A stretch of 43,505 bases of DNA from assembly GCA_012269545.1 (NCBI GenBank), contig JAAXKB010000079.1:1-43505 (forward strand), in the 5' to 3' direction. Positions 1-43,505 of the stretch are shown here, piece by piece. Origin of the DNA: Gammaproteobacteria bacterium (lineage in GTDB: Bacteria; Pseudomonadota; Gammaproteobacteria; Pseudomonadales; Azotimanducaceae). Within the stretch, counting starts at the first letter, position 1, and every line of letters starts with the position of its first letter. The notes below the pieces were generated by a model. The model worked only from the letters and a program-made list of their open reading frames with translations, was not told the origin of the DNA and did not search any database. Made by a program: the position numbers and the translations under genes.

Positions 1-92
1 ATTTGATTAGTCTGAAAAGCGCCGGCAGCGGCACAACAAATAGATCTGTTCGAATAAGGGGCACCATACCCACCGACCAAACATGCGCGATT

Positions 93-593
93 TTATTGCT
101 GGGTGTATCGCTTAACTTGGGCGGGCTTGGGGCAGCGCGCAATCAAATCTTTGTATGCCTTTGTGCGCTTGCCAATTCGCTTGTGCTCACAGTAAAAATC
201 GACCGCGCGCGCCCACGCTGCGACGCGACCGTGTTTGGTAATGGAGACTGTCGTGTTGACGATTTTGAGCCGAACACGCGACATAACGCCAACCTGAAAC
301 ACAGGGGTCATGGTGCCGCTCTTCTCGCGCTTCGTGCGACACAAAATCCCTTTCACCTGACCAGTAGCATCTAACTGGATCTCGCGGTCGCTCCTGTCTC
401 GTGCTTTTTGTTGGAGCGCTTTCAGCTCTTCGTCGCGAGCTTCGGCAATCGCTTTCACTTCAGCCCTTTTGGCACCGCGCAAGCGTTTGCTGTTCTCCTT
501 CAGAGAGAAATATTCTTGATAGGTTTTCCCCTCGATCTGGCGCCGCACTCGATAACCATAAAATCTAGGGTTGTCCAACAATTCTAAACTCAT
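93..593 (-). CDS. hypothetical protein, basic, possible DNA-binding N-terminus
   Basis: This 166-aa protein of unknown function is strongly basic. Its first 35 residues (FYGYRVRRQIEGKTYQEYF) look like a short beta-rich segment of the AP2 or integrase-arm kind. They are followed by a Lys/Arg/Glu/Ala-rich helix (about residues 38-70) and a less charged C-terminal half. The open frame continues upstream to 668, but I chose the ATG at 593 because AAGGAAG lies 8 bases before it. Nothing in it suggests an enzyme. It is the first gene of the window and lies downstream of, and on the same strand as, the CoA transferase. A nucleic-acid-binding role is inference only. Confidence 0.7.
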   Translation of the reverse strand: MSLELLDNPRFYGYRVRRQIEGKTYQEYFSLKENSKRLRGAKRAEVKAIAEARDEELKALQQKARDRSDREIQLDATGQVKGILCRTKREKSGTMTPVFQVGVMSRVRLKIVNTTVSITKHGRVAAWARAVDFYCEHKRIGKRTKAYKDLIARCPKPAQVKRYTQQ

Positions 594-739
594 GAAAAAA
601 TCTTCCTTGCACTGTTTTATTTTTCGGGTGGGACAGATCCTCCTCCAGCAATTGCCCGCTTTGCGCACAATCGTTCGCCCTATTTCCTGACGACCGTCCT
701 CACTCTTTTATTCTTTCAACAAAGACTCCTCCTCTATTT

Positions 740-759
740 AACCCGAATTTCTTTGGGTT
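740..759. terminator. weak hairpin between the CoA transferase and the 166-aa gene
   Basis: AACCC (740-744) can pair with GGGTT (755-759), extended inward by A-T and G-U pairs around a TTTC loop. There is no real T-run on the minus strand, where the flanking genes lie, so termination here is only a possibility. The rest of 594-799 is AT-rich and shows no other structure that I can support. Confidence 0.25.
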
Positions 760-799
760 TTCACGAGAGAAGCAGCGGCTAAACCAAAATAGAGCCTAT

Positions 800-1936
800 T
801 CAACCTGACACCACGCCCTGCTGGGTCAACTGAGCGATCTCAGCAGGGGTCAGGCCAAAGTCGGCGAGCACGTCCGCAGAATCCTCGCCCGGCACTCTGG
901 GCGGCTGAATTGCGCCAGCAGGCGTCCGCGAAAACCTCGGGGCCGGGGCTTGCTGCAACACACCTGCCACTTGCTGGTAGCTATTGCGCGCCACGTTATG
1001 CGGATGTTCCGCTGCGTCTATCAAATTAAGCACCGGCGCAAAACACACATCGCTACCTTCCATGATCTCGCACCACTGTGCTTGCGTTTTTGTCAGAAAC
1101 ACCTCTGTCAGCTTAGCCTTCAGCTCCCGCCAACGACCTTTTTCCATTTGCGGCTGAAAGTACTCCGCATCGAGGCCCGCTTTCTCCAGCAACAACGCAT
1201 AGAACTGCGGTTCAATGGAGCCTATTGAGACATGCTCGCCGTCTGCCGTTTCATAGGTGTCATAAAAGTGCGCGCCGCCGTCAAGCAAGTTTGTTCCGCG
1301 TTGAGTATCGAAGGCGCCGCTAGCAGACATGGAATAAAACATCGCCATTAGCGCCGCAGTGCCATCAACCATTGCTGCATCGATCACTTGACCCTTATTG
1401 GACTTCGTGACCTCCAAAAGACCACAAACCATGCCGTAGGCCAGCAACATACCCCCGCCGCCGAAGTCGCCTACCAGATTCAATGGCGGGACCGGCCGTT
1501 CGCCGGGCCGACCAATGGCGTGCAGCGCGCCAGCCAACGAAATGTAGTTGATGTCGTGCCCAGCAGCCTGAGCCATGGGCCCCTCTTGGCCCCAGCCGGT
1601 CATGCGCCCATAGACCAGCCTGGGATTGCGCGCCTGACAATCCTCGGGGCCAAGACCTAACCGCTCGGTTACGCCAGGACGAAAACCCTCAATCAGGCCG
1701 TCCGCGCCTTCTACAAGACGCAGTACAGTCTCGACACCTTGAGGGCTTTTCAAGTCAACGGCAATGGAACGACGATTCCGGGCCAGTACGTCCTTTGGCG
1801 CCTGTGCTGCCTGCGCGGCAGCGATACGCTCCACACGAATCACTTCCGCGCCCATATCTGCCAGCATCATGCCGCAAAAAGGCCCTGGCCCGATGCCCGC
1901 CAGTTCGATGATCTTAAACCCGTTCAATGGCCCCAT
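800..1936 (-). CDS. CoA transferase family III, alpha-methylacyl-CoA racemase-like
   Basis: This is a CaiB/BaiF (family III CoA transferase) protein of 378 aa, most like alpha-methylacyl-CoA racemase (AMACR), which interconverts 2R- and 2S-methylacyl-CoA so that branched fatty acids or sterol side chains can enter beta-oxidation. The racemase catalytic set known from mycobacterial MCR is present at nearly the same positions: His127 (in GHDINY), Asp157 (in LVGDFGGGG) and Glu242 (in GSIEPQF). The N-terminus [20 protein letters not shown] is typical of the family. I chose the ATG at 1936 rather than the in-frame start at 1960 because GGGGAG lies 6 bases upstream. The gene stands alone, divergent from dinB. 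A true CoA transferase is less likely given the racemase residues, but the substrate is unknown. Confidence 0.88.
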
Positions 1937-2034
1937 GATGTACTCCCCATACCTCGTCACGATTGTATTAACGTTTCGCCAAACATCTTACTGGGGAAGG
2001 TCAATTTCAGCCACAAGCTAAAATGCCATAAGCT

Positions 2035-2054
2035 GTTGTCAACTAACCGACAAC
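2035..2054. promoter_or_regulatory. perfect inverted repeat upstream of dinB, possible operator
   Basis: GTTGTC (2035-2040) and GACAAC (2049-2054) are a perfect 6-bp inverted repeat separated by 8 bases, ending 19 bases before the dinB ATG. A TAAAAT -10-like hexamer lies just upstream near 2020. No canonical CTGT-N8-ACAG LexA box is visible in 1937-2073, although the half-site spacing of this repeat is similar. Operator function is inferred. Confidence 0.4.
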
Positions 2055-2073
2055 GGGCAAAAGCCAAAACTCA

Positions 2074-3144
2074 ATGCGAAAAATCATTCACTGCGACTGC
2101 GACAGTTTTTACGCATCAGTGGAAATGCGCGATGACGCGAGCCTGCGGAACCTGCCCATAGCCGTTGGCGGCAGCGCGGATCGACGCGGGGTAATTGCAA
2201 CCTGTAATTATGAAGCGCGCAAATACGGTCTGCATTCAGCTATGCCGATGGCACAGGCTCTGCGACTCTGCCCCGATCTCGTCGTTGTGCCCACAAATAT
2301 GGAGAAGTATCGCGCTGAGAGTAAGCGGGTACAGAGCATCTTCTACGAGTACACAGAATTGGTGGAACCGCTTTCTCTGGACGAGGCCTTTTTGGATGTC
2401 AGCGAATGCAAGCAGCATCACGGCAGTGCAACGCGCATCGCCGAAGAGATACGCAATCGGGTGCGAGAGGAGGTCGGCATCACCATTTCTGCCGGCATCG
2501 CGCCAAATAAGTTTTTGGCTAAAATCGCCTCAGACTGGAAGAAGCCCGACGGCCAATTCACCGTCACGCCGCAGGACATTGATGAATTCATGATTGGGCT
2601 ACCAGTGGATAAGATTTTTGGTGTGGGCTCGGTAACGGCCGCAAAAATGAGCGCCATGCGCATTCATACCTGCGGCGATCTGCAGCAGATCAGCGCCAGC
2701 GAGCTAGCCAAACGCTTTGGAAAATTCGGCACTCGCCTGCATCAACTGTGTCGAGGTCAAGACGAGCGCCCAGTCAGTCCAAACCGAATCCGCAAATCCA
2801 TCAGCACCGAGCGAACCTTCGCTGAGGATCTGCCTAACCTATCTGCCTGCGAATCCCAGCTGCGAACATTGTTTGAAGATTTACAGCGTCGAATTGCGAA
2901 AGCACGCTGCGAGCATCGAGTTAAGAGCCGGGGGCTAAAGCTGCGGTTTGAAGGATTTGATACCACCACCGTAGCGAGCAGCGGGCAAGACGTCACCATC
3001 GAGACCTATCTGCACTTGCTGAGCACCGCATGGAATCGTCAGCAAAAGCCGGTGCGGCTTATTGGCCTTGGAGTACAGCTCCGCGAAAGCGACAATCCCG
3101 GTCAAGCCAATCTATTTGACGCAACCGATGACGCTGAAAACTAA
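2074..3144 (+). CDS. dinB: DNA polymerase IV (Y-family translesion polymerase)
   Basis: This 356-aa Y-family polymerase extends mismatched or damaged primer ends. The metal-binding carboxylates are in place: Asp8 (HCDCDSFYASVE) and Asp103/Glu104 (SLDEAFLDV), the same numbering as E. coli Pol IV. Palm, fingers and thumb follow, including the helix-hairpin-helix KIFGVGSVTAAKM, then the little-finger domain. The protein ends in QANLFD, a beta-clamp-binding motif of the QxxLF type. The length matches the family. The ATG at 2074 has no good Shine-Dalgarno sequence, but the N-terminus aligns exactly with known DinB. It converges with the ABC exporter and the two stop regions overlap by 4 bases (3141-3144). 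Confidence 0.97.
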   Translation: MRKIIHCDCDSFYASVEMRDDASLRNLPIAVGGSADRRGVIATCNYEARKYGLHSAMPMAQALRLCPDLVVVPTNMEKYRAESKRVQSIFYEYTELVEPLSLDEAFLDVSECKQHHGSATRIAEEIRNRVREEVGITISAGIAPNKFLAKIASDWKKPDGQFTVTPQDIDEFMIGLPVDKIFGVGSVTAAKMSAMRIHTCGDLQQISASELAKRFGKFGTRLHQLCRGQDERPVSPNRIRKSISTERTFAEDLPNLSACESQLRTLFEDLQRRIAKARCEHRVKSRGLKLRFEGFDTTTVASSGQDVTIETYLHLLSTAWNRQQKPVRLIGLGVQLRESDNPGQANLFDATDDAEN

Positions 3145-4901
3145 CTTGAAAACTGGATGTCGGCAAAGCGCGCATATAGCTCGCTGTCTTTGACCAATTC
3201 CGCATGAGTGCCGCTCGCAATCAACTCGCCTTCTGCAAAGACCAAAATCCGATCAGCCTGCCGAACTGTCGACAAACGATGCGCAATAACCAAAATCGTT
3301 GTCTGTCCTTTCAGCGCCTCGACGCTCTTGCGAATGCTCTGTTCGCTTTCAGCATCCAGAGCACTAGTAGCTTCGTCCAACAACAAAAAAGCGGGTTCAG
3401 TAATCAGCGCCCGAGCGATGGCAAGCCTTTGTCGCTGGCCACCAGATAACCCAACACCATCTTCCCCCAGCATGGTCTGCAAACCATGAGGCAGAGCATC
3501 CACAAAAATTTTCGCGTTGGCGAGTTTCAGTGCTCGGCTTACCTGTTCGTCCGATGCACTAGGCTGAGCGTACGTCAAATTGTCGCGAACGGTGCCGGAG
3601 AACATCGACGACGTCTGAGGCACGAACCCGAAGGCGCTCCGCAATGCATGCAAGGAGAACTCTCGAGTATCAATTCCGCCAATTAGGATCCCACCGGTAT
3701 CAACGTCATAGAAACGCTGCAGCACATCAAAGAATGTGCTCTTACCCGCTCCCGATGGGCCGACGAGTGCCACCATTTCGCCGGGCTTAACCTGAAAACT
3801 CAGATCATTCAGCACGAGCTGATCCGGCCGGCTGGGATATCGGAACCCCACATTTTTCACTGTCAGATCTAACGCCTTAATCGCAGGAAGTGTCTCTATT
3901 GGACCGTCTTCGATTTCGCTCGGCGACTCCAGCAACTCCACTAGGCGCTCAGTGGCACCTGCAGCGCGCTGTAAGTCACTCCAGACCTCTGATATCGAAC
4001 CCACGGAACCAGCCACAATGAACGCATAAAAGATAAAGGCCGCTAAGTCTCCGGGACTGGTGCGACCACTCAAAACGTCTTGACCTCCGACCCAAAGCAG
4101 CGTGGCCACAGCGCCGAAGACCAGCAGCATCACTACAGCCACCAAGACAGCTCGGAGCCAGACCCGCTGCAGGGCTACGGCCAAGGCAACGTCCACAACC
4201 CGGCCAAACTCCGCAATATCTGCCCGTTGATGATTGAAAGCCTGAACGATTTTGATGTGCCGGAAGCTCTCGCTAACGTGGCTGCCAACATCGGCCAGCC
4301 GATCTTGATTGGCACGAGACAGCGAACGCACACGTCGACCAAAGAAAACAACGGGCATGACCACAAATGGCACGCTGGCCAGCACGATCAAAGACAGCTT
4401 GGTATTGGTCACCACCAACAAAACCATTCCGCCCAAAAACATTAAGATATTGCGCAGCGCAATCGACACTGACGAACCGATCACGGTTTGCAGCAACGTC
4501 GTATCCGTCGTCACCCGAGACTGAATTTCACTAGGCGCATTGGCTTCAAAAAACCCCGGATGGAGGTGCACCAGATGATTAAAAACCGCAAGACGAATGT
4601 CAGCACTGACCCTTTCGCCGACCCAAGAGACGAAGTAAAAGCGGATAAATGTACCGACCGTGAGCACGGCAATAAACGCGACGAAGAGCGATAGCGATTG
4701 ATTGAGTAAAGCCACCTCGCCGCTGGCAAAGCCACTGTCGATTACCAGCCGAATGCCTTGCCCGAGCGACAACGTTGCACTGGCGGTAACAATTAGCGCA
4801 ATACTGGCGATCACCACTTGGGGCACATAAGGGCGCAGAAATGAAAACGCCGGACGAAGCCGGCGCATGTTTCTTGAGGTAGGTCTTTCTTCTTCTGTCA
4901 T
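3141..4901 (-). CDS. ABC exporter, fused permease and ATPase, MsbA-related
   Basis: This is a half-size type IV ABC exporter of 586 aa. An N-terminal transmembrane domain (about residues 20-310, roughly six hydrophobic segments) is followed by a nucleotide-binding domain with Walker A GPSGAGKST near residue 380, the signature LSGGQRQR, Walker B LLLDEATSALD near 505 and the H-loop (VIAHRLST). It belongs to the MsbA-related bacterial ABCB group. It could export a lipid or another hydrophobic substrate, and the sequence does not fix which. An in-frame GTG at 4934 would add 11 residues; I prefer the ATG at 4901 because the added residues are not family-like. It stands alone, divergent from the esterase and convergent with dinB. 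It is probably not the essential lipid A flippase itself, as no lpxK-like gene is adjacent. Confidence 0.85.
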   Translation of the reverse strand: MTEEERPTSRNMRRLRPAFSFLRPYVPQVVIASIALIVTASATLSLGQGIRLVIDSGFASGEVALLNQSLSLFVAFIAVLTVGTFIRFYFVSWVGERVSADIRLAVFNHLVHLHPGFFEANAPSEIQSRVTTDTTLLQTVIGSSVSIALRNILMFLGGMVLLVVTNTKLSLIVLASVPFVVMPVVFFGRRVRSLSRANQDRLADVGSHVSESFRHIKIVQAFNHQRADIAEFGRVVDVALAVALQRVWLRAVLVAVVMLLVFGAVATLLWVGGQDVLSGRTSPGDLAAFIFYAFIVAGSVGSISEVWSDLQRAAGATERLVELLESPSEIEDGPIETLPAIKALDLTVKNVGFRYPSRPDQLVLNDLSFQVKPGEMVALVGPSGAGKSTFFDVLQRFYDVDTGGILIGGIDTREFSLHALRSAFGFVPQTSSMFSGTVRDNLTYAQPSASDEQVSRALKLANAKIFVDALPHGLQTMLGEDGVGLSGGQRQRLAIARALITEPAFLLLDEATSALDAESEQSIRKSVEALKGQTTILVIAHRLSTVRQADRILVFAEGELIASGTHAELVKDSELYARFADIQFSS

Positions 4902-5094
4902 TGTCGTATTATGGCGCGTTTGACCCCCCGGCACACCACCTTGAAACGGCGCTGCGAAACTTTTTTGACACGAAAGTCTCTCAGTGAATCATACAATCCT
5001 CAGGACGCTCAGTTTACGCAGGGATTTGAGATCACTGGGCTGAGCCGTTATCTTGGTCAGACTGCTTGGCATACTTGGTTAGCCCGGAGGCAAC

Positions 5095-5751
5095 TTGGAA
5101 ACATTGGAATTTCTTGAAAAAGAAACCGGCGAAAATCCTGCGGGTTGCGTTATCTGGATGCACGGCCTTGGCGCCGATGCCACAGATTTTGAGCCCATCG
5201 TTCCGCTGCTGCCGCTAGACGTAAGCCTACGCTTTGTTTTCCCTAACGCTCCGGTTCGGCCTATTACTGTTAACGGCGGCATGGAAATGCGGGGATGGTA
5301 CGACATAAACCCTGCCTCGCCCCTAGCCAGCAATGACGATATTCGCGAGTCCGTAGAGGCCATCAATCAACTGGTGGACGCCGAGGTAGCGCGCGGTTTC
5401 ACCCACGATCAAGTTACCATTGCCGGTTTTTCTCAGGGCGGCGTGATCGCATTGGAACTCGGGCTAGGCCACCCGCAACGGTTACGCGGAATCATGGCGC
5501 TTTCTACCTATGTGAATGACCACGAGCACCTCGCCGATCGAGTGGGCTTTGCAAACGTGGAAACTCCGATCTTCATGGCGCACGGCGTTAACGACCCAAT
5601 GATTCCCATTACCCGCGCCATCACCTCCCGGCAGGCGCTGATGGATCTTGCATACCCGGTACAGTGGCAGGAGTACGCCATGGGCCATCAGGTTTGCCCG
5701 CAACAAATTACGCACATAGGACAATGGCTGAACTCAATTTACGCCCCATAG
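5095..5751 (+). CDS. carboxylesterase / lysophospholipase, alpha/beta hydrolase fold
   Basis: This 218-aa cytoplasmic alpha/beta hydrolase belongs to the phospholipase/carboxylesterase family (Abhydrolase_2, like Pseudomonas EstB and eukaryotic acyl-protein thioesterases). The oxyanion-hole segment MHGLGAD is at 22-28, the nucleophile is Ser113 in GFSQGG, and the likely acid and base are Asp167 (GVNDPMI) and His198 (MGHQV). The length is normal for the family. The start is a TTG at 5095 preceded by GGAGG with a short 4-base spacing; a second TTG at 5104 is possible, but there is no ATG near. The 193 bases upstream (4902-5094), shared with the divergent ABC exporter, hold no clear structure. 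The 3' end overlaps miaE by 28 bases, so the two are probably co-transcribed. Confidence 0.88.
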   Translation: METLEFLEKETGENPAGCVIWMHGLGADATDFEPIVPLLPLDVSLRFVFPNAPVRPITVNGGMEMRGWYDINPASPLASNDDIRESVEAINQLVDAEVARGFTHDQVTIAGFSQGGVIALELGLGHPQRLRGIMALSTYVNDHEHLADRVGFANVETPIFMAHGVNDPMIPITRAITSRQALMDLAYPVQWQEYAMGHQVCPQQITHIGQWLNSIYAP

Positions 5752-6344
5752 AAGGGTCTATCGAAGTCGCAGGGCTTACGCCATTGGTGCCAACCCACTC
5801 GGGCTGGATCGATTGCGTGCTGGCAGATTTCGATTCTTTTCTTCAAGACCATGCGTCTGCGGAAAAAAAAGCATCCGGGATGGCGCTGAGCATGGTTTCC
5901 CACTACCCGAACCAAACAGCGTTAGTGGCGGCTATGGTGGACTTGGCGGTCGAAGAACTCAATCACTACAAAGAGGTCATGCGCTTACTGATGGCCAAGG
6001 GGTTAACGCCAGCCGCGGACCGAAAAGACCCCTACGTTACGCGTCTGAACAAACTGGTGCGCAAAGACTCTGCGTTCTTTTTACTGGATCGGCTGCTCAT
6101 GGGTGCCATTGTCGAACGGCGCGGCGCGGAACGGTTTGGCTTGGTCGCGAAACATATCGAAGATCTCGAACTGCGAAAGTTTTATCACGCCCTCTCCAAA
6201 AGCGAGGCCCGTCACTGGCATTTGTTCGTAGCGCTCGCTCGAGACCTCTGCGCACACCTCCCTGTCGATACACGATTTTGTGAACTCGCTGAGATAGAAA
6301 ATACCTTAGTCACAGAGCTGCCTTTGCGTTCGGCCCTGCATTGA
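5724..6344 (+). CDS. miaE: tRNA-(ms2io6A)-hydroxylase
   Basis: MiaE is an oxygen-dependent diiron monooxygenase that hydroxylates the isopentenyl group of ms2i6A at tRNA position 37. The 206-aa sequence shows the ferritin-like ligand pattern: Glu47 (HASAEKKA), Glu78-x-x-His81 (EELNHY), Glu131 (VERRGAERF) and Glu161-x-x-His164 (SEARHWH). The ATG at 5724 gives the usual N-terminus; AGGA lies just upstream and the start sits inside the end of the esterase gene. The enzyme needs molecular oxygen, so its presence points to an aerobic lifestyle. Confidence 0.93.
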   Translation: MAELNLRPIEGSIEVAGLTPLVPTHSGWIDCVLADFDSFLQDHASAEKKASGMALSMVSHYPNQTALVAAMVDLAVEELNHYKEVMRLLMAKGLTPAADRKDPYVTRLNKLVRKDSAFFLLDRLLMGAIVERRGAERFGLVAKHIEDLELRKFYHALSKSEARHWHLFVALARDLCAHLPVDTRFCELAEIENTLVTELPLRSALH

Positions 6345-6360
6345 TCGACACGAACAATTG

Positions 6361-7584
6361 GTGATAGAGCGTTATCTCGAGAACTATGCCGAGCCTGAGG
6401 CGCGAGCCGTCGGTGGGGCTCATGCGGCCCCCGCCAATCTCAATGGCAGACCGCTGCGGGACACCCGTGTCTGGCAAGGCTGCTTGGTGATACCAGCGTT
6501 TAACGAGGCGTTTGAAACTCTGCACCGGCAACTCACATCTATGCGCTCAGCCGATGTGTTGGTCATTTTAGTGATCAACGCTCCCGAAAACGCAAACCCC
6601 AAGGCTATTGCGGACACTCGGATGCTGCTCAACAAAATACACGAACAAGACTATGAGCATGTCATTGTCGTAGATCGTGCCAGCAACGGTTTGCGTCTGA
6701 ACCCCAAACAGGGCGTCGGTTTGGCTCGAAAAATTGGCTGCGATTTGGCGCTGGCGCTCAGGCTCGCGGGTCGCGCGCGTTCGGACTGGCTATTGCAAAG
6801 CGACGCCGACGTGGTTTTCCCCTCCGGTTACTCGGACCTACTGCATACCATCCCCGTCACCGATTCTGCCGGCGCACGGATCTTTCCGCACAATCATTTC
6901 AGCAGTGACCCAACCCTGCACTACGCCGGTCAACTCTACGACCAGCATATGAGCTACTACGTTGCCGGACTGGCCATGGCCGGCAGTCGTTACGCCCATC
7001 ACAGCTTGGGCAGCACCATTGCTGTTCACGCCAAGACTTATGCAGCGGTGCGCGGTTATCCGAAACGCAGTGCCGGCGAGGACTTTTATCTGCTCAATAA
7101 GATCTGCAAACTCGCTCCGGTTGAACGCTTAGCGGGCCCAGCCCTATCCATTGAAGCCCGAATTTCCGCACGGGTACCCTTTGGAACGGGGCCCGCACTG
7201 AGGAAGATTGTTGAAAACCTAGCAAAAGACCCGAGCGGTGACAGTTACCTCAGTTACCATCCAGACTGCTTCCGCTTGCTTGGCCGAGCCCTCAGAGCGT
7301 TGGATCGGTGGGCGGTGGCGCCGCAAAACCCTTTGCAAGGTAACCTCTTAGGCCGCTTGTCTGCATTAGGCTTTGACGGCTTTGCCGACGGGTTGAGCAA
7401 ACAGCAGACCACTGCAGAGCAGCGGCACCGCTCGGTACACGATTGGTTTGACGGGCTGAAGACGCTGCAATTCATCCGCGCCTGCCAAGATACCTACGGC
7501 GACCAGTCACTGACCCATACACTCGCCAATCTAGAATCTGCATTTCGGACCAAAGTCTTTGAATTTCAAACAAATAACGGTTAA
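6361..7584 (+). CDS. GT-A fold glycosyltransferase-like protein
   Basis: This 407-aa protein has a GT-A (family 2-like) catalytic core. A nucleotide-binding strand CLVIPAFNE begins near residue 40, a DxD-type motif SDADVVFP sits near 150, and an acceptor/catalytic acid motif SAGEDFYLLNK lies near 235. The last 130 residues are helical and not obviously catalytic. There is no signal peptide or membrane anchor, so it acts in the cytoplasm or at its membrane face. The start is uncertain: adjacent TTG (6358) and GTG (6361) codons both fit, neither with a good ribosome site. It follows miaE after 16 bases and may belong to the same transcript. The sugar donor and acceptor are unknown. Confidence 0.72.
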   Translation: MIERYLENYAEPEARAVGGAHAAPANLNGRPLRDTRVWQGCLVIPAFNEAFETLHRQLTSMRSADVLVILVINAPENANPKAIADTRMLLNKIHEQDYEHVIVVDRASNGLRLNPKQGVGLARKIGCDLALALRLAGRARSDWLLQSDADVVFPSGYSDLLHTIPVTDSAGARIFPHNHFSSDPTLHYAGQLYDQHMSYYVAGLAMAGSRYAHHSLGSTIAVHAKTYAAVRGYPKRSAGEDFYLLNKICKLAPVERLAGPALSIEARISARVPFGTGPALRKIVENLAKDPSGDSYLSYHPDCFRLLGRALRALDRWAVAPQNPLQGNLLGRLSALGFDGFADGLSKQQTTAEQRHRSVHDWFDGLKTLQFIRACQDTYGDQSLTHTLANLESAFRTKVFEFQTNNG

Positions 7585-7735
7585 CAGACAAGGTCTTTAA
7601 ACGTAAACTCCCTGCCTTAGCAGCACGCACTCTCCCCGCCGCCCGAGTGACATTTTCGCGCGGTCATTGCCGAGGCGCTGAGATACCACGAACGCTTCCC
7701 GAACCCACTTTCACGGTTTCCAGAAACAAAAGCAG

Positions 7736-8674
7736 ATGAACAAGATATTTATCGACGGACAAGCTGGCACGACGGGCCTTCAAATCAGCGAGCGCCTAGC
7801 AGCGCACACCAATATTGAGGTACTGCAAGCTGACCCCGCCACTCGCAAAGACCCAGCGGCCAGAGCCGATCTCTTGGCCAGTGCCGACGTGGCTATTTTG
7901 TGCCTGCCCGATGCTGCCGCTAAAGAGTCAGTTACATTGGCCGCTGGTAACACCCGCATTTTGGATGCAAGTTCGGCCTTTCGAACCAACACGGCCTGGC
8001 AGTATGGCCTGCCGGAACTTACCGCCCATAGCCGCCAGGCCATTGCGAACGCCCAGTTCGTTAGCAATCCGGGCTGCTATCCTCAGGGCTTTTTGCTGCT
8101 CGTTCGGCCCTTAATTGACGCCGGACTGTTGCACCCGTCTACACCACTGAGATGCAATGCTGTCTCAGGCTATTCCGGTGGTGGGCGTCAAATGATCGAA
8201 CAATTTCAAGCCATGGACAGCGCCACGGCCAATACCCTTGCCGTGCAAAGCTACGGCTTGGACCAGAGCCATAAACACCTGCCCGAGATGAGCCGATACA
8301 GCGGCAGCGCAATCAGCCCGATGTTTGTACCGACGGTTGCCAATTACGATCAAGGCATGCTGACTCAGGTGCCGTTGTTCGCCAGCGAGCTTGGCGGCGC
8401 AGCCCCCCAGACCGTCCATGCAGTGCTTGCCCAACGTTACGCTGAAGAACCCTTCATCCACGTCGGCGACTTTGGCGATCGCAGCATGCTGGAGGGCAAT
8501 TACTTGAACCCCACAGGCCGCAACAACACGAACCACATGGATTTATTCGTATTTGGCGACGAACAACGATTGGTGCTGTGCGCTCGGTACGACAACTTAG
8601 GCAAGGGCGCGGCCGGTGCTGCCATTCAAAATCTAAATCTAATGCTGGACATGGAAGAGACCACAGGACTATGA
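7736..8674 (+). CDS. argC: N-acetyl-gamma-glutamyl-phosphate reductase, short (type 2)
   Basis: This enzyme reduces N-acetylglutamyl phosphate to N-acetylglutamate semialdehyde with NADPH, the third step of arginine synthesis. The 312-aa length and the N-terminus FIDGQAGTTGLQI mark the shorter type 2 family. The nucleotide-binding loop is GQAGTTG (8-14) and the catalytic cysteine is Cys114 in SNPGCYPQGF. The ATG at 7736 has only a weak purine stretch before it. The 151-base gap from 7585 to 7735 presumably holds the promoter, but no clear -35/-10 pair or hairpin is evident. The stop codon overlaps the next start as ATGA, implying translational coupling to the aminotransferase. Confidence 0.94.
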   Translation: MNKIFIDGQAGTTGLQISERLAAHTNIEVLQADPATRKDPAARADLLASADVAILCLPDAAAKESVTLAAGNTRILDASSAFRTNTAWQYGLPELTAHSRQAIANAQFVSNPGCYPQGFLLLVRPLIDAGLLHPSTPLRCNAVSGYSGGGRQMIEQFQAMDSATANTLAVQSYGLDQSHKHLPEMSRYSGSAISPMFVPTVANYDQGMLTQVPLFASELGGAAPQTVHAVLAQRYAEEPFIHVGDFGDRSMLEGNYLNPTGRNNTNHMDLFVFGDEQRLVLCARYDNLGKGAAGAAIQNLNLMLDMEETTGL

Positions 8675-9978
8675 CAACGACTGCCCAATCAACACCGCTG
8701 GCGGACCAGCCGGAGCAAGCCATACGCGAGCAACTGTCGCAATGGCAAGACCGTTATAACAGTCTGGACGGCGGCAATCTGAAGCTTGATCTAAGCCGTG
8801 GCAAACCTGGCGTCGAACAAGTCAGCTTAAGCGACGGCTTGGACGGCATTTTGCAGGGTAACTACATTGCTGCGGACGGCACAGATACACGCAACTACGG
8901 TGGCACTCGAGGTATCCATGAAGCACGCGAACTCGGCGCTCAGATCATGGAGGTTCCCGTTGAGCACGCGATCGCGGCCGGGAATTCCAGCCTGAGCATC
9001 ATGCATTTGGTGCTGCGGACTGCGATGGATTTGGGCCTGTGGGGTGATGAGCGCATTTGGTCCCGCAACTCATCCGAAACCCATCGGCCCAAATTATTAG
9101 CCCCGGTGCCCGGCTACGATCGTCACTTCGTTTTGACCAAGCATTTCGGCATCGACCTTGTACCCGTGCCGATGACCGAGGATGGCCCGGATATGGCGGC
9201 CGTCACCGCGGCGGTTGCGGACTCTAGCGTCAAGGGCATTTGGTGCGTGCCCAAGTATTCCAATCCGACTGGCTGCACCTACAGCGACGACATCGTCAGG
9301 CAGATCGCCGCACTGGCCAATACCGCTGCTGCGGACGATTTCGTCGTCCTGTGGGACAACGCCTATGCGGTCCATGACCTGTATGGCTCGGGCGACAATC
9401 TGGCTTCCATCTTCGCAGCAGCAAGCTCGGCCGGCACGCTGGATCATGTCGTGCAATTTGCCTCCACCTCTAAGATCACCCACGCTGGCGCCGGAGTGGC
9501 ATTTGCTTCGGCCTCGACCACAGTGCTCGACGCTCTGGACAGACATTATGCGGTTCTCACCGTCGGCCACGACAAAGTCAATCAACTGCGCCATGTGAAA
9601 TTTTTACAGGGTCGTTTAGCCGAGCATATGGCGGCCCACGCCGCCATCATCCGTCCCAAGTTTGAATTGGTAGAGGAGATTTTCTCCCGTGAACTTGGCG
9701 GCCTTGGCATCGCTTCCTGGACCAAGCCTCGGGGCGGCTATTTTGTGTCGCTGGATGTGCCCTCAGGGTTGGCCCGCAAAATAATTGCCATGGCGAAGGC
9801 TGTGGGCCTTACACTGACGCCTGCGGGGGCCACCTTTCCCAACGGGCATGACCCGCAGGACCGGAATATTCGCATCGCACCAACCTTTGGCTCGCTGGAA
9901 GAAATTCATGCCGCCATGGACATTCTGACGCTGTGCATCAAAGCAGCTTCAGCAGAACAGATCTTGGACCGCGGCTAA
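8671..9978 (+). CDS. type Ic aspartate aminotransferase (AspT-like)
   Basis: This 435-aa PLP-dependent aminotransferase closely resembles the AspT family first known from Corynebacterium (Pfam Asp_aminotransf). Shared landmarks include LDLSRGKP near residue 50, AADGTDTRNYGG near 75, PVPGYDRHF near 150, the cofactor aspartate in WDNAYAVHDL near 230, the Schiff-base lysine Lys268 in STSKITHAGAG, and the substrate arginine near the C-terminus in IRIAPTF. It should interconvert aspartate and 2-oxoglutarate with oxaloacetate and glutamate. The ATG at 8671 overlaps the argC stop (ATGA). Arginine synthesis needs aspartate and an aminotransferase, which could explain the pairing. A role in place of argD is conceivable but not supported by family membership. 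Confidence 0.87.
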   Translation: MTTTAQSTPLADQPEQAIREQLSQWQDRYNSLDGGNLKLDLSRGKPGVEQVSLSDGLDGILQGNYIAADGTDTRNYGGTRGIHEARELGAQIMEVPVEHAIAAGNSSLSIMHLVLRTAMDLGLWGDERIWSRNSSETHRPKLLAPVPGYDRHFVLTKHFGIDLVPVPMTEDGPDMAAVTAAVADSSVKGIWCVPKYSNPTGCTYSDDIVRQIAALANTAAADDFVVLWDNAYAVHDLYGSGDNLASIFAAASSAGTLDHVVQFASTSKITHAGAGVAFASASTTVLDALDRHYAVLTVGHDKVNQLRHVKFLQGRLAEHMAAHAAIIRPKFELVEEIFSRELGGLGIASWTKPRGGYFVSLDVPSGLARKIIAMAKAVGLTLTPAGATFPNGHDPQDRNIRIAPTFGSLEEIHAAMDILTLCIKAASAEQILDRG

Positions 9979-10020
9979 CGCTGTCTGCGATTGATCACGT
10001 AAAACGCACATTAGGATCCT

Positions 10021-11490
10021 ATGTCAGATCAACCTACAAAAACCGAATCCGAGTTATCCGACGATACCCCGCCGGCCGATGACGCTTACGCCACCGACAC
10101 CGGGCAGACCGATGCCGCAGAGAAAAACTTTGAGAGCGTCGAGCTGAACGCCAAAGAGACGGGGGCAACCGATACCGAGGAAACCGCTGTCGCTGCAGCG
10201 GCGGAGGACATCCCGGCAGATTCGGAACCGGAATCGGGGACAGAATCGGAAACCGATATGGAAACGGAAACGGAAACGGAAAACGCCGGTGAAACGGACA
10301 TTCCGACAAACGAGGCCGCCACGCCAGCCGAGGATCAAATCAAATTTGAGGAACTCGCTCTGCCTGAGCCCTTGCTCAAAGCGATCACGAAACTCGGTTT
10401 TGAGGAGTGCACGCCGATTCAAGGACGCTCTCTTCCTTTCAGCCTGTCGGATTACGACGTCACCGGCCAAGCCCAAACGGGCACCGGCAAAACCGCCGCT
10501 TTCTTAATCACCCTTTTGACTCGCTTCTGGGAAAACCCTCTGCAAGAGCGTCCTCGTCTAGGAACGCCACGTGCACTTGTGCTGGCTCCGACGCGAGAAC
10601 TGGCAATGCAAATTGAAGGTGACTCCAAGGGCCTCGCCAAATACATGGACATGCGCACGGTTTGCATCGTTGGAGGTATGGACTTCGATCATCAGAGAGC
10701 TGAGCTGGCCAAGGGTCCGGTGGACGTGTTGGTTGCAACGCCGGGCCGATTGATCGATTTTCTGGACCGCCGCGACATCAACCTCAGCAAAGTCGAATGT
10801 CTCGTGATCGACGAAGCGGACCGTATGCTCGACATGGGATTCATTCCTGATGTGCGCCGCATCGTTTATCAGACACCGCATAAGCGAAAACGCCAGACGC
10901 TGTTCTTTTCAGCCACGTTTAACGACGCCGTGATGCGATTGGCGGACTCTTGGACCATTGATCCAGAGCACATTGTGGTCGAGCCCGAGAGCGTTGCGAC
11001 AGACACCGTGGATCAAAAATTCTGGTTAGTAGAAGGCAGCAAGCGACAGCGCATTCTGCTGGACTTCATTAATCATGTAGAACCCGAGCGCGCCATAATT
11101 TTCGCTAACCGTCGAGACCGAACCCACAAGCTGGTGGAATATCTGAAGAAAAAAGGTATACGCTGCGAGGGCTTGGCTGGCGATGTGCCGCAGAAGAAAC
11201 GCCTGTCCACTCTGAACAAATTTAAGACCGGCGAACTGAAGTACTTGATCGCGACCGACGTGGCCGGCCGCGGCATCCATGTCGACGGCGTTACCCACGT
11301 GATCAACTATGAGCTGCCAGATGACGCGGAAGATTACGTGCACCGCATAGGCCGTACCGGACGTGCCGGTGCCTCCGGCACCGCGATTAGCTTCGTGTCT
11401 GAAGACGATGCCTTCAACTTGCCCGCACTTGAGGAATACTTGAGCGCGAGCATCAAATGCATCCAGCCAGACCTGCTGCCGCAGAGTTAA
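10021..11490 (+). CDS. rhlB: DEAD-box ATP-dependent RNA helicase, RhlB type
   Basis: This 489-aa RNA helicase is probably the degradosome-associated RhlB. All core motifs are intact: Q motif with Phe109 and Gln134, Walker A AQTGTGKT (151-158), PTREL, DEAD in VIDEADRML, SAT in FFSATF and HRIGRTGRAG. The first 105 or so residues are an unusual acidic, low-complexity tail rich in Glu, Asp, Thr and Ala, including an ET dipeptide run (residues 81-87). RhlB proteins usually have a much shorter N-terminus. The ATG at 10021 has AGGA 5 bases upstream. The C-terminus is short, without the basic tail of other DEAD-box groups. It is followed after 5 bases by the Nit amidase. Confidence 0.87.
   Translation: MSDQPTKTESELSDDTPPADDAYATDTGQTDAAEKNFESVELNAKETGATDTEETAVAAAAEDIPADSEPESGTESETDMETETETENAGETDIPTNEAATPAEDQIKFEELALPEPLLKAITKLGFEECTPIQGRSLPFSLSDYDVTGQAQTGTGKTAAFLITLLTRFWENPLQERPRLGTPRALVLAPTRELAMQIEGDSKGLAKYMDMRTVCIVGGMDFDHQRAELAKGPVDVLVATPGRLIDFLDRRDINLSKVECLVIDEADRMLDMGFIPDVRRIVYQTPHKRKRQTLFFSATFNDAVMRLADSWTIDPEHIVVEPESVATDTVDQKFWLVEGSKRQRILLDFINHVEPERAIIFANRRDRTHKLVEYLKKKGIRCEGLAGDVPQKKRLSTLNKFKTGELKYLIATDVAGRGIHVDGVTHVINYELPDDAEDYVHRIGRTGRAGASGTAISFVSEDDAFNLPALEEYLSASIKCIQPDLLPQS
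10261..10282 (+). repeat. GAAACG hexamer tandem repeat inside rhlB
   Basis: Three perfect GAAACG units (10261-10278) are followed by GAAA, encoding alternating Glu-Thr in the acidic N-terminal tail of the helicase. Because the unit is six bases, gain or loss of copies would keep the reading frame and change only tail length. Confidence 0.8.
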
Positions 11491-11495
11491 GCGCC

Positions 11496-12347
11496 ATGGG
11501 CAACGCCTGGGACAACACTGTGATGCCACAGGCGATGCAAGTCGCCGTGGTTCAGCATAACGCCGGCACCGATGTGGAACGCAACCTCAGTACGCTGGAA
11601 ACCCTGAGCTCTCAGGCCGCCAGCGAAGGCGCGCAACTCATCACCTGGGCAGAAGCCTTTGCCTACTTGGGTCGGCACGATGGCAAAAAAGAAATTTTGG
11701 AGCCGCTGCCCGAAGGTGGGCCCATTCTCGATCGCTGCCGGGCGCTTGCAACGAAGCTCAATTGTGATCTGTTGTTGGGCGGTTTTCACGAGGCAATGCC
11801 CGGCGATCCAGACCGCTGCTATAACACCAGCGTGTACTTGAACAACAAGGGCGAAATCACCGCAACGTACCGCAAGATTCATTTGTTTGATGTGAGCATA
11901 CCGAACGGTCCGCAGCTGATGGAATCCAAGCAAACTGGCCCGGGCGACAAAGCCGTCTGCGTCGCAAGCCCCGCAGGTCCTTTAGGCCTCACCGTCTGTT
12001 ACGACGTGCGATTTCCGGCGCTTTATCAACGCTTGGTGGCGATGGGAGCAGTTGCGCTGACAGTACCCTCGGCCTTTACTGCTACGACCGGCGCAGCGCA
12101 TTGGCATGCCTTATTGCGAGCGCGCGCGATTGAGAGTCAAAGCTATGTTATCGCACCGGCGCAACATGGCGCTCACAGTGCGAATCGGGCATCTTATGGT
12201 CACTCCATTATCATCGACCCATGGGGCGAAGTGATTGCCGAACTGCCCGAGGGCGACGGCTATGCCATTGCCAAGGTAGACCCGGCTCGTGTAGCGGACA
12301 TTCGTCGCCAAATACCTAGCTTGGCAAACCAACGCCCCTTCACCTAG
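11496..12347 (+). CDS. carbon-nitrogen hydrolase, Nit1/deaminated-glutathione-amidase-like
   Basis: This nitrilase-superfamily amidase of 283 aa has the catalytic triad Glu53 (TWAEAFAYL), Lys127 (YRKIHLFDV) and Cys168 (VCYDVRFP). The layout and the sequence around the cysteine fit the Nit1 branch, whose members hydrolyse deaminated glutathione as metabolite repair. The C-terminal SIIIDPWGEV stretch is typical. The start is uncertain: ATG codons at 11496, 11523 and 11535 are all in frame. I took the first because it follows the rhlB stop by 5 bases, but the family core begins at MQVAVVQHN (11535). No membrane segment is present. A different omega-amidase substrate is possible. Confidence 0.87.
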   Translation: MGNAWDNTVMPQAMQVAVVQHNAGTDVERNLSTLETLSSQAASEGAQLITWAEAFAYLGRHDGKKEILEPLPEGGPILDRCRALATKLNCDLLLGGFHEAMPGDPDRCYNTSVYLNNKGEITATYRKIHLFDVSIPNGPQLMESKQTGPGDKAVCVASPAGPLGLTVCYDVRFPALYQRLVAMGAVALTVPSAFTATTGAAHWHALLRARAIESQSYVIAPAQHGAHSANRASYGHSIIIDPWGEVIAELPEGDGYAIAKVDPARVADIRRQIPSLANQRPFT

Positions 12348-12393
12348 GACACGGTTGCCCAATCCACTCAGACGACCGCAACGAGCAAAAGCC

Positions 12394-13536
12394 ATGACAG
12401 ACATTGATCAAAACGACAGAACGGTTAGTAACGCCGGCCGCGGCCTGCTGATTTTTGCCGCCCTAATTGTCATTCTGGCGGGTCTCAAATCCGCCCAAGC
12501 CATCGTCGTGCCCATGCTGCTGGCCGTATTTATCGCCACCATAGCCGCGACTCCCCTGTTCTGGTGCAAGTCTAGGGGCCTGTCCAATGGCTTGGCGCTG
12601 ACTACTGTGGTGCTGGGCATCTTCTTCGCCCTAGGGCTGATCGCTGCCTTGCTCACCCAGAGCACATCCGAATTTTCCGCCAAACTGCCTTTTTACCAAG
12701 AGCGCCTCACCATCCTGCAAAACGACGCCTTGGCGCTGCTGCAAAGCTGGGACGTGCCCCTTGATCCGACCCTGCTCGCCGACGCCTTTCCGCTGGGTTC
12801 GCTGCTCACCCTGGCAGGCAGCGCCCTGCGCAGTTTAGGCTCTGTGCTGAGCAATGGGTTCCTGATTATTCTGACGGTGATTTTTATTCTGGCAGAGGCT
12901 ACCAGCTTTTACCCCAAGCTCCGTGCCGTGCTGACGAACCCTGAGCGAGATCTTGCACATTTTGGTCGAATCACCGGCACCATGAATCGATACATCGCCA
13001 TTAAAACATCCGTCAGCGTGTTCACGGGCGTCATGGTCACGACCTTTTTGTGGGCCTTAGACGTCGACTTTCCGGTGCTGTGGGGGCTGGTTGCATTGCT
13101 ACTGAACTTCATCCCCACCATCGGCTCCATCATCGCCGGCATACCACCCGTGCTACTGGCCTTGGTGCAGCTTGGCCCTGCCGAAGCAGGCCTCGTCGTG
13201 CTGGGCTTTTTCCTCGTGAATACGATCGTTGGCAACATATTGGAGCCACGCTATATGGGTGCCGGCCTAGGCCTGTCCGCTCTGGTGGTATTTGTCTCAT
13301 TAATTTTCTGGGGCTGGCTATTCGGACCGGTCGGCATGTTGCTGTCGGTGCCGCTGACCATGAGCGCAAAAATCGCTCTGGAGGCGAATCCAAACACCGC
13401 GTGGATCGCCCGCTTGCTGGCGCCGGCTCAGGAACTGACTGGACATTCGCAGAATGCCGAATCAGCTCCGGAAAACACCGACACGACAGACACCGGCAGC
13501 TCACCATCAAATACCCCAGACGAGGACACGGCGTGA
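12394..13536 (+). CDS. AI-2E family transporter / PerM-like permease
   Basis: This 380-aa inner-membrane protein has about seven or eight hydrophobic segments and the arrangement of the PerM/TqsA (AI-2E transporter) family. An N-terminal pair of helices spans residues 15-75, a soluble region follows (about 85-130), and a C-terminal bundle includes the conserved VLWGLVALLLNFIPTIGSII. The last 35 residues are a Ser/Thr/Asp/Pro-rich hydrophilic tail. Family members export quite different things, including autoinducer-2 and Na+, so no substrate can be given. The ATG at 12394 was chosen over a TTG at 12355. The stop overlaps the GTG start of hisC (GTGA), indicating coupling. Confidence 0.88.
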   Translation: MTDIDQNDRTVSNAGRGLLIFAALIVILAGLKSAQAIVVPMLLAVFIATIAATPLFWCKSRGLSNGLALTTVVLGIFFALGLIAALLTQSTSEFSAKLPFYQERLTILQNDALALLQSWDVPLDPTLLADAFPLGSLLTLAGSALRSLGSVLSNGFLIILTVIFILAEATSFYPKLRAVLTNPERDLAHFGRITGTMNRYIAIKTSVSVFTGVMVTTFLWALDVDFPVLWGLVALLLNFIPTIGSIIAGIPPVLLALVQLGPAEAGLVVLGFFLVNTIVGNILEPRYMGAGLGLSALVVFVSLIFWGWLFGPVGMLLSVPLTMSAKIALEANPNTAWIARLLAPAQELTGHSQNAESAPENTDTTDTGSSPSNTPDEDTA

Positions 13537-14612
13537 GCCAGTACGAACGCCCCAACATTGCCCAGATGCACGGCTATACCTCTGGCGAGCAACCCGAAGA
13601 CGGCCGCAGCATCAAGCTCAATACCAATGAGAATCCTTACCCGCCCAGCCCTAGAGTGGCGGCAGCACTTGCCTCATTCGCCACCGAACAGCTGCGCATA
13701 TACCCACAGCCAGACGCGCGACGGCTGCGTCAGGCCATTGCCGAGCTCCATCATGTGAGCGTGGACAGTGTGGTCATTACCCACGCTGGAGACGAAGCAC
13801 TACGTCTGGCCATCACCACCTTCGTGCCGCCCGAGGGCGTAGTCGCCTCTACCGAGCCAACCTATTCGCTGTATCCGGTACTGGCGCAAATTCAGGGTGC
13901 GGGAATGTTTACCCTAGCGTTGTCCGCAGACTGGTCATTGCCCGGCGACTTTGCTGCTCGGGTCAACGGCGTTGGTGCACAACTCACTTGCGTGGTGAAC
14001 CCCCATGCGCCCAGCGGTCACTTCACCGCCATTGAACAGCTACGCGAACTGGCCAGTGAACTCGACGGTGTGCTGCTGGTCGACGAGGCTTATGCGGATT
14101 TTGTCGATATCCAAGGTCCCGCCAACGCAATTGAGTTGGTACGCGAGCGGGACAACGTGCTGATTCTGCGCACGTTCAGCAAGGGCTACAGTCTAGCCGG
14201 CATGCGATTGGGTTACTTGCTCGGCGATCCGTCGCTGATTCAGCCGATTCTCGAAAAGACTCGGGACAGCTATAACGTCGATGCCCTCAGTCAGGCCATT
14301 GGATTAGCTTCAATTCAAGACCAAGACTACGCCCGAGAAACTTGGGCAGCAGTACGCAAAGACCGTGAGGTGCTCGCCGCCGGGCTGCGCGCCTTGGGTT
14401 TCGACGTGGCGACCAGCCAGACCAATTTTTTGCTTGCCCAAGCTCCGAAGCATGTTGTCGCTGAGTCGCTCTATCAGGACCTCAAGGCCAGCGGCATACT
14501 CGTGCGGTACTTTGCTACACCGCGCCTGCGCGATTTCCTGCGCATTACCGTTGGCACCCCTGAGCAGAACACACAGCTTCTAAGCGAGATCAAAAGGCTA
14601 TTACATAACTGA
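13533..14612 (+). CDS. hisC: histidinol-phosphate aminotransferase
   Basis: This fold-type I PLP aminotransferase of 359 aa catalyses imidazole-acetol-phosphate to histidinol-phosphate in histidine synthesis. It shows KLNTNENPYPPSP near residues 28-40, the PLP-binding Asp184 in VDEAYADF, Lys217 in RTFSKGYSLAGMRLGY, and FLRITVG near the end. Two motifs are off consensus: THAGDEAL in place of GNGSDE, and NPHAPSG in place of NPNNPTG. Specificity for another aromatic or phosphorylated substrate therefore cannot be excluded. The GTG at 13533 has GAGGA 7 bases upstream and overlaps the previous stop. No other his genes are nearby. Confidence 0.83.
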   Translation: MSQYERPNIAQMHGYTSGEQPEDGRSIKLNTNENPYPPSPRVAAALASFATEQLRIYPQPDARRLRQAIAELHHVSVDSVVITHAGDEALRLAITTFVPPEGVVASTEPTYSLYPVLAQIQGAGMFTLALSADWSLPGDFAARVNGVGAQLTCVVNPHAPSGHFTAIEQLRELASELDGVLLVDEAYADFVDIQGPANAIELVRERDNVLILRTFSKGYSLAGMRLGYLLGDPSLIQPILEKTRDSYNVDALSQAIGLASIQDQDYARETWAAVRKDREVLAAGLRALGFDVATSQTNFLLAQAPKHVVAESLYQDLKASGILVRYFATPRLRDFLRITVGTPEQNTQLLSEIKRLLHN

Positions 14613-14696
14613 GGGTACATCCGCCCTCGCGTTTGGCGATCTACGCTCCCTCGCGTAACCTCTCCCTGTCGATTTACCACTTTCAGAGGAGAGACC

Positions 14697-15602
14697 ATGA
14701 CCCAACTACCCGCCGTAAGCCTCGCCGCTGTTCCAGGCCGCCGACTGCGCACCATCGAACTGGCCAAAGAAATTGAACGCCGCGGCTTCCCGGGCATTTT
14801 CGGCCCCAGCTTGGGAGACAGCTTATCGCTGTGTAATGCCATCGCGTTAAACACTACTGACGTTATGATCGGCACGAGCATCACGCCAATCTACACCCGT
14901 AATGCGACCGACTTTGCTCAAACCGCCGCCTTCTTACATGAGGTTTCCGAAGGCCGTTTCCGCTTTGGGGTTGGCGTCAGCCACGCGCCCGCCCTGAATC
15001 GCATGGGTATTACCGCCGGTAAGCCGCTGAGCGATATGCGCCAATTTGTCGAAGACATGCAGGCCGTGCCACGCGTAGGCGATCTGCCACCCATCATACT
15101 GGCTACCCTGCGGGACAAGATGATTCAGCTAGCCCAAGAGATCGGTGGCGGCATGGTATTCGCTAACGGTGCACGCTCACATATGGCCCATTCTCTTGGC
15201 AATCTCAGCGACGAGACCAAGGCACGAGACGACTTCTTTATCGGCAACATGATTCCCACCTGCATCAGTGATGACAAAGACGCCGCCGCTGCGGTATGCC
15301 GCAAAACGCTGACCAGTTACGCCTTCCTGCCCAACTACCGCAACTACTGGAAGGAAGCGGGCTTCGAAGAGGAGATGAACGGAGTCGAAGCCGCCATTGC
15401 CGAGAAAGACTTTGACCGCGTGCCGGAATGCCTGTCCGACCGCTGGCTGGCGGACACCACACTGTTCGGTTCTGCTAGCGATGTTCGCCAAGGCATAGAA
15501 GCCTGGTTCGACGCTGGCATCAAGACGCCAATCATCGTGCCTTCTGCGGTCGCCGGAGGTCAGATGCAGGCCATGGACGAATTCTTCGCACTCTGGGACT
15601 GA
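14697..15602 (+). CDS. LLM class flavin-dependent oxidoreductase
   Basis: This 301-aa luciferase-like (bacterial luciferase / F420-dependent) TIM-barrel oxidoreductase uses FMN or F420. Recognisable pieces are RGFPGIFGPS near residue 30, VMIGTSITPIYTRN near 55-70, the loop GRFRFGVGVSHAP near 85-95, and a C-terminal segment TTLFGSASDVRQGIEAWFDAG in which substrate-specific family members end. AGAGGAGAG lies directly before the ATG at 14697, a strong ribosome site. The 84 bases after hisC hold only a short GC hairpin (14611-14628) without a T-run. It overlaps the phosphatase gene by one base (TGATG). The substrate is unknown. Confidence 0.85.
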   Translation: MTQLPAVSLAAVPGRRLRTIELAKEIERRGFPGIFGPSLGDSLSLCNAIALNTTDVMIGTSITPIYTRNATDFAQTAAFLHEVSEGRFRFGVGVSHAPALNRMGITAGKPLSDMRQFVEDMQAVPRVGDLPPIILATLRDKMIQLAQEIGGGMVFANGARSHMAHSLGNLSDETKARDDFFIGNMIPTCISDDKDAAAAVCRKTLTSYAFLPNYRNYWKEAGFEEEMNGVEAAIAEKDFDRVPECLSDRWLADTTLFGSASDVRQGIEAWFDAGIKTPIIVPSAVAGGQMQAMDEFFALWD

Positions 15603-16120
15603 TGCCCATCACCCGCCGAACACTGTGGTTGATTCGTCATGCCAAGGCCGACAACCCGATGTTGGGCCAGCCCGATGCACAACGCCAGCTCGCCCCTCGC
15701 GGGCTGGCAGACGTGCAGCGCCTGACGTCTCATTTGGCGCAATATAGCCCAGCGCCACCCCAGTGGATTTGGGTGAGCCCGGCGACCCGCACGCGGCAAA
15801 CCGCCGAGCTTTTGGCTGATCTGTGGCAGAGTCCGGTAATCAGCGACCCGTCGCTGTACCTTGCTCAGGCTCTGACCTTGCTGGACTGCTTGAAAGGCAC
15901 ACCAGATGACTGCTCAGGTGCTGCGCTGATTGGGCACAATCCCGGCATCAGCGACTTGATGCATTCTTTAGTCAGGGAGGAAAATCGACACGACATCGGC
16001 GCGGACATGCCGACCCTTGGCCTAGTCAGACTTGCCTTTATGGGCGATTGGCCGGAGTTGAGGCCCGGGTGCTGCGGTGTAGAGGAATATTTTCATCCTA
16101 ACGGGAAATTTAAGTGTTAA
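15602..16120 (+). CDS. SixA-like histidine phosphatase
   Basis: This 172-aa member of the histidine phosphatase superfamily has LIRHAKAD near residue 11, in which the His is the phospho-acceptor. It has an Arg in a second conserved block (SPATRTRQTAELL) and a second catalytic His in LIGHNPGISDL. The RHAKAD form, small size and lack of a C-terminal extension fit the SixA branch, which dephosphorylates phospho-His proteins such as NPr or ArcB. The actual partner is not indicated. It starts on the last base of the preceding stop codon, so it is translated with the flavin enzyme. Confidence 0.85.
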   Translation: MPITRRTLWLIRHAKADNPMLGQPDAQRQLAPRGLADVQRLTSHLAQYSPAPPQWIWVSPATRTRQTAELLADLWQSPVISDPSLYLAQALTLLDCLKGTPDDCSGAALIGHNPGISDLMHSLVREENRHDIGADMPTLGLVRLAFMGDWPELRPGCCGVEEYFHPNGKFKC

Positions 16121-16158
16121 CTGTTTCATAGGAAGCAAAATGTCGGCCCGCAGAAAGC

Positions 16159-16198
16159 TATCCAAGGGTGTCTTTCGACATAGTCTTGGATACCCTTG
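16159..16198. promoter_or_regulatory. two overlapping, mutually exclusive inverted repeats
   Basis: TATCCAAG (16159-16166) pairs with CTTGGATA (16185-16192), and CAAGGGT (16163-16169) pairs with ACCCTTG (16192-16198). The two stems share bases and cannot form together. An inner GTC-TTTC-GAC mini-hairpin sits in the loop (16169-16178). The element lies between the phosphatase stop and the small membrane protein start and could be an attenuator-like switch or a protein site. No T-run follows. Confidence 0.4.
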
Positions 16199-16236
16199 CA
16201 TCACGTAATAACTTTCACCTGAACCGGGGGCCCGCC

Positions 16237-16389
16237 ATGGATTTTTTATCCTTTCTTGTGCTTTGTGTTATCGCCTTCTTCCTGTGGCGCATCAGTGATC
16301 AAATGCCGGACATACTGTTCCGTTTAAGCGAGCTGCAAAAAGACATCGCCAAACTGCGACGACAGTACGACAACTCAGACGACGTTTAA
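16237..16389 (+). CDS. small single-pass membrane protein
   Basis: This 50-aa hypothetical protein has one N-terminal transmembrane helix (FLSFLVLCVIAFFLW, residues 3-17) followed by a charged amphipathic helix rich in Lys, Arg, Glu and Asp (LQKDIAKLRRQYDN). The ATG at 16237 is preceded by a G-run. A GTG at 16168 in the same frame would add 23 residues but falls inside the inverted repeats. It sits 7 bases before the next membrane protein, which suggests that the two work together. No function is recognised. Confidence 0.6.
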   Translation: MDFLSFLVLCVIAFFLWRISDQMPDILFRLSELQKDIAKLRRQYDNSDDV

Positions 16390-16396
16390 GCGGGAC

Positions 16397-17158
16397 ATGA
16401 ACATGGACTGGCGGATTTTCCTGGGTCTGTCGCTTACGACGGTTTGGCTGATCACCGGATTCATTTACGTTAGCAGCAGCGTGGGCTGGTCTAGCTTTGT
16501 GAGCCTACCTGTTGAAGAAGTCGGTAGCTTTTTGGAGGGTGCCTTCGCACCTCTTGCGTTTCTGTGGCTCGTCATCGGCTACTTTTTACAGCAGCAGGAA
16601 CTTATTCAGAACACGCAGGCTATGCGCGCCCAAGCAGACGAGATCGCCCGAACCGCCGAGCAGGCAATCATTCAATCTGAAAAGCTGGCGGCCAGTGAGA
16701 CCTATGCGCGACAGGAGGCAACCCTGCGCCTTGCCGAAACTGTGCGCAATCAGCTAGGGGGCATATCGGGCATGCTCTATATTTCCAGCCACGGATCTCT
16801 CGGTGACTACCCGTCCGGTGAAATCGACAGCGAACAAATGTTCTCTGAACAAAGTAAGGGCGACCCCGAGATATTCAGTCGTCGACTGCTGGAAGCTTCG
16901 TCTGCGCTGGACGAAACCGCCAAACAGTTTGATTTGTTTTACAAAACAGAAATCCGCGCGCGCCACACCAACCAGTTTATTTTCGTCTTTGAACGGCTGA
17001 TGAAACATGTGCGCCATTCCGACACTGACAACATGCTGTTTGATTCGCTCAGCGGCAACGCCCATGGTTTACTCTATGCTCGGATGAAAGAGCATCAGGC
17101 CAACGCCCCGGAACAGTGGAACGAACACAGCAAAACTGCGCGCACTATCGATTTGTGA
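16397..17158 (+). CDS. hypothetical membrane protein with coiled coil
   Basis: This 253-aa protein has two transmembrane helices (about residues 7-28 and 48-66, the second in EGAFAPLAFLWLVIGYFLQQ). A long heptad-like Gln/Glu/Ala-rich coiled coil follows (about 67-120), then a soluble C-terminal domain with conserved-looking aromatic and charged residues (FDLFYKTEIRARHTNQF, FVFERLMKHVRH). The two-TM plus coiled-coil plus soluble-domain layout, including the GAFAPLAFLWL stretch, recurs in uncharacterised proteins and in some putative phage abortive-infection proteins. I cannot assign it to such a family. It probably shares a transcript with the 50-aa protein. Confidence 0.72.
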   Translation: MNMDWRIFLGLSLTTVWLITGFIYVSSSVGWSSFVSLPVEEVGSFLEGAFAPLAFLWLVIGYFLQQQELIQNTQAMRAQADEIARTAEQAIIQSEKLAASETYARQEATLRLAETVRNQLGGISGMLYISSHGSLGDYPSGEIDSEQMFSEQSKGDPEIFSRRLLEASSALDETAKQFDLFYKTEIRARHTNQFIFVFERLMKHVRHSDTDNMLFDSLSGNAHGLLYARMKEHQANAPEQWNEHSKTARTIDL

Positions 17159-17217
17159 AGGCAGCAGGTTGAGGCAGGTACTGCACATTCCGGTAATCGA
17201 TTTTTGGAGGTGACCGC

Positions 17218-18096
17218 GTGAAGATTTTTTCCACACTACGATTGACTGCACTGACCAGCGTTTTGTTGGCAAGCCAGCCACTGGCGGCGGCCGACCGCTT
17301 TGCCGATGTCAATATAACAACTCAGCAGGTCACCGAAAACGTTTACATGCTGCAGGGCGCTGGCGGTAATATCGGGGTCTCTTCCGGCACCGATGGCACC
17401 TTGATCATCGACGACCAGTTCGCGTCGTTAGCGGGGAAAATAGAAAGTGCTCTTAGGGAACTCGGTGGCGATCGCCCGCGCATCGTGCTGAACACCCACT
17501 ACCACGGCGATCATACCGGCGGTAATGCGGAGTTCGGCCGCACCGGCGTGATCGTTGCCCATAATAATGTCCGCGCGCGTCTGCTCGCTCAGGACGAGCT
17601 GCCACCCAGCGCATTGCCGTTGGTTACCTACACAGAATCCGTAACCATTCATTTTAACGGCGACGAACTAGCGCTGATTCATTTACCCCAAGGTCATACC
17701 GACGGCGACACCATGGTGTGGTTCAAAAAAGCCAACGTACTGCATATGGGCGACCAACTGTTTAATGGCGCCCTGCCCTACATTGACCTACCCAGCGGTG
17801 GCAGCGTGGACGGCTACATCAGCAATCTGCGTCAGGTGATCCGAAACATGCCCAGCGATATTAAGGTCATTCCCGGCCACGGTCCGTTGGCGGACATCGC
17901 GGCAGTCGCTCGTAGCTTACAGGTGATTGAGGACACACGGCGGATTGTTGTCAGCGGCATGGAGGCTGGCAAGGACAGCGCCGGGATTGCCGAGGACCTT
18001 GGTGACTACGCCGATTGGGGCCAAGGCTTTATCAGCATAGATCGGTGGATTGGCATCATCAAGGCCGACCAAGCCCAGCGCGGCGCACTCAAATGA
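17218..18096 (+). CDS. periplasmic metallo-beta-lactamase-fold hydrolase
   Basis: This 292-aa MBL-fold metallohydrolase has a signal peptide (residues 1-25, cleavage after LAAA). The zinc ligands are complete: His94, His96, Asp98 and His99 in HYHGDHTGG, His160 in QGHTDGD, Asp179 in HMGDQLF and His221 in PGHGPL. It resembles the secreted cyclase/hydrolase-type MBL proteins (SoxH-like and quinoprotein-associated) more than true B3 beta-lactamases. The substrate is unknown and antibiotic hydrolysis is not implied. The GTG start is strongly supported by GGAGGTGA 4 bases upstream. The stop overlaps the next gene as ATGA. Confidence 0.86.
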   Translation: MKIFSTLRLTALTSVLLASQPLAAADRFADVNITTQQVTENVYMLQGAGGNIGVSSGTDGTLIIDDQFASLAGKIESALRELGGDRPRIVLNTHYHGDHTGGNAEFGRTGVIVAHNNVRARLLAQDELPPSALPLVTYTESVTIHFNGDELALIHLPQGHTDGDTMVWFKKANVLHMGDQLFNGALPYIDLPSGGSVDGYISNLRQVIRNMPSDIKVIPGHGPLADIAAVARSLQVIEDTRRIVVSGMEAGKDSAGIAEDLGDYADWGQGFISIDRWIGIIKADQAQRGALK

Positions 18097-18662
18097 GCGA
18101 CCCTGTGGCGCGATTTGCAGCGGACCGAGCGGCTGCCAGAGAAGCCAAGGATCCCATGGCAGCAGTATGTGTGCTGGCAACCGTAGACGAGAACGGTATG
18201 CCCCAAGCGCGCACACTGGTGCTGCGCGACATTCCAGAGGGATTGGCCATATACATCAACGCCAGCAGCCCCAAATGGCAGCAAAGTCAGGAGCGCGTGG
18301 CCATTCAGGTGTGGTGGCCTTCCGTGCAGATTCAATATCGTATACAGGCTCGCTGCGAAGCACTGCCGGCCCTGCACATCGCTGAAAGCTGGCAGCTGCG
18401 GCCAGATGTGCCGAAGCAGATGGACTGGCTCTACCAGCAACGGCCCCAGAGCAGCGAGGTCAATGACCGGGATGAACTACTAAACTTGTTGCAAAACACC
18501 CAGCTCCCGGCTCCACTCGTGGCGCCAGAAGGTGCTCGCGGCCTGCTGCTGCTACCGGAAACGATTGAGCGGCTCGACCTGAATCGGTCGAACGGTGTCC
18601 ACGACCGCACCCGCTACGTGCTTGATGCGGGTCGTTGGCTTGAGCACACGCTGATTCCCTAG
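18093..18662 (+). CDS. pyridoxamine 5'-phosphate oxidase-like FMN protein
   Basis: This 189-aa split-barrel flavoprotein is of the PNPOx family. The N-terminal half carries the FMN-barrel pattern (AVCVLATVDENGMPQARTLV and the later WWPSVQIQYRIQ). The C-terminus has IERLDLNRSNGVHDRTRY, matching the PdxH dimerisation/active-site tail in which Arg and His contact PLP. It is shorter and more divergent than E. coli PdxH (218 aa), so it may be the vitamin B6 oxidase or a related reductase. It is coupled to the MBL hydrolase gene by ATGA and converges with argO, with only 7 bases between the stops. Confidence 0.78.
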   Translation: MSDPVARFAADRAAAREAKDPMAAVCVLATVDENGMPQARTLVLRDIPEGLAIYINASSPKWQQSQERVAIQVWWPSVQIQYRIQARCEALPALHIAESWQLRPDVPKQMDWLYQQRPQSSEVNDRDELLNLLQNTQLPAPLVAPEGARGLLLLPETIERLDLNRSNGVHDRTRYVLDAGRWLEHTLIP

Positions 18663-18669
18663 GCCCTCT

Positions 18670-19278
18670 TCAGAGCACTAAGCTGGTGGCTATCGCAAGC
18701 ATGATGCAGCCGACAAAGGCATTGAGGTAACGCCAAGCTTGAGGCTTGGCAAACAGCGGCCCAAGATAGCGCGCGCCAAAGCCCAGCGAAAAGAAGAACA
18801 CGAAGCTCGCAAACACTGCGCCTAGCGCGAAGATTTCACGCTGTCCTGCGTATTGGGTCGACACTGTGCCGATCAAGACAACGGTATCCAGATATACGTG
18901 GGGATTGAGCCAAGTGAAGGCCAAGCAAACGAGCAAGGCCGCTTGCAAAGACTGGGGTTTTTCAGCCGCGGAGTCATTTATCGACGATTCATCAAAGATG
19001 GCGTCTTTAAAACTGAGCACGGCGTAGATCAGCAAAAACAGCGCGCCGCCGTAGCGGGCGACCGGTTCGATCCAAGGGTACACAGCCATCAAGCTAGCAA
19101 AGCCACCGACGCCGACAACGATCAATATCGCATCGGACAGTGCGCAGCACAGGCATATCCAGAAGACGTGGTGATTGCGGATACCCTGTTTGAGCACAAA
19201 AGCATTCTGGGCACCAATGGCCAAGATAAGACTGAAGCTCAGGCTGAAACCGGCGATCAGAGTATTTAATGCACTCAA
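18670..19278 (-). CDS. argO: LysE/ArgO family amino-acid exporter
   Basis: This 202-aa inner-membrane exporter has about six helices and is closely similar in pattern to E. coli ArgO: ILAIGAQNAFVLKQGIRN near residue 20, CALSDAILIVVGVGG near 47, and TWLNPHVYLDTVVLIG near 123. ArgO exports arginine and toxic analogues such as canavanine. The start appears to be a TTG at 19278, directly after the metR stop (TAG TTG), as no ATG fits. It forms a two-gene unit with metR upstream. In E. coli the exporter is driven by the LysR-type ArgP, so pairing with a MetR-type regulator here is notable. Confidence 0.88.
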   Translation of the reverse strand: MSALNTLIAGFSLSFSLILAIGAQNAFVLKQGIRNHHVFWICLCCALSDAILIVVGVGGFASLMAVYPWIEPVARYGGALFLLIYAVLSFKDAIFDESSINDSAAEKPQSLQAALLVCLAFTWLNPHVYLDTVVLIGTVSTQYAGQREIFALGAVFASFVFFFSLGFGARYLGPLFAKPQAWRYLNAFVGCIMLAIATSLVL

Positions 19279-20208
19279 CTAACCGAGCTCTGCCGTAACG
19301 ATACCCCGCAGGTTGGCAAAACACACCTTCTTGGCAACCTCGATGAACGCAGCCATAAACGGTGCTTCAGCTTGATCCTTGCGCACGGCAGCGTAAAGCG
19401 TTGGCCAGATGCCCTCCTCGCCTAACGACCGTACCTCAACATAATCATTCTGCAGATATTCGTGCAACGCCCAGTTCGGTAGACAGGTCACCCCCCGGCC
19501 ACTGGCGACCAACTGGACGATCATGGTGGTCAGCTCAGCATGTCGCACCTTCGCAGGTTCCACGCCAGCGGGCTGCAAAAAACCGGTAAACAGATCGAGC
19601 CGATTCTGATCAACCGGGTAGGTGATCACAACTTCCTTCGCCAGATCCTCGGGGTCAATCCACGATTTCTCGACCAAGCAGTGATTTTTCGCTATCGCTA
19701 GCTGGGCTTCGTAGCTAAAAATCGGAAAGTAAGCGATCCCTGCCTCGTCCACCGGATCCGCTGTAATCACCAAGTCTAGATCGCCCCGCGCTAAGGCGGG
19801 CAGCGGTGCGAAATGAAAGCCACTGGATATATCAAGCTCCACATCGCTCCATTCATCTCGATAGGCATCAATGGCGGGTAACAGCCATTCGAAGCAACTG
19901 TGGCATTCAATGGCCATGATGATGCGCCCGGTTTCACCACCCGCAAAGCGCTGCAGATCCAGCTCCGCCGTGTGGAGACGTGGCAACACTTCGTCCGCCA
20001 GCTCCAGCAGCCTGATACCCGCGCTGGTGAAGCGCACGGGCCGGGTCTTGCGCAAGAACAGCGAACAGCCCAGTCGACCTTCCAGTTCCTTGATCTGGTG
20101 GGAGAGCGCAGATTGAGTTAAAAACATCCGCTCAGAAGCTTCTACCAAGCTCCCGGATTCGCGCAGGGCAACCAGTGTCCGCAGATGCCGTATTTCAACT
20201 TGAGACAT
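19279..20208 (-). CDS. metR: LysR-type regulator MetR
   Basis: MetR activates methionine-synthesis genes such as metE and metH with homocysteine as coeffector. The 309-aa protein has a winged helix-turn-helix at residues 4-62 (MFLTQSALSHQIKELEGRLG contains the recognition helix). Its effector domain contains the MetR hallmark AIECHSCFEWLLPAI near residue 98 and TYPVDQNRLDLFTGFLQPAG near 195. Length and pattern match E. coli MetR (317 aa). A perfect TGAA-N5-TTCA box touches its start codon, pointing to autoregulation. It is co-transcribed with argO and divergent from the GT4 gene. No metE or metH is in the window. Confidence 0.92.
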   Translation of the reverse strand: MSQVEIRHLRTLVALRESGSLVEASERMFLTQSALSHQIKELEGRLGCSLFLRKTRPVRFTSAGIRLLELADEVLPRLHTAELDLQRFAGGETGRIIMAIECHSCFEWLLPAIDAYRDEWSDVELDISSGFHFAPLPALARGDLDLVITADPVDEAGIAYFPIFSYEAQLAIAKNHCLVEKSWIDPEDLAKEVVITYPVDQNRLDLFTGFLQPAGVEPAKVRHAELTTMIVQLVASGRGVTCLPNWALHEYLQNDYVEVRSLGEEGIWPTLYAAVRKDQAEAPFMAAFIEVAKKVCFANLRGIVTAELG

Positions 20209-20220
20209 GAATTAAATTCA
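20208..20220. promoter_or_regulatory. MetR box (TGAA-N5-TTCA) overlapping the metR start
   Basis: The 13-mer TGAATTAAATTCA is a perfect match to the known MetR consensus TGAA-N5-TTCA. Its left end shares the first base of the metR start codon (ATG at 20208-20206 on the minus strand). It would let MetR repress its own expression, as in E. coli. A TTGACA sits 4 bases beyond it (20224-20229) on the plus strand, towards the divergent GT4 gene. Confidence 0.7.
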
Positions 20221-20374
20221 CCCTTGACAAATTTTAATCAAATTCTATTCATGTTCTGAGTTTACTGCCACCGTGAATCCAGCGAATTGTGATGCAGAGC
20301 GCCCGCGGAGCTCTATTCAGAATCCGGTCGGTGTTTTAACATGCGCGATCTTTCCGGCTGGATTAGCCCGCATT

Positions 20375-21649
20375 ATGGACGCAACTCTCGCCACGCATTC
20401 CCTCGGCCACGACCGGCCACTAAAGATCGCCTTGCTGGGCTACCGAAGCAACCCATTCAGCGGGGGCCAAGGCGTTTATCTCAAACATCTGTCAAAGGCC
20501 TTGGTGGATTTGGGGCATGACGTGGATGTGATCTCTGGCGAACCCTATCCCGATTTGGACTCTCGAGTCGGCCTGGTCAAATTGCCGGGATTGAATCTGT
20601 ATGAACACCCGAAACCCACACGAGCTTTAGCCCAACGCAAGTGGATGGACCCCATCAACCTATTCGAATGGCTGTCGTTTTTAAGCGGCGGTTTCCCCGA
20701 ACCCTTTACCTTCGGACATCGCCTCCTGCGCTATTTCAAGGCGGAACAACCGAACTACGACATCGTTCACGACAACCAAAGTTTGTGTACCGGGCTGCTG
20801 GGACTGCAGCGCCGGGGTTATGCGGTCACCAGCACGATCCATCATCCGATTACGTTTGACCGAGATATCGCCCTGCAAAACAACGACAACTGGGGCATGG
20901 ACCTGTTGATCAGGCGCTGGCATCTGTTTCTGCGCATGCAAATGCGCGTGGCTCGTCTGCTAACGCACATCACCACGGTGAGCAAAAACTCCCAGCACGA
21001 CATCAGCCGTTCCTTCGATATCCCAGAAAAACGCATCGCCGTGGTGCTCAACGGTATCGACACTGAACTGTTTCAGCCCAGACCGGAAATTGCCAGAGAA
21101 CCGTTTCACCTCATCACCACGGCCAGTGCTGATCAACCGTTAAAAGGCACACAGCATCTCATTCCAGCAATAGCAGAGCTGACCAAGCAGTACCCAGATC
21201 TGAGACTTACCTTCATTGGTGCGCCGAAGAAGGGCGGCAACACCGAGACACTTATCCATTCGATGGGGCTCAGTGAGCGGATTGAATTCCATCACGGTCT
21301 GTCCTTCGATGAAATCGTCAACCTTTACGCTCGTGCCAGCATCGCAGTGGTGCCTTCGGAGTACGAAGGTTTCGGCTTCCCCGCTGGTGAGGCCATGGCC
21401 TGCGAGGTGCCATTGGTTTCCACCGACGGCGGCGCGCTGCCCGAAGTGGTCGGCGATGCCGGTATGATTGTGCCCAGTAAAAGCCCCCGGGCACTCGCGG
21501 ATGCTATCGCCTATTTGTTCGAGCACCCTGAAGAACGCTCACGCTTGAGTCGGGCGGGAAGACAACGCATTGTTGAACGATTTTCCTGGTCACGTGCTGC
21601 TCAGGAATTTACCGACCATTACCATCAGGTTATTGCCCGTGAGTCTTGA
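20375..21649 (+). CDS. glycosyltransferase family 4
   Basis: This 424-aa retaining GT-B glycosyltransferase acts on nucleotide-sugar donors at the cytoplasmic side of the membrane. The N-terminal Rossmann domain has IALLGYRSNPFSGGQGVYLK near residue 20, with its glycine-rich acceptor loop. The C-terminal domain has VVLNGIDTELFQP near 225 and the donor-binding E-x7-E motif in PSEYEGFGFPAGEAMACEVP near 330. I chose the ATG at 20375; a GTG at 20273 would add 34 residues that do not look like the family. It begins a plus-strand run with a methyltransferase (11-base overlap) and an alpha/alpha-barrel protein. The sugar and acceptor are unknown. Confidence 0.88.
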   Translation: MDATLATHSLGHDRPLKIALLGYRSNPFSGGQGVYLKHLSKALVDLGHDVDVISGEPYPDLDSRVGLVKLPGLNLYEHPKPTRALAQRKWMDPINLFEWLSFLSGGFPEPFTFGHRLLRYFKAEQPNYDIVHDNQSLCTGLLGLQRRGYAVTSTIHHPITFDRDIALQNNDNWGMDLLIRRWHLFLRMQMRVARLLTHITTVSKNSQHDISRSFDIPEKRIAVVLNGIDTELFQPRPEIAREPFHLITTASADQPLKGTQHLIPAIAELTKQYPDLRLTFIGAPKKGGNTETLIHSMGLSERIEFHHGLSFDEIVNLYARASIAVVPSEYEGFGFPAGEAMACEVPLVSTDGGALPEVVGDAGMIVPSKSPRALADAIAYLFEHPEERSRLSRAGRQRIVERFSWSRAAQEFTDHYHQVIARES

Positions 21650-22352
21650 AACCATTGACTTTGACCGACTGAACATACGCCCCGGTGATCGGTTGTTGGA
21701 TCTGGGTTGTGGCGAAGGCCGCCACAGCATATCCGCCTACCTCTTGGCCGATGCAGAAATCGTCGGGCTGGACCTCGGCTTGGATGACCTGCGAACAGCC
21801 AAAAACCGTTTGCAGGACTTCCCGATGCCCGCAAACAAAGGCGGATACTGCGCCTTTCTACAGGGCACCGGCCACCAACTACCCTTCGCTGATGACACCT
21901 TTGAACATGTGATTTGCTCAGAAGTGTTGGAACACATTCCAAACTACACCAGCTTTCTCGGCGAGATTCAGCGGGTGCTCAAGCCCGGCGGCTTGTTCGC
22001 TGTCAGTGTGCCGCGCTACTTCCCTGAGTGGGTCTGCTGGCAGCTCAGCGATGCGTACCACGAAGTCGAAGGCGGCCACGTCAGGATTTTTCGTGCCAGC
22101 GAACTCAAGCGGCGCATCCAGAGTTTGGGTATGAAATTCCTTGCGCGACATTGGGCCCATAGCCTGCATGTGCCATATTGGTGGCTGAGGTGCTTATTCT
22201 GGAACAACGCCGACAACAACTTTTGGGTCCGGCACTACCATCGCCTGCTGGTATGGGACCTGATGCACCGGCCATGGTTGACCCAAACACTTGATCGACT
22301 TTTAAATCCTTTTTTGGGTAAGAGCGTGGTCATGTACTTCAGGCTATCCTGA
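21639..22352 (+). CDS. class I SAM-dependent methyltransferase
   Basis: This 237-aa methyltransferase of the Methyltransf_11 kind has a SAM-binding motif I LLDLGCGEGRHS (near residue 20), an acidic end of beta 2 in VGLDLG (near 45), motif II/III in PFADDTFEHVICSEVLEHI (near 90) and RVLKPGGLFAVSVP (near 120). The C-terminal 80 residues are Trp/His/Tyr-rich and probably bind the substrate. The best start is the GTG at 21639, inside the end of the GT4 gene; an in-frame ATG at 21570 lies deeper within it. The overlap implies joint expression and action on the same glycan or glycolipid, which is inference. Confidence 0.85.
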   Translation: MSLETIDFDRLNIRPGDRLLDLGCGEGRHSISAYLLADAEIVGLDLGLDDLRTAKNRLQDFPMPANKGGYCAFLQGTGHQLPFADDTFEHVICSEVLEHIPNYTSFLGEIQRVLKPGGLFAVSVPRYFPEWVCWQLSDAYHEVEGGHVRIFRASELKRRIQSLGMKFLARHWAHSLHVPYWWLRCLFWNNADNNFWVRHYHRLLVWDLMHRPWLTQTLDRLLNPFLGKSVVMYFRLS

Positions 22353-22355
22353 CCC

Positions 22356-23378
22356 ATGACTGACGCGCACCGAACACTTAGCGAGAATTTGCAGGCCACC
22401 GCCGATTACATTCTGCGCCTTCAGCTACCCAGCGGCGCGCTGCCGTGGTTCGCGGGTGGTATTACCGACCCTTGGGATCACGTGGAGGCGGTCATGGGAT
22501 TGACGGTCGCTGGCCATCATCAAGCCGCGCTGAAGGGCTTTGACTGGCTGGCTAACAACCAGCGTGAGGATGGTGCTTGGTTCGCGGCCTATCAGAACAG
22601 TGCCGTCGCCGATGACACCCGCGCGGAAACCAACTTTGTCGCCTACGTGGCGACGGGGCTCTGGCACTATTACTTAGCTACTGGCGATACGGCGGCGCTG
22701 CGACGATTCTGGCCCATGCTCAGAAATGCCATAACCTTCGTTTTAGCTCAGCAAGCGCCGAGCGGCGAGATTTATTGGGCCGTAGACAGCCGGACCGGTA
22801 CGTCAAAGGACGCGCTGATAACAGGCTGCAGCGCCATCTACAAATCCCTCGCCTGCGCCAGCCATGTTGCCGGCACCTTGGGCGAAGACTGCTCGCTCTG
22901 GCGAACGGCTCGTCACCGTCTTGGCGATGCCCTGCGCAACAAACCCGAGTGCTTTGACCGCACGTGGGAGTCCAAGGCCCGCTACTCTATGGATTGGTTT
23001 TATCCTGTTTTGACGGGCGTTATCAGCGGCAAGGCGGCCAAACAACGTCTCTACGAAAAATGGGACACCTTCGTTGAACCTGGCCTCGGCTGTCGCTGCG
23101 TTAAGGAACAGCCTTGGATCACCGTGGCTGAAACCTGCGAACTCATTATGGCCTGCGTAGTCGCGGGAGAGAGTCAGCGAGCCGCCACGTTGTATCAAAA
23201 CATTCAGCGCTTTCAACTGGATGACGGCAGCTGGTGGACTGGCTATGTCTTTCCTGATGATGCCTATTGGCCCGACGAAACACCCACTTGGACCGCGGGC
23301 GCTGTACTGCTGGCTGCCGATGCCCTGTTCGACCTCACACCGGCGGCAAGTTTGTTCAAAAACGTCGAGCCAGCCTAG
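22356..23378 (+). CDS. alpha/alpha-barrel protein, prenyltransferase-like or six-hairpin glycosidase-like
   Basis: This 340-aa soluble protein is built of helical-hairpin repeats with Gly-Ala-Trp and Asp-Gly-Ser-Trp corners (QREDGAWFAAY near residue 72, QLDDGSWWTGY near 288, AGGITDPWDHVEAVMGL near 34). This is the pattern shared by the six-hairpin glycosidase and terpene-cyclase/prenyltransferase alpha/alpha toroids. Automatic annotation often calls such proteins prenyltransferase. The sugar-gene setting makes a glycan-binding or glycosidase role more likely, but no catalytic pair can be fixed by eye. It begins 3 bases after the methyltransferase stop and converges on the second methyltransferase gene, with 3 bases between the stops. 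Confidence 0.7.
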   Translation: MTDAHRTLSENLQATADYILRLQLPSGALPWFAGGITDPWDHVEAVMGLTVAGHHQAALKGFDWLANNQREDGAWFAAYQNSAVADDTRAETNFVAYVATGLWHYYLATGDTAALRRFWPMLRNAITFVLAQQAPSGEIYWAVDSRTGTSKDALITGCSAIYKSLACASHVAGTLGEDCSLWRTARHRLGDALRNKPECFDRTWESKARYSMDWFYPVLTGVISGKAAKQRLYEKWDTFVEPGLGCRCVKEQPWITVAETCELIMACVVAGESQRAATLYQNIQRFQLDDGSWWTGYVFPDDAYWPDETPTWTAGAVLLAADALFDLTPAASLFKNVEPA

Positions 23379-23381
23379 GGC

Positions 23382-23993
23382 CTAAACTCGACGCAGAATC
23401 GCCAAGGTGCGCCGCATCTCCACCTCTTCAAACAGACCCGAGGCAAGGGCCAAACGATAAATTTCAAAAGGCGCCTGACCACCATCTGCAGGGTCAGGGA
23501 AGATGTCGTGTATGGCCAGAATACCGCCGCCAACGATGTGCGGGCTCCAGCTTCGATAATCCGTCATAGCAGCCTCATGACTGTGACCACCGTCGATGAA
23601 CACCATGCCAAGGGGGATCGTCCAGTATTTGCTCGCCTGGGCACTGGCCGCAACTACGGGGATCACCCAGTGTTCCAATTCCGCTTGGCACAAGGTTTGC
23701 CGCAGGGCGGGAAGTGAGTCCATACGCTGCACGGTTGCATCGTACAAATCCGGGTCATGGTACTGCTCGCCTAGCTGGTGCTCCTCGGACCCTCGGTGAT
23801 GGTCAACGGCAAACACCTGCCCGTTCGCATCCCTAGCTGCGGTACCAAGATACACCGTCGACTTGCCGCAGTAGCTGCCCAGCTCCAAGCAGGGCCCCAA
23901 TGATGCCGCGACCTTGGCGTACTGGTACAAGGCCGCGCCTTCGTCCGAGTGCAAAAAGCCCTTAACGCTTTCTATATTGATGGGGAGTTGCAT
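23382..23993 (-). CDS. class I SAM-dependent methyltransferase (Methyltransf_24 type)
   Basis: This 203-aa methyltransferase has motif I CLELGSYCGKSTVYLG near residue 35, an acidic loop AVDHHRGSEEHQ near 62, and GMVFIDGGHSHEAAMTDYRSW near 130, where the aspartate and histidines resemble metal-aided O-methyltransferases. IVGGGILAIHDIFPDP follows. The pattern is that of Methyltransf_24, often found in polysaccharide or antibiotic sugar O-methylation. It is convergent with the GT4-methyltransferase-barrel run and sits 15 bases after the small membrane protein on its own strand. It may act in the same pathway as the cassette, though it is transcribed from the carboxylase side. Confidence 0.83.
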   Translation of the reverse strand: MQLPINIESVKGFLHSDEGAALYQYAKVAASLGPCLELGSYCGKSTVYLGTAARDANGQVFAVDHHRGSEEHQLGEQYHDPDLYDATVQRMDSLPALRQTLCQAELEHWVIPVVAASAQASKYWTIPLGMVFIDGGHSHEAAMTDYRSWSPHIVGGGILAIHDIFPDPADGGQAPFEIYRLALASGLFEEVEMRRTLAILRRV

Positions 23994-24008
23994 GGTTCTG
24001 GCGAGGCG

Positions 24009-24245
24009 TTAACCGCCGATACCAAAGAATACGATCACGAAACTGACCGGCAGAGCACCAAGCCCATAAATCACCAGATTCGCCAAATCGTTTTCGCGCG
24101 AGTCGTCAACAAACTGAATACGGCTACCGGCGACAAACCAGAGCCCACTGGCCATAACGAAGGCCAATATCAACGTGAGTATCAGGGCTGCCAATGGATT
24201 GACCCTCCTTCGTATCGACCGGTCAGCCGTCGGGGTTGGTTGCAT
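24009..24245 (-). CDS. small two-helix membrane protein
   Basis: This 78-aa hypothetical protein has a basic N-terminus (RSIRRRVNP), a transmembrane helix at about 18-39 (LAALILTLILAFVMASGLWFV), a charged middle (DDSRENDLAN) and a second helix at about 56-76. The short GGGGCTGG before its ATG is a possible ribosome site. It lies between the SDR gene (23 bases) and the methyltransferase gene (15 bases), all on the minus strand, so it is likely part of that transcript. No family recognised. Confidence 0.6.
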   Translation of the reverse strand: MQPTPTADRSIRRRVNPLAALILTLILAFVMASGLWFVAGSRIQFVDDSRENDLANLVIYGLGALPVSFVIVFFGIGG

Positions 24246-24268
24246 CCAGCCCCGATTTCTTGCGCAGT

Positions 24269-25135
24269 CTAGTTAAGCTGCAGCATACCTCGGGTTTTCA
24301 CTTCGGCCATATCAACGATCGCTTCGTAGCTTGACGCCACGTCATCAGCCGTGGCATCTACGCCGAGGTTAACGCCGTTATTCTCAACCACCGCCGCCAA
24401 GGAGTATTGACCGCCTTGAGCCTGTAAGATGACGCCGTTGGGTGCCTCTTCACTCACCAAGAAGATGGCCGCAGGGGTCACCAGTTCCGGCCCAAGCTTT
24501 TCCAGCACTTCCTCTGGCATCAAGTTTTCCGTCATACGGGTCGCCGCAACCGGAGCGATGCTGTTGGTGTGAATATTGTTTTTCGCACCTTCGATTTTCA
24601 TGCTGTTCATCAAACCCACTTGACCCATCTTTGCTGCGCCGTAGTTGGTTTGACCGAAATTACCATACAGACCACTTGGTGAGGTTGTCATCAAAATACG
24701 TCCGTAGTTTTGTGCGCGCATGATCGGCCACACCGCGTGTGAGCAATAGGCTGCACCCAGCAGGTGCACGTTCACAACCATCTCGAAATCGTCCAGCGTC
24801 ATTTTAGAAAATGACTTGTCGCGCAAAATACCCGCATTGTTGATCAGCACATCAACCCGCCCCCAAGCGTTCATGGCATCATCCACCATGCTTTGCGCCC
24901 CAGCCCGATCCGATACAGAGCCGCCGTTGGCAATTGCTTCGCCGCCCATGGCTTTAATTTCAGCGACCACGGCATCCGCCGCATCAGAGGAACCGCCGCT
25001 TCCATCCATGGCGCCGCCCAAATCGTTAATCACGACTTTGGCACCGCGGCGAGCCAGCTCCAAAGCGTGGCAACGACCCAAACCGCCGCCGGCTCCGGTG
25101 ACGATGGCGACTTGATCGGCAAATGAAATAGACAT
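24269..25135 (-). CDS. SDR oxidoreductase, (3R)-hydroxyacyl-CoA dehydrogenase-like
   Basis: This 288-aa short-chain dehydrogenase closely resembles the dehydrogenase domain of peroxisomal multifunctional enzyme type 2. The NAD-binding TGAGGGLGR is near residue 13, an NDLGGAMDGSGGSS loop follows beta 2, then NNAG, and the catalytic Ser and Tyr-x3-Lys lie in SPSGLYGNFGQTNYGAAK near 155. MFE-2-type enzymes oxidise (3R)-hydroxyacyl-CoA to 3-oxoacyl-CoA. GGAG lies 6 bases before the ATG at 25135, so I prefer it to the ATG at 25147. With the crotonase and carboxylase genes upstream, it fits a CoA-thioester catabolic route. Confidence 0.87.
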   Translation of the reverse strand: MSISFADQVAIVTGAGGGLGRCHALELARRGAKVVINDLGGAMDGSGGSSDAADAVVAEIKAMGGEAIANGGSVSDRAGAQSMVDDAMNAWGRVDVLINNAGILRDKSFSKMTLDDFEMVVNVHLLGAAYCSHAVWPIMRAQNYGRILMTTSPSGLYGNFGQTNYGAAKMGQVGLMNSMKIEGAKNNIHTNSIAPVAATRMTENLMPEEVLEKLGPELVTPAAIFLVSEEAPNGVILQAQGGQYSLAAVVENNGVNLGVDATADDVASSYEAIVDMAEVKTRGMLQLN

Positions 25136-25193
25136 GTGGTTCTCCAATTAACGGTATCGTTAGATAAATTATGCGATCGCCTCAGGCGTCGCT

Positions 25194-26747
25194 TTACGGT
25201 CGTGCCGGAAAATGCGTTGGCCCAACCAGTGTATCCAGCTGCGGCTGAATCCACTCGACCCATTCACACAGCACCGGACGGGTTTCGCGAGGGTCAATGA
25301 GCTCATGAACAGCGAATGACTCTGCACGCGGAAACGGTGAGCGCGCTTCGCGCAAACGATCTTCCAATTCTCGGCGCTTGGCCTCTGGGTCCGGCGCTGC
25401 GGCAATTTCACGATGAAAGGCTACCGCCACACCACCTTCAACCGGCAGCGGGCCGGATTCTACGGAAGGCCAAGCCAATATGTAAGCACCCGGGGCATAG
25501 TGCGCGGCAGTAGCTACGCCAAAGCCCTTGTGCACTTGGATGACGGCCCAAGGCACCGTGGATTGAGCAGCAGCGGCTACCGCCGCCATGCCGTACCGAA
25601 TGGTGCCAGCGGCTTCAGACTCCGGGCCGATCATAAAGCCCGGTTGATCAATCAAATTCACAATCGGTAAATGAAAGGTGTCGCACATCTCGACGAAACG
25701 CCGGTACTTTTGTGCCGCCTCGGCAGTCATGGCCCCGGCATAGTGAAGGCAATCGTTCGCCAGCACGCCGACTGGCTGTCCGTTCAACATCGCCAGAGCA
25801 CAAATCTGGCTGGGGCCGTACAAGGAGCCTATTTCAAATACGCTGTCGAGGTCGAATATCATCTTCAACACAGCACGCATGTCGAAGCCGGTGTTACTGT
25901 CACGAGGCACAATGGACAGCAACGCCTGTTCCTGACGATCTACCGGGTCTTTTGTCGCATGGCGGGGTGTGCGCTGCCATATACTGCTGGGCAAATAACT
26001 CAGATAACGGCGAATCTGAGTCAGCGCATCGTGCTCATCAGCCGCCAAATTATCGACAATACCGCTGCGCAAATGTACTGACGCACCACCCAGTTCTTCC
26101 TTTGTCATTTTGACCCCAAGGGCTCGTTCAACGAGCGCAGGGCCACCAATCAATACTTGGGCTGTGTGCTCGGTCATGACGGAAAAATGCGAAGCCACTA
26201 AACGACCAGCGGGAAATCCAGCAACCGCGCCCAGGGCGGCTGATGCAATAGGCACTACTCCCATGGCATCAGCGATAATTTTGAATCGCGGCTCGGTATA
26301 CACCGGTTCGCCTACCGTGCCGCCTTTCTTACCGCCGCCTTTGACGCTGCCACCACCGCCTTCGAGCATCCGAACCAAGGGGGTTCGATACTGAACAGCC
26401 AGATGTTCGGCATACACACTCTTGCGCAAGCCAGCCGCATTCGGCGAACCGCCTTTCAGCGTGAAGTCTTCACCGCCCACTGTCACTCTGCGACCGTCGA
26501 TGGAACCAAAACCCACGACATAGTTAGCCGGGGCATATTCCAGCAGTTCGTCATTATCATCGTATACCGGACTGGCCGTTGCTCGACCGTGTTCACGAAA
26601 CGATCCATCATCAAGCAGCACATCAATGCGCTCGCGAATGGTCATTCTTCCACGGGCATGCTGCTTGGCGATACCAGCCTCGCCACCCTGCTGCCGAGCT
26701 AAGTAGCGTCGGCGCTGCAGTTCTTGGACTTCGTTTTCCCAGCTCAT
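25194..26747 (-). CDS. acyl-CoA carboxylase, carboxyltransferase (beta) subunit
   Basis: This 517-aa biotin-dependent carboxyltransferase of the propionyl/methylcrotonyl-CoA carboxylase beta type transfers CO2 from carboxybiotin to an acyl-CoA. Landmarks are QHARGRMTIRERIDVLLDDG near residue 30, a glycine-rich GGGGSVKGGGKKGG loop near 135, the carboxyl-loop FMIGPESEAAGTIRYG near 375, and HKGFGVATAAHYAPG near 410. The acyl-CoA substrate is not obvious. The family core is complete and the length is normal. It follows the crotonase gene after 3 bases and works with the separate biotin carrier and biotin carboxylase further upstream. Confidence 0.9.
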   Translation of the reverse strand: MSWENEVQELQRRRYLARQQGGEAGIAKQHARGRMTIRERIDVLLDDGSFREHGRATASPVYDDNDELLEYAPANYVVGFGSIDGRRVTVGGEDFTLKGGSPNAAGLRKSVYAEHLAVQYRTPLVRMLEGGGGSVKGGGKKGGTVGEPVYTEPRFKIIADAMGVVPIASAALGAVAGFPAGRLVASHFSVMTEHTAQVLIGGPALVERALGVKMTKEELGGASVHLRSGIVDNLAADEHDALTQIRRYLSYLPSSIWQRTPRHATKDPVDRQEQALLSIVPRDSNTGFDMRAVLKMIFDLDSVFEIGSLYGPSQICALAMLNGQPVGVLANDCLHYAGAMTAEAAQKYRRFVEMCDTFHLPIVNLIDQPGFMIGPESEAAGTIRYGMAAVAAAAQSTVPWAVIQVHKGFGVATAAHYAPGAYILAWPSVESGPLPVEGGVAVAFHREIAAAPDPEAKRRELEDRLREARSPFPRAESFAVHELIDPRETRPVLCEWVEWIQPQLDTLVGPTHFPARP

Positions 26748-26750
26748 TGG

Positions 26751-27584
26751 CTACGCGTTTTTGTGCGCTGAAGATGCCGGCGAAAACTTAGGTGGACGTT
26801 TTTCAAAGTTCGCCGTCACCGCCTCAATCTGATTATTTGAGCCGATTAGCCCGGCCTGTAACGATGCTTCAAGCTCCAGCCCTGTTCGCGCGTCGGCGTG
26901 CCACGCTTGTTCGTATAGCGTCTTACCCGCTCGGACTGCATCCGGTGATTTACCTGCAATTTCCTCCGCCAACTCCATCGCCGCCGCAAAAGGATCGTCG
27001 GCAACCCGAGTAACTAAGCCCACATCCTTGGCTTGCTCGCCGTTAAGAATGCGGCCGGTAAACGTCAGTTCCTTGGCGACATCCATTGGCATCAAATCTC
27101 GAAGGGTTTGGGTAATGCTCATATCCGGGACTAAGCCCCATTTAATTTCCATAATTGACATTTTTATGTCAGGTGCGGCGATACGTATGTCGGCGCCGAG
27201 GGCGATTTGACACCCTCCACCAAAAACCACGCCGTGCAGCGATGCAATGACCGGCATGGGCAGTTGCTTCCACACCAGCGCCGGGCGTTGAGCGCGATTT
27301 TCTGGGCGCTCGTCTTTCTTCAACAGCGAGGCGGTGCCAGATTGCGACTGACGCGAGCCGTCAGACATCGACGCAAAACTTGCCATATCCAGTCCCGCGC
27401 AAAAGCCTCTGCCGTTGCCGGACAAGACCACGGCAGACACATGGTCGGCACTGGCCAGCGACTGCCCGGCATCTATGATGGCGTCAAACATGTCCTGACT
27501 GAGGGCGTTGTATTTTTCTTCTCGGTTTAAACGGACATCAGCGATGCCGTTATTGATATCGATCGTGACTAAATCTGAACTCAT
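26751..27584 (-). CDS. crotonase / enoyl-CoA hydratase family protein
   Basis: This 277-aa crotonase-fold enzyme acts on CoA thioesters. The oxyanion-hole glycines lie in GRGFCAGLDMAS (near residue 62) and HGVVFGGGCQIALGADIRIA (near 118), with a candidate catalytic Glu in IMEIKWGLVPDM (near 146). The second acidic residue of classical enoyl-CoA hydratase is not evident because SITQTL replaces the usual GGTQRL, so hydratase, isomerase or another crotonase reaction are all possible. GGAGAG lies 5 bases before the ATG. It sits between the biotin carrier and the carboxyltransferase genes. Confidence 0.87.
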   Translation of the reverse strand: MSSDLVTIDINNGIADVRLNREEKYNALSQDMFDAIIDAGQSLASADHVSAVVLSGNGRGFCAGLDMASFASMSDGSRQSQSGTASLLKKDERPENRAQRPALVWKQLPMPVIASLHGVVFGGGCQIALGADIRIAAPDIKMSIMEIKWGLVPDMSITQTLRDLMPMDVAKELTFTGRILNGEQAKDVGLVTRVADDPFAAAMELAEEIAGKSPDAVRAGKTLYEQAWHADARTGLELEASLQAGLIGSNNQIEAVTANFEKRPPKFSPASSAHKNA

Positions 27585-27624
27585 AGAACTCTCCGCTTAA
27601 TTTTGTGGCTGTTTTGGATGCCTG

Positions 27625-27846
27625 TTAGCTTTCGATAACAGCGACCACTTGATCTTCTTCAACCTGCTCTTCAGGTTCAACTAAGACCTGCGATAGCGTG
27701 CCTGTCCCCGGGGATTCCACGGGAATTTCCATTTTCATGGACTCCAAAATCATGATGACATCGCCTTCGGCAACGCTGTCGCCAACACTCTTGAGCACTT
27801 TCCAAACGTTGCCCGTTACTTCGCTTTCAACGTCGTGTCTCGCCAT
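27625..27846 (-). CDS. stand-alone biotin carboxyl carrier protein
   Basis: This 73-aa biotin/lipoyl-attachment domain has the biotinylation lysine Lys38 in the motif ESMKME, flanked by the hydrophobic, glycine-turn pattern of the flattened barrel. It lacks the N-terminal extension of the fatty-acid-synthesis AccB and consists of the carrier domain only. It therefore probably serves the dedicated acyl-CoA carboxylase encoded around it. GGGAGAGGAAG directly precedes the ATG at 27846; an in-frame start at 27885 would add 13 unlike residues. It lies 53 bases downstream of the biotin carboxylase gene. Confidence 0.9.
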   Translation of the reverse strand: MARHDVESEVTGNVWKVLKSVGDSVAEGDVIMILESMKMEIPVESPGTGTLSQVLVEPEEQVEEDQVVAVIES

Positions 27847-27899
27847 CTTCCTCTCCCTACTTTTCCCGGCCGGGAAATATAGCATCGCAGCGGCTTTTT

Positions 27900-29285
27900 T
27901 CAGAGGGCGGGAATTCGTCGGCCTGTGCGCAAGATTCTGGCGACCATGCCGGTGTCGATATCGCCGCGCAAAAAAGCCGAATCCCGCAGCACGCGAAGCA
28001 GCAACCCAGCATTGGTTTGCACACCCTGAATCGTAAAGGCCTGTAGAGCTACGATAGCCCGTCCGATGGCCTGCTCGCGGGTACTGCCCTTGGCGATAAT
28101 TTTAGCCAGCAGCGCGTCATAGAAGGGGCTGACCTCTTGGCCTTGCTGGTAGCCGGTTTCCACACGCACACCGAACAGCCGGGGCGGTTGAAAGGTACGC
28201 AGCACACCAGTTGACGGCATCAGGGTCTGGGAGTCTTCAGCATACAGCCGCACCTCGATCGCATGGCCGCTAAGTTCAACGGGTTCTGGCAAGGCGCCAC
28301 CGGCTGCGAGCAGGATCTGCTGTTGCACCAGATCCACGCCGGTTACTTCTTCCGTCACACCATGTTCCACTTGGATACGCGTATTCATTTCGAGAAAGCC
28401 ACTGCTGCCGTCGCTATACAAAGTTTCAAGCGTACCCACATTGTTGTACCCCAGCTGTGCACAGATTTCCGCCCCGCGTTCGGCTTGCTCGCGCAGTGCG
28501 GATGCATCGATGCCGGGCGCTGGGCTTTCTTCAATCAGTTTTTGGTGGCGACGTTGAACCGAGCACTCGCGTTCGTAAAGGTGCATGGCATTACCATGCT
28601 CATCCGCCAAAATTTGAAACTCGATGTGTCGGGGTCGCGGAATCCATCGCTCCAAATACACCGCACCGTTGCCGAATGCTGCCGCGGCGACGGCTTGAGC
28701 CTGCGTCAAAGCAGATTCCAGCGCGTCCATCTGCTCTACCACCTGCATACCCATGCCACCCCCGCCGCCGGATGGTTTCACCACCAGCGGAAAACCAATG
28801 GCCTTGGCAGCCTCCCGCGCCGCTGCCGCATCGCTAATGAGGTCACTACCGGCGAAGATTGGCATGCCTCGTTCGGCCATCATGCGGCGAGCGTTCACTT
28901 TGTCGCCCATACGCTCCAACCAAACCGGATCAGGACCAATAAAGGTTAACCCTGCATCTCGCACCCTTTGCGCAAAATCGGCGCTTTCCGACAAAAACCC
29001 GTAGCCGGGGTGCACCGAGTCGGCATTGCTGGTACGCGCGATGCCTAACAGTTGATCTTGATCAAGGTAACTGTCTGCCGGACGCAAACCGTTCAGAGCA
29101 TACGCTTCGCTTGCCTCACTGATGTACGGTGCTTTGGCGTCAACCGAGGTATAAACCACGACGCTCGTAATGCCCAGTTCGTTACAGGCTCGGACGATGC
29201 GCCGAGCTATGGCTCCGCGATTTGCGATCAGTACTTTGCCGATCGTGCGAGGCTGCGAGGCAGATTGGCATTCAGGCCCGGTCAT
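27900..29285 (-). CDS. biotin carboxylase subunit of acyl-CoA carboxylase
   Basis: This 461-aa ATP-grasp biotin carboxylase makes carboxybiotin from ATP and bicarbonate. It has the N-terminal KVLIANRGAIARRIVRAC (17-34), HPGYGFLSE (92-100), the glycine loop PSGGGGGMGM (171-180), RECSVQRRHQK near 240 and the active-site MNTRIQVEHGVTE near 300. It lacks the fused biotin domain of methylcrotonyl-CoA carboxylase alpha subunits, and the carrier is the next gene. It overlaps the end of the 127-aa gene upstream by 14 bases. The chromosomal AccC for fatty-acid synthesis is usually paired with accB, so this is probably a catabolic paralogue. Confidence 0.9.
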   Translation of the reverse strand: MTGPECQSASQPRTIGKVLIANRGAIARRIVRACNELGITSVVVYTSVDAKAPYISEASEAYALNGLRPADSYLDQDQLLGIARTSNADSVHPGYGFLSESADFAQRVRDAGLTFIGPDPVWLERMGDKVNARRMMAERGMPIFAGSDLISDAAAAREAAKAIGFPLVVKPSGGGGGMGMQVVEQMDALESALTQAQAVAAAAFGNGAVYLERWIPRPRHIEFQILADEHGNAMHLYERECSVQRRHQKLIEESPAPGIDASALREQAERGAEICAQLGYNNVGTLETLYSDGSSGFLEMNTRIQVEHGVTEEVTGVDLVQQQILLAAGGALPEPVELSGHAIEVRLYAEDSQTLMPSTGVLRTFQPPRLFGVRVETGYQQGQEVSPFYDALLAKIIAKGSTREQAIGRAIVALQAFTIQGVQTNAGLLLRVLRDSAFLRGDIDTGMVARILRTGRRIPAL

Positions 29286-29655
29286 ACTGGCATCCGTTCG
29301 GCTTGGTGACCCGCCACAGGAGCAATTCTTCGCAGCTTTCGGCGAAGCCCCCCAAGCCTCTCTTGCGCGTATCGCAAGTGAACTGCCGGGTGTCTTTGGC
29401 GCGTTGGATCACAGCGAGCAGCAATCGACACTGCGTTTCCGTGAGGCTGACCCTGTGCATTGACGAACGCTTATCTCCTGAATGATCCGCAGGTCTTTCC
29501 AGCGCCGGCGTCCGCAAATCGTGTCGAAGTACATCGGCAACAGCCGCCGCCCCCTCCATATCGCTGTGATTTAACAGTTGGCAGCATTGCTCCAGCATCC
29601 AGGCAGACCAGTAGTTCGCTTGATCGCAGAGTCGTTTGTAGGTTCGCCAATCCAC
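29272..29655 (-). CDS. hypothetical protein preceding the carboxylase
   Basis: This 127-aa protein of unknown function starts MDWRTYKRLCDQANYWSAWM and is rich in Cys, Arg and Leu. It looks helical and soluble, with no membrane segment. The start is a GTG at 29655, with no clear ribosome site but close to the purC stop (27 bases). The 3' end overlaps the biotin carboxylase start by 14 bases, which argues that it is a real, co-translated gene. A regulator or assembly factor for the carboxylase would be guesswork. Confidence 0.62.
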   Translation of the reverse strand: MDWRTYKRLCDQANYWSAWMLEQCCQLLNHSDMEGAAAVADVLRHDLRTPALERPADHSGDKRSSMHRVSLTETQCRLLLAVIQRAKDTRQFTCDTRKRGLGGFAESCEELLLWRVTKPNGCQYDRA

Positions 29656-29682
29656 GCGTCAAAATGAGGTTTGTCTGTAAAC

Positions 29683-30606
29683 CTAGAGGGAAAGATGCTC
29701 GCCGGTAAGCAGGTGATAGGCTTCCAAATAGCGCGCAATACCACGTTCAATAACTTCCGCTGGCAGCGCGGGCCCGGGCGGATTTTTATCCCACTCACCA
29801 CTGGCAACGACGGTTTCAAGATAGTTGCGAACAATTTGCTTATCAAAGCTAACCTGTTCACGACCGGGTTCCCAGTCGTCCGCAGGCCAAAAGCGAGAAC
29901 TGTCTGGCGTAAAAATTTCGTCGATCAGTATCGGTTCACCGGAACCGCCAATCTGACCAAACTCGAACTTGGTGTCCGCGAGAATAATGCCGCGCTCGCC
30001 AGCGTAGTCTCGAGCCGCACTGTAGAGGCTCAGCGTTTTCTCTCCTAGCCACCGCATCAATTCTTCGCCGACGATCTCTGCACCCTCGGCGAAGCTGATG
30101 TTCTCGTCGTGCCCGTCGACGGCCTTGGTCGACGGCGTAAACAGCGGTTGCGCCAAACGATCTGAATTGCGCAGTCCCTCGGGCAACTGGATTCCGCAAA
30201 CTGCACCGCTGTTTTGGTAGTCCTTCCAGCCGCTGCCCGTAATGTACCCGCGGGCAATGCACTCTATGGGGACAACTTCGGTCTTGCGACACAACATGAT
30301 GCGACCATTCAAGGCCTGGCGTTGGGCGTCGGTCAGGCCAGGCACATCAGCAACGTCGGTGCTGAGCAAGTGATGATCGATTTCGCTGGCAAAGTGATCG
30401 AACCAGAACTTTGAGATTTGCGTCAGCACGACACCCTTTCCAGGCAACCCGTTTTGCATAACGACGTCGAAAGCGCTGATCCGATCGGTCGCGATAATCA
30501 GCAAGGCCTCATCACCGGATGCCAGCGTCACGTCATATAGGTCGCGCACCTTACCTATACGCTTATTGGGTAGGGTCAGGTCAGTAGCAAGTAAGGCCTC
30601 GGCCAT
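29683..30606 (-). CDS. purC: phosphoribosylaminoimidazole-succinocarboxamide synthase (long form)
   Basis: PurC joins aspartate to CAIR with ATP in purine synthesis. The 307-aa protein is the longer type (E. coli has 237 aa, yeast Ade1 306 aa). It has GKVRDLYDV near residue 20, the ATP and substrate loop ATDRISAFDVVMQNGLPGKG near 45, CIARGYITGSGWKDYQ near 115, LPEGLRNSDRLAQPLFTPSTKA near 145 and DEIFTPDSSRFWPAD near 230. I chose the ATG at 30606 over 30615 because AGGA is then 8 bases upstream. It heads a minus-strand series that continues into the carboxylase genes 27 bases on. Confidence 0.96.
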   Translation of the reverse strand: MAEALLATDLTLPNKRIGKVRDLYDVTLASGDEALLIIATDRISAFDVVMQNGLPGKGVVLTQISKFWFDHFASEIDHHLLSTDVADVPGLTDAQRQALNGRIMLCRKTEVVPIECIARGYITGSGWKDYQNSGAVCGIQLPEGLRNSDRLAQPLFTPSTKAVDGHDENISFAEGAEIVGEELMRWLGEKTLSLYSAARDYAGERGIILADTKFEFGQIGGSGEPILIDEIFTPDSSRFWPADDWEPGREQVSFDKQIVRNYLETVVASGEWDKNPPGPALPAEVIERGIARYLEAYHLLTGEHLSL

Positions 30607-30650
30607 GAGTCTCATCCTTTTTTATTCGTTTGGGGCGGAAGGTAAAAACT

Positions 30651-31415
30651 TTAAGCGGTGTTGCCACCATCTGCAAAATAAGTTGAGCCTGTCACGAAGT
30701 GGCTCTCATCACTGGCCAAAAACAACATGATATTCGCAATGTCCTCCGGTTCGGCGTAGCGCTGCATCGGGATATTGGTCGCCATGGATTCCTGAGCTCC
30801 CTGCGGATCCTCTGGCCTTATGCCCGCCTCAATCGAGCGCATCATCCGTGTCTGAACCGGCGAGGGGTTTACGGTATTCACTCGTATGCCTTCAGCGGCA
30901 AACTCCCGCGCAGCCGACTTCATTAACCCGATGACCGCATGTTTGCTGGTTGCATAAGGTGCCAAACGCGGGGCCCCACGCACACCAGTAATACTCGACG
31001 TGATAATAATGCTGCCACCATTGCGCAGCCGCATGGCTGGAACCGCAGCGCGAAGAGCCAAGAACGGTCCCTTTACGTTTACCGACATAACCTGATCGAA
31101 GCGCGCTTCGTCATAATCAAGGATAGAAGCTACGTCGCCCTCAATACCCGCATTGGCCAAAAAGATATCGACTCCGCCATATCGTTCGGTAGCCGTCTCT
31201 ACCATACGCGTGTTGTCCTGCGCACTGGTGACATCGGCTACCAAGTAGCTGACTTGGTTGCCACCAATTTCCGCACAGGCTTCAACCAAAGCTTGTTCAT
31301 CCAAATCCACCAGCAAGACTTGCGCGCCTTCGGCGGCAAAACGCTTCCCTGCTGCCATGCCGATGCCTCCTGCACCACCGGTTATGATGGCTACTTTATC
31401 CACTAATCGGCCCAT
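30651..31415 (-). CDS. SDR family oxidoreductase
   Basis: This 254-aa classical short-chain dehydrogenase has TGGAGGIGMAAG near residue 12, the NAD-preferring acidic residue in LLVDLDEQ near 36, LANAGIEG near 86, and the catalytic Ser with Tyr-x3-Lys in SSITGVRGAPRLAPYATSK near 140-158. The C-terminal FVTGSTYFADGGNTA is standard for the family, and the substrate cannot be read off. AGGAG lies 7 bases before its ATG and overlaps the stop of the cystathionine gamma-synthase family gene, so the two are tightly linked. Confidence 0.87.
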   Translation of the reverse strand: MGRLVDKVAIITGGAGGIGMAAGKRFAAEGAQVLLVDLDEQALVEACAEIGGNQVSYLVADVTSAQDNTRMVETATERYGGVDIFLANAGIEGDVASILDYDEARFDQVMSVNVKGPFLALRAAVPAMRLRNGGSIIITSSITGVRGAPRLAPYATSKHAVIGLMKSAAREFAAEGIRVNTVNPSPVQTRMMRSIEAGIRPEDPQGAQESMATNIPMQRYAEPEDIANIMLFLASDESHFVTGSTYFADGGNTA

Positions 31416-31424
31416 GCTTTTCTC

Positions 31425-32648
31425 CTACCCTAACGCTGCAGCAAGATCCGCCAATAAATCCTCACAGTCTTCGATACCGCTCGAGATTCGAATGAGCGAC
31501 TCATCAATGCCCATGCTGGCCCGACGCTCCGCCCCCATTTCGAAGTAGATAGTATGCGCAACCGGGATAGCCAGCGTGCGATTATCGCCCAAATTGCTGG
31601 ACTTCACGATGACGTTTAGCCGATTCAAAAAATCCCAAAGATCCACTTCGGACACCAACTCGAAACTGAACAGACCACCAAAGGCACGAAACAGTTCCTG
31701 TGCACGCGTGTGTTGGGGGTGATCCTCAAGGCCAGGGTAATAAACGCGTTTGATCTTGGGGTGTGCTCGCAAATACTGACAGATGGCCATAGCGTTATCG
31801 CTTTGCCGCTGCACTCGCAGAGCCAATGTCTCTGACCCCATGGCGATGTGATGGGCAGCCTCGGGACCCAGACTACCCCCTAGGTCTCGAAGACCCTTTT
31901 TCTTGATCTGAGTAATCCCCCACTTGGCGGTCTCACTGCCCTGATATTCGGCGTAAATATTGGGGAAGGCTGACCAATCGTAATTACCCACTTCCGTCAC
32001 CGCGCCACCCAAGGCGTTGCCGTGACCACCGATGTATTTGGTCAAACTGTTCACCACCAAACTGGCCCCGACCGCCTTGGCTTGAAATAAGTACGGCGAA
32101 GTCATGGTGTTATCAACGACATAAACCAAGCCATGTTGTGCACAAAATTCACCGATACGCGCCAAATCCGCGACCTGCGTACGCGGGTTAGCAATGGTCT
32201 CCACAAACACCACACGAGTCTTTTCTGTGACAGCAGCGGCCACTGCATCCACAGACGTTGCATCGACAAAGCTTACATCGATGCCCATCTGACCAAAGGT
32301 ATTGAAAAGGCTGTTGGTGTTGCCAAACAAAAAAGCGCTGGACACGATGTGGTCGCCGGATCTGAGCAGGGCAAACATTGTGGTGCCAATTGCTGCCATA
32401 CCAGTGCCGAAGCAGACACTGGCCAGACCGTTCTCCATGACTGAAATCTTCGACTCAAGCGCAGTGATCGTCGGGTTCACCTGCCGCCCGTAGCTATAGC
32501 CACTCTTTACGCCCTGAAACACCGCGGCCAAATCTTTAGCATCGTCATAGCCGTATGCCACATTGGCATGTATCGGCTTGTGCAGGGAACCATGTTCAAT
32601 TGCGTCTTGACGGTCGTTATGCACAACCTTGGTGGTAAATCCTTTCAC
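31425..32648 (-). CDS. cystathionine gamma-synthase family PLP enzyme
   Basis: This 407-aa Cys/Met-metabolism PLP enzyme belongs to the family of cystathionine gamma-synthase, methionine gamma-lyase and O-acylhomoserine sulfhydrylase. It has the phosphate-binding YSYGRQVNPTITALE near residue 55, the cofactor Asp in VVDNTMTSPYL near 175, and the Schiff-base lysine in NSLTKYIGGHGNALGG near 205. The motif NPT in place of NPT/TRxAVE neighbours and the KWG insertion near 255 separate it from typical MetB/MetZ, so the exact reaction is open. A TTG at 32660 is a longer start; I prefer the GTG at 32648, which has GGAT 7 bases upstream. It is not next to metR, though both may belong to sulfur amino-acid metabolism. 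Confidence 0.85.
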   Translation of the reverse strand: MKGFTTKVVHNDRQDAIEHGSLHKPIHANVAYGYDDAKDLAAVFQGVKSGYSYGRQVNPTITALESKISVMENGLASVCFGTGMAAIGTTMFALLRSGDHIVSSAFLFGNTNSLFNTFGQMGIDVSFVDATSVDAVAAAVTEKTRVVFVETIANPRTQVADLARIGEFCAQHGLVYVVDNTMTSPYLFQAKAVGASLVVNSLTKYIGGHGNALGGAVTEVGNYDWSAFPNIYAEYQGSETAKWGITQIKKKGLRDLGGSLGPEAAHHIAMGSETLALRVQRQSDNAMAICQYLRAHPKIKRVYYPGLEDHPQHTRAQELFRAFGGLFSFELVSEVDLWDFLNRLNVIVKSSNLGDNRTLAIPVAHTIYFEMGAERRASMGIDESLIRISSGIEDCEDLLADLAAALG

Positions 32649-32747
32649 TGAGAGATCCAAAGTAATCGCAGAGCGCCACTATACGTCTAACCGATCGTTT
32701 GCGCTCGGATAACTACTTAATTGGTGCCGCTTTGATCATGGATCGCG

Positions 32748-34073
32748 CTACCGCCTTCTCATTTGCGGCGCCGTCGCATCCAAAATGTCTCTGAAGTCAC
32801 CTTGAGCAAGGACTGACAACATCTCCTTTTCATCACACGGCTCGCCAAATAGGTACCCTTGAGCTTGATCACAGCCTTGCTGGCTTAGGTAGGCAAGCTG
32901 AGCGCGCCGCTCGACTCCCTCAGCAATAACGCTCAGTCCCAAGCCTTTCGCCATCGCAATGATGGCGTCCGCTAAACTTACGCCTGCCCTCGCATCGCTG
33001 TCGGTTTGTATTTCTTGAATGAAAGTCTGATCAATCTTCAGAACATCTACCGGGAGCTGGCGTAAATAGCTGAGCGATGAATAGCCCATGCCAAAGTCAT
33101 CAATCGCAACCTTCACACCTTTATCGCGAAGGGCTTGGATACTGACCGCTGCGCGTTCAATCTGTCGAACCAGGGCTTGCTCCGTAAGTTCGATTTGCAA
33201 GCATTCAACGGGAAAATCCGCTTCCTTACAGAGGGTGTCAATCTCCTGAGGAAACTCAGCATGTTCAATTTGCGCTGAAGAGCAGTTAATGGATACGGCA
33301 AGGTCATGCCCAAGGCTGCGCCAGCGAGCGGCACAATCAAGAGCGGACTTTTGCACCAGCGCGTCAATGTCGGGCACCAAACCCGCCTGCTCCGCCACAA
33401 TCAGAAATGCGCTTGGATCGAGCAATCCCAAGCGTCTGTGTCGCCATCGCGCCAGCGCCTCCACGCCCACTATTTCTCCAGAGGCAAGATCCACGATAGG
33501 CTGAAAAAAAGCCGTAAAGTCGCCTTGATTGAGAGCCTCACGTAACTCCTGCTCCAATTCCAGCTGAGAAAATCGTTCCGAACTCATGGATGCCTCAAAA
33601 ATCGCGCATCCCCCGGAGCCCAGGCTCTTAATGTGATACATCGCCGTATCCGCCGCCTGAATCAGTGCATCAATAGTGGTGCCGTGATCAGGATACCGCG
33701 CCAGACCGAAACTGGCGCCACAGGACAGTGAATAACCAGCGACTTCGGTAGGTTCGCGCATCAGATCAAGTGTTCTCAAACAAAGATCGGATGCCTCATC
33801 CAAGTCAGCAATATCCGGCAGAAACAGCACGAATTCGTCACCGCCAAATCTTGCAAATATTTGATTTTGCGCCAACGAGGCCTGTAAGCGATGACACAGC
33901 GCCTCAAGAAATTGGTCTCCAATACGATGACCCAAGGCATCATTGATGTTTTTAAAACGGTCCAAATCAAAGAATACGAAAACAAAGGGGGCATCATCTC
34001 GAGCCACTTTTTTGCTTTGAATATGGCTTTCAACCTGAGAAATGAGGCTGTAACGGCTTGGCAGCCCTGTCAT
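32748..34073 (-). CDS. GGDEF-EAL part of an interrupted PAS-GGDEF-EAL protein
   Basis: This 441-aa open frame carries a diguanylate cyclase domain with an intact GGDEF (77-81 in ARFGGDEF) but no RxxD inhibitory site. A phosphodiesterase domain follows with EAL (205-207 in GVEALARW), the ELTE metal ligand and DDFGMGYSS. Both activities on cyclic di-GMP look possible. The ATG at 34073 is artificial as a start: the codons before it read ITQREEEEGRIRRQLNFDA, the usual PAS-to-GGDEF linker. The real N-terminus is the PAS segment at 34173-34610, separated by two in-frame stops. As it stands the gene is broken or mis-sequenced. Confidence 0.85.
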   Translation of the reverse strand: MTGLPSRYSLISQVESHIQSKKVARDDAPFVFVFFDLDRFKNINDALGHRIGDQFLEALCHRLQASLAQNQIFARFGGDEFVLFLPDIADLDEASDLCLRTLDLMREPTEVAGYSLSCGASFGLARYPDHGTTIDALIQAADTAMYHIKSLGSGGCAIFEASMSSERFSQLELEQELREALNQGDFTAFFQPIVDLASGEIVGVEALARWRHRRLGLLDPSAFLIVAEQAGLVPDIDALVQKSALDCAARWRSLGHDLAVSINCSSAQIEHAEFPQEIDTLCKEADFPVECLQIELTEQALVRQIERAAVSIQALRDKGVKVAIDDFGMGYSSLSYLRQLPVDVLKIDQTFIQEIQTDSDARAGVSLADAIIAMAKGLGLSVIAEGVERRAQLAYLSQQGCDQAQGYLFGEPCDEKEMLSVLAQGDFRDILDATAPQMRRR

Positions 34074-34172
34074 CGCGTCAAAATTCAGTTGACGGCGAAT
34101 TCTGCCTTCCTCTTCTTCTCTCTGGGTTATGTCTATCAGACTGAAAAAAATAACGGTTCCTGACTACTTGCA

Positions 34173-34610
34173 TCAGGCAACAGATTTATCGAACCAACGC
34201 GTAATGCCACCGAACGAATTGGGGTTTGATGACATCTCGCTGTTCTTGGCGAGGCGCAAATCTAGGGGCCCGACCTTCGAAAACGGATTCTCACCCAAGG
34301 GTAGGATCGCGCCCTCAAAAAATCGGCGGAAGTTAGGACGGTCCTGCATATCTAGGATTGTTTCAAACGCTTCGCCCTCTAGGGTCTGGGCATTAACGCC
34401 GGCCAATCGTGAGCACGCTTTGCTCGCGAATAAGATAGTGCCTTGCGAGTTCGCAGCAAATAGAAAATCCGGGCGGGCCGAAATCATCGCTTCACATAGC
34501 AGTTGTACCGGCAAAGACATTTGGATCTTTTCTTCACCCAAAATCTGGTTGAACAGCGCTGAAAGACGCACAACGTCGGACTCTGCGCTGATTGCTGTTA
34601 CGTCAGACAT
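34173..34610 (-). CDS. PAS sensor part of the interrupted PAS-GGDEF-EAL protein
   Basis: This 145-aa segment has a short helical lead (MSDVTAISAESDVVRL) and a PAS-like fold from about residue 32 (DFLFAANSQGTILFASKACS). In the same frame as the GGDEF-EAL part, the frame ends at TGA (34173-34175), with TAG following 9 bases on. In the frame one base over, 34150-34220 reads RSVALRVGSINLLPDASSQ then EPLFF, an excellent PAS ending that flows into FSLIDITQREEEE of the GGDEF frame if the A7 run at 34144-34150 had 8 bases. The original gene was thus probably one reading frame from 34610 to 32748. The start is 20 bases after the NUDIX stop. Confidence 0.72.
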   Translation of the reverse strand: MSDVTAISAESDVVRLSALFNQILGEEKIQMSLPVQLLCEAMISARPDFLFAANSQGTILFASKACSRLAGVNAQTLEGEAFETILDMQDRPNFRRFFEGAILPLGENPFSKVGPLDLRLAKNSEMSSNPNSFGGITRWFDKSVA

Positions 34611-34630
34611 GATCTGAATCCATCGACATG

Positions 34631-35206
34631 TTACGGATCGGCTTGCGCGAAGGGCATCGGCCAAATTGGGAATACCCGAGCTAGTGCCGACAGCGCGAGC
34701 GCATGTTTCAGCTCTCCGGTCTCCACCGCTTTGCGCACCTCGTTTTGCGTCATGAACTCCAGCGCAATGGCTTCGCCATCGCCAAGATCTTGCTGGGTCG
34801 CCAGCACAACATCTTTCGCCAACCAGTGATGACATAAATGGTTATGAAAGGCAGGGTTCGGTTCTACTGCCCCCAAATAGTGCCAATCGTTGCTAACGTA
34901 ACCGGTTTCCTCGAGTAACTCCCGGGCAGCTGCCGTTTTGCTGTCCTCGCCCGGATCTACCATTCCGCCCGGGGTTTCCAAGGTGTTGTAACCAACACCA
35001 AAGCGAAACTGGCGAATCATCAGTGATCTCCCTGCCGGATCAAGTGCTACCACGTTGACCCAGTCCACAGACTCTAAGACTAAGCGATCGAATGTCTGTC
35101 CGTTACGCGGATTGCGCAGCGTATCGATACGCTTTTCAAACAACATTAATCCCGCTTCCTCGTAACGAGAGGACAGATGCTGCCAAGTTAAATCATCCTT
35201 GCTCAT
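34631..35206 (-). CDS. NUDIX hydrolase, ADP-ribose pyrophosphatase-like
   Basis: This 191-aa NUDIX hydrolase has a complete box Gx5Ex7REUxEExGU: GMVDPGEDSKTAAARELLEE then TGYV (about residues 80-103). The preceding YNTLETPGG and following AVEPNPAF fit the ADP-ribose/NDP-sugar pyrophosphatase branch. The start overlaps the stop of the longer NUDIX gene (ATGA), so they are coupled. It is followed after 20 bases by the PAS segment of the cyclic di-GMP gene. Confidence 0.88.
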   Translation of the reverse strand: MSKDDLTWQHLSSRYEEAGLMLFEKRIDTLRNPRNGQTFDRLVLESVDWVNVVALDPAGRSLMIRQFRFGVGYNTLETPGGMVDPGEDSKTAAARELLEETGYVSNDWHYLGAVEPNPAFHNHLCHHWLAKDVVLATQQDLGDGEAIALEFMTQNEVRKAVETGELKHALALSALARVFPIWPMPFAQADP

Positions 35207-36003
35207 GAGTTTGCCTCATTTACAGAACCACTCTTAGCCGCTCGGAACGGCTGCATGCCGTCGCTGCCTAACTCTGGCGTCCACGGTCTGACATGTCGTT
35301 CGGCTCGAACCTCGGCCAAAGCCTCGTCGACGCAGGTAAACGCCTTCAACGTTTCCAGCGAGCGAAGCGTGGGACCGATCATCTGCCAATCACCTCGCCG
35401 GTGATTTTCCAACGCGCATGTCGGCTCAACCCATTCTCCTGCAATGGTTTCTTGCGTATCCGACAACGCCACCTCGCCCTCGGGCAATGCTGCTAGGAAA
35501 AAACGGGTATCGAACCGGCGAGGCACAGAAGGCGGAGTCAACCAATGACTAAAATAAACCAGTCTGTCACTGGCGATGGTAAGATTGTGTCTGCGCAACA
35601 GGTCGTGCCATGTCACCTCGTCTTGCAGTAACCGCTGCCGCTGGACACGCAATTGTTCGCGGTGCGCTGAGGGTACGCCAATTGCTCCTGAGTCGTCTCG
35701 AGACAGCAGCACACCGCACTCTTCAAAACACTCCCGAGCAACGGCCACCCAGTAACGTAAACCGCCTTCATCTATGCCAAGGCGCTGGCTGGCTTCACTG
35801 TCAGCCATATCCGGACAAAGTTCTGGCTGCCAGTCCGTCTCTTCTACCTTGCCTCCGGGAAAAACATGCAGATCCGGGAAATCCCCCCGACCCGGGCGCT
35901 TCATCATAAAGACCTCAATGGCTGGACTGGGTGATGCGGGCTTATCTCGAACAATCATCACCGTTGCCGCCAACCGAATATTATCTCTTTGTAAGGGTTC
36001 CAA
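35203..36003 (-). CDS. NUDIX hydrolase, NUDT19-like with inserted box
   Basis: This 266-aa NUDIX protein has its box split by an insertion. HVFPGGKVEETDW (near residue 46) is followed about 35 residues later by the catalytic helix VARECFEECGVLL (near 87-99). This is the layout of NUDT19/RP2-type and related bacterial hydrolases, which act on CoA derivatives or similar diphosphates. CoA specificity is inference. The start is a TTG at 36003 with GAGGAG 5 bases upstream, a convincing ribosome site. It is coupled to the ADP-ribose-pyrophosphatase-like gene by a 4-base overlap. Confidence 0.84.
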   Translation of the reverse strand: MEPLQRDNIRLAATVMIVRDKPASPSPAIEVFMMKRPGRGDFPDLHVFPGGKVEETDWQPELCPDMADSEASQRLGIDEGGLRYWVAVARECFEECGVLLSRDDSGAIGVPSAHREQLRVQRQRLLQDEVTWHDLLRRHNLTIASDRLVYFSHWLTPPSVPRRFDTRFFLAALPEGEVALSDTQETIAGEWVEPTCALENHRRGDWQMIGPTLRSLETLKAFTCVDEALAEVRAERHVRPWTPELGSDGMQPFRAAKSGSVNEANS

Positions 36004-36075
36004 AAACGCTCCTCAAACCTCCGATCAGTCTGTCAGGATGCCACAGAATAAGCGCCACTGATTTGACTGTTGTAT

Positions 36076-37590
36076 TTATTTTGCCGGGCTGACTCTCCGT
36101 TCCAATGCCCCAAAAAACAGTTCAACAATGACAGCAAGGATTGCGGCTGGAACAGCACCGCGCAAAATCATGTCGGTGTCGTTTAGTGACAGCCCGACCA
36201 CAATGGGTTCACCCAATCCTCCGGCACCAATAAATGCTGCAAGCGTTGCAGTACCAATGCTGATAACGGCCGCCGTGCGAATACCCGCAAAAATCGCCGG
36301 CGTTGCCAGGGGCAGCCGAAGATAGCGTAACTGCTCCCAAGGACTCAAACCCAAAGCCAGAGACACCCTTACCAAGGTGGGATCTGTGTTGACCAAGGCG
36401 GTGATGGCGTTACGCACAATGGGTAGCAGCGAATACAGAAAAAGCGCAATAATTGCGGGCACAAAACCAATACCAAACACTGGAATCATCAGTGCAAGCA
36501 AGGCCAAGGACGGTATGGTCTGCATCAGACCACACACATAGACTAGGCCCTCAGCCAGCCGATGGCTGCGGTAAGTCGCTAAGCTGAGACCAAGTCCGAT
36601 GACAATGGCCCCGATCAGGGCTGCACCTGTGAGTTGCAGGTGACGCACAAAGTGCCCCCACAGTTCGACAACCCATGTTTGCTGCAACCATGGTTTAGCA
36701 GAGTCTGCAATCGTGCTCTGTGTCTGCTCGGGCAAACCCAAGGTGACTGCGTTTACGCGGATGAACTCGGCTGCCACTTGCGCAAAGTCCACTCCTGCCA
36801 CGACAACTTTAGCATTGAGTGCTCGAATACGGTTTTCATCAAGCATGTTTTGCATGCCTGCCAACGCATCTCGCAGAATGGGCCGCGCGCTGCGCCGTAC
36901 CAACGTCGCTGCCCGATATTCAGGGAAATAACCCAGATCATCGTCCAGCACCCGGAGTTGGTAGCGCTGCAACTCACCATCAGTGCTGTACGCGTCCGTG
37001 ACGTCAATCGCACTATCGGCTATGGCCTGATAGGCGAGGCCGTGTTCGATGCCGGTAACCGACTGATTCAACCCATAACGCAGCGCCAGTCCCGGCCAGC
37101 CATCGTCGCGCTGTAAAAACTCGTGACTGAAAGCGAGGGTCAGATCTTTGCCTGCAAGATCACCGACACGCCGCAGACCCAATTCCTCACCCTGGGTTTC
37201 GCGGACAACAATCGCGTAAGTATTGTTAAACCCGTACTCCTCTAGCAACTCCAGCCCATCGGGAACTAACGCCTCATTGATCTGGGCTCGGCCCGGATTG
37301 CCCGGCATGTTGAGCACCGCCTGACTGAGTGTACCGGTATATTCCGGATACAAATCAATCTCACCGTTCCTCAACGCCTCGTAGCAGATCAGCGTGCCGC
37401 CGAGGCCAAACTGACGAATCACGGGAAACCCTTTTGCCTCCAGCACCTGCGCCGCGATTTCTGCCAGCAAATAGCTTTCACCAAAATTTTTACTGCCTAC
37501 TACGACCGTCTGTGGTTTTTCAGCGGCAAGAGCAGAGCCAGTTATGCCGCCCATGAAACAAAGCCAAAGGAACAGCACTTTCGTCTTCAT
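36076..37590 (-). CDS. fused substrate-binding protein and permease, osmoprotectant-type ABC importer
   Basis: This 504-aa fusion begins with a signal peptide (1-22) and a quaternary-amine-type binding domain (about 26-300) with VVVGSKNFGESYLLAEI and GEIDLYPEYTGTL, typical of OpuBC/OpuCC/EgtU-like receptors. A five- or six-helix permease domain (about 315-500) follows, with the EAA-type loop SLALGLSPWEQLRYLRLPLA. Known fused relatives such as EgtU and OpuF have the order permease then receptor; here the receptor is N-terminal. The likely ligand is a betaine, carnitine, choline or similar compound, and ergothioneine is also possible. The start overlaps the ATPase stop as ATGA. Confidence 0.87.
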   Translation of the reverse strand: MKTKVLFLWLCFMGGITGSALAAEKPQTVVVGSKNFGESYLLAEIAAQVLEAKGFPVIRQFGLGGTLICYEALRNGEIDLYPEYTGTLSQAVLNMPGNPGRAQINEALVPDGLELLEEYGFNNTYAIVVRETQGEELGLRRVGDLAGKDLTLAFSHEFLQRDDGWPGLALRYGLNQSVTGIEHGLAYQAIADSAIDVTDAYSTDGELQRYQLRVLDDDLGYFPEYRAATLVRRSARPILRDALAGMQNMLDENRIRALNAKVVVAGVDFAQVAAEFIRVNAVTLGLPEQTQSTIADSAKPWLQQTWVVELWGHFVRHLQLTGAALIGAIVIGLGLSLATYRSHRLAEGLVYVCGLMQTIPSLALLALMIPVFGIGFVPAIIALFLYSLLPIVRNAITALVNTDPTLVRVSLALGLSPWEQLRYLRLPLATPAIFAGIRTAAVISIGTATLAAFIGAGGLGEPIVVGLSLNDTDMILRGAVPAAILAVIVELFFGALERRVSPAK

Positions 37591-38339
37591 GAGAGCTGAC
37601 TCTCAATCAATCGCTCGGCGTAAGGCGTTGCCGGATGCTCGAGAACGTCTTGAGGAAGGCCGCTTTGCACTACCTTGCCTTGATCTAAAATCACAAAAAA
37701 ATCCGCTAGCCGGCGAGCTTCGCGAAGGTCGTGGGTCACCAACACTGTGGTGGAAGGATGCGTTTGACGGGTCTGCTCAAAGCTCTCATAAAGGCCAAGC
37801 CGCGTGATTGGATCCACTGCAGAAAACGGCTCGTCAAGAAGCAAAATCGGTGGCTGTAACATCAGCGCACGACAAATGCCTAGCCGCTGCTGCTGACCGC
37901 CGGAAAGTTGCCTCGGCAAACGTTCAGCAACATCCGCCGGTAATCCAACCGTATTCAGCAGGGAGGCAAAGCGGTCTTCCATTCGAGCCTCTGACCAGCC
38001 CTCAAGCTTGGCAACGAGGGTAACATTTTGTCGAGCGGTCAAGTGAGGAAAAAGCCCAGCGCCCTGCACAGCGTAGCCAATACCGCGGCGAAACGATTCA
38101 AGACGCTGAGTCGGTACAGCCTGGCCCAAGACCTCAATGAGGCCTGCATCGGCTGCCTCCAAGCCATTAATCATTTGCAGTAACGTCGTCTTCCCGCTAC
38201 CGCTGGAGCCAACGATTGCTGTAACTTGATCCTTGGGCAGCCGCAGCGACAAGTGACGAAACACCTGCGAAGCGCCAAAAGACTTATCCACGGCATCAAA
38301 GATAACTGCAGGCTCTGAGTTCACTTTAGCCACGGCCAT
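37587..38339 (-). CDS. ATPase of the osmoprotectant-type ABC importer
   Basis: This 250-aa ABC ATPase has Walker A VGSSGSGKTT (43-52), the Q-loop, signature LSGGQQQR, Walker B ILLLDEPFSAVD and H-loop VTHDLREA. It fits the glycine betaine/carnitine/choline importer group (OpuCA/ProV). It lacks the C-terminal CBS pair found in OpuCA and OpuAA, so osmosensing by CBS domains is not available here. Its start lies inside the end of sbcB (14-base overlap) and its stop overlaps the fused receptor-permease start, so the three genes form one transcript. Confidence 0.9.
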   Translation of the reverse strand: MAVAKVNSEPAVIFDAVDKSFGASQVFRHLSLRLPKDQVTAIVGSSGSGKTTLLQMINGLEAADAGLIEVLGQAVPTQRLESFRRGIGYAVQGAGLFPHLTARQNVTLVAKLEGWSEARMEDRFASLLNTVGLPADVAERLPRQLSGGQQQRLGICRALMLQPPILLLDEPFSAVDPITRLGLYESFEQTRQTHPSTTVLVTHDLREARRLADFFVILDQGKVVQSGLPQDVLEHPATPYAERLIESQLS

Positions 38340-39753
38340 CCGCTAACCCATATTTTTTGCACAGCCCAACGCCATATTGACGCAGCTCACTCAAAACTGC
38401 CTGCTTGTCCGCACCGAGAGACGCATCACCTAACTCGTCCAAACGCTGGTTGAAGCCGGACAAATTCAACCAATCACCGTCACCCAGCAGCCTCTCGGCA
38501 ACATACTCGCGCCAGGCATCGGCCTCAAGGGGTGACAGCAAATGGGGAAAGGACCGCGCCTTCATCCGCCCAGCCAAGGTGGGCAAACGTGCATCGCGGT
38601 AATCCATATCAACCCAGCGCCCTTTGGCGAGTTCCGCGTACAGATGATTAGAACGCGCTTTATCTTCTTCCTGAATGAAGGCTCCGTAGAGAGCTGCTTC
38701 GGCATCTTTTTCTTGCGGCATAGCGTTTTGCACGAACGCACGCCGCACCTTTTGCGAAAGCGCAGGCTGATTGAGGCGGCGCCAGCGTTCCTTGATAACT
38801 TTTTTGGACAGCGACAGCTTTTCGATATTCTCGTCGGTAAGCACCTCAAAGGGCGCAATGAATGGACTGCGGTTTACCTTAACCTCACGCAGCGGCACGC
38901 GAGTTTCGCCCTTGGGTACAAACAATTTGTTGCGGATTTCATCCTCAGACCAGTTCAGCAAACATTCAATATCTTCACCCAAATCCGCCACCACGATCGC
39001 ATTGGCATTGCTGGGGTGGCGCGTCATGGAGACAACGGGAGCAACATTGAAGCGATCCTTGCCATACATCGCGGAGACGTGGGCGCACAGGCGGGTGCCT
39101 AGCGGTTCCAGCAGCGCCTTCACATTTTTCTTCTGACGCATGCCGTAGTAATACTCGAACAGCTTAGGCTGCCGATCCTTGAGCAATCGCGCCATACCAA
39201 TGGTCGCATGGACGTCTGACATCGCATCATGGGCCTGACCGTGATCGATACCGTTAGCCTTGGTCAGCTCTTCTAACCGATAGATGGTCTGCCCCCTCTC
39301 ATCGGCAGGCCAATGGATTCCTTCAGGGCGCAGGGCCCCAGCCGCACGCACCAAGTCAACCAAGTCCCAGCGAGTATTTCCGTTGCGGTACTCGCGCGCA
39401 TAAGGGTCCTGCAAATGCCGATACAGCGCGTAACGCATGAATTCGTCATCAAATCGCAGACTGTTATAGCCCAACGCACAAGTGCCCGGCACATTAAATT
39501 CCTGCAGTATGTTCTGCAACGCGTCGAATTCGCTGATGCCTTCCGCCGCCAACTTGCTCGGCGTGATACCGGTCACCAAGGATGCATCGGGACTGGGCAA
39601 CACGTCATCAGGCAGACGTACGAAGAAGCACAACGGCTCGCCAATGGGGTTTAAATCCAAATCCGTCCGAATGCCCGCAAACTGCACAATACGATCCCAT
39701 TTCGGATTGGTGCCCGTCGTCTCAAGATCGTACCAATAGAAACTGTCAGCCAT
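38326..39753 (-). CDS. sbcB: exodeoxyribonuclease I
   Basis: ExoI degrades single-stranded DNA 3' to 5' in repair and recombination. The 475-aa length equals E. coli SbcB. The DEDDh exonuclease core has Asp and Glu in FYWYDLETTGTNP (near residue 10), the second Asp in LGYNSLRFDDEFMRYALYRH (near 105), and His/Asp in GQAHDAMSDVHATI (near 180). The SH3-like and helical C-terminal domains follow. I chose the ATG at 39753 over the start at 39786. Its start codon is only 20 bases from that of the divergent SLC13 gene. Confidence 0.95.
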   Translation of the reverse strand: MADSFYWYDLETTGTNPKWDRIVQFAGIRTDLDLNPIGEPLCFFVRLPDDVLPSPDASLVTGITPSKLAAEGISEFDALQNILQEFNVPGTCALGYNSLRFDDEFMRYALYRHLQDPYAREYRNGNTRWDLVDLVRAAGALRPEGIHWPADERGQTIYRLEELTKANGIDHGQAHDAMSDVHATIGMARLLKDRQPKLFEYYYGMRQKKNVKALLEPLGTRLCAHVSAMYGKDRFNVAPVVSMTRHPSNANAIVVADLGEDIECLLNWSEDEIRNKLFVPKGETRVPLREVKVNRSPFIAPFEVLTDENIEKLSLSKKVIKERWRRLNQPALSQKVRRAFVQNAMPQEKDAEAALYGAFIQEEDKARSNHLYAELAKGRWVDMDYRDARLPTLAGRMKARSFPHLLSPLEADAWREYVAERLLGDGDWLNLSGFNQRLDELGDASLGADKQAVLSELRQYGVGLCKKYGLADGRG

Positions 39754-39773
39754 GTCCGCTACCCTCGCCCACC

Positions 39774-41186
39774 ATGTCAAAACCATACCCTAATCCGCGA
39801 ACGCTGGCCTTGTACTTGGGTCCATTTGTTGCGTTTTGTGCTTTTTTTACGTTCTGGCACAACTCTGGTGACACCAATGCGGCTGTTACTCTGGGGGTAA
39901 CGCTGTGGGTTGTGATTTGGTGGGTTTTTGAGCCCATTCCAATTCCTGCAACGTCTTTGTTGCCCATGGCTCTTCTCCCTCTGTTCGGGGTTTTGTCTGC
40001 GAGAGAATTGGGGGCAGCCTATGGCAATCCCTTAGTGCTGTTGATGCTAGGCGGTTTCTTACTCGCAACAGCACTGGAGCGCAGTGGCGCTCATCGTCGT
40101 ATCGCTCTGTATATGGTCCGCGCTTTCGGCGGCAACAGTTCGCGGCGGCTGGTCTTTGGTTTTATGTGTGCAAGCGCATTTTTAAGTATGTGGATATCCA
40201 ACACATCGACGACGTTAATGCTGCTGCCCGTGGCCTTAGCGGCCTTGGAGAAGTCAGACGACGCTCATTTGGCCGCACCGCTCTTGCTTGGCATCGCCTA
40301 TGCCGCCAGCATTGGAGGCATAGGCACCCCCATAGGCACACCGCCAAACATGGTCTTTATGGGTGTCTATAACGAAGTAACTGGCTCGGCCATATCCTTT
40401 GGTCAGTGGATGATGTGGGCGCTACCTGTCGTTTTGGTGCTCTTACCTATTGCAGGATTTTGGATCACTCGGAACGTTTCCAAACAGGGTGGCGTCGCGC
40501 TACCTGACGGGGGTGAATGGGCTCTTGCCGAGCGTCGAGTGCTGACCGTTTTCGCTTGCACTGCATTGCTATGGATGACCCGCAAAGGTCCTTGGGGCGG
40601 TTGGAGCGAGTGGTTGGCCCTGCCTCACGCGAATGACGCCATGGTTGCCTTTCTCGCTGTCGTAGCCCTGTTCCTTATCCCGAGCGGCAACATCACGAAA
40701 ACGGGAGAATCTGAGCGGCTGTTGGATTGGGAAACTGCCGAACGGATTCCGTGGGGCATGCTATTGCTATTTGGTGCTGGCATTACCATCGCAACAGGTT
40801 TCATCAATTCAGGGCTAAGCAGCACAATTGGTCAATCGTTACAGCAGCTTTCTGCCCTGCCATTGCTCCTGATGATCGCCACCATCTGTTTCGCCGTCAC
40901 GTTTCTGACAGAGGTTACCAGCAATATGGCGACGACGACCCTGCTGATGCCCATCTTGGCTGCTGCCGCGCTCGGAGCTGGCATCGATCCCGCCTTGTTC
41001 ATGATTCCAGCTGCCATGAGTGCTTCGTGCGCCTTCATGTTGCCGGTGGCAACTCCGCCGAACGTTATCACCTTTGCCACAGGACGCTTTACCATCCAAA
41101 CCATGGTTCGGGAGGGCGTGGTATTAAATCTGGTCGGGGTCGTCGTAATCAGCATCGCCTGTGTGCTCCTGCTCGGACGCCTGTGA
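39774..41186 (+). CDS. SLC13/DASS family anion carrier
   Basis: This 470-aa inner-membrane carrier of the divalent anion:sodium symporter family has some eleven or more hydrophobic segments and the paired signature loops: SNTSTTLMLLPVALAAL near residue 140 and TSNMATTTLLMP near 375, each an SNT-type Na+/substrate site. TPIGTPPN and ATPPN re-entrant turns are also present. Family members take up succinate, malate, citrate, sulfate or phosphate, and the residue pattern does not settle which. The ATG at 39774 has no good ribosome site. The gene probably begins its own transcript from within or next to sbcB. Confidence 0.9.
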   Translation: MSKPYPNPRTLALYLGPFVAFCAFFTFWHNSGDTNAAVTLGVTLWVVIWWVFEPIPIPATSLLPMALLPLFGVLSARELGAAYGNPLVLLMLGGFLLATALERSGAHRRIALYMVRAFGGNSSRRLVFGFMCASAFLSMWISNTSTTLMLLPVALAALEKSDDAHLAAPLLLGIAYAASIGGIGTPIGTPPNMVFMGVYNEVTGSAISFGQWMMWALPVVLVLLPIAGFWITRNVSKQGGVALPDGGEWALAERRVLTVFACTALLWMTRKGPWGGWSEWLALPHANDAMVAFLAVVALFLIPSGNITKTGESERLLDWETAERIPWGMLLLFGAGITIATGFINSGLSSTIGQSLQQLSALPLLLMIATICFAVTFLTEVTSNMATTTLLMPILAAAALGAGIDPALFMIPAAMSASCAFMLPVATPPNVITFATGRFTIQTMVREGVVLNLVGVVVISIACVLLLGRL

Positions 41187-41283
41187 GGCACTTGAGCACT
41201 GATTCAAAGAATCCACGTACGGACAGTTGCTCGCTAAACCCGTCAATGCCACCATGCGACAGAAGACTTGTGACTGATCAATC

Positions 41284-42162
41284 ATGCATGTTTTCAAAGG
41301 CATCCTAGCCTGTATCTCGATCGCCATTACCACGGTTTGTGTGAGTGCTGTACTCCTCATCTGGTCGCTTCAACTGGCCATTGCGCGAAACACAAGCAAA
41401 CCCGCAATCAAGCGAAAAATGGATAACATCATTATTTGGTGGACCCAATCCAATCGCTGGATGATCCGCCGCCTGAATCTTGTATCGCCCGAGATTCACT
41501 GGGAGGGGCGTGAGCATCTGTCATCGGAACAATGGTATTTGGTGGTTTGCAATCACCAGACTTGGGCTGATATTTTGCTGCTGCAAACCTACTTGCTTGA
41601 TGACATTCCTCCGCTAAAGTTCTTCACGAAATCCCAGCTGATTTGGCTACCCTTCTTGGGACAAGCCATGTACGTGTTGGGTTTCCCTTACGTAAAACGC
41701 GTCAGCCGAGAGCAGATTAAGAAAACCCCGAGTTTGCGTAATGCGGATAAAGACAGCGTAATGAAAGCCTGCGAGGGTTTGAAAAATCACCCAAGTACGA
41801 TTCTAAATTTCGCCGAAGGCACGCGTCGCACGGAGGAAAAACATCGCCTTCAGAACTATGCCTTCCGAAATCTGCTTAAACCGAAGGCCGGCGGCATCAA
41901 CTACACATTGGAGGGGATGGACTCTCACCTGAGCGGGATGGTCGACGTCACGATCGTTTATCTCGATGGGGCACCCACATTTTGGGATTTTTTACAGGGC
42001 AAAAGCGGCAGGGTGGTCTTTGATGCCCGCTACCGACCCCTACCTGCCTTGACTGTAGAACACGCGGGAGAAACGCACCAAAGAGCTCAAGTGGCCCAAT
42101 GGCTTCAATCCCTTTGGGAAGAAAAGGATGCTCTGATCTCGCGTTATCTCCAAAGCGGCTGA
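41284..42162 (+). CDS. PlsC-type acyltransferase (YihG-like)
   Basis: This 292-aa membrane-bound acyltransferase of the 1-acyl-glycerol-3-phosphate acyltransferase family has an N-terminal hydrophobic helix (about 5-30), the catalytic NHxxxxD in CNHQTWADILLLQ (near residue 92), the FPYVKRVSREQ block near 138, and NFAEGTRRTEEKHRL near 178. The C-terminal extension fits YihG/YihG-like acyltransferases that make phosphatidic acid with particular acyl chains. It is separated from the SLC13 gene by 97 bases with nothing distinctive. Its stop codon lies inside a terminator-like hairpin. Confidence 0.9.
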   Translation: MHVFKGILACISIAITTVCVSAVLLIWSLQLAIARNTSKPAIKRKMDNIIIWWTQSNRWMIRRLNLVSPEIHWEGREHLSSEQWYLVVCNHQTWADILLLQTYLLDDIPPLKFFTKSQLIWLPFLGQAMYVLGFPYVKRVSREQIKKTPSLRNADKDSVMKACEGLKNHPSTILNFAEGTRRTEEKHRLQNYAFRNLLKPKAGGINYTLEGMDSHLSGMVDVTIVYLDGAPTFWDFLQGKSGRVVFDARYRPLPALTVEHAGETHQRAQVAQWLQSLWEEKDALISRYLQSG

Positions 42163-42173
42163 ACACCGCTTTG
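42151..42173 (+). terminator. hairpin at the acyltransferase stop, possible terminator
   Basis: CAAAGCGG (42151-42158) and CCGCTTTG (42166-42173) form a perfect 8-bp stem with a 7-base loop that contains the TGA of the acyltransferase gene. No T-run follows, so it may stabilise the 3' end rather than terminate by itself. It lies between convergent genes and could act in both directions. Confidence 0.4.
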
Positions 42174-42226
42174 TGAGGCTTTGACTGCTATTGCCCTTTA
42201 CCTCTTACCCTTGCGCTGCTTGAGGT

Positions 42227-43012
42227 CTAATCTAGGTTAGTTGAGGCGGCGGCTTGCGCACCTACGTCGTCGGCACTTTGCAACCTCGCCAACGCACGCT
42301 CAACTGCTACCATCCGTTTGTTCGACGCGATCCGAAAGGCATCAAAGGCCAGTACTGCCTCAGTATTTTCTGACACTTGCGGGCTCAGAGCCGCTTCGAT
42401 CTTTGCAAGACCTTGGGTCGCTACATTGCTTTTGTCGACCAACGCTCGCTGGGAACGCAACATTTGCTGCAGCTGAAGTTCGAGACTGGTGACCTGATCG
42501 ATGACTTGTTGCTGAACTTTTAAGGCTTCTTCGTGACGACCTGTAGCAGCTTTCAAATCCCGATTACTTGCGCGAATGCCGTTTAATGTGGCACTTACGG
42601 TTTTCAGCCCAGCCTGATTCTCCTTAATCCAATCTTTGTTGCGTTCGTTGGCAATGGCCCAGAGCTTGCGAATCTCAGATTCCCACAAATTTATTTGCTC
42701 TTTCGTATCTTGCCCCTCTTGGCTCATCGCGGTGTCCGTTGCAGACAATCGTTGCTCCAAAACCGCCAATCGTCTATTTGCGTCGTTGAGTCGGTCTTGT
42801 TCTGCCGCGAGCATCTGTTGTTGATTGGCGATAAACCAGCCCGCGCCAGCCAAACCCGCCACCATCAGAGCCAGAAGAAGTGTGGTTGCCATACCGCCGC
42901 CACCTGCGGGCTTACTTAATGGCCTGCGTGTCCCGCTGGAACGATAGCGATCATTCTCTTGGGTAGACAAAACGTCCTTGGTGGATTCATCCATGGGTTG
43001 CGCTCTTTTCAT
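42227..43012 (-). CDS. hypothetical single-pass membrane protein with coiled coil
   Basis: This 261-aa protein has a cytoplasmic, charged N-terminus (to about residue 40, with a GGGG turn), one transmembrane helix (ATTLLLALMVAGLAGAGWFI, about 41-60), and then a long helical region rich in Gln, Glu, Leu and Ala (about 61-210) that reads as coiled coil and presumably lies in the periplasm. A GTG at 43018 with GAGG 5 bases upstream is an equally good start. No enzyme motif is present. It resembles general envelope scaffold proteins only in layout. It is divergent from the HvfA-like gene. Confidence 0.68.
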   Translation of the reverse strand: MKRAQPMDESTKDVLSTQENDRYRSSGTRRPLSKPAGGGGMATTLLLALMVAGLAGAGWFIANQQQMLAAEQDRLNDANRRLAVLEQRLSATDTAMSQEGQDTKEQINLWESEIRKLWAIANERNKDWIKENQAGLKTVSATLNGIRASNRDLKAATGRHEEALKVQQQVIDQVTSLELQLQQMLRSQRALVDKSNVATQGLAKIEAALSPQVSENTEAVLAFDAFRIASNKRMVAVERALARLQSADDVGAQAAASTNLD

Positions 43013-43018
43013 CGACAC

Positions 43019-43320
43019 GGTGACCTCAATTATAGAAACGATATGCACCACATGACAGCGGCGAGTACGAAAATCGTAAAGCTGACCGCTGATCCAGATA
43101 ATGCTACGGCCTGTCGGTTTCGCGTTTTGACTTAGGCAGGCATCCGTAGGGTCGACTGTATTGGCCGAGATTGGTTTTCACTGGCTTTTCTTGAACGCAC
43201 TGAGGGGTATTCATCCAGTAGCTTTTAACGAAGGTCTCCTAACAGAGGTCTTAGAAAACCAAGCGTAACCGGGCATGAACGAAACGTTTTATCAGTAATT
43301 TCAATTTCAGGTCTCTTGTT
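43019..43320 (+). promoter_or_regulatory. divergent intergenic region before the HvfA-like gene
   Basis: This roughly 300-base region between two divergent genes holds three copies of AGGTCT (43232-43237, 43246-43251, 43309-43314), the first two 14 bases apart. It also has a CGTAACC element (43264-43270) with CGTTT at 43285, giving AAC-N15-CGT, a spacing close to that of ECF-sigma promoters. No canonical sigma-70 pair stands out for the plus strand. Regulation of HvfA/DUF2282-type operons by ECF sigma factors is known in other bacteria; here it is inferred. Confidence 0.35.
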
Positions 43321-43505
43321 ATGATTAAAAAACCCACGAAAAAATCCGTCGCGCTTGCGGTCAGTGCGGCCTTAGCAACTTCCCTAGCAGCGTCACCGCT
43401 AACTCATGCGAATCCACCATCGGACAACTCCTCGCTCTTAAACGCAGCGACTTTGGCAGGTGGTTATATGCAGTTCGCATTGAACGGCGAAGGTAAATGC
43501 GGCGA
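43321..43505 (+). CDS. HvfA-like secreted RiPP precursor (partial, 3' end outside window)
   Basis: The visible 61 residues begin with a Lys-rich n-region and hydrophobic core (KKSVALAVSAALATSLAAS) and a probable signal-peptidase site after THA (residue 30). A short linker with a GGYMQF stretch follows (LNAATLAGGYM), and the window ends in EGKCG (57-61), with the next codon beginning GA. The signal peptide plus a Gly-Tyr segment followed by EGKCG repeats is the signature of HvfA-type precursors. Their EGKCG cysteines are turned into copper-binding thiooxazole/oxazolone groups by the DUF692 enzyme HvfB with HvfC. The gene is cut by the window, so repeat number and partner genes cannot be seen. 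The ATG at 43321 has only a distant AGG as ribosome site, but no other start fits the leader. Confidence 0.78.
   Translation, partial: MIKKPTKKSVALAVSAALATSLAASPLTHANPPSDNSSLLNAATLAGGYMQFALNGEGKCG

Follow-up and report, generated by a model that had tools for sequence, protein, structure and literature searches.

The cysteines of EGKCG motifs are reported to be converted to 5-thiooxazoles by an MNIO enzyme acting with an RRE partner, and the products bind copper (PMC13419390, PMC12668002, PMC12538549). The Buf_EGKCG/oxazolin proteins collected so far, which come with the same core genes, number about 2,000 and are mostly from Pseudomonadota; the first Buf_EGKCG type is described as having 17-residue repeats with two EGKCG motifs each (PMC12452194). 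According to the accounts of these systems taken jointly (PMC13419390, PMC12668002, PMC12538549, PMC12452194), HvfBC prefers a precursor with the signal sequence still on, and FonBC modifies a two-repeat substrate but not a one-repeat substrate. The gene at the end of the DNA studied here is almost certainly hvfA and encodes the precursor peptide of an hvfA-B-C-X operon, as the initial annotation proposed, and its product would bind Cu(I). The operon belongs to this known and widespread Buf_EGKCG/oxazolin (captophorin) family and is an ordinary system; the suggestion in the initial annotation that it might be undescribed in this lineage is to be qualified, the kind being already described.

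The window, i.e., the whole stretch of 43,505 nucleotides that was analysed, is contig C19 in a genome assembled into 88 contigs (2,847,010 bases, 99.13% complete), and it ends inside hvfA because the contig ends there. The gene is completed on a second contig, C45, and its parts are the following:

43321..43505, plus strand: 5' two thirds of hvfA (185 of 276 bp), RiPP precursor gene, from the frame and the profile score of the joined product
43321..43410, plus strand: probable Sec signal peptide MIKKPTKKSVALAVSAALATSLAASPLTHA, likely cleaved after THA, by eye
43459..43479, plus strand: GGYMQFA segment ahead of the core, from a loose pattern in relatives
43489..43503, plus strand: first EGKCG motif of four, from the sequence
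C45:53-143 (L003): rest of hvfA (91 bp including the stop), from continuation of the frame across the join

The ORF at 43321..43503 on the plus strand starts with ATG, has no stop before the window end and reads MIKKPTKKSVALAVSAALATSLAASPLTHANPPSDNSSLLNAATLAGGYMQFALNGEGKCG. The leader, the Gly-Tyr segment and the single EGKCG that had been claimed within the window are all present, and the trailing GA, which had been taken for the start of a second motif beginning with Glu or Asp, encodes the Glu of an EGKCG on C45. There the frame continues as EGKCG-DARGEKGKGEKGK-EGKCG-EGKCG-GA-stop, with a TGA stop at C45:141-143. The joined precursor has 91 residues and, in line with the prediction of more copies downstream, four EGKCG motifs, which are arranged as two pairs around the Cys-free spacer DARGEKGKGEKGK. 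This paired layout would fit the two-repeat preference of FonBC. When the whole genome was searched with a degenerate DNA pattern for an adjacent pair of EGKCG motifs, there were exactly two hits, both in hvfA, and the reversed-pattern control gave 0; confined in this way, the motifs are not due to chance. By eye, the N-terminus shows a basic start, a hydrophobic core and an A-x-A-like end, and close relatives are similar. A GY/GF element is common to most relatives, the loose pattern being found in 29 of 33 precursor rows (L006/L035 and L007/L036 are apparently the same loci, each entered twice); the misses are L009, where a fusion lies at the start of the contig, L021 and L027, both incomplete at or near contig ends, and L032. 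The element may be read by the recognition domain of HvfC.

The profile search of the precursor, proposed in the initial annotation as a deciding check, gave a divided answer. The joined product passes the model for paired motifs (NF050137, KCGExKCG_twice; 25.2 bits vs cut-off 19.5) and fails the HvfA equivalog (NF050188; 34.5 vs 95 bits), a cut-off that the related precursor of L036 also misses (60.7 vs 95 bits). For this reason we place the precursor in the wider EGKCG family. No Pfam family matched the joined precursor at E 0.1, and no Pfam or NCBIfam family matched the 61 residues inside the window alone, so it is the continuation on C45 that carries the case.

We infer the join of C19 and C45 from overlap and gene order, not from reads. 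Positions 43454..43505 are identical to the first 52 bases of C45 (an assembly overlap), this 52-mer has one occurrence in the window and one within the first 20 kb of C45, and the reading frame stays open across the join. Repeats are known to break contigs and C19 breaks where the repeat array starts, and one could suppose that the overlap is an assembly coincidence and that the hvfA start in the window comes from another, unassembled locus. Several observations make this exceedingly improbable. L036 and L037, which come from a single related MAG, each carry the genes of both the window side and the C45 side on one contig, in the same, unbroken order (acyltransferase, minus-strand neighbour, hvfA-B-C-X, Urate_ox_N-like gene, groEL), which supports the join. 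Moreover, a profile search found a single PF05114 gene in the genome, and the leader DNA of hvfA has no match elsewhere in it. DNA searches of the genome found no second copy of the window end or of 43060-43180 except for the C45 overlap. L035 keeps the same order until its contig ends inside hvfC.

With the two contigs joined, hvfA is followed by these genes:

C45:136-1032, same direction as hvfA: hvfB (MNIO/DUF692), from profile scores
C45:1029-1817, same direction as hvfA: hvfC (DUF2063/PME1), from profile scores
C45:1837-2433, same direction as hvfA: hvfX (DoxX), from profile scores
C45:2551-3201, minus strand: Urate_ox_N-like gene, from a family match
C45:3398-5038, minus strand: ORF read as GroEL, from reading of the ORF list

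The DUF692, hvfC-like and DoxX genes that had been expected downstream are thus all on C45, and all three pass their equivalog cut-offs; a stop without further motifs and a lack of any DUF692 gene nearby were also looked for on C45, and neither was found. HvfB scores 332.4 bits against PF05114 (cut-off 25) and 413.9 bits against the HvfB equivalog NF003818 (cut-off 360). It fails BufB (NF050167; 264.2 vs 310 bits) and MbnB (TIGR04159; 51.2 vs 325 bits), and the ApyH and ChrH models likewise match it below their own cut-offs. Its best solved relative by sequence is PDB 3bww (E 5.7e-71), with which the HGLSL, HLS, VEN-SYY, LDVNN, HIAGH, DTHG and ERDFN stretches are kept. HvfC passes its equivalog NF050145 (224.1 vs 142 bits) and scores above the cut-offs of DUF2063 (65.1 vs 27.2 bits) and NGO1945_C, with PDB 3dee as best solved relative by sequence (E 2.3e-12). 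HvfX passes NF050144 (222.2 vs 80 bits) and DoxX (77.2 vs 23.6 bits). The genes are tightly packed: the GTG start of hvfB overlaps the hvfA stop (an in-frame ATG at C45:67 would lengthen the ORF) and hvfB overlaps hvfC at TTGA, both overlaps being kept in 4/4 loci (our own, L035, L036 and L037, the last two from one MAG).

By analogy with the described systems, HvfC would bind the leader and present the precursor to HvfB in the cytoplasm, where HvfB, using an iron cluster and O2, would turn the EGKCG cysteines into 5-thiooxazoles with loss of four hydrogens per Cys. The modified peptide would then be exported by Sec, lose its signal peptide and bind Cu(I) in the periplasm or envelope; buffering or protection is the most likely purpose. 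For Microbulbifer, the authors are described as hesitant about a copper-protection role (PMC12538549). A different fate can be imagined, in which the peptide is cut by a protease and released as a methanobactin-like, copper-scavenging metallophore instead of being retained as a buffer. The chemistry is indeed related to that of methanobactin, and both one polypeptide and smaller peptides made by host proteases are considered as the mature product in an account of a related system (PMC12668002). Nevertheless, the ORFs and family matches inside the hvf operon include no protease or exporter gene, HvfB scores far higher with the HvfB model than with the MbnB model, and Sec export with signal-peptide cleavage is what is described for the oxazolin, further export being left possible there (PMC13419390). 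We consider release as a metallophore unlikely; reading of the ORF lists found transporter-like ORFs in other parts of the window and on C45, and genes outside the operon could still provide export. The presence of hvfX raises the question whether the operon serves mainly against oxidative or sulphur stress and not in copper handling, since a DoxX homologue is noted to protect against such stress in another context (PMC12452194). The EGKCG products studied so far are reported to bind copper (PMC12538549, PMC12668002, PMC13419390), and a mainly stress-related function appears slightly less probable still than release. When the ORF lists were read over, no copper gene or regulator was conspicuous.

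Two features lie upstream of hvfA:

42227-42994, minus strand: neighbour divergent from hvfA, a conserved ORF
43089..43128, no strand assigned: conserved non-coding block, TGATCC..GTCGGTTTCG, candidate regulatory site, from alignment with relatives

The block is well conserved in L035, L036 (a partial row in the alignment) and L037 and recognisable in L008, and it is better conserved than the hvfA-proximal half of the intergenic region. We take it to be reminiscent of an ECF-type promoter. The pattern TGATCC-N16-18-GTCGG occurs five times in the genome against about four expected at equal base frequencies (reversed-pattern control 0), which is not significant. A search for a ChrR anti-sigma regulator gave a single hit below the cut-off (34.1 vs 124.5 bits), a cupin-like ORF adjoining a gyrase-like ORF (both labels by reading), and this candidate was dropped. 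In a sigma-70 scan, the one promoter-like site lies at 43058-43029 on the minus strand (mean of shuffles 0.5), and one terminator-like site was found (mean of shuffles 0.6); neither scan shows anything for hvfA. Rfam gave no match on 42900-43505 up to E 1.

The neighbour is 85.9% identical to its counterpart in L035 and 84.7% to those in L036 and L037. It matches no family above its cut-off and, from its sequence, reads as a membrane-anchored coiled-coil protein. At L009:1-380 (genome G034, contig C14), its N-terminal part runs in frame into an EGKCG core that lacks a Sec leader, and the neighbour points the same way as hvfB; in the other eight loci where it was found, it is divergent. This is likely an amplification or assembly chimera, with a real fusion as the alternative.

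The distribution of the operon was examined in 58 genomes, our own included. An MNIO match was found in 33 of them, comprising 17 of 36 same-genus genomes, several of which are incomplete, and 15 of 21 same-order genomes. With MNIO matches in 17 of 36 genomes of its genus, the hvf operon is patchily distributed. The MNIO search yielded 30 loci, one of them our own. Among the other 29, an EGKCG-like ORF is present in 27 (L006-L032), with L033 and L034 as MNIO loci without one, and hvfC matches in the same 27, the match in L010 being limited to a stretch where the contig ends. The hvfX query matches in at least 11 of the 29; with flanks of about 1.5 kb, this number is a lower bound. In L031, hvfX lies on the opposite side of hvfB. 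Outside this set of loci, a contig titled 'Halobacteria archaeon isolate Site_C19' encodes, at L038:308-2968, an EGKCG precursor along with matches to hvfB, hvfC and hvfX; its organism label may be wrong given the 58% match to the bacterial hvfB. L039:3450-3905 (Lysobacteraceae bacterium NML08-0793) encodes an EGKCG precursor with, by reading, an EF-hand-like stretch between two motif groups, and it may be related to the published EGKCG/EF-hand type.

The number of motifs varies among close relatives. L036 and L037, both from MAG MED810, can be aligned in two pieces without gaps, 4,922 and 3,894 bases long and each 99.74% identical (13 and 10 mismatches) and overlapping each other by 39 bases in L037. 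The offset between the pieces is 108 bp inside hvfA (L036:3544-4002, L037:3652-4002) and amounts to two 18-codon cassettes, each an EGKCG pair with a spacer. The products have six EGKCG-type sites (one of them EGKCD) vs two. Since both loci are in one MAG, strain mixing or an assembly error could underlie the difference. The repeat unit of L036 has 18 residues and that of the window's gene has 23; in the latter gene, the spacer contains GGAGAGAAAGGTAAA twice in tandem; from the sequence, the Cys-free GEKGK-GEKGK spacer reads as a 15-bp tandem duplication. Microbulbifer precursors are likewise reported to vary, from five to eight Cys (PMC12538549). It is conceivable, though we hold it only tentatively and rather doubt it, that copper-binding capacity in this lineage is adjusted as whole EGKCG cassettes are rapidly gained and lost. 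If so, standing cassette variation could also account for the break of C19 inside hvfA. Precursors with two, four and six motifs thus occur naturally among close relatives and lend themselves to asking how copper binding depends on motif number. The locus is also a well-supported new hvf operon in a RiPP class described only recently, and it comes from a lineage in which the close records are metagenome-assembled.

Among the described systems, the operon resembles the oxazolin HvfA-B-C-X of nontypeable Haemophilus influenzae, as reported, in its paired EGKCG motifs, its MNIO with an RRE partner, its DoxX protein and, probably, its signal peptide (PMC13419390). The H. influenzae HvfA is described as having three AEGKCGEGKCG units with six Cys (PMC13419390), whereas the precursor here has its two pairs set apart by DARGEKGKGEKGK. 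EGKCG-type repeats together with an MNIO and a DUF2063 partner are shared with Fontiphorin (FonA-B-C, captophorin class; PMC12668002), where they lead to 5-thiooxazole, and with the Microbulbifer mmr/bulbicupramide system, where 5-thiooxazole was tentatively assigned (PMC12538549). The four sites here compare with seven modification sites reported for FonA (PMC12668002) and five to eight Cys in EGKCG units for MmrA (PMC12538549). The bufferins Buf1 and Buf2, linked to copper stress, are described with an MNIO, a DUF2063 partner, often a DoxX protein and a signal peptide on the precursor, as here, where the signal peptide is probable; unlike ours, their precursors are of the DUF2282 type or have 6/12 Cys (PMC12452194), and our HvfB stays below the BufB cut-off. 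With methanobactin (MbnA-B-C) the operon shares MNIO-modified Cys and copper binding, the latter presumed here, and it differs in that methanobactin has MbnC as the partner and an oxazolone/thioamide as the heterocycle, and in the low score of its HvfB with the MbnB model.
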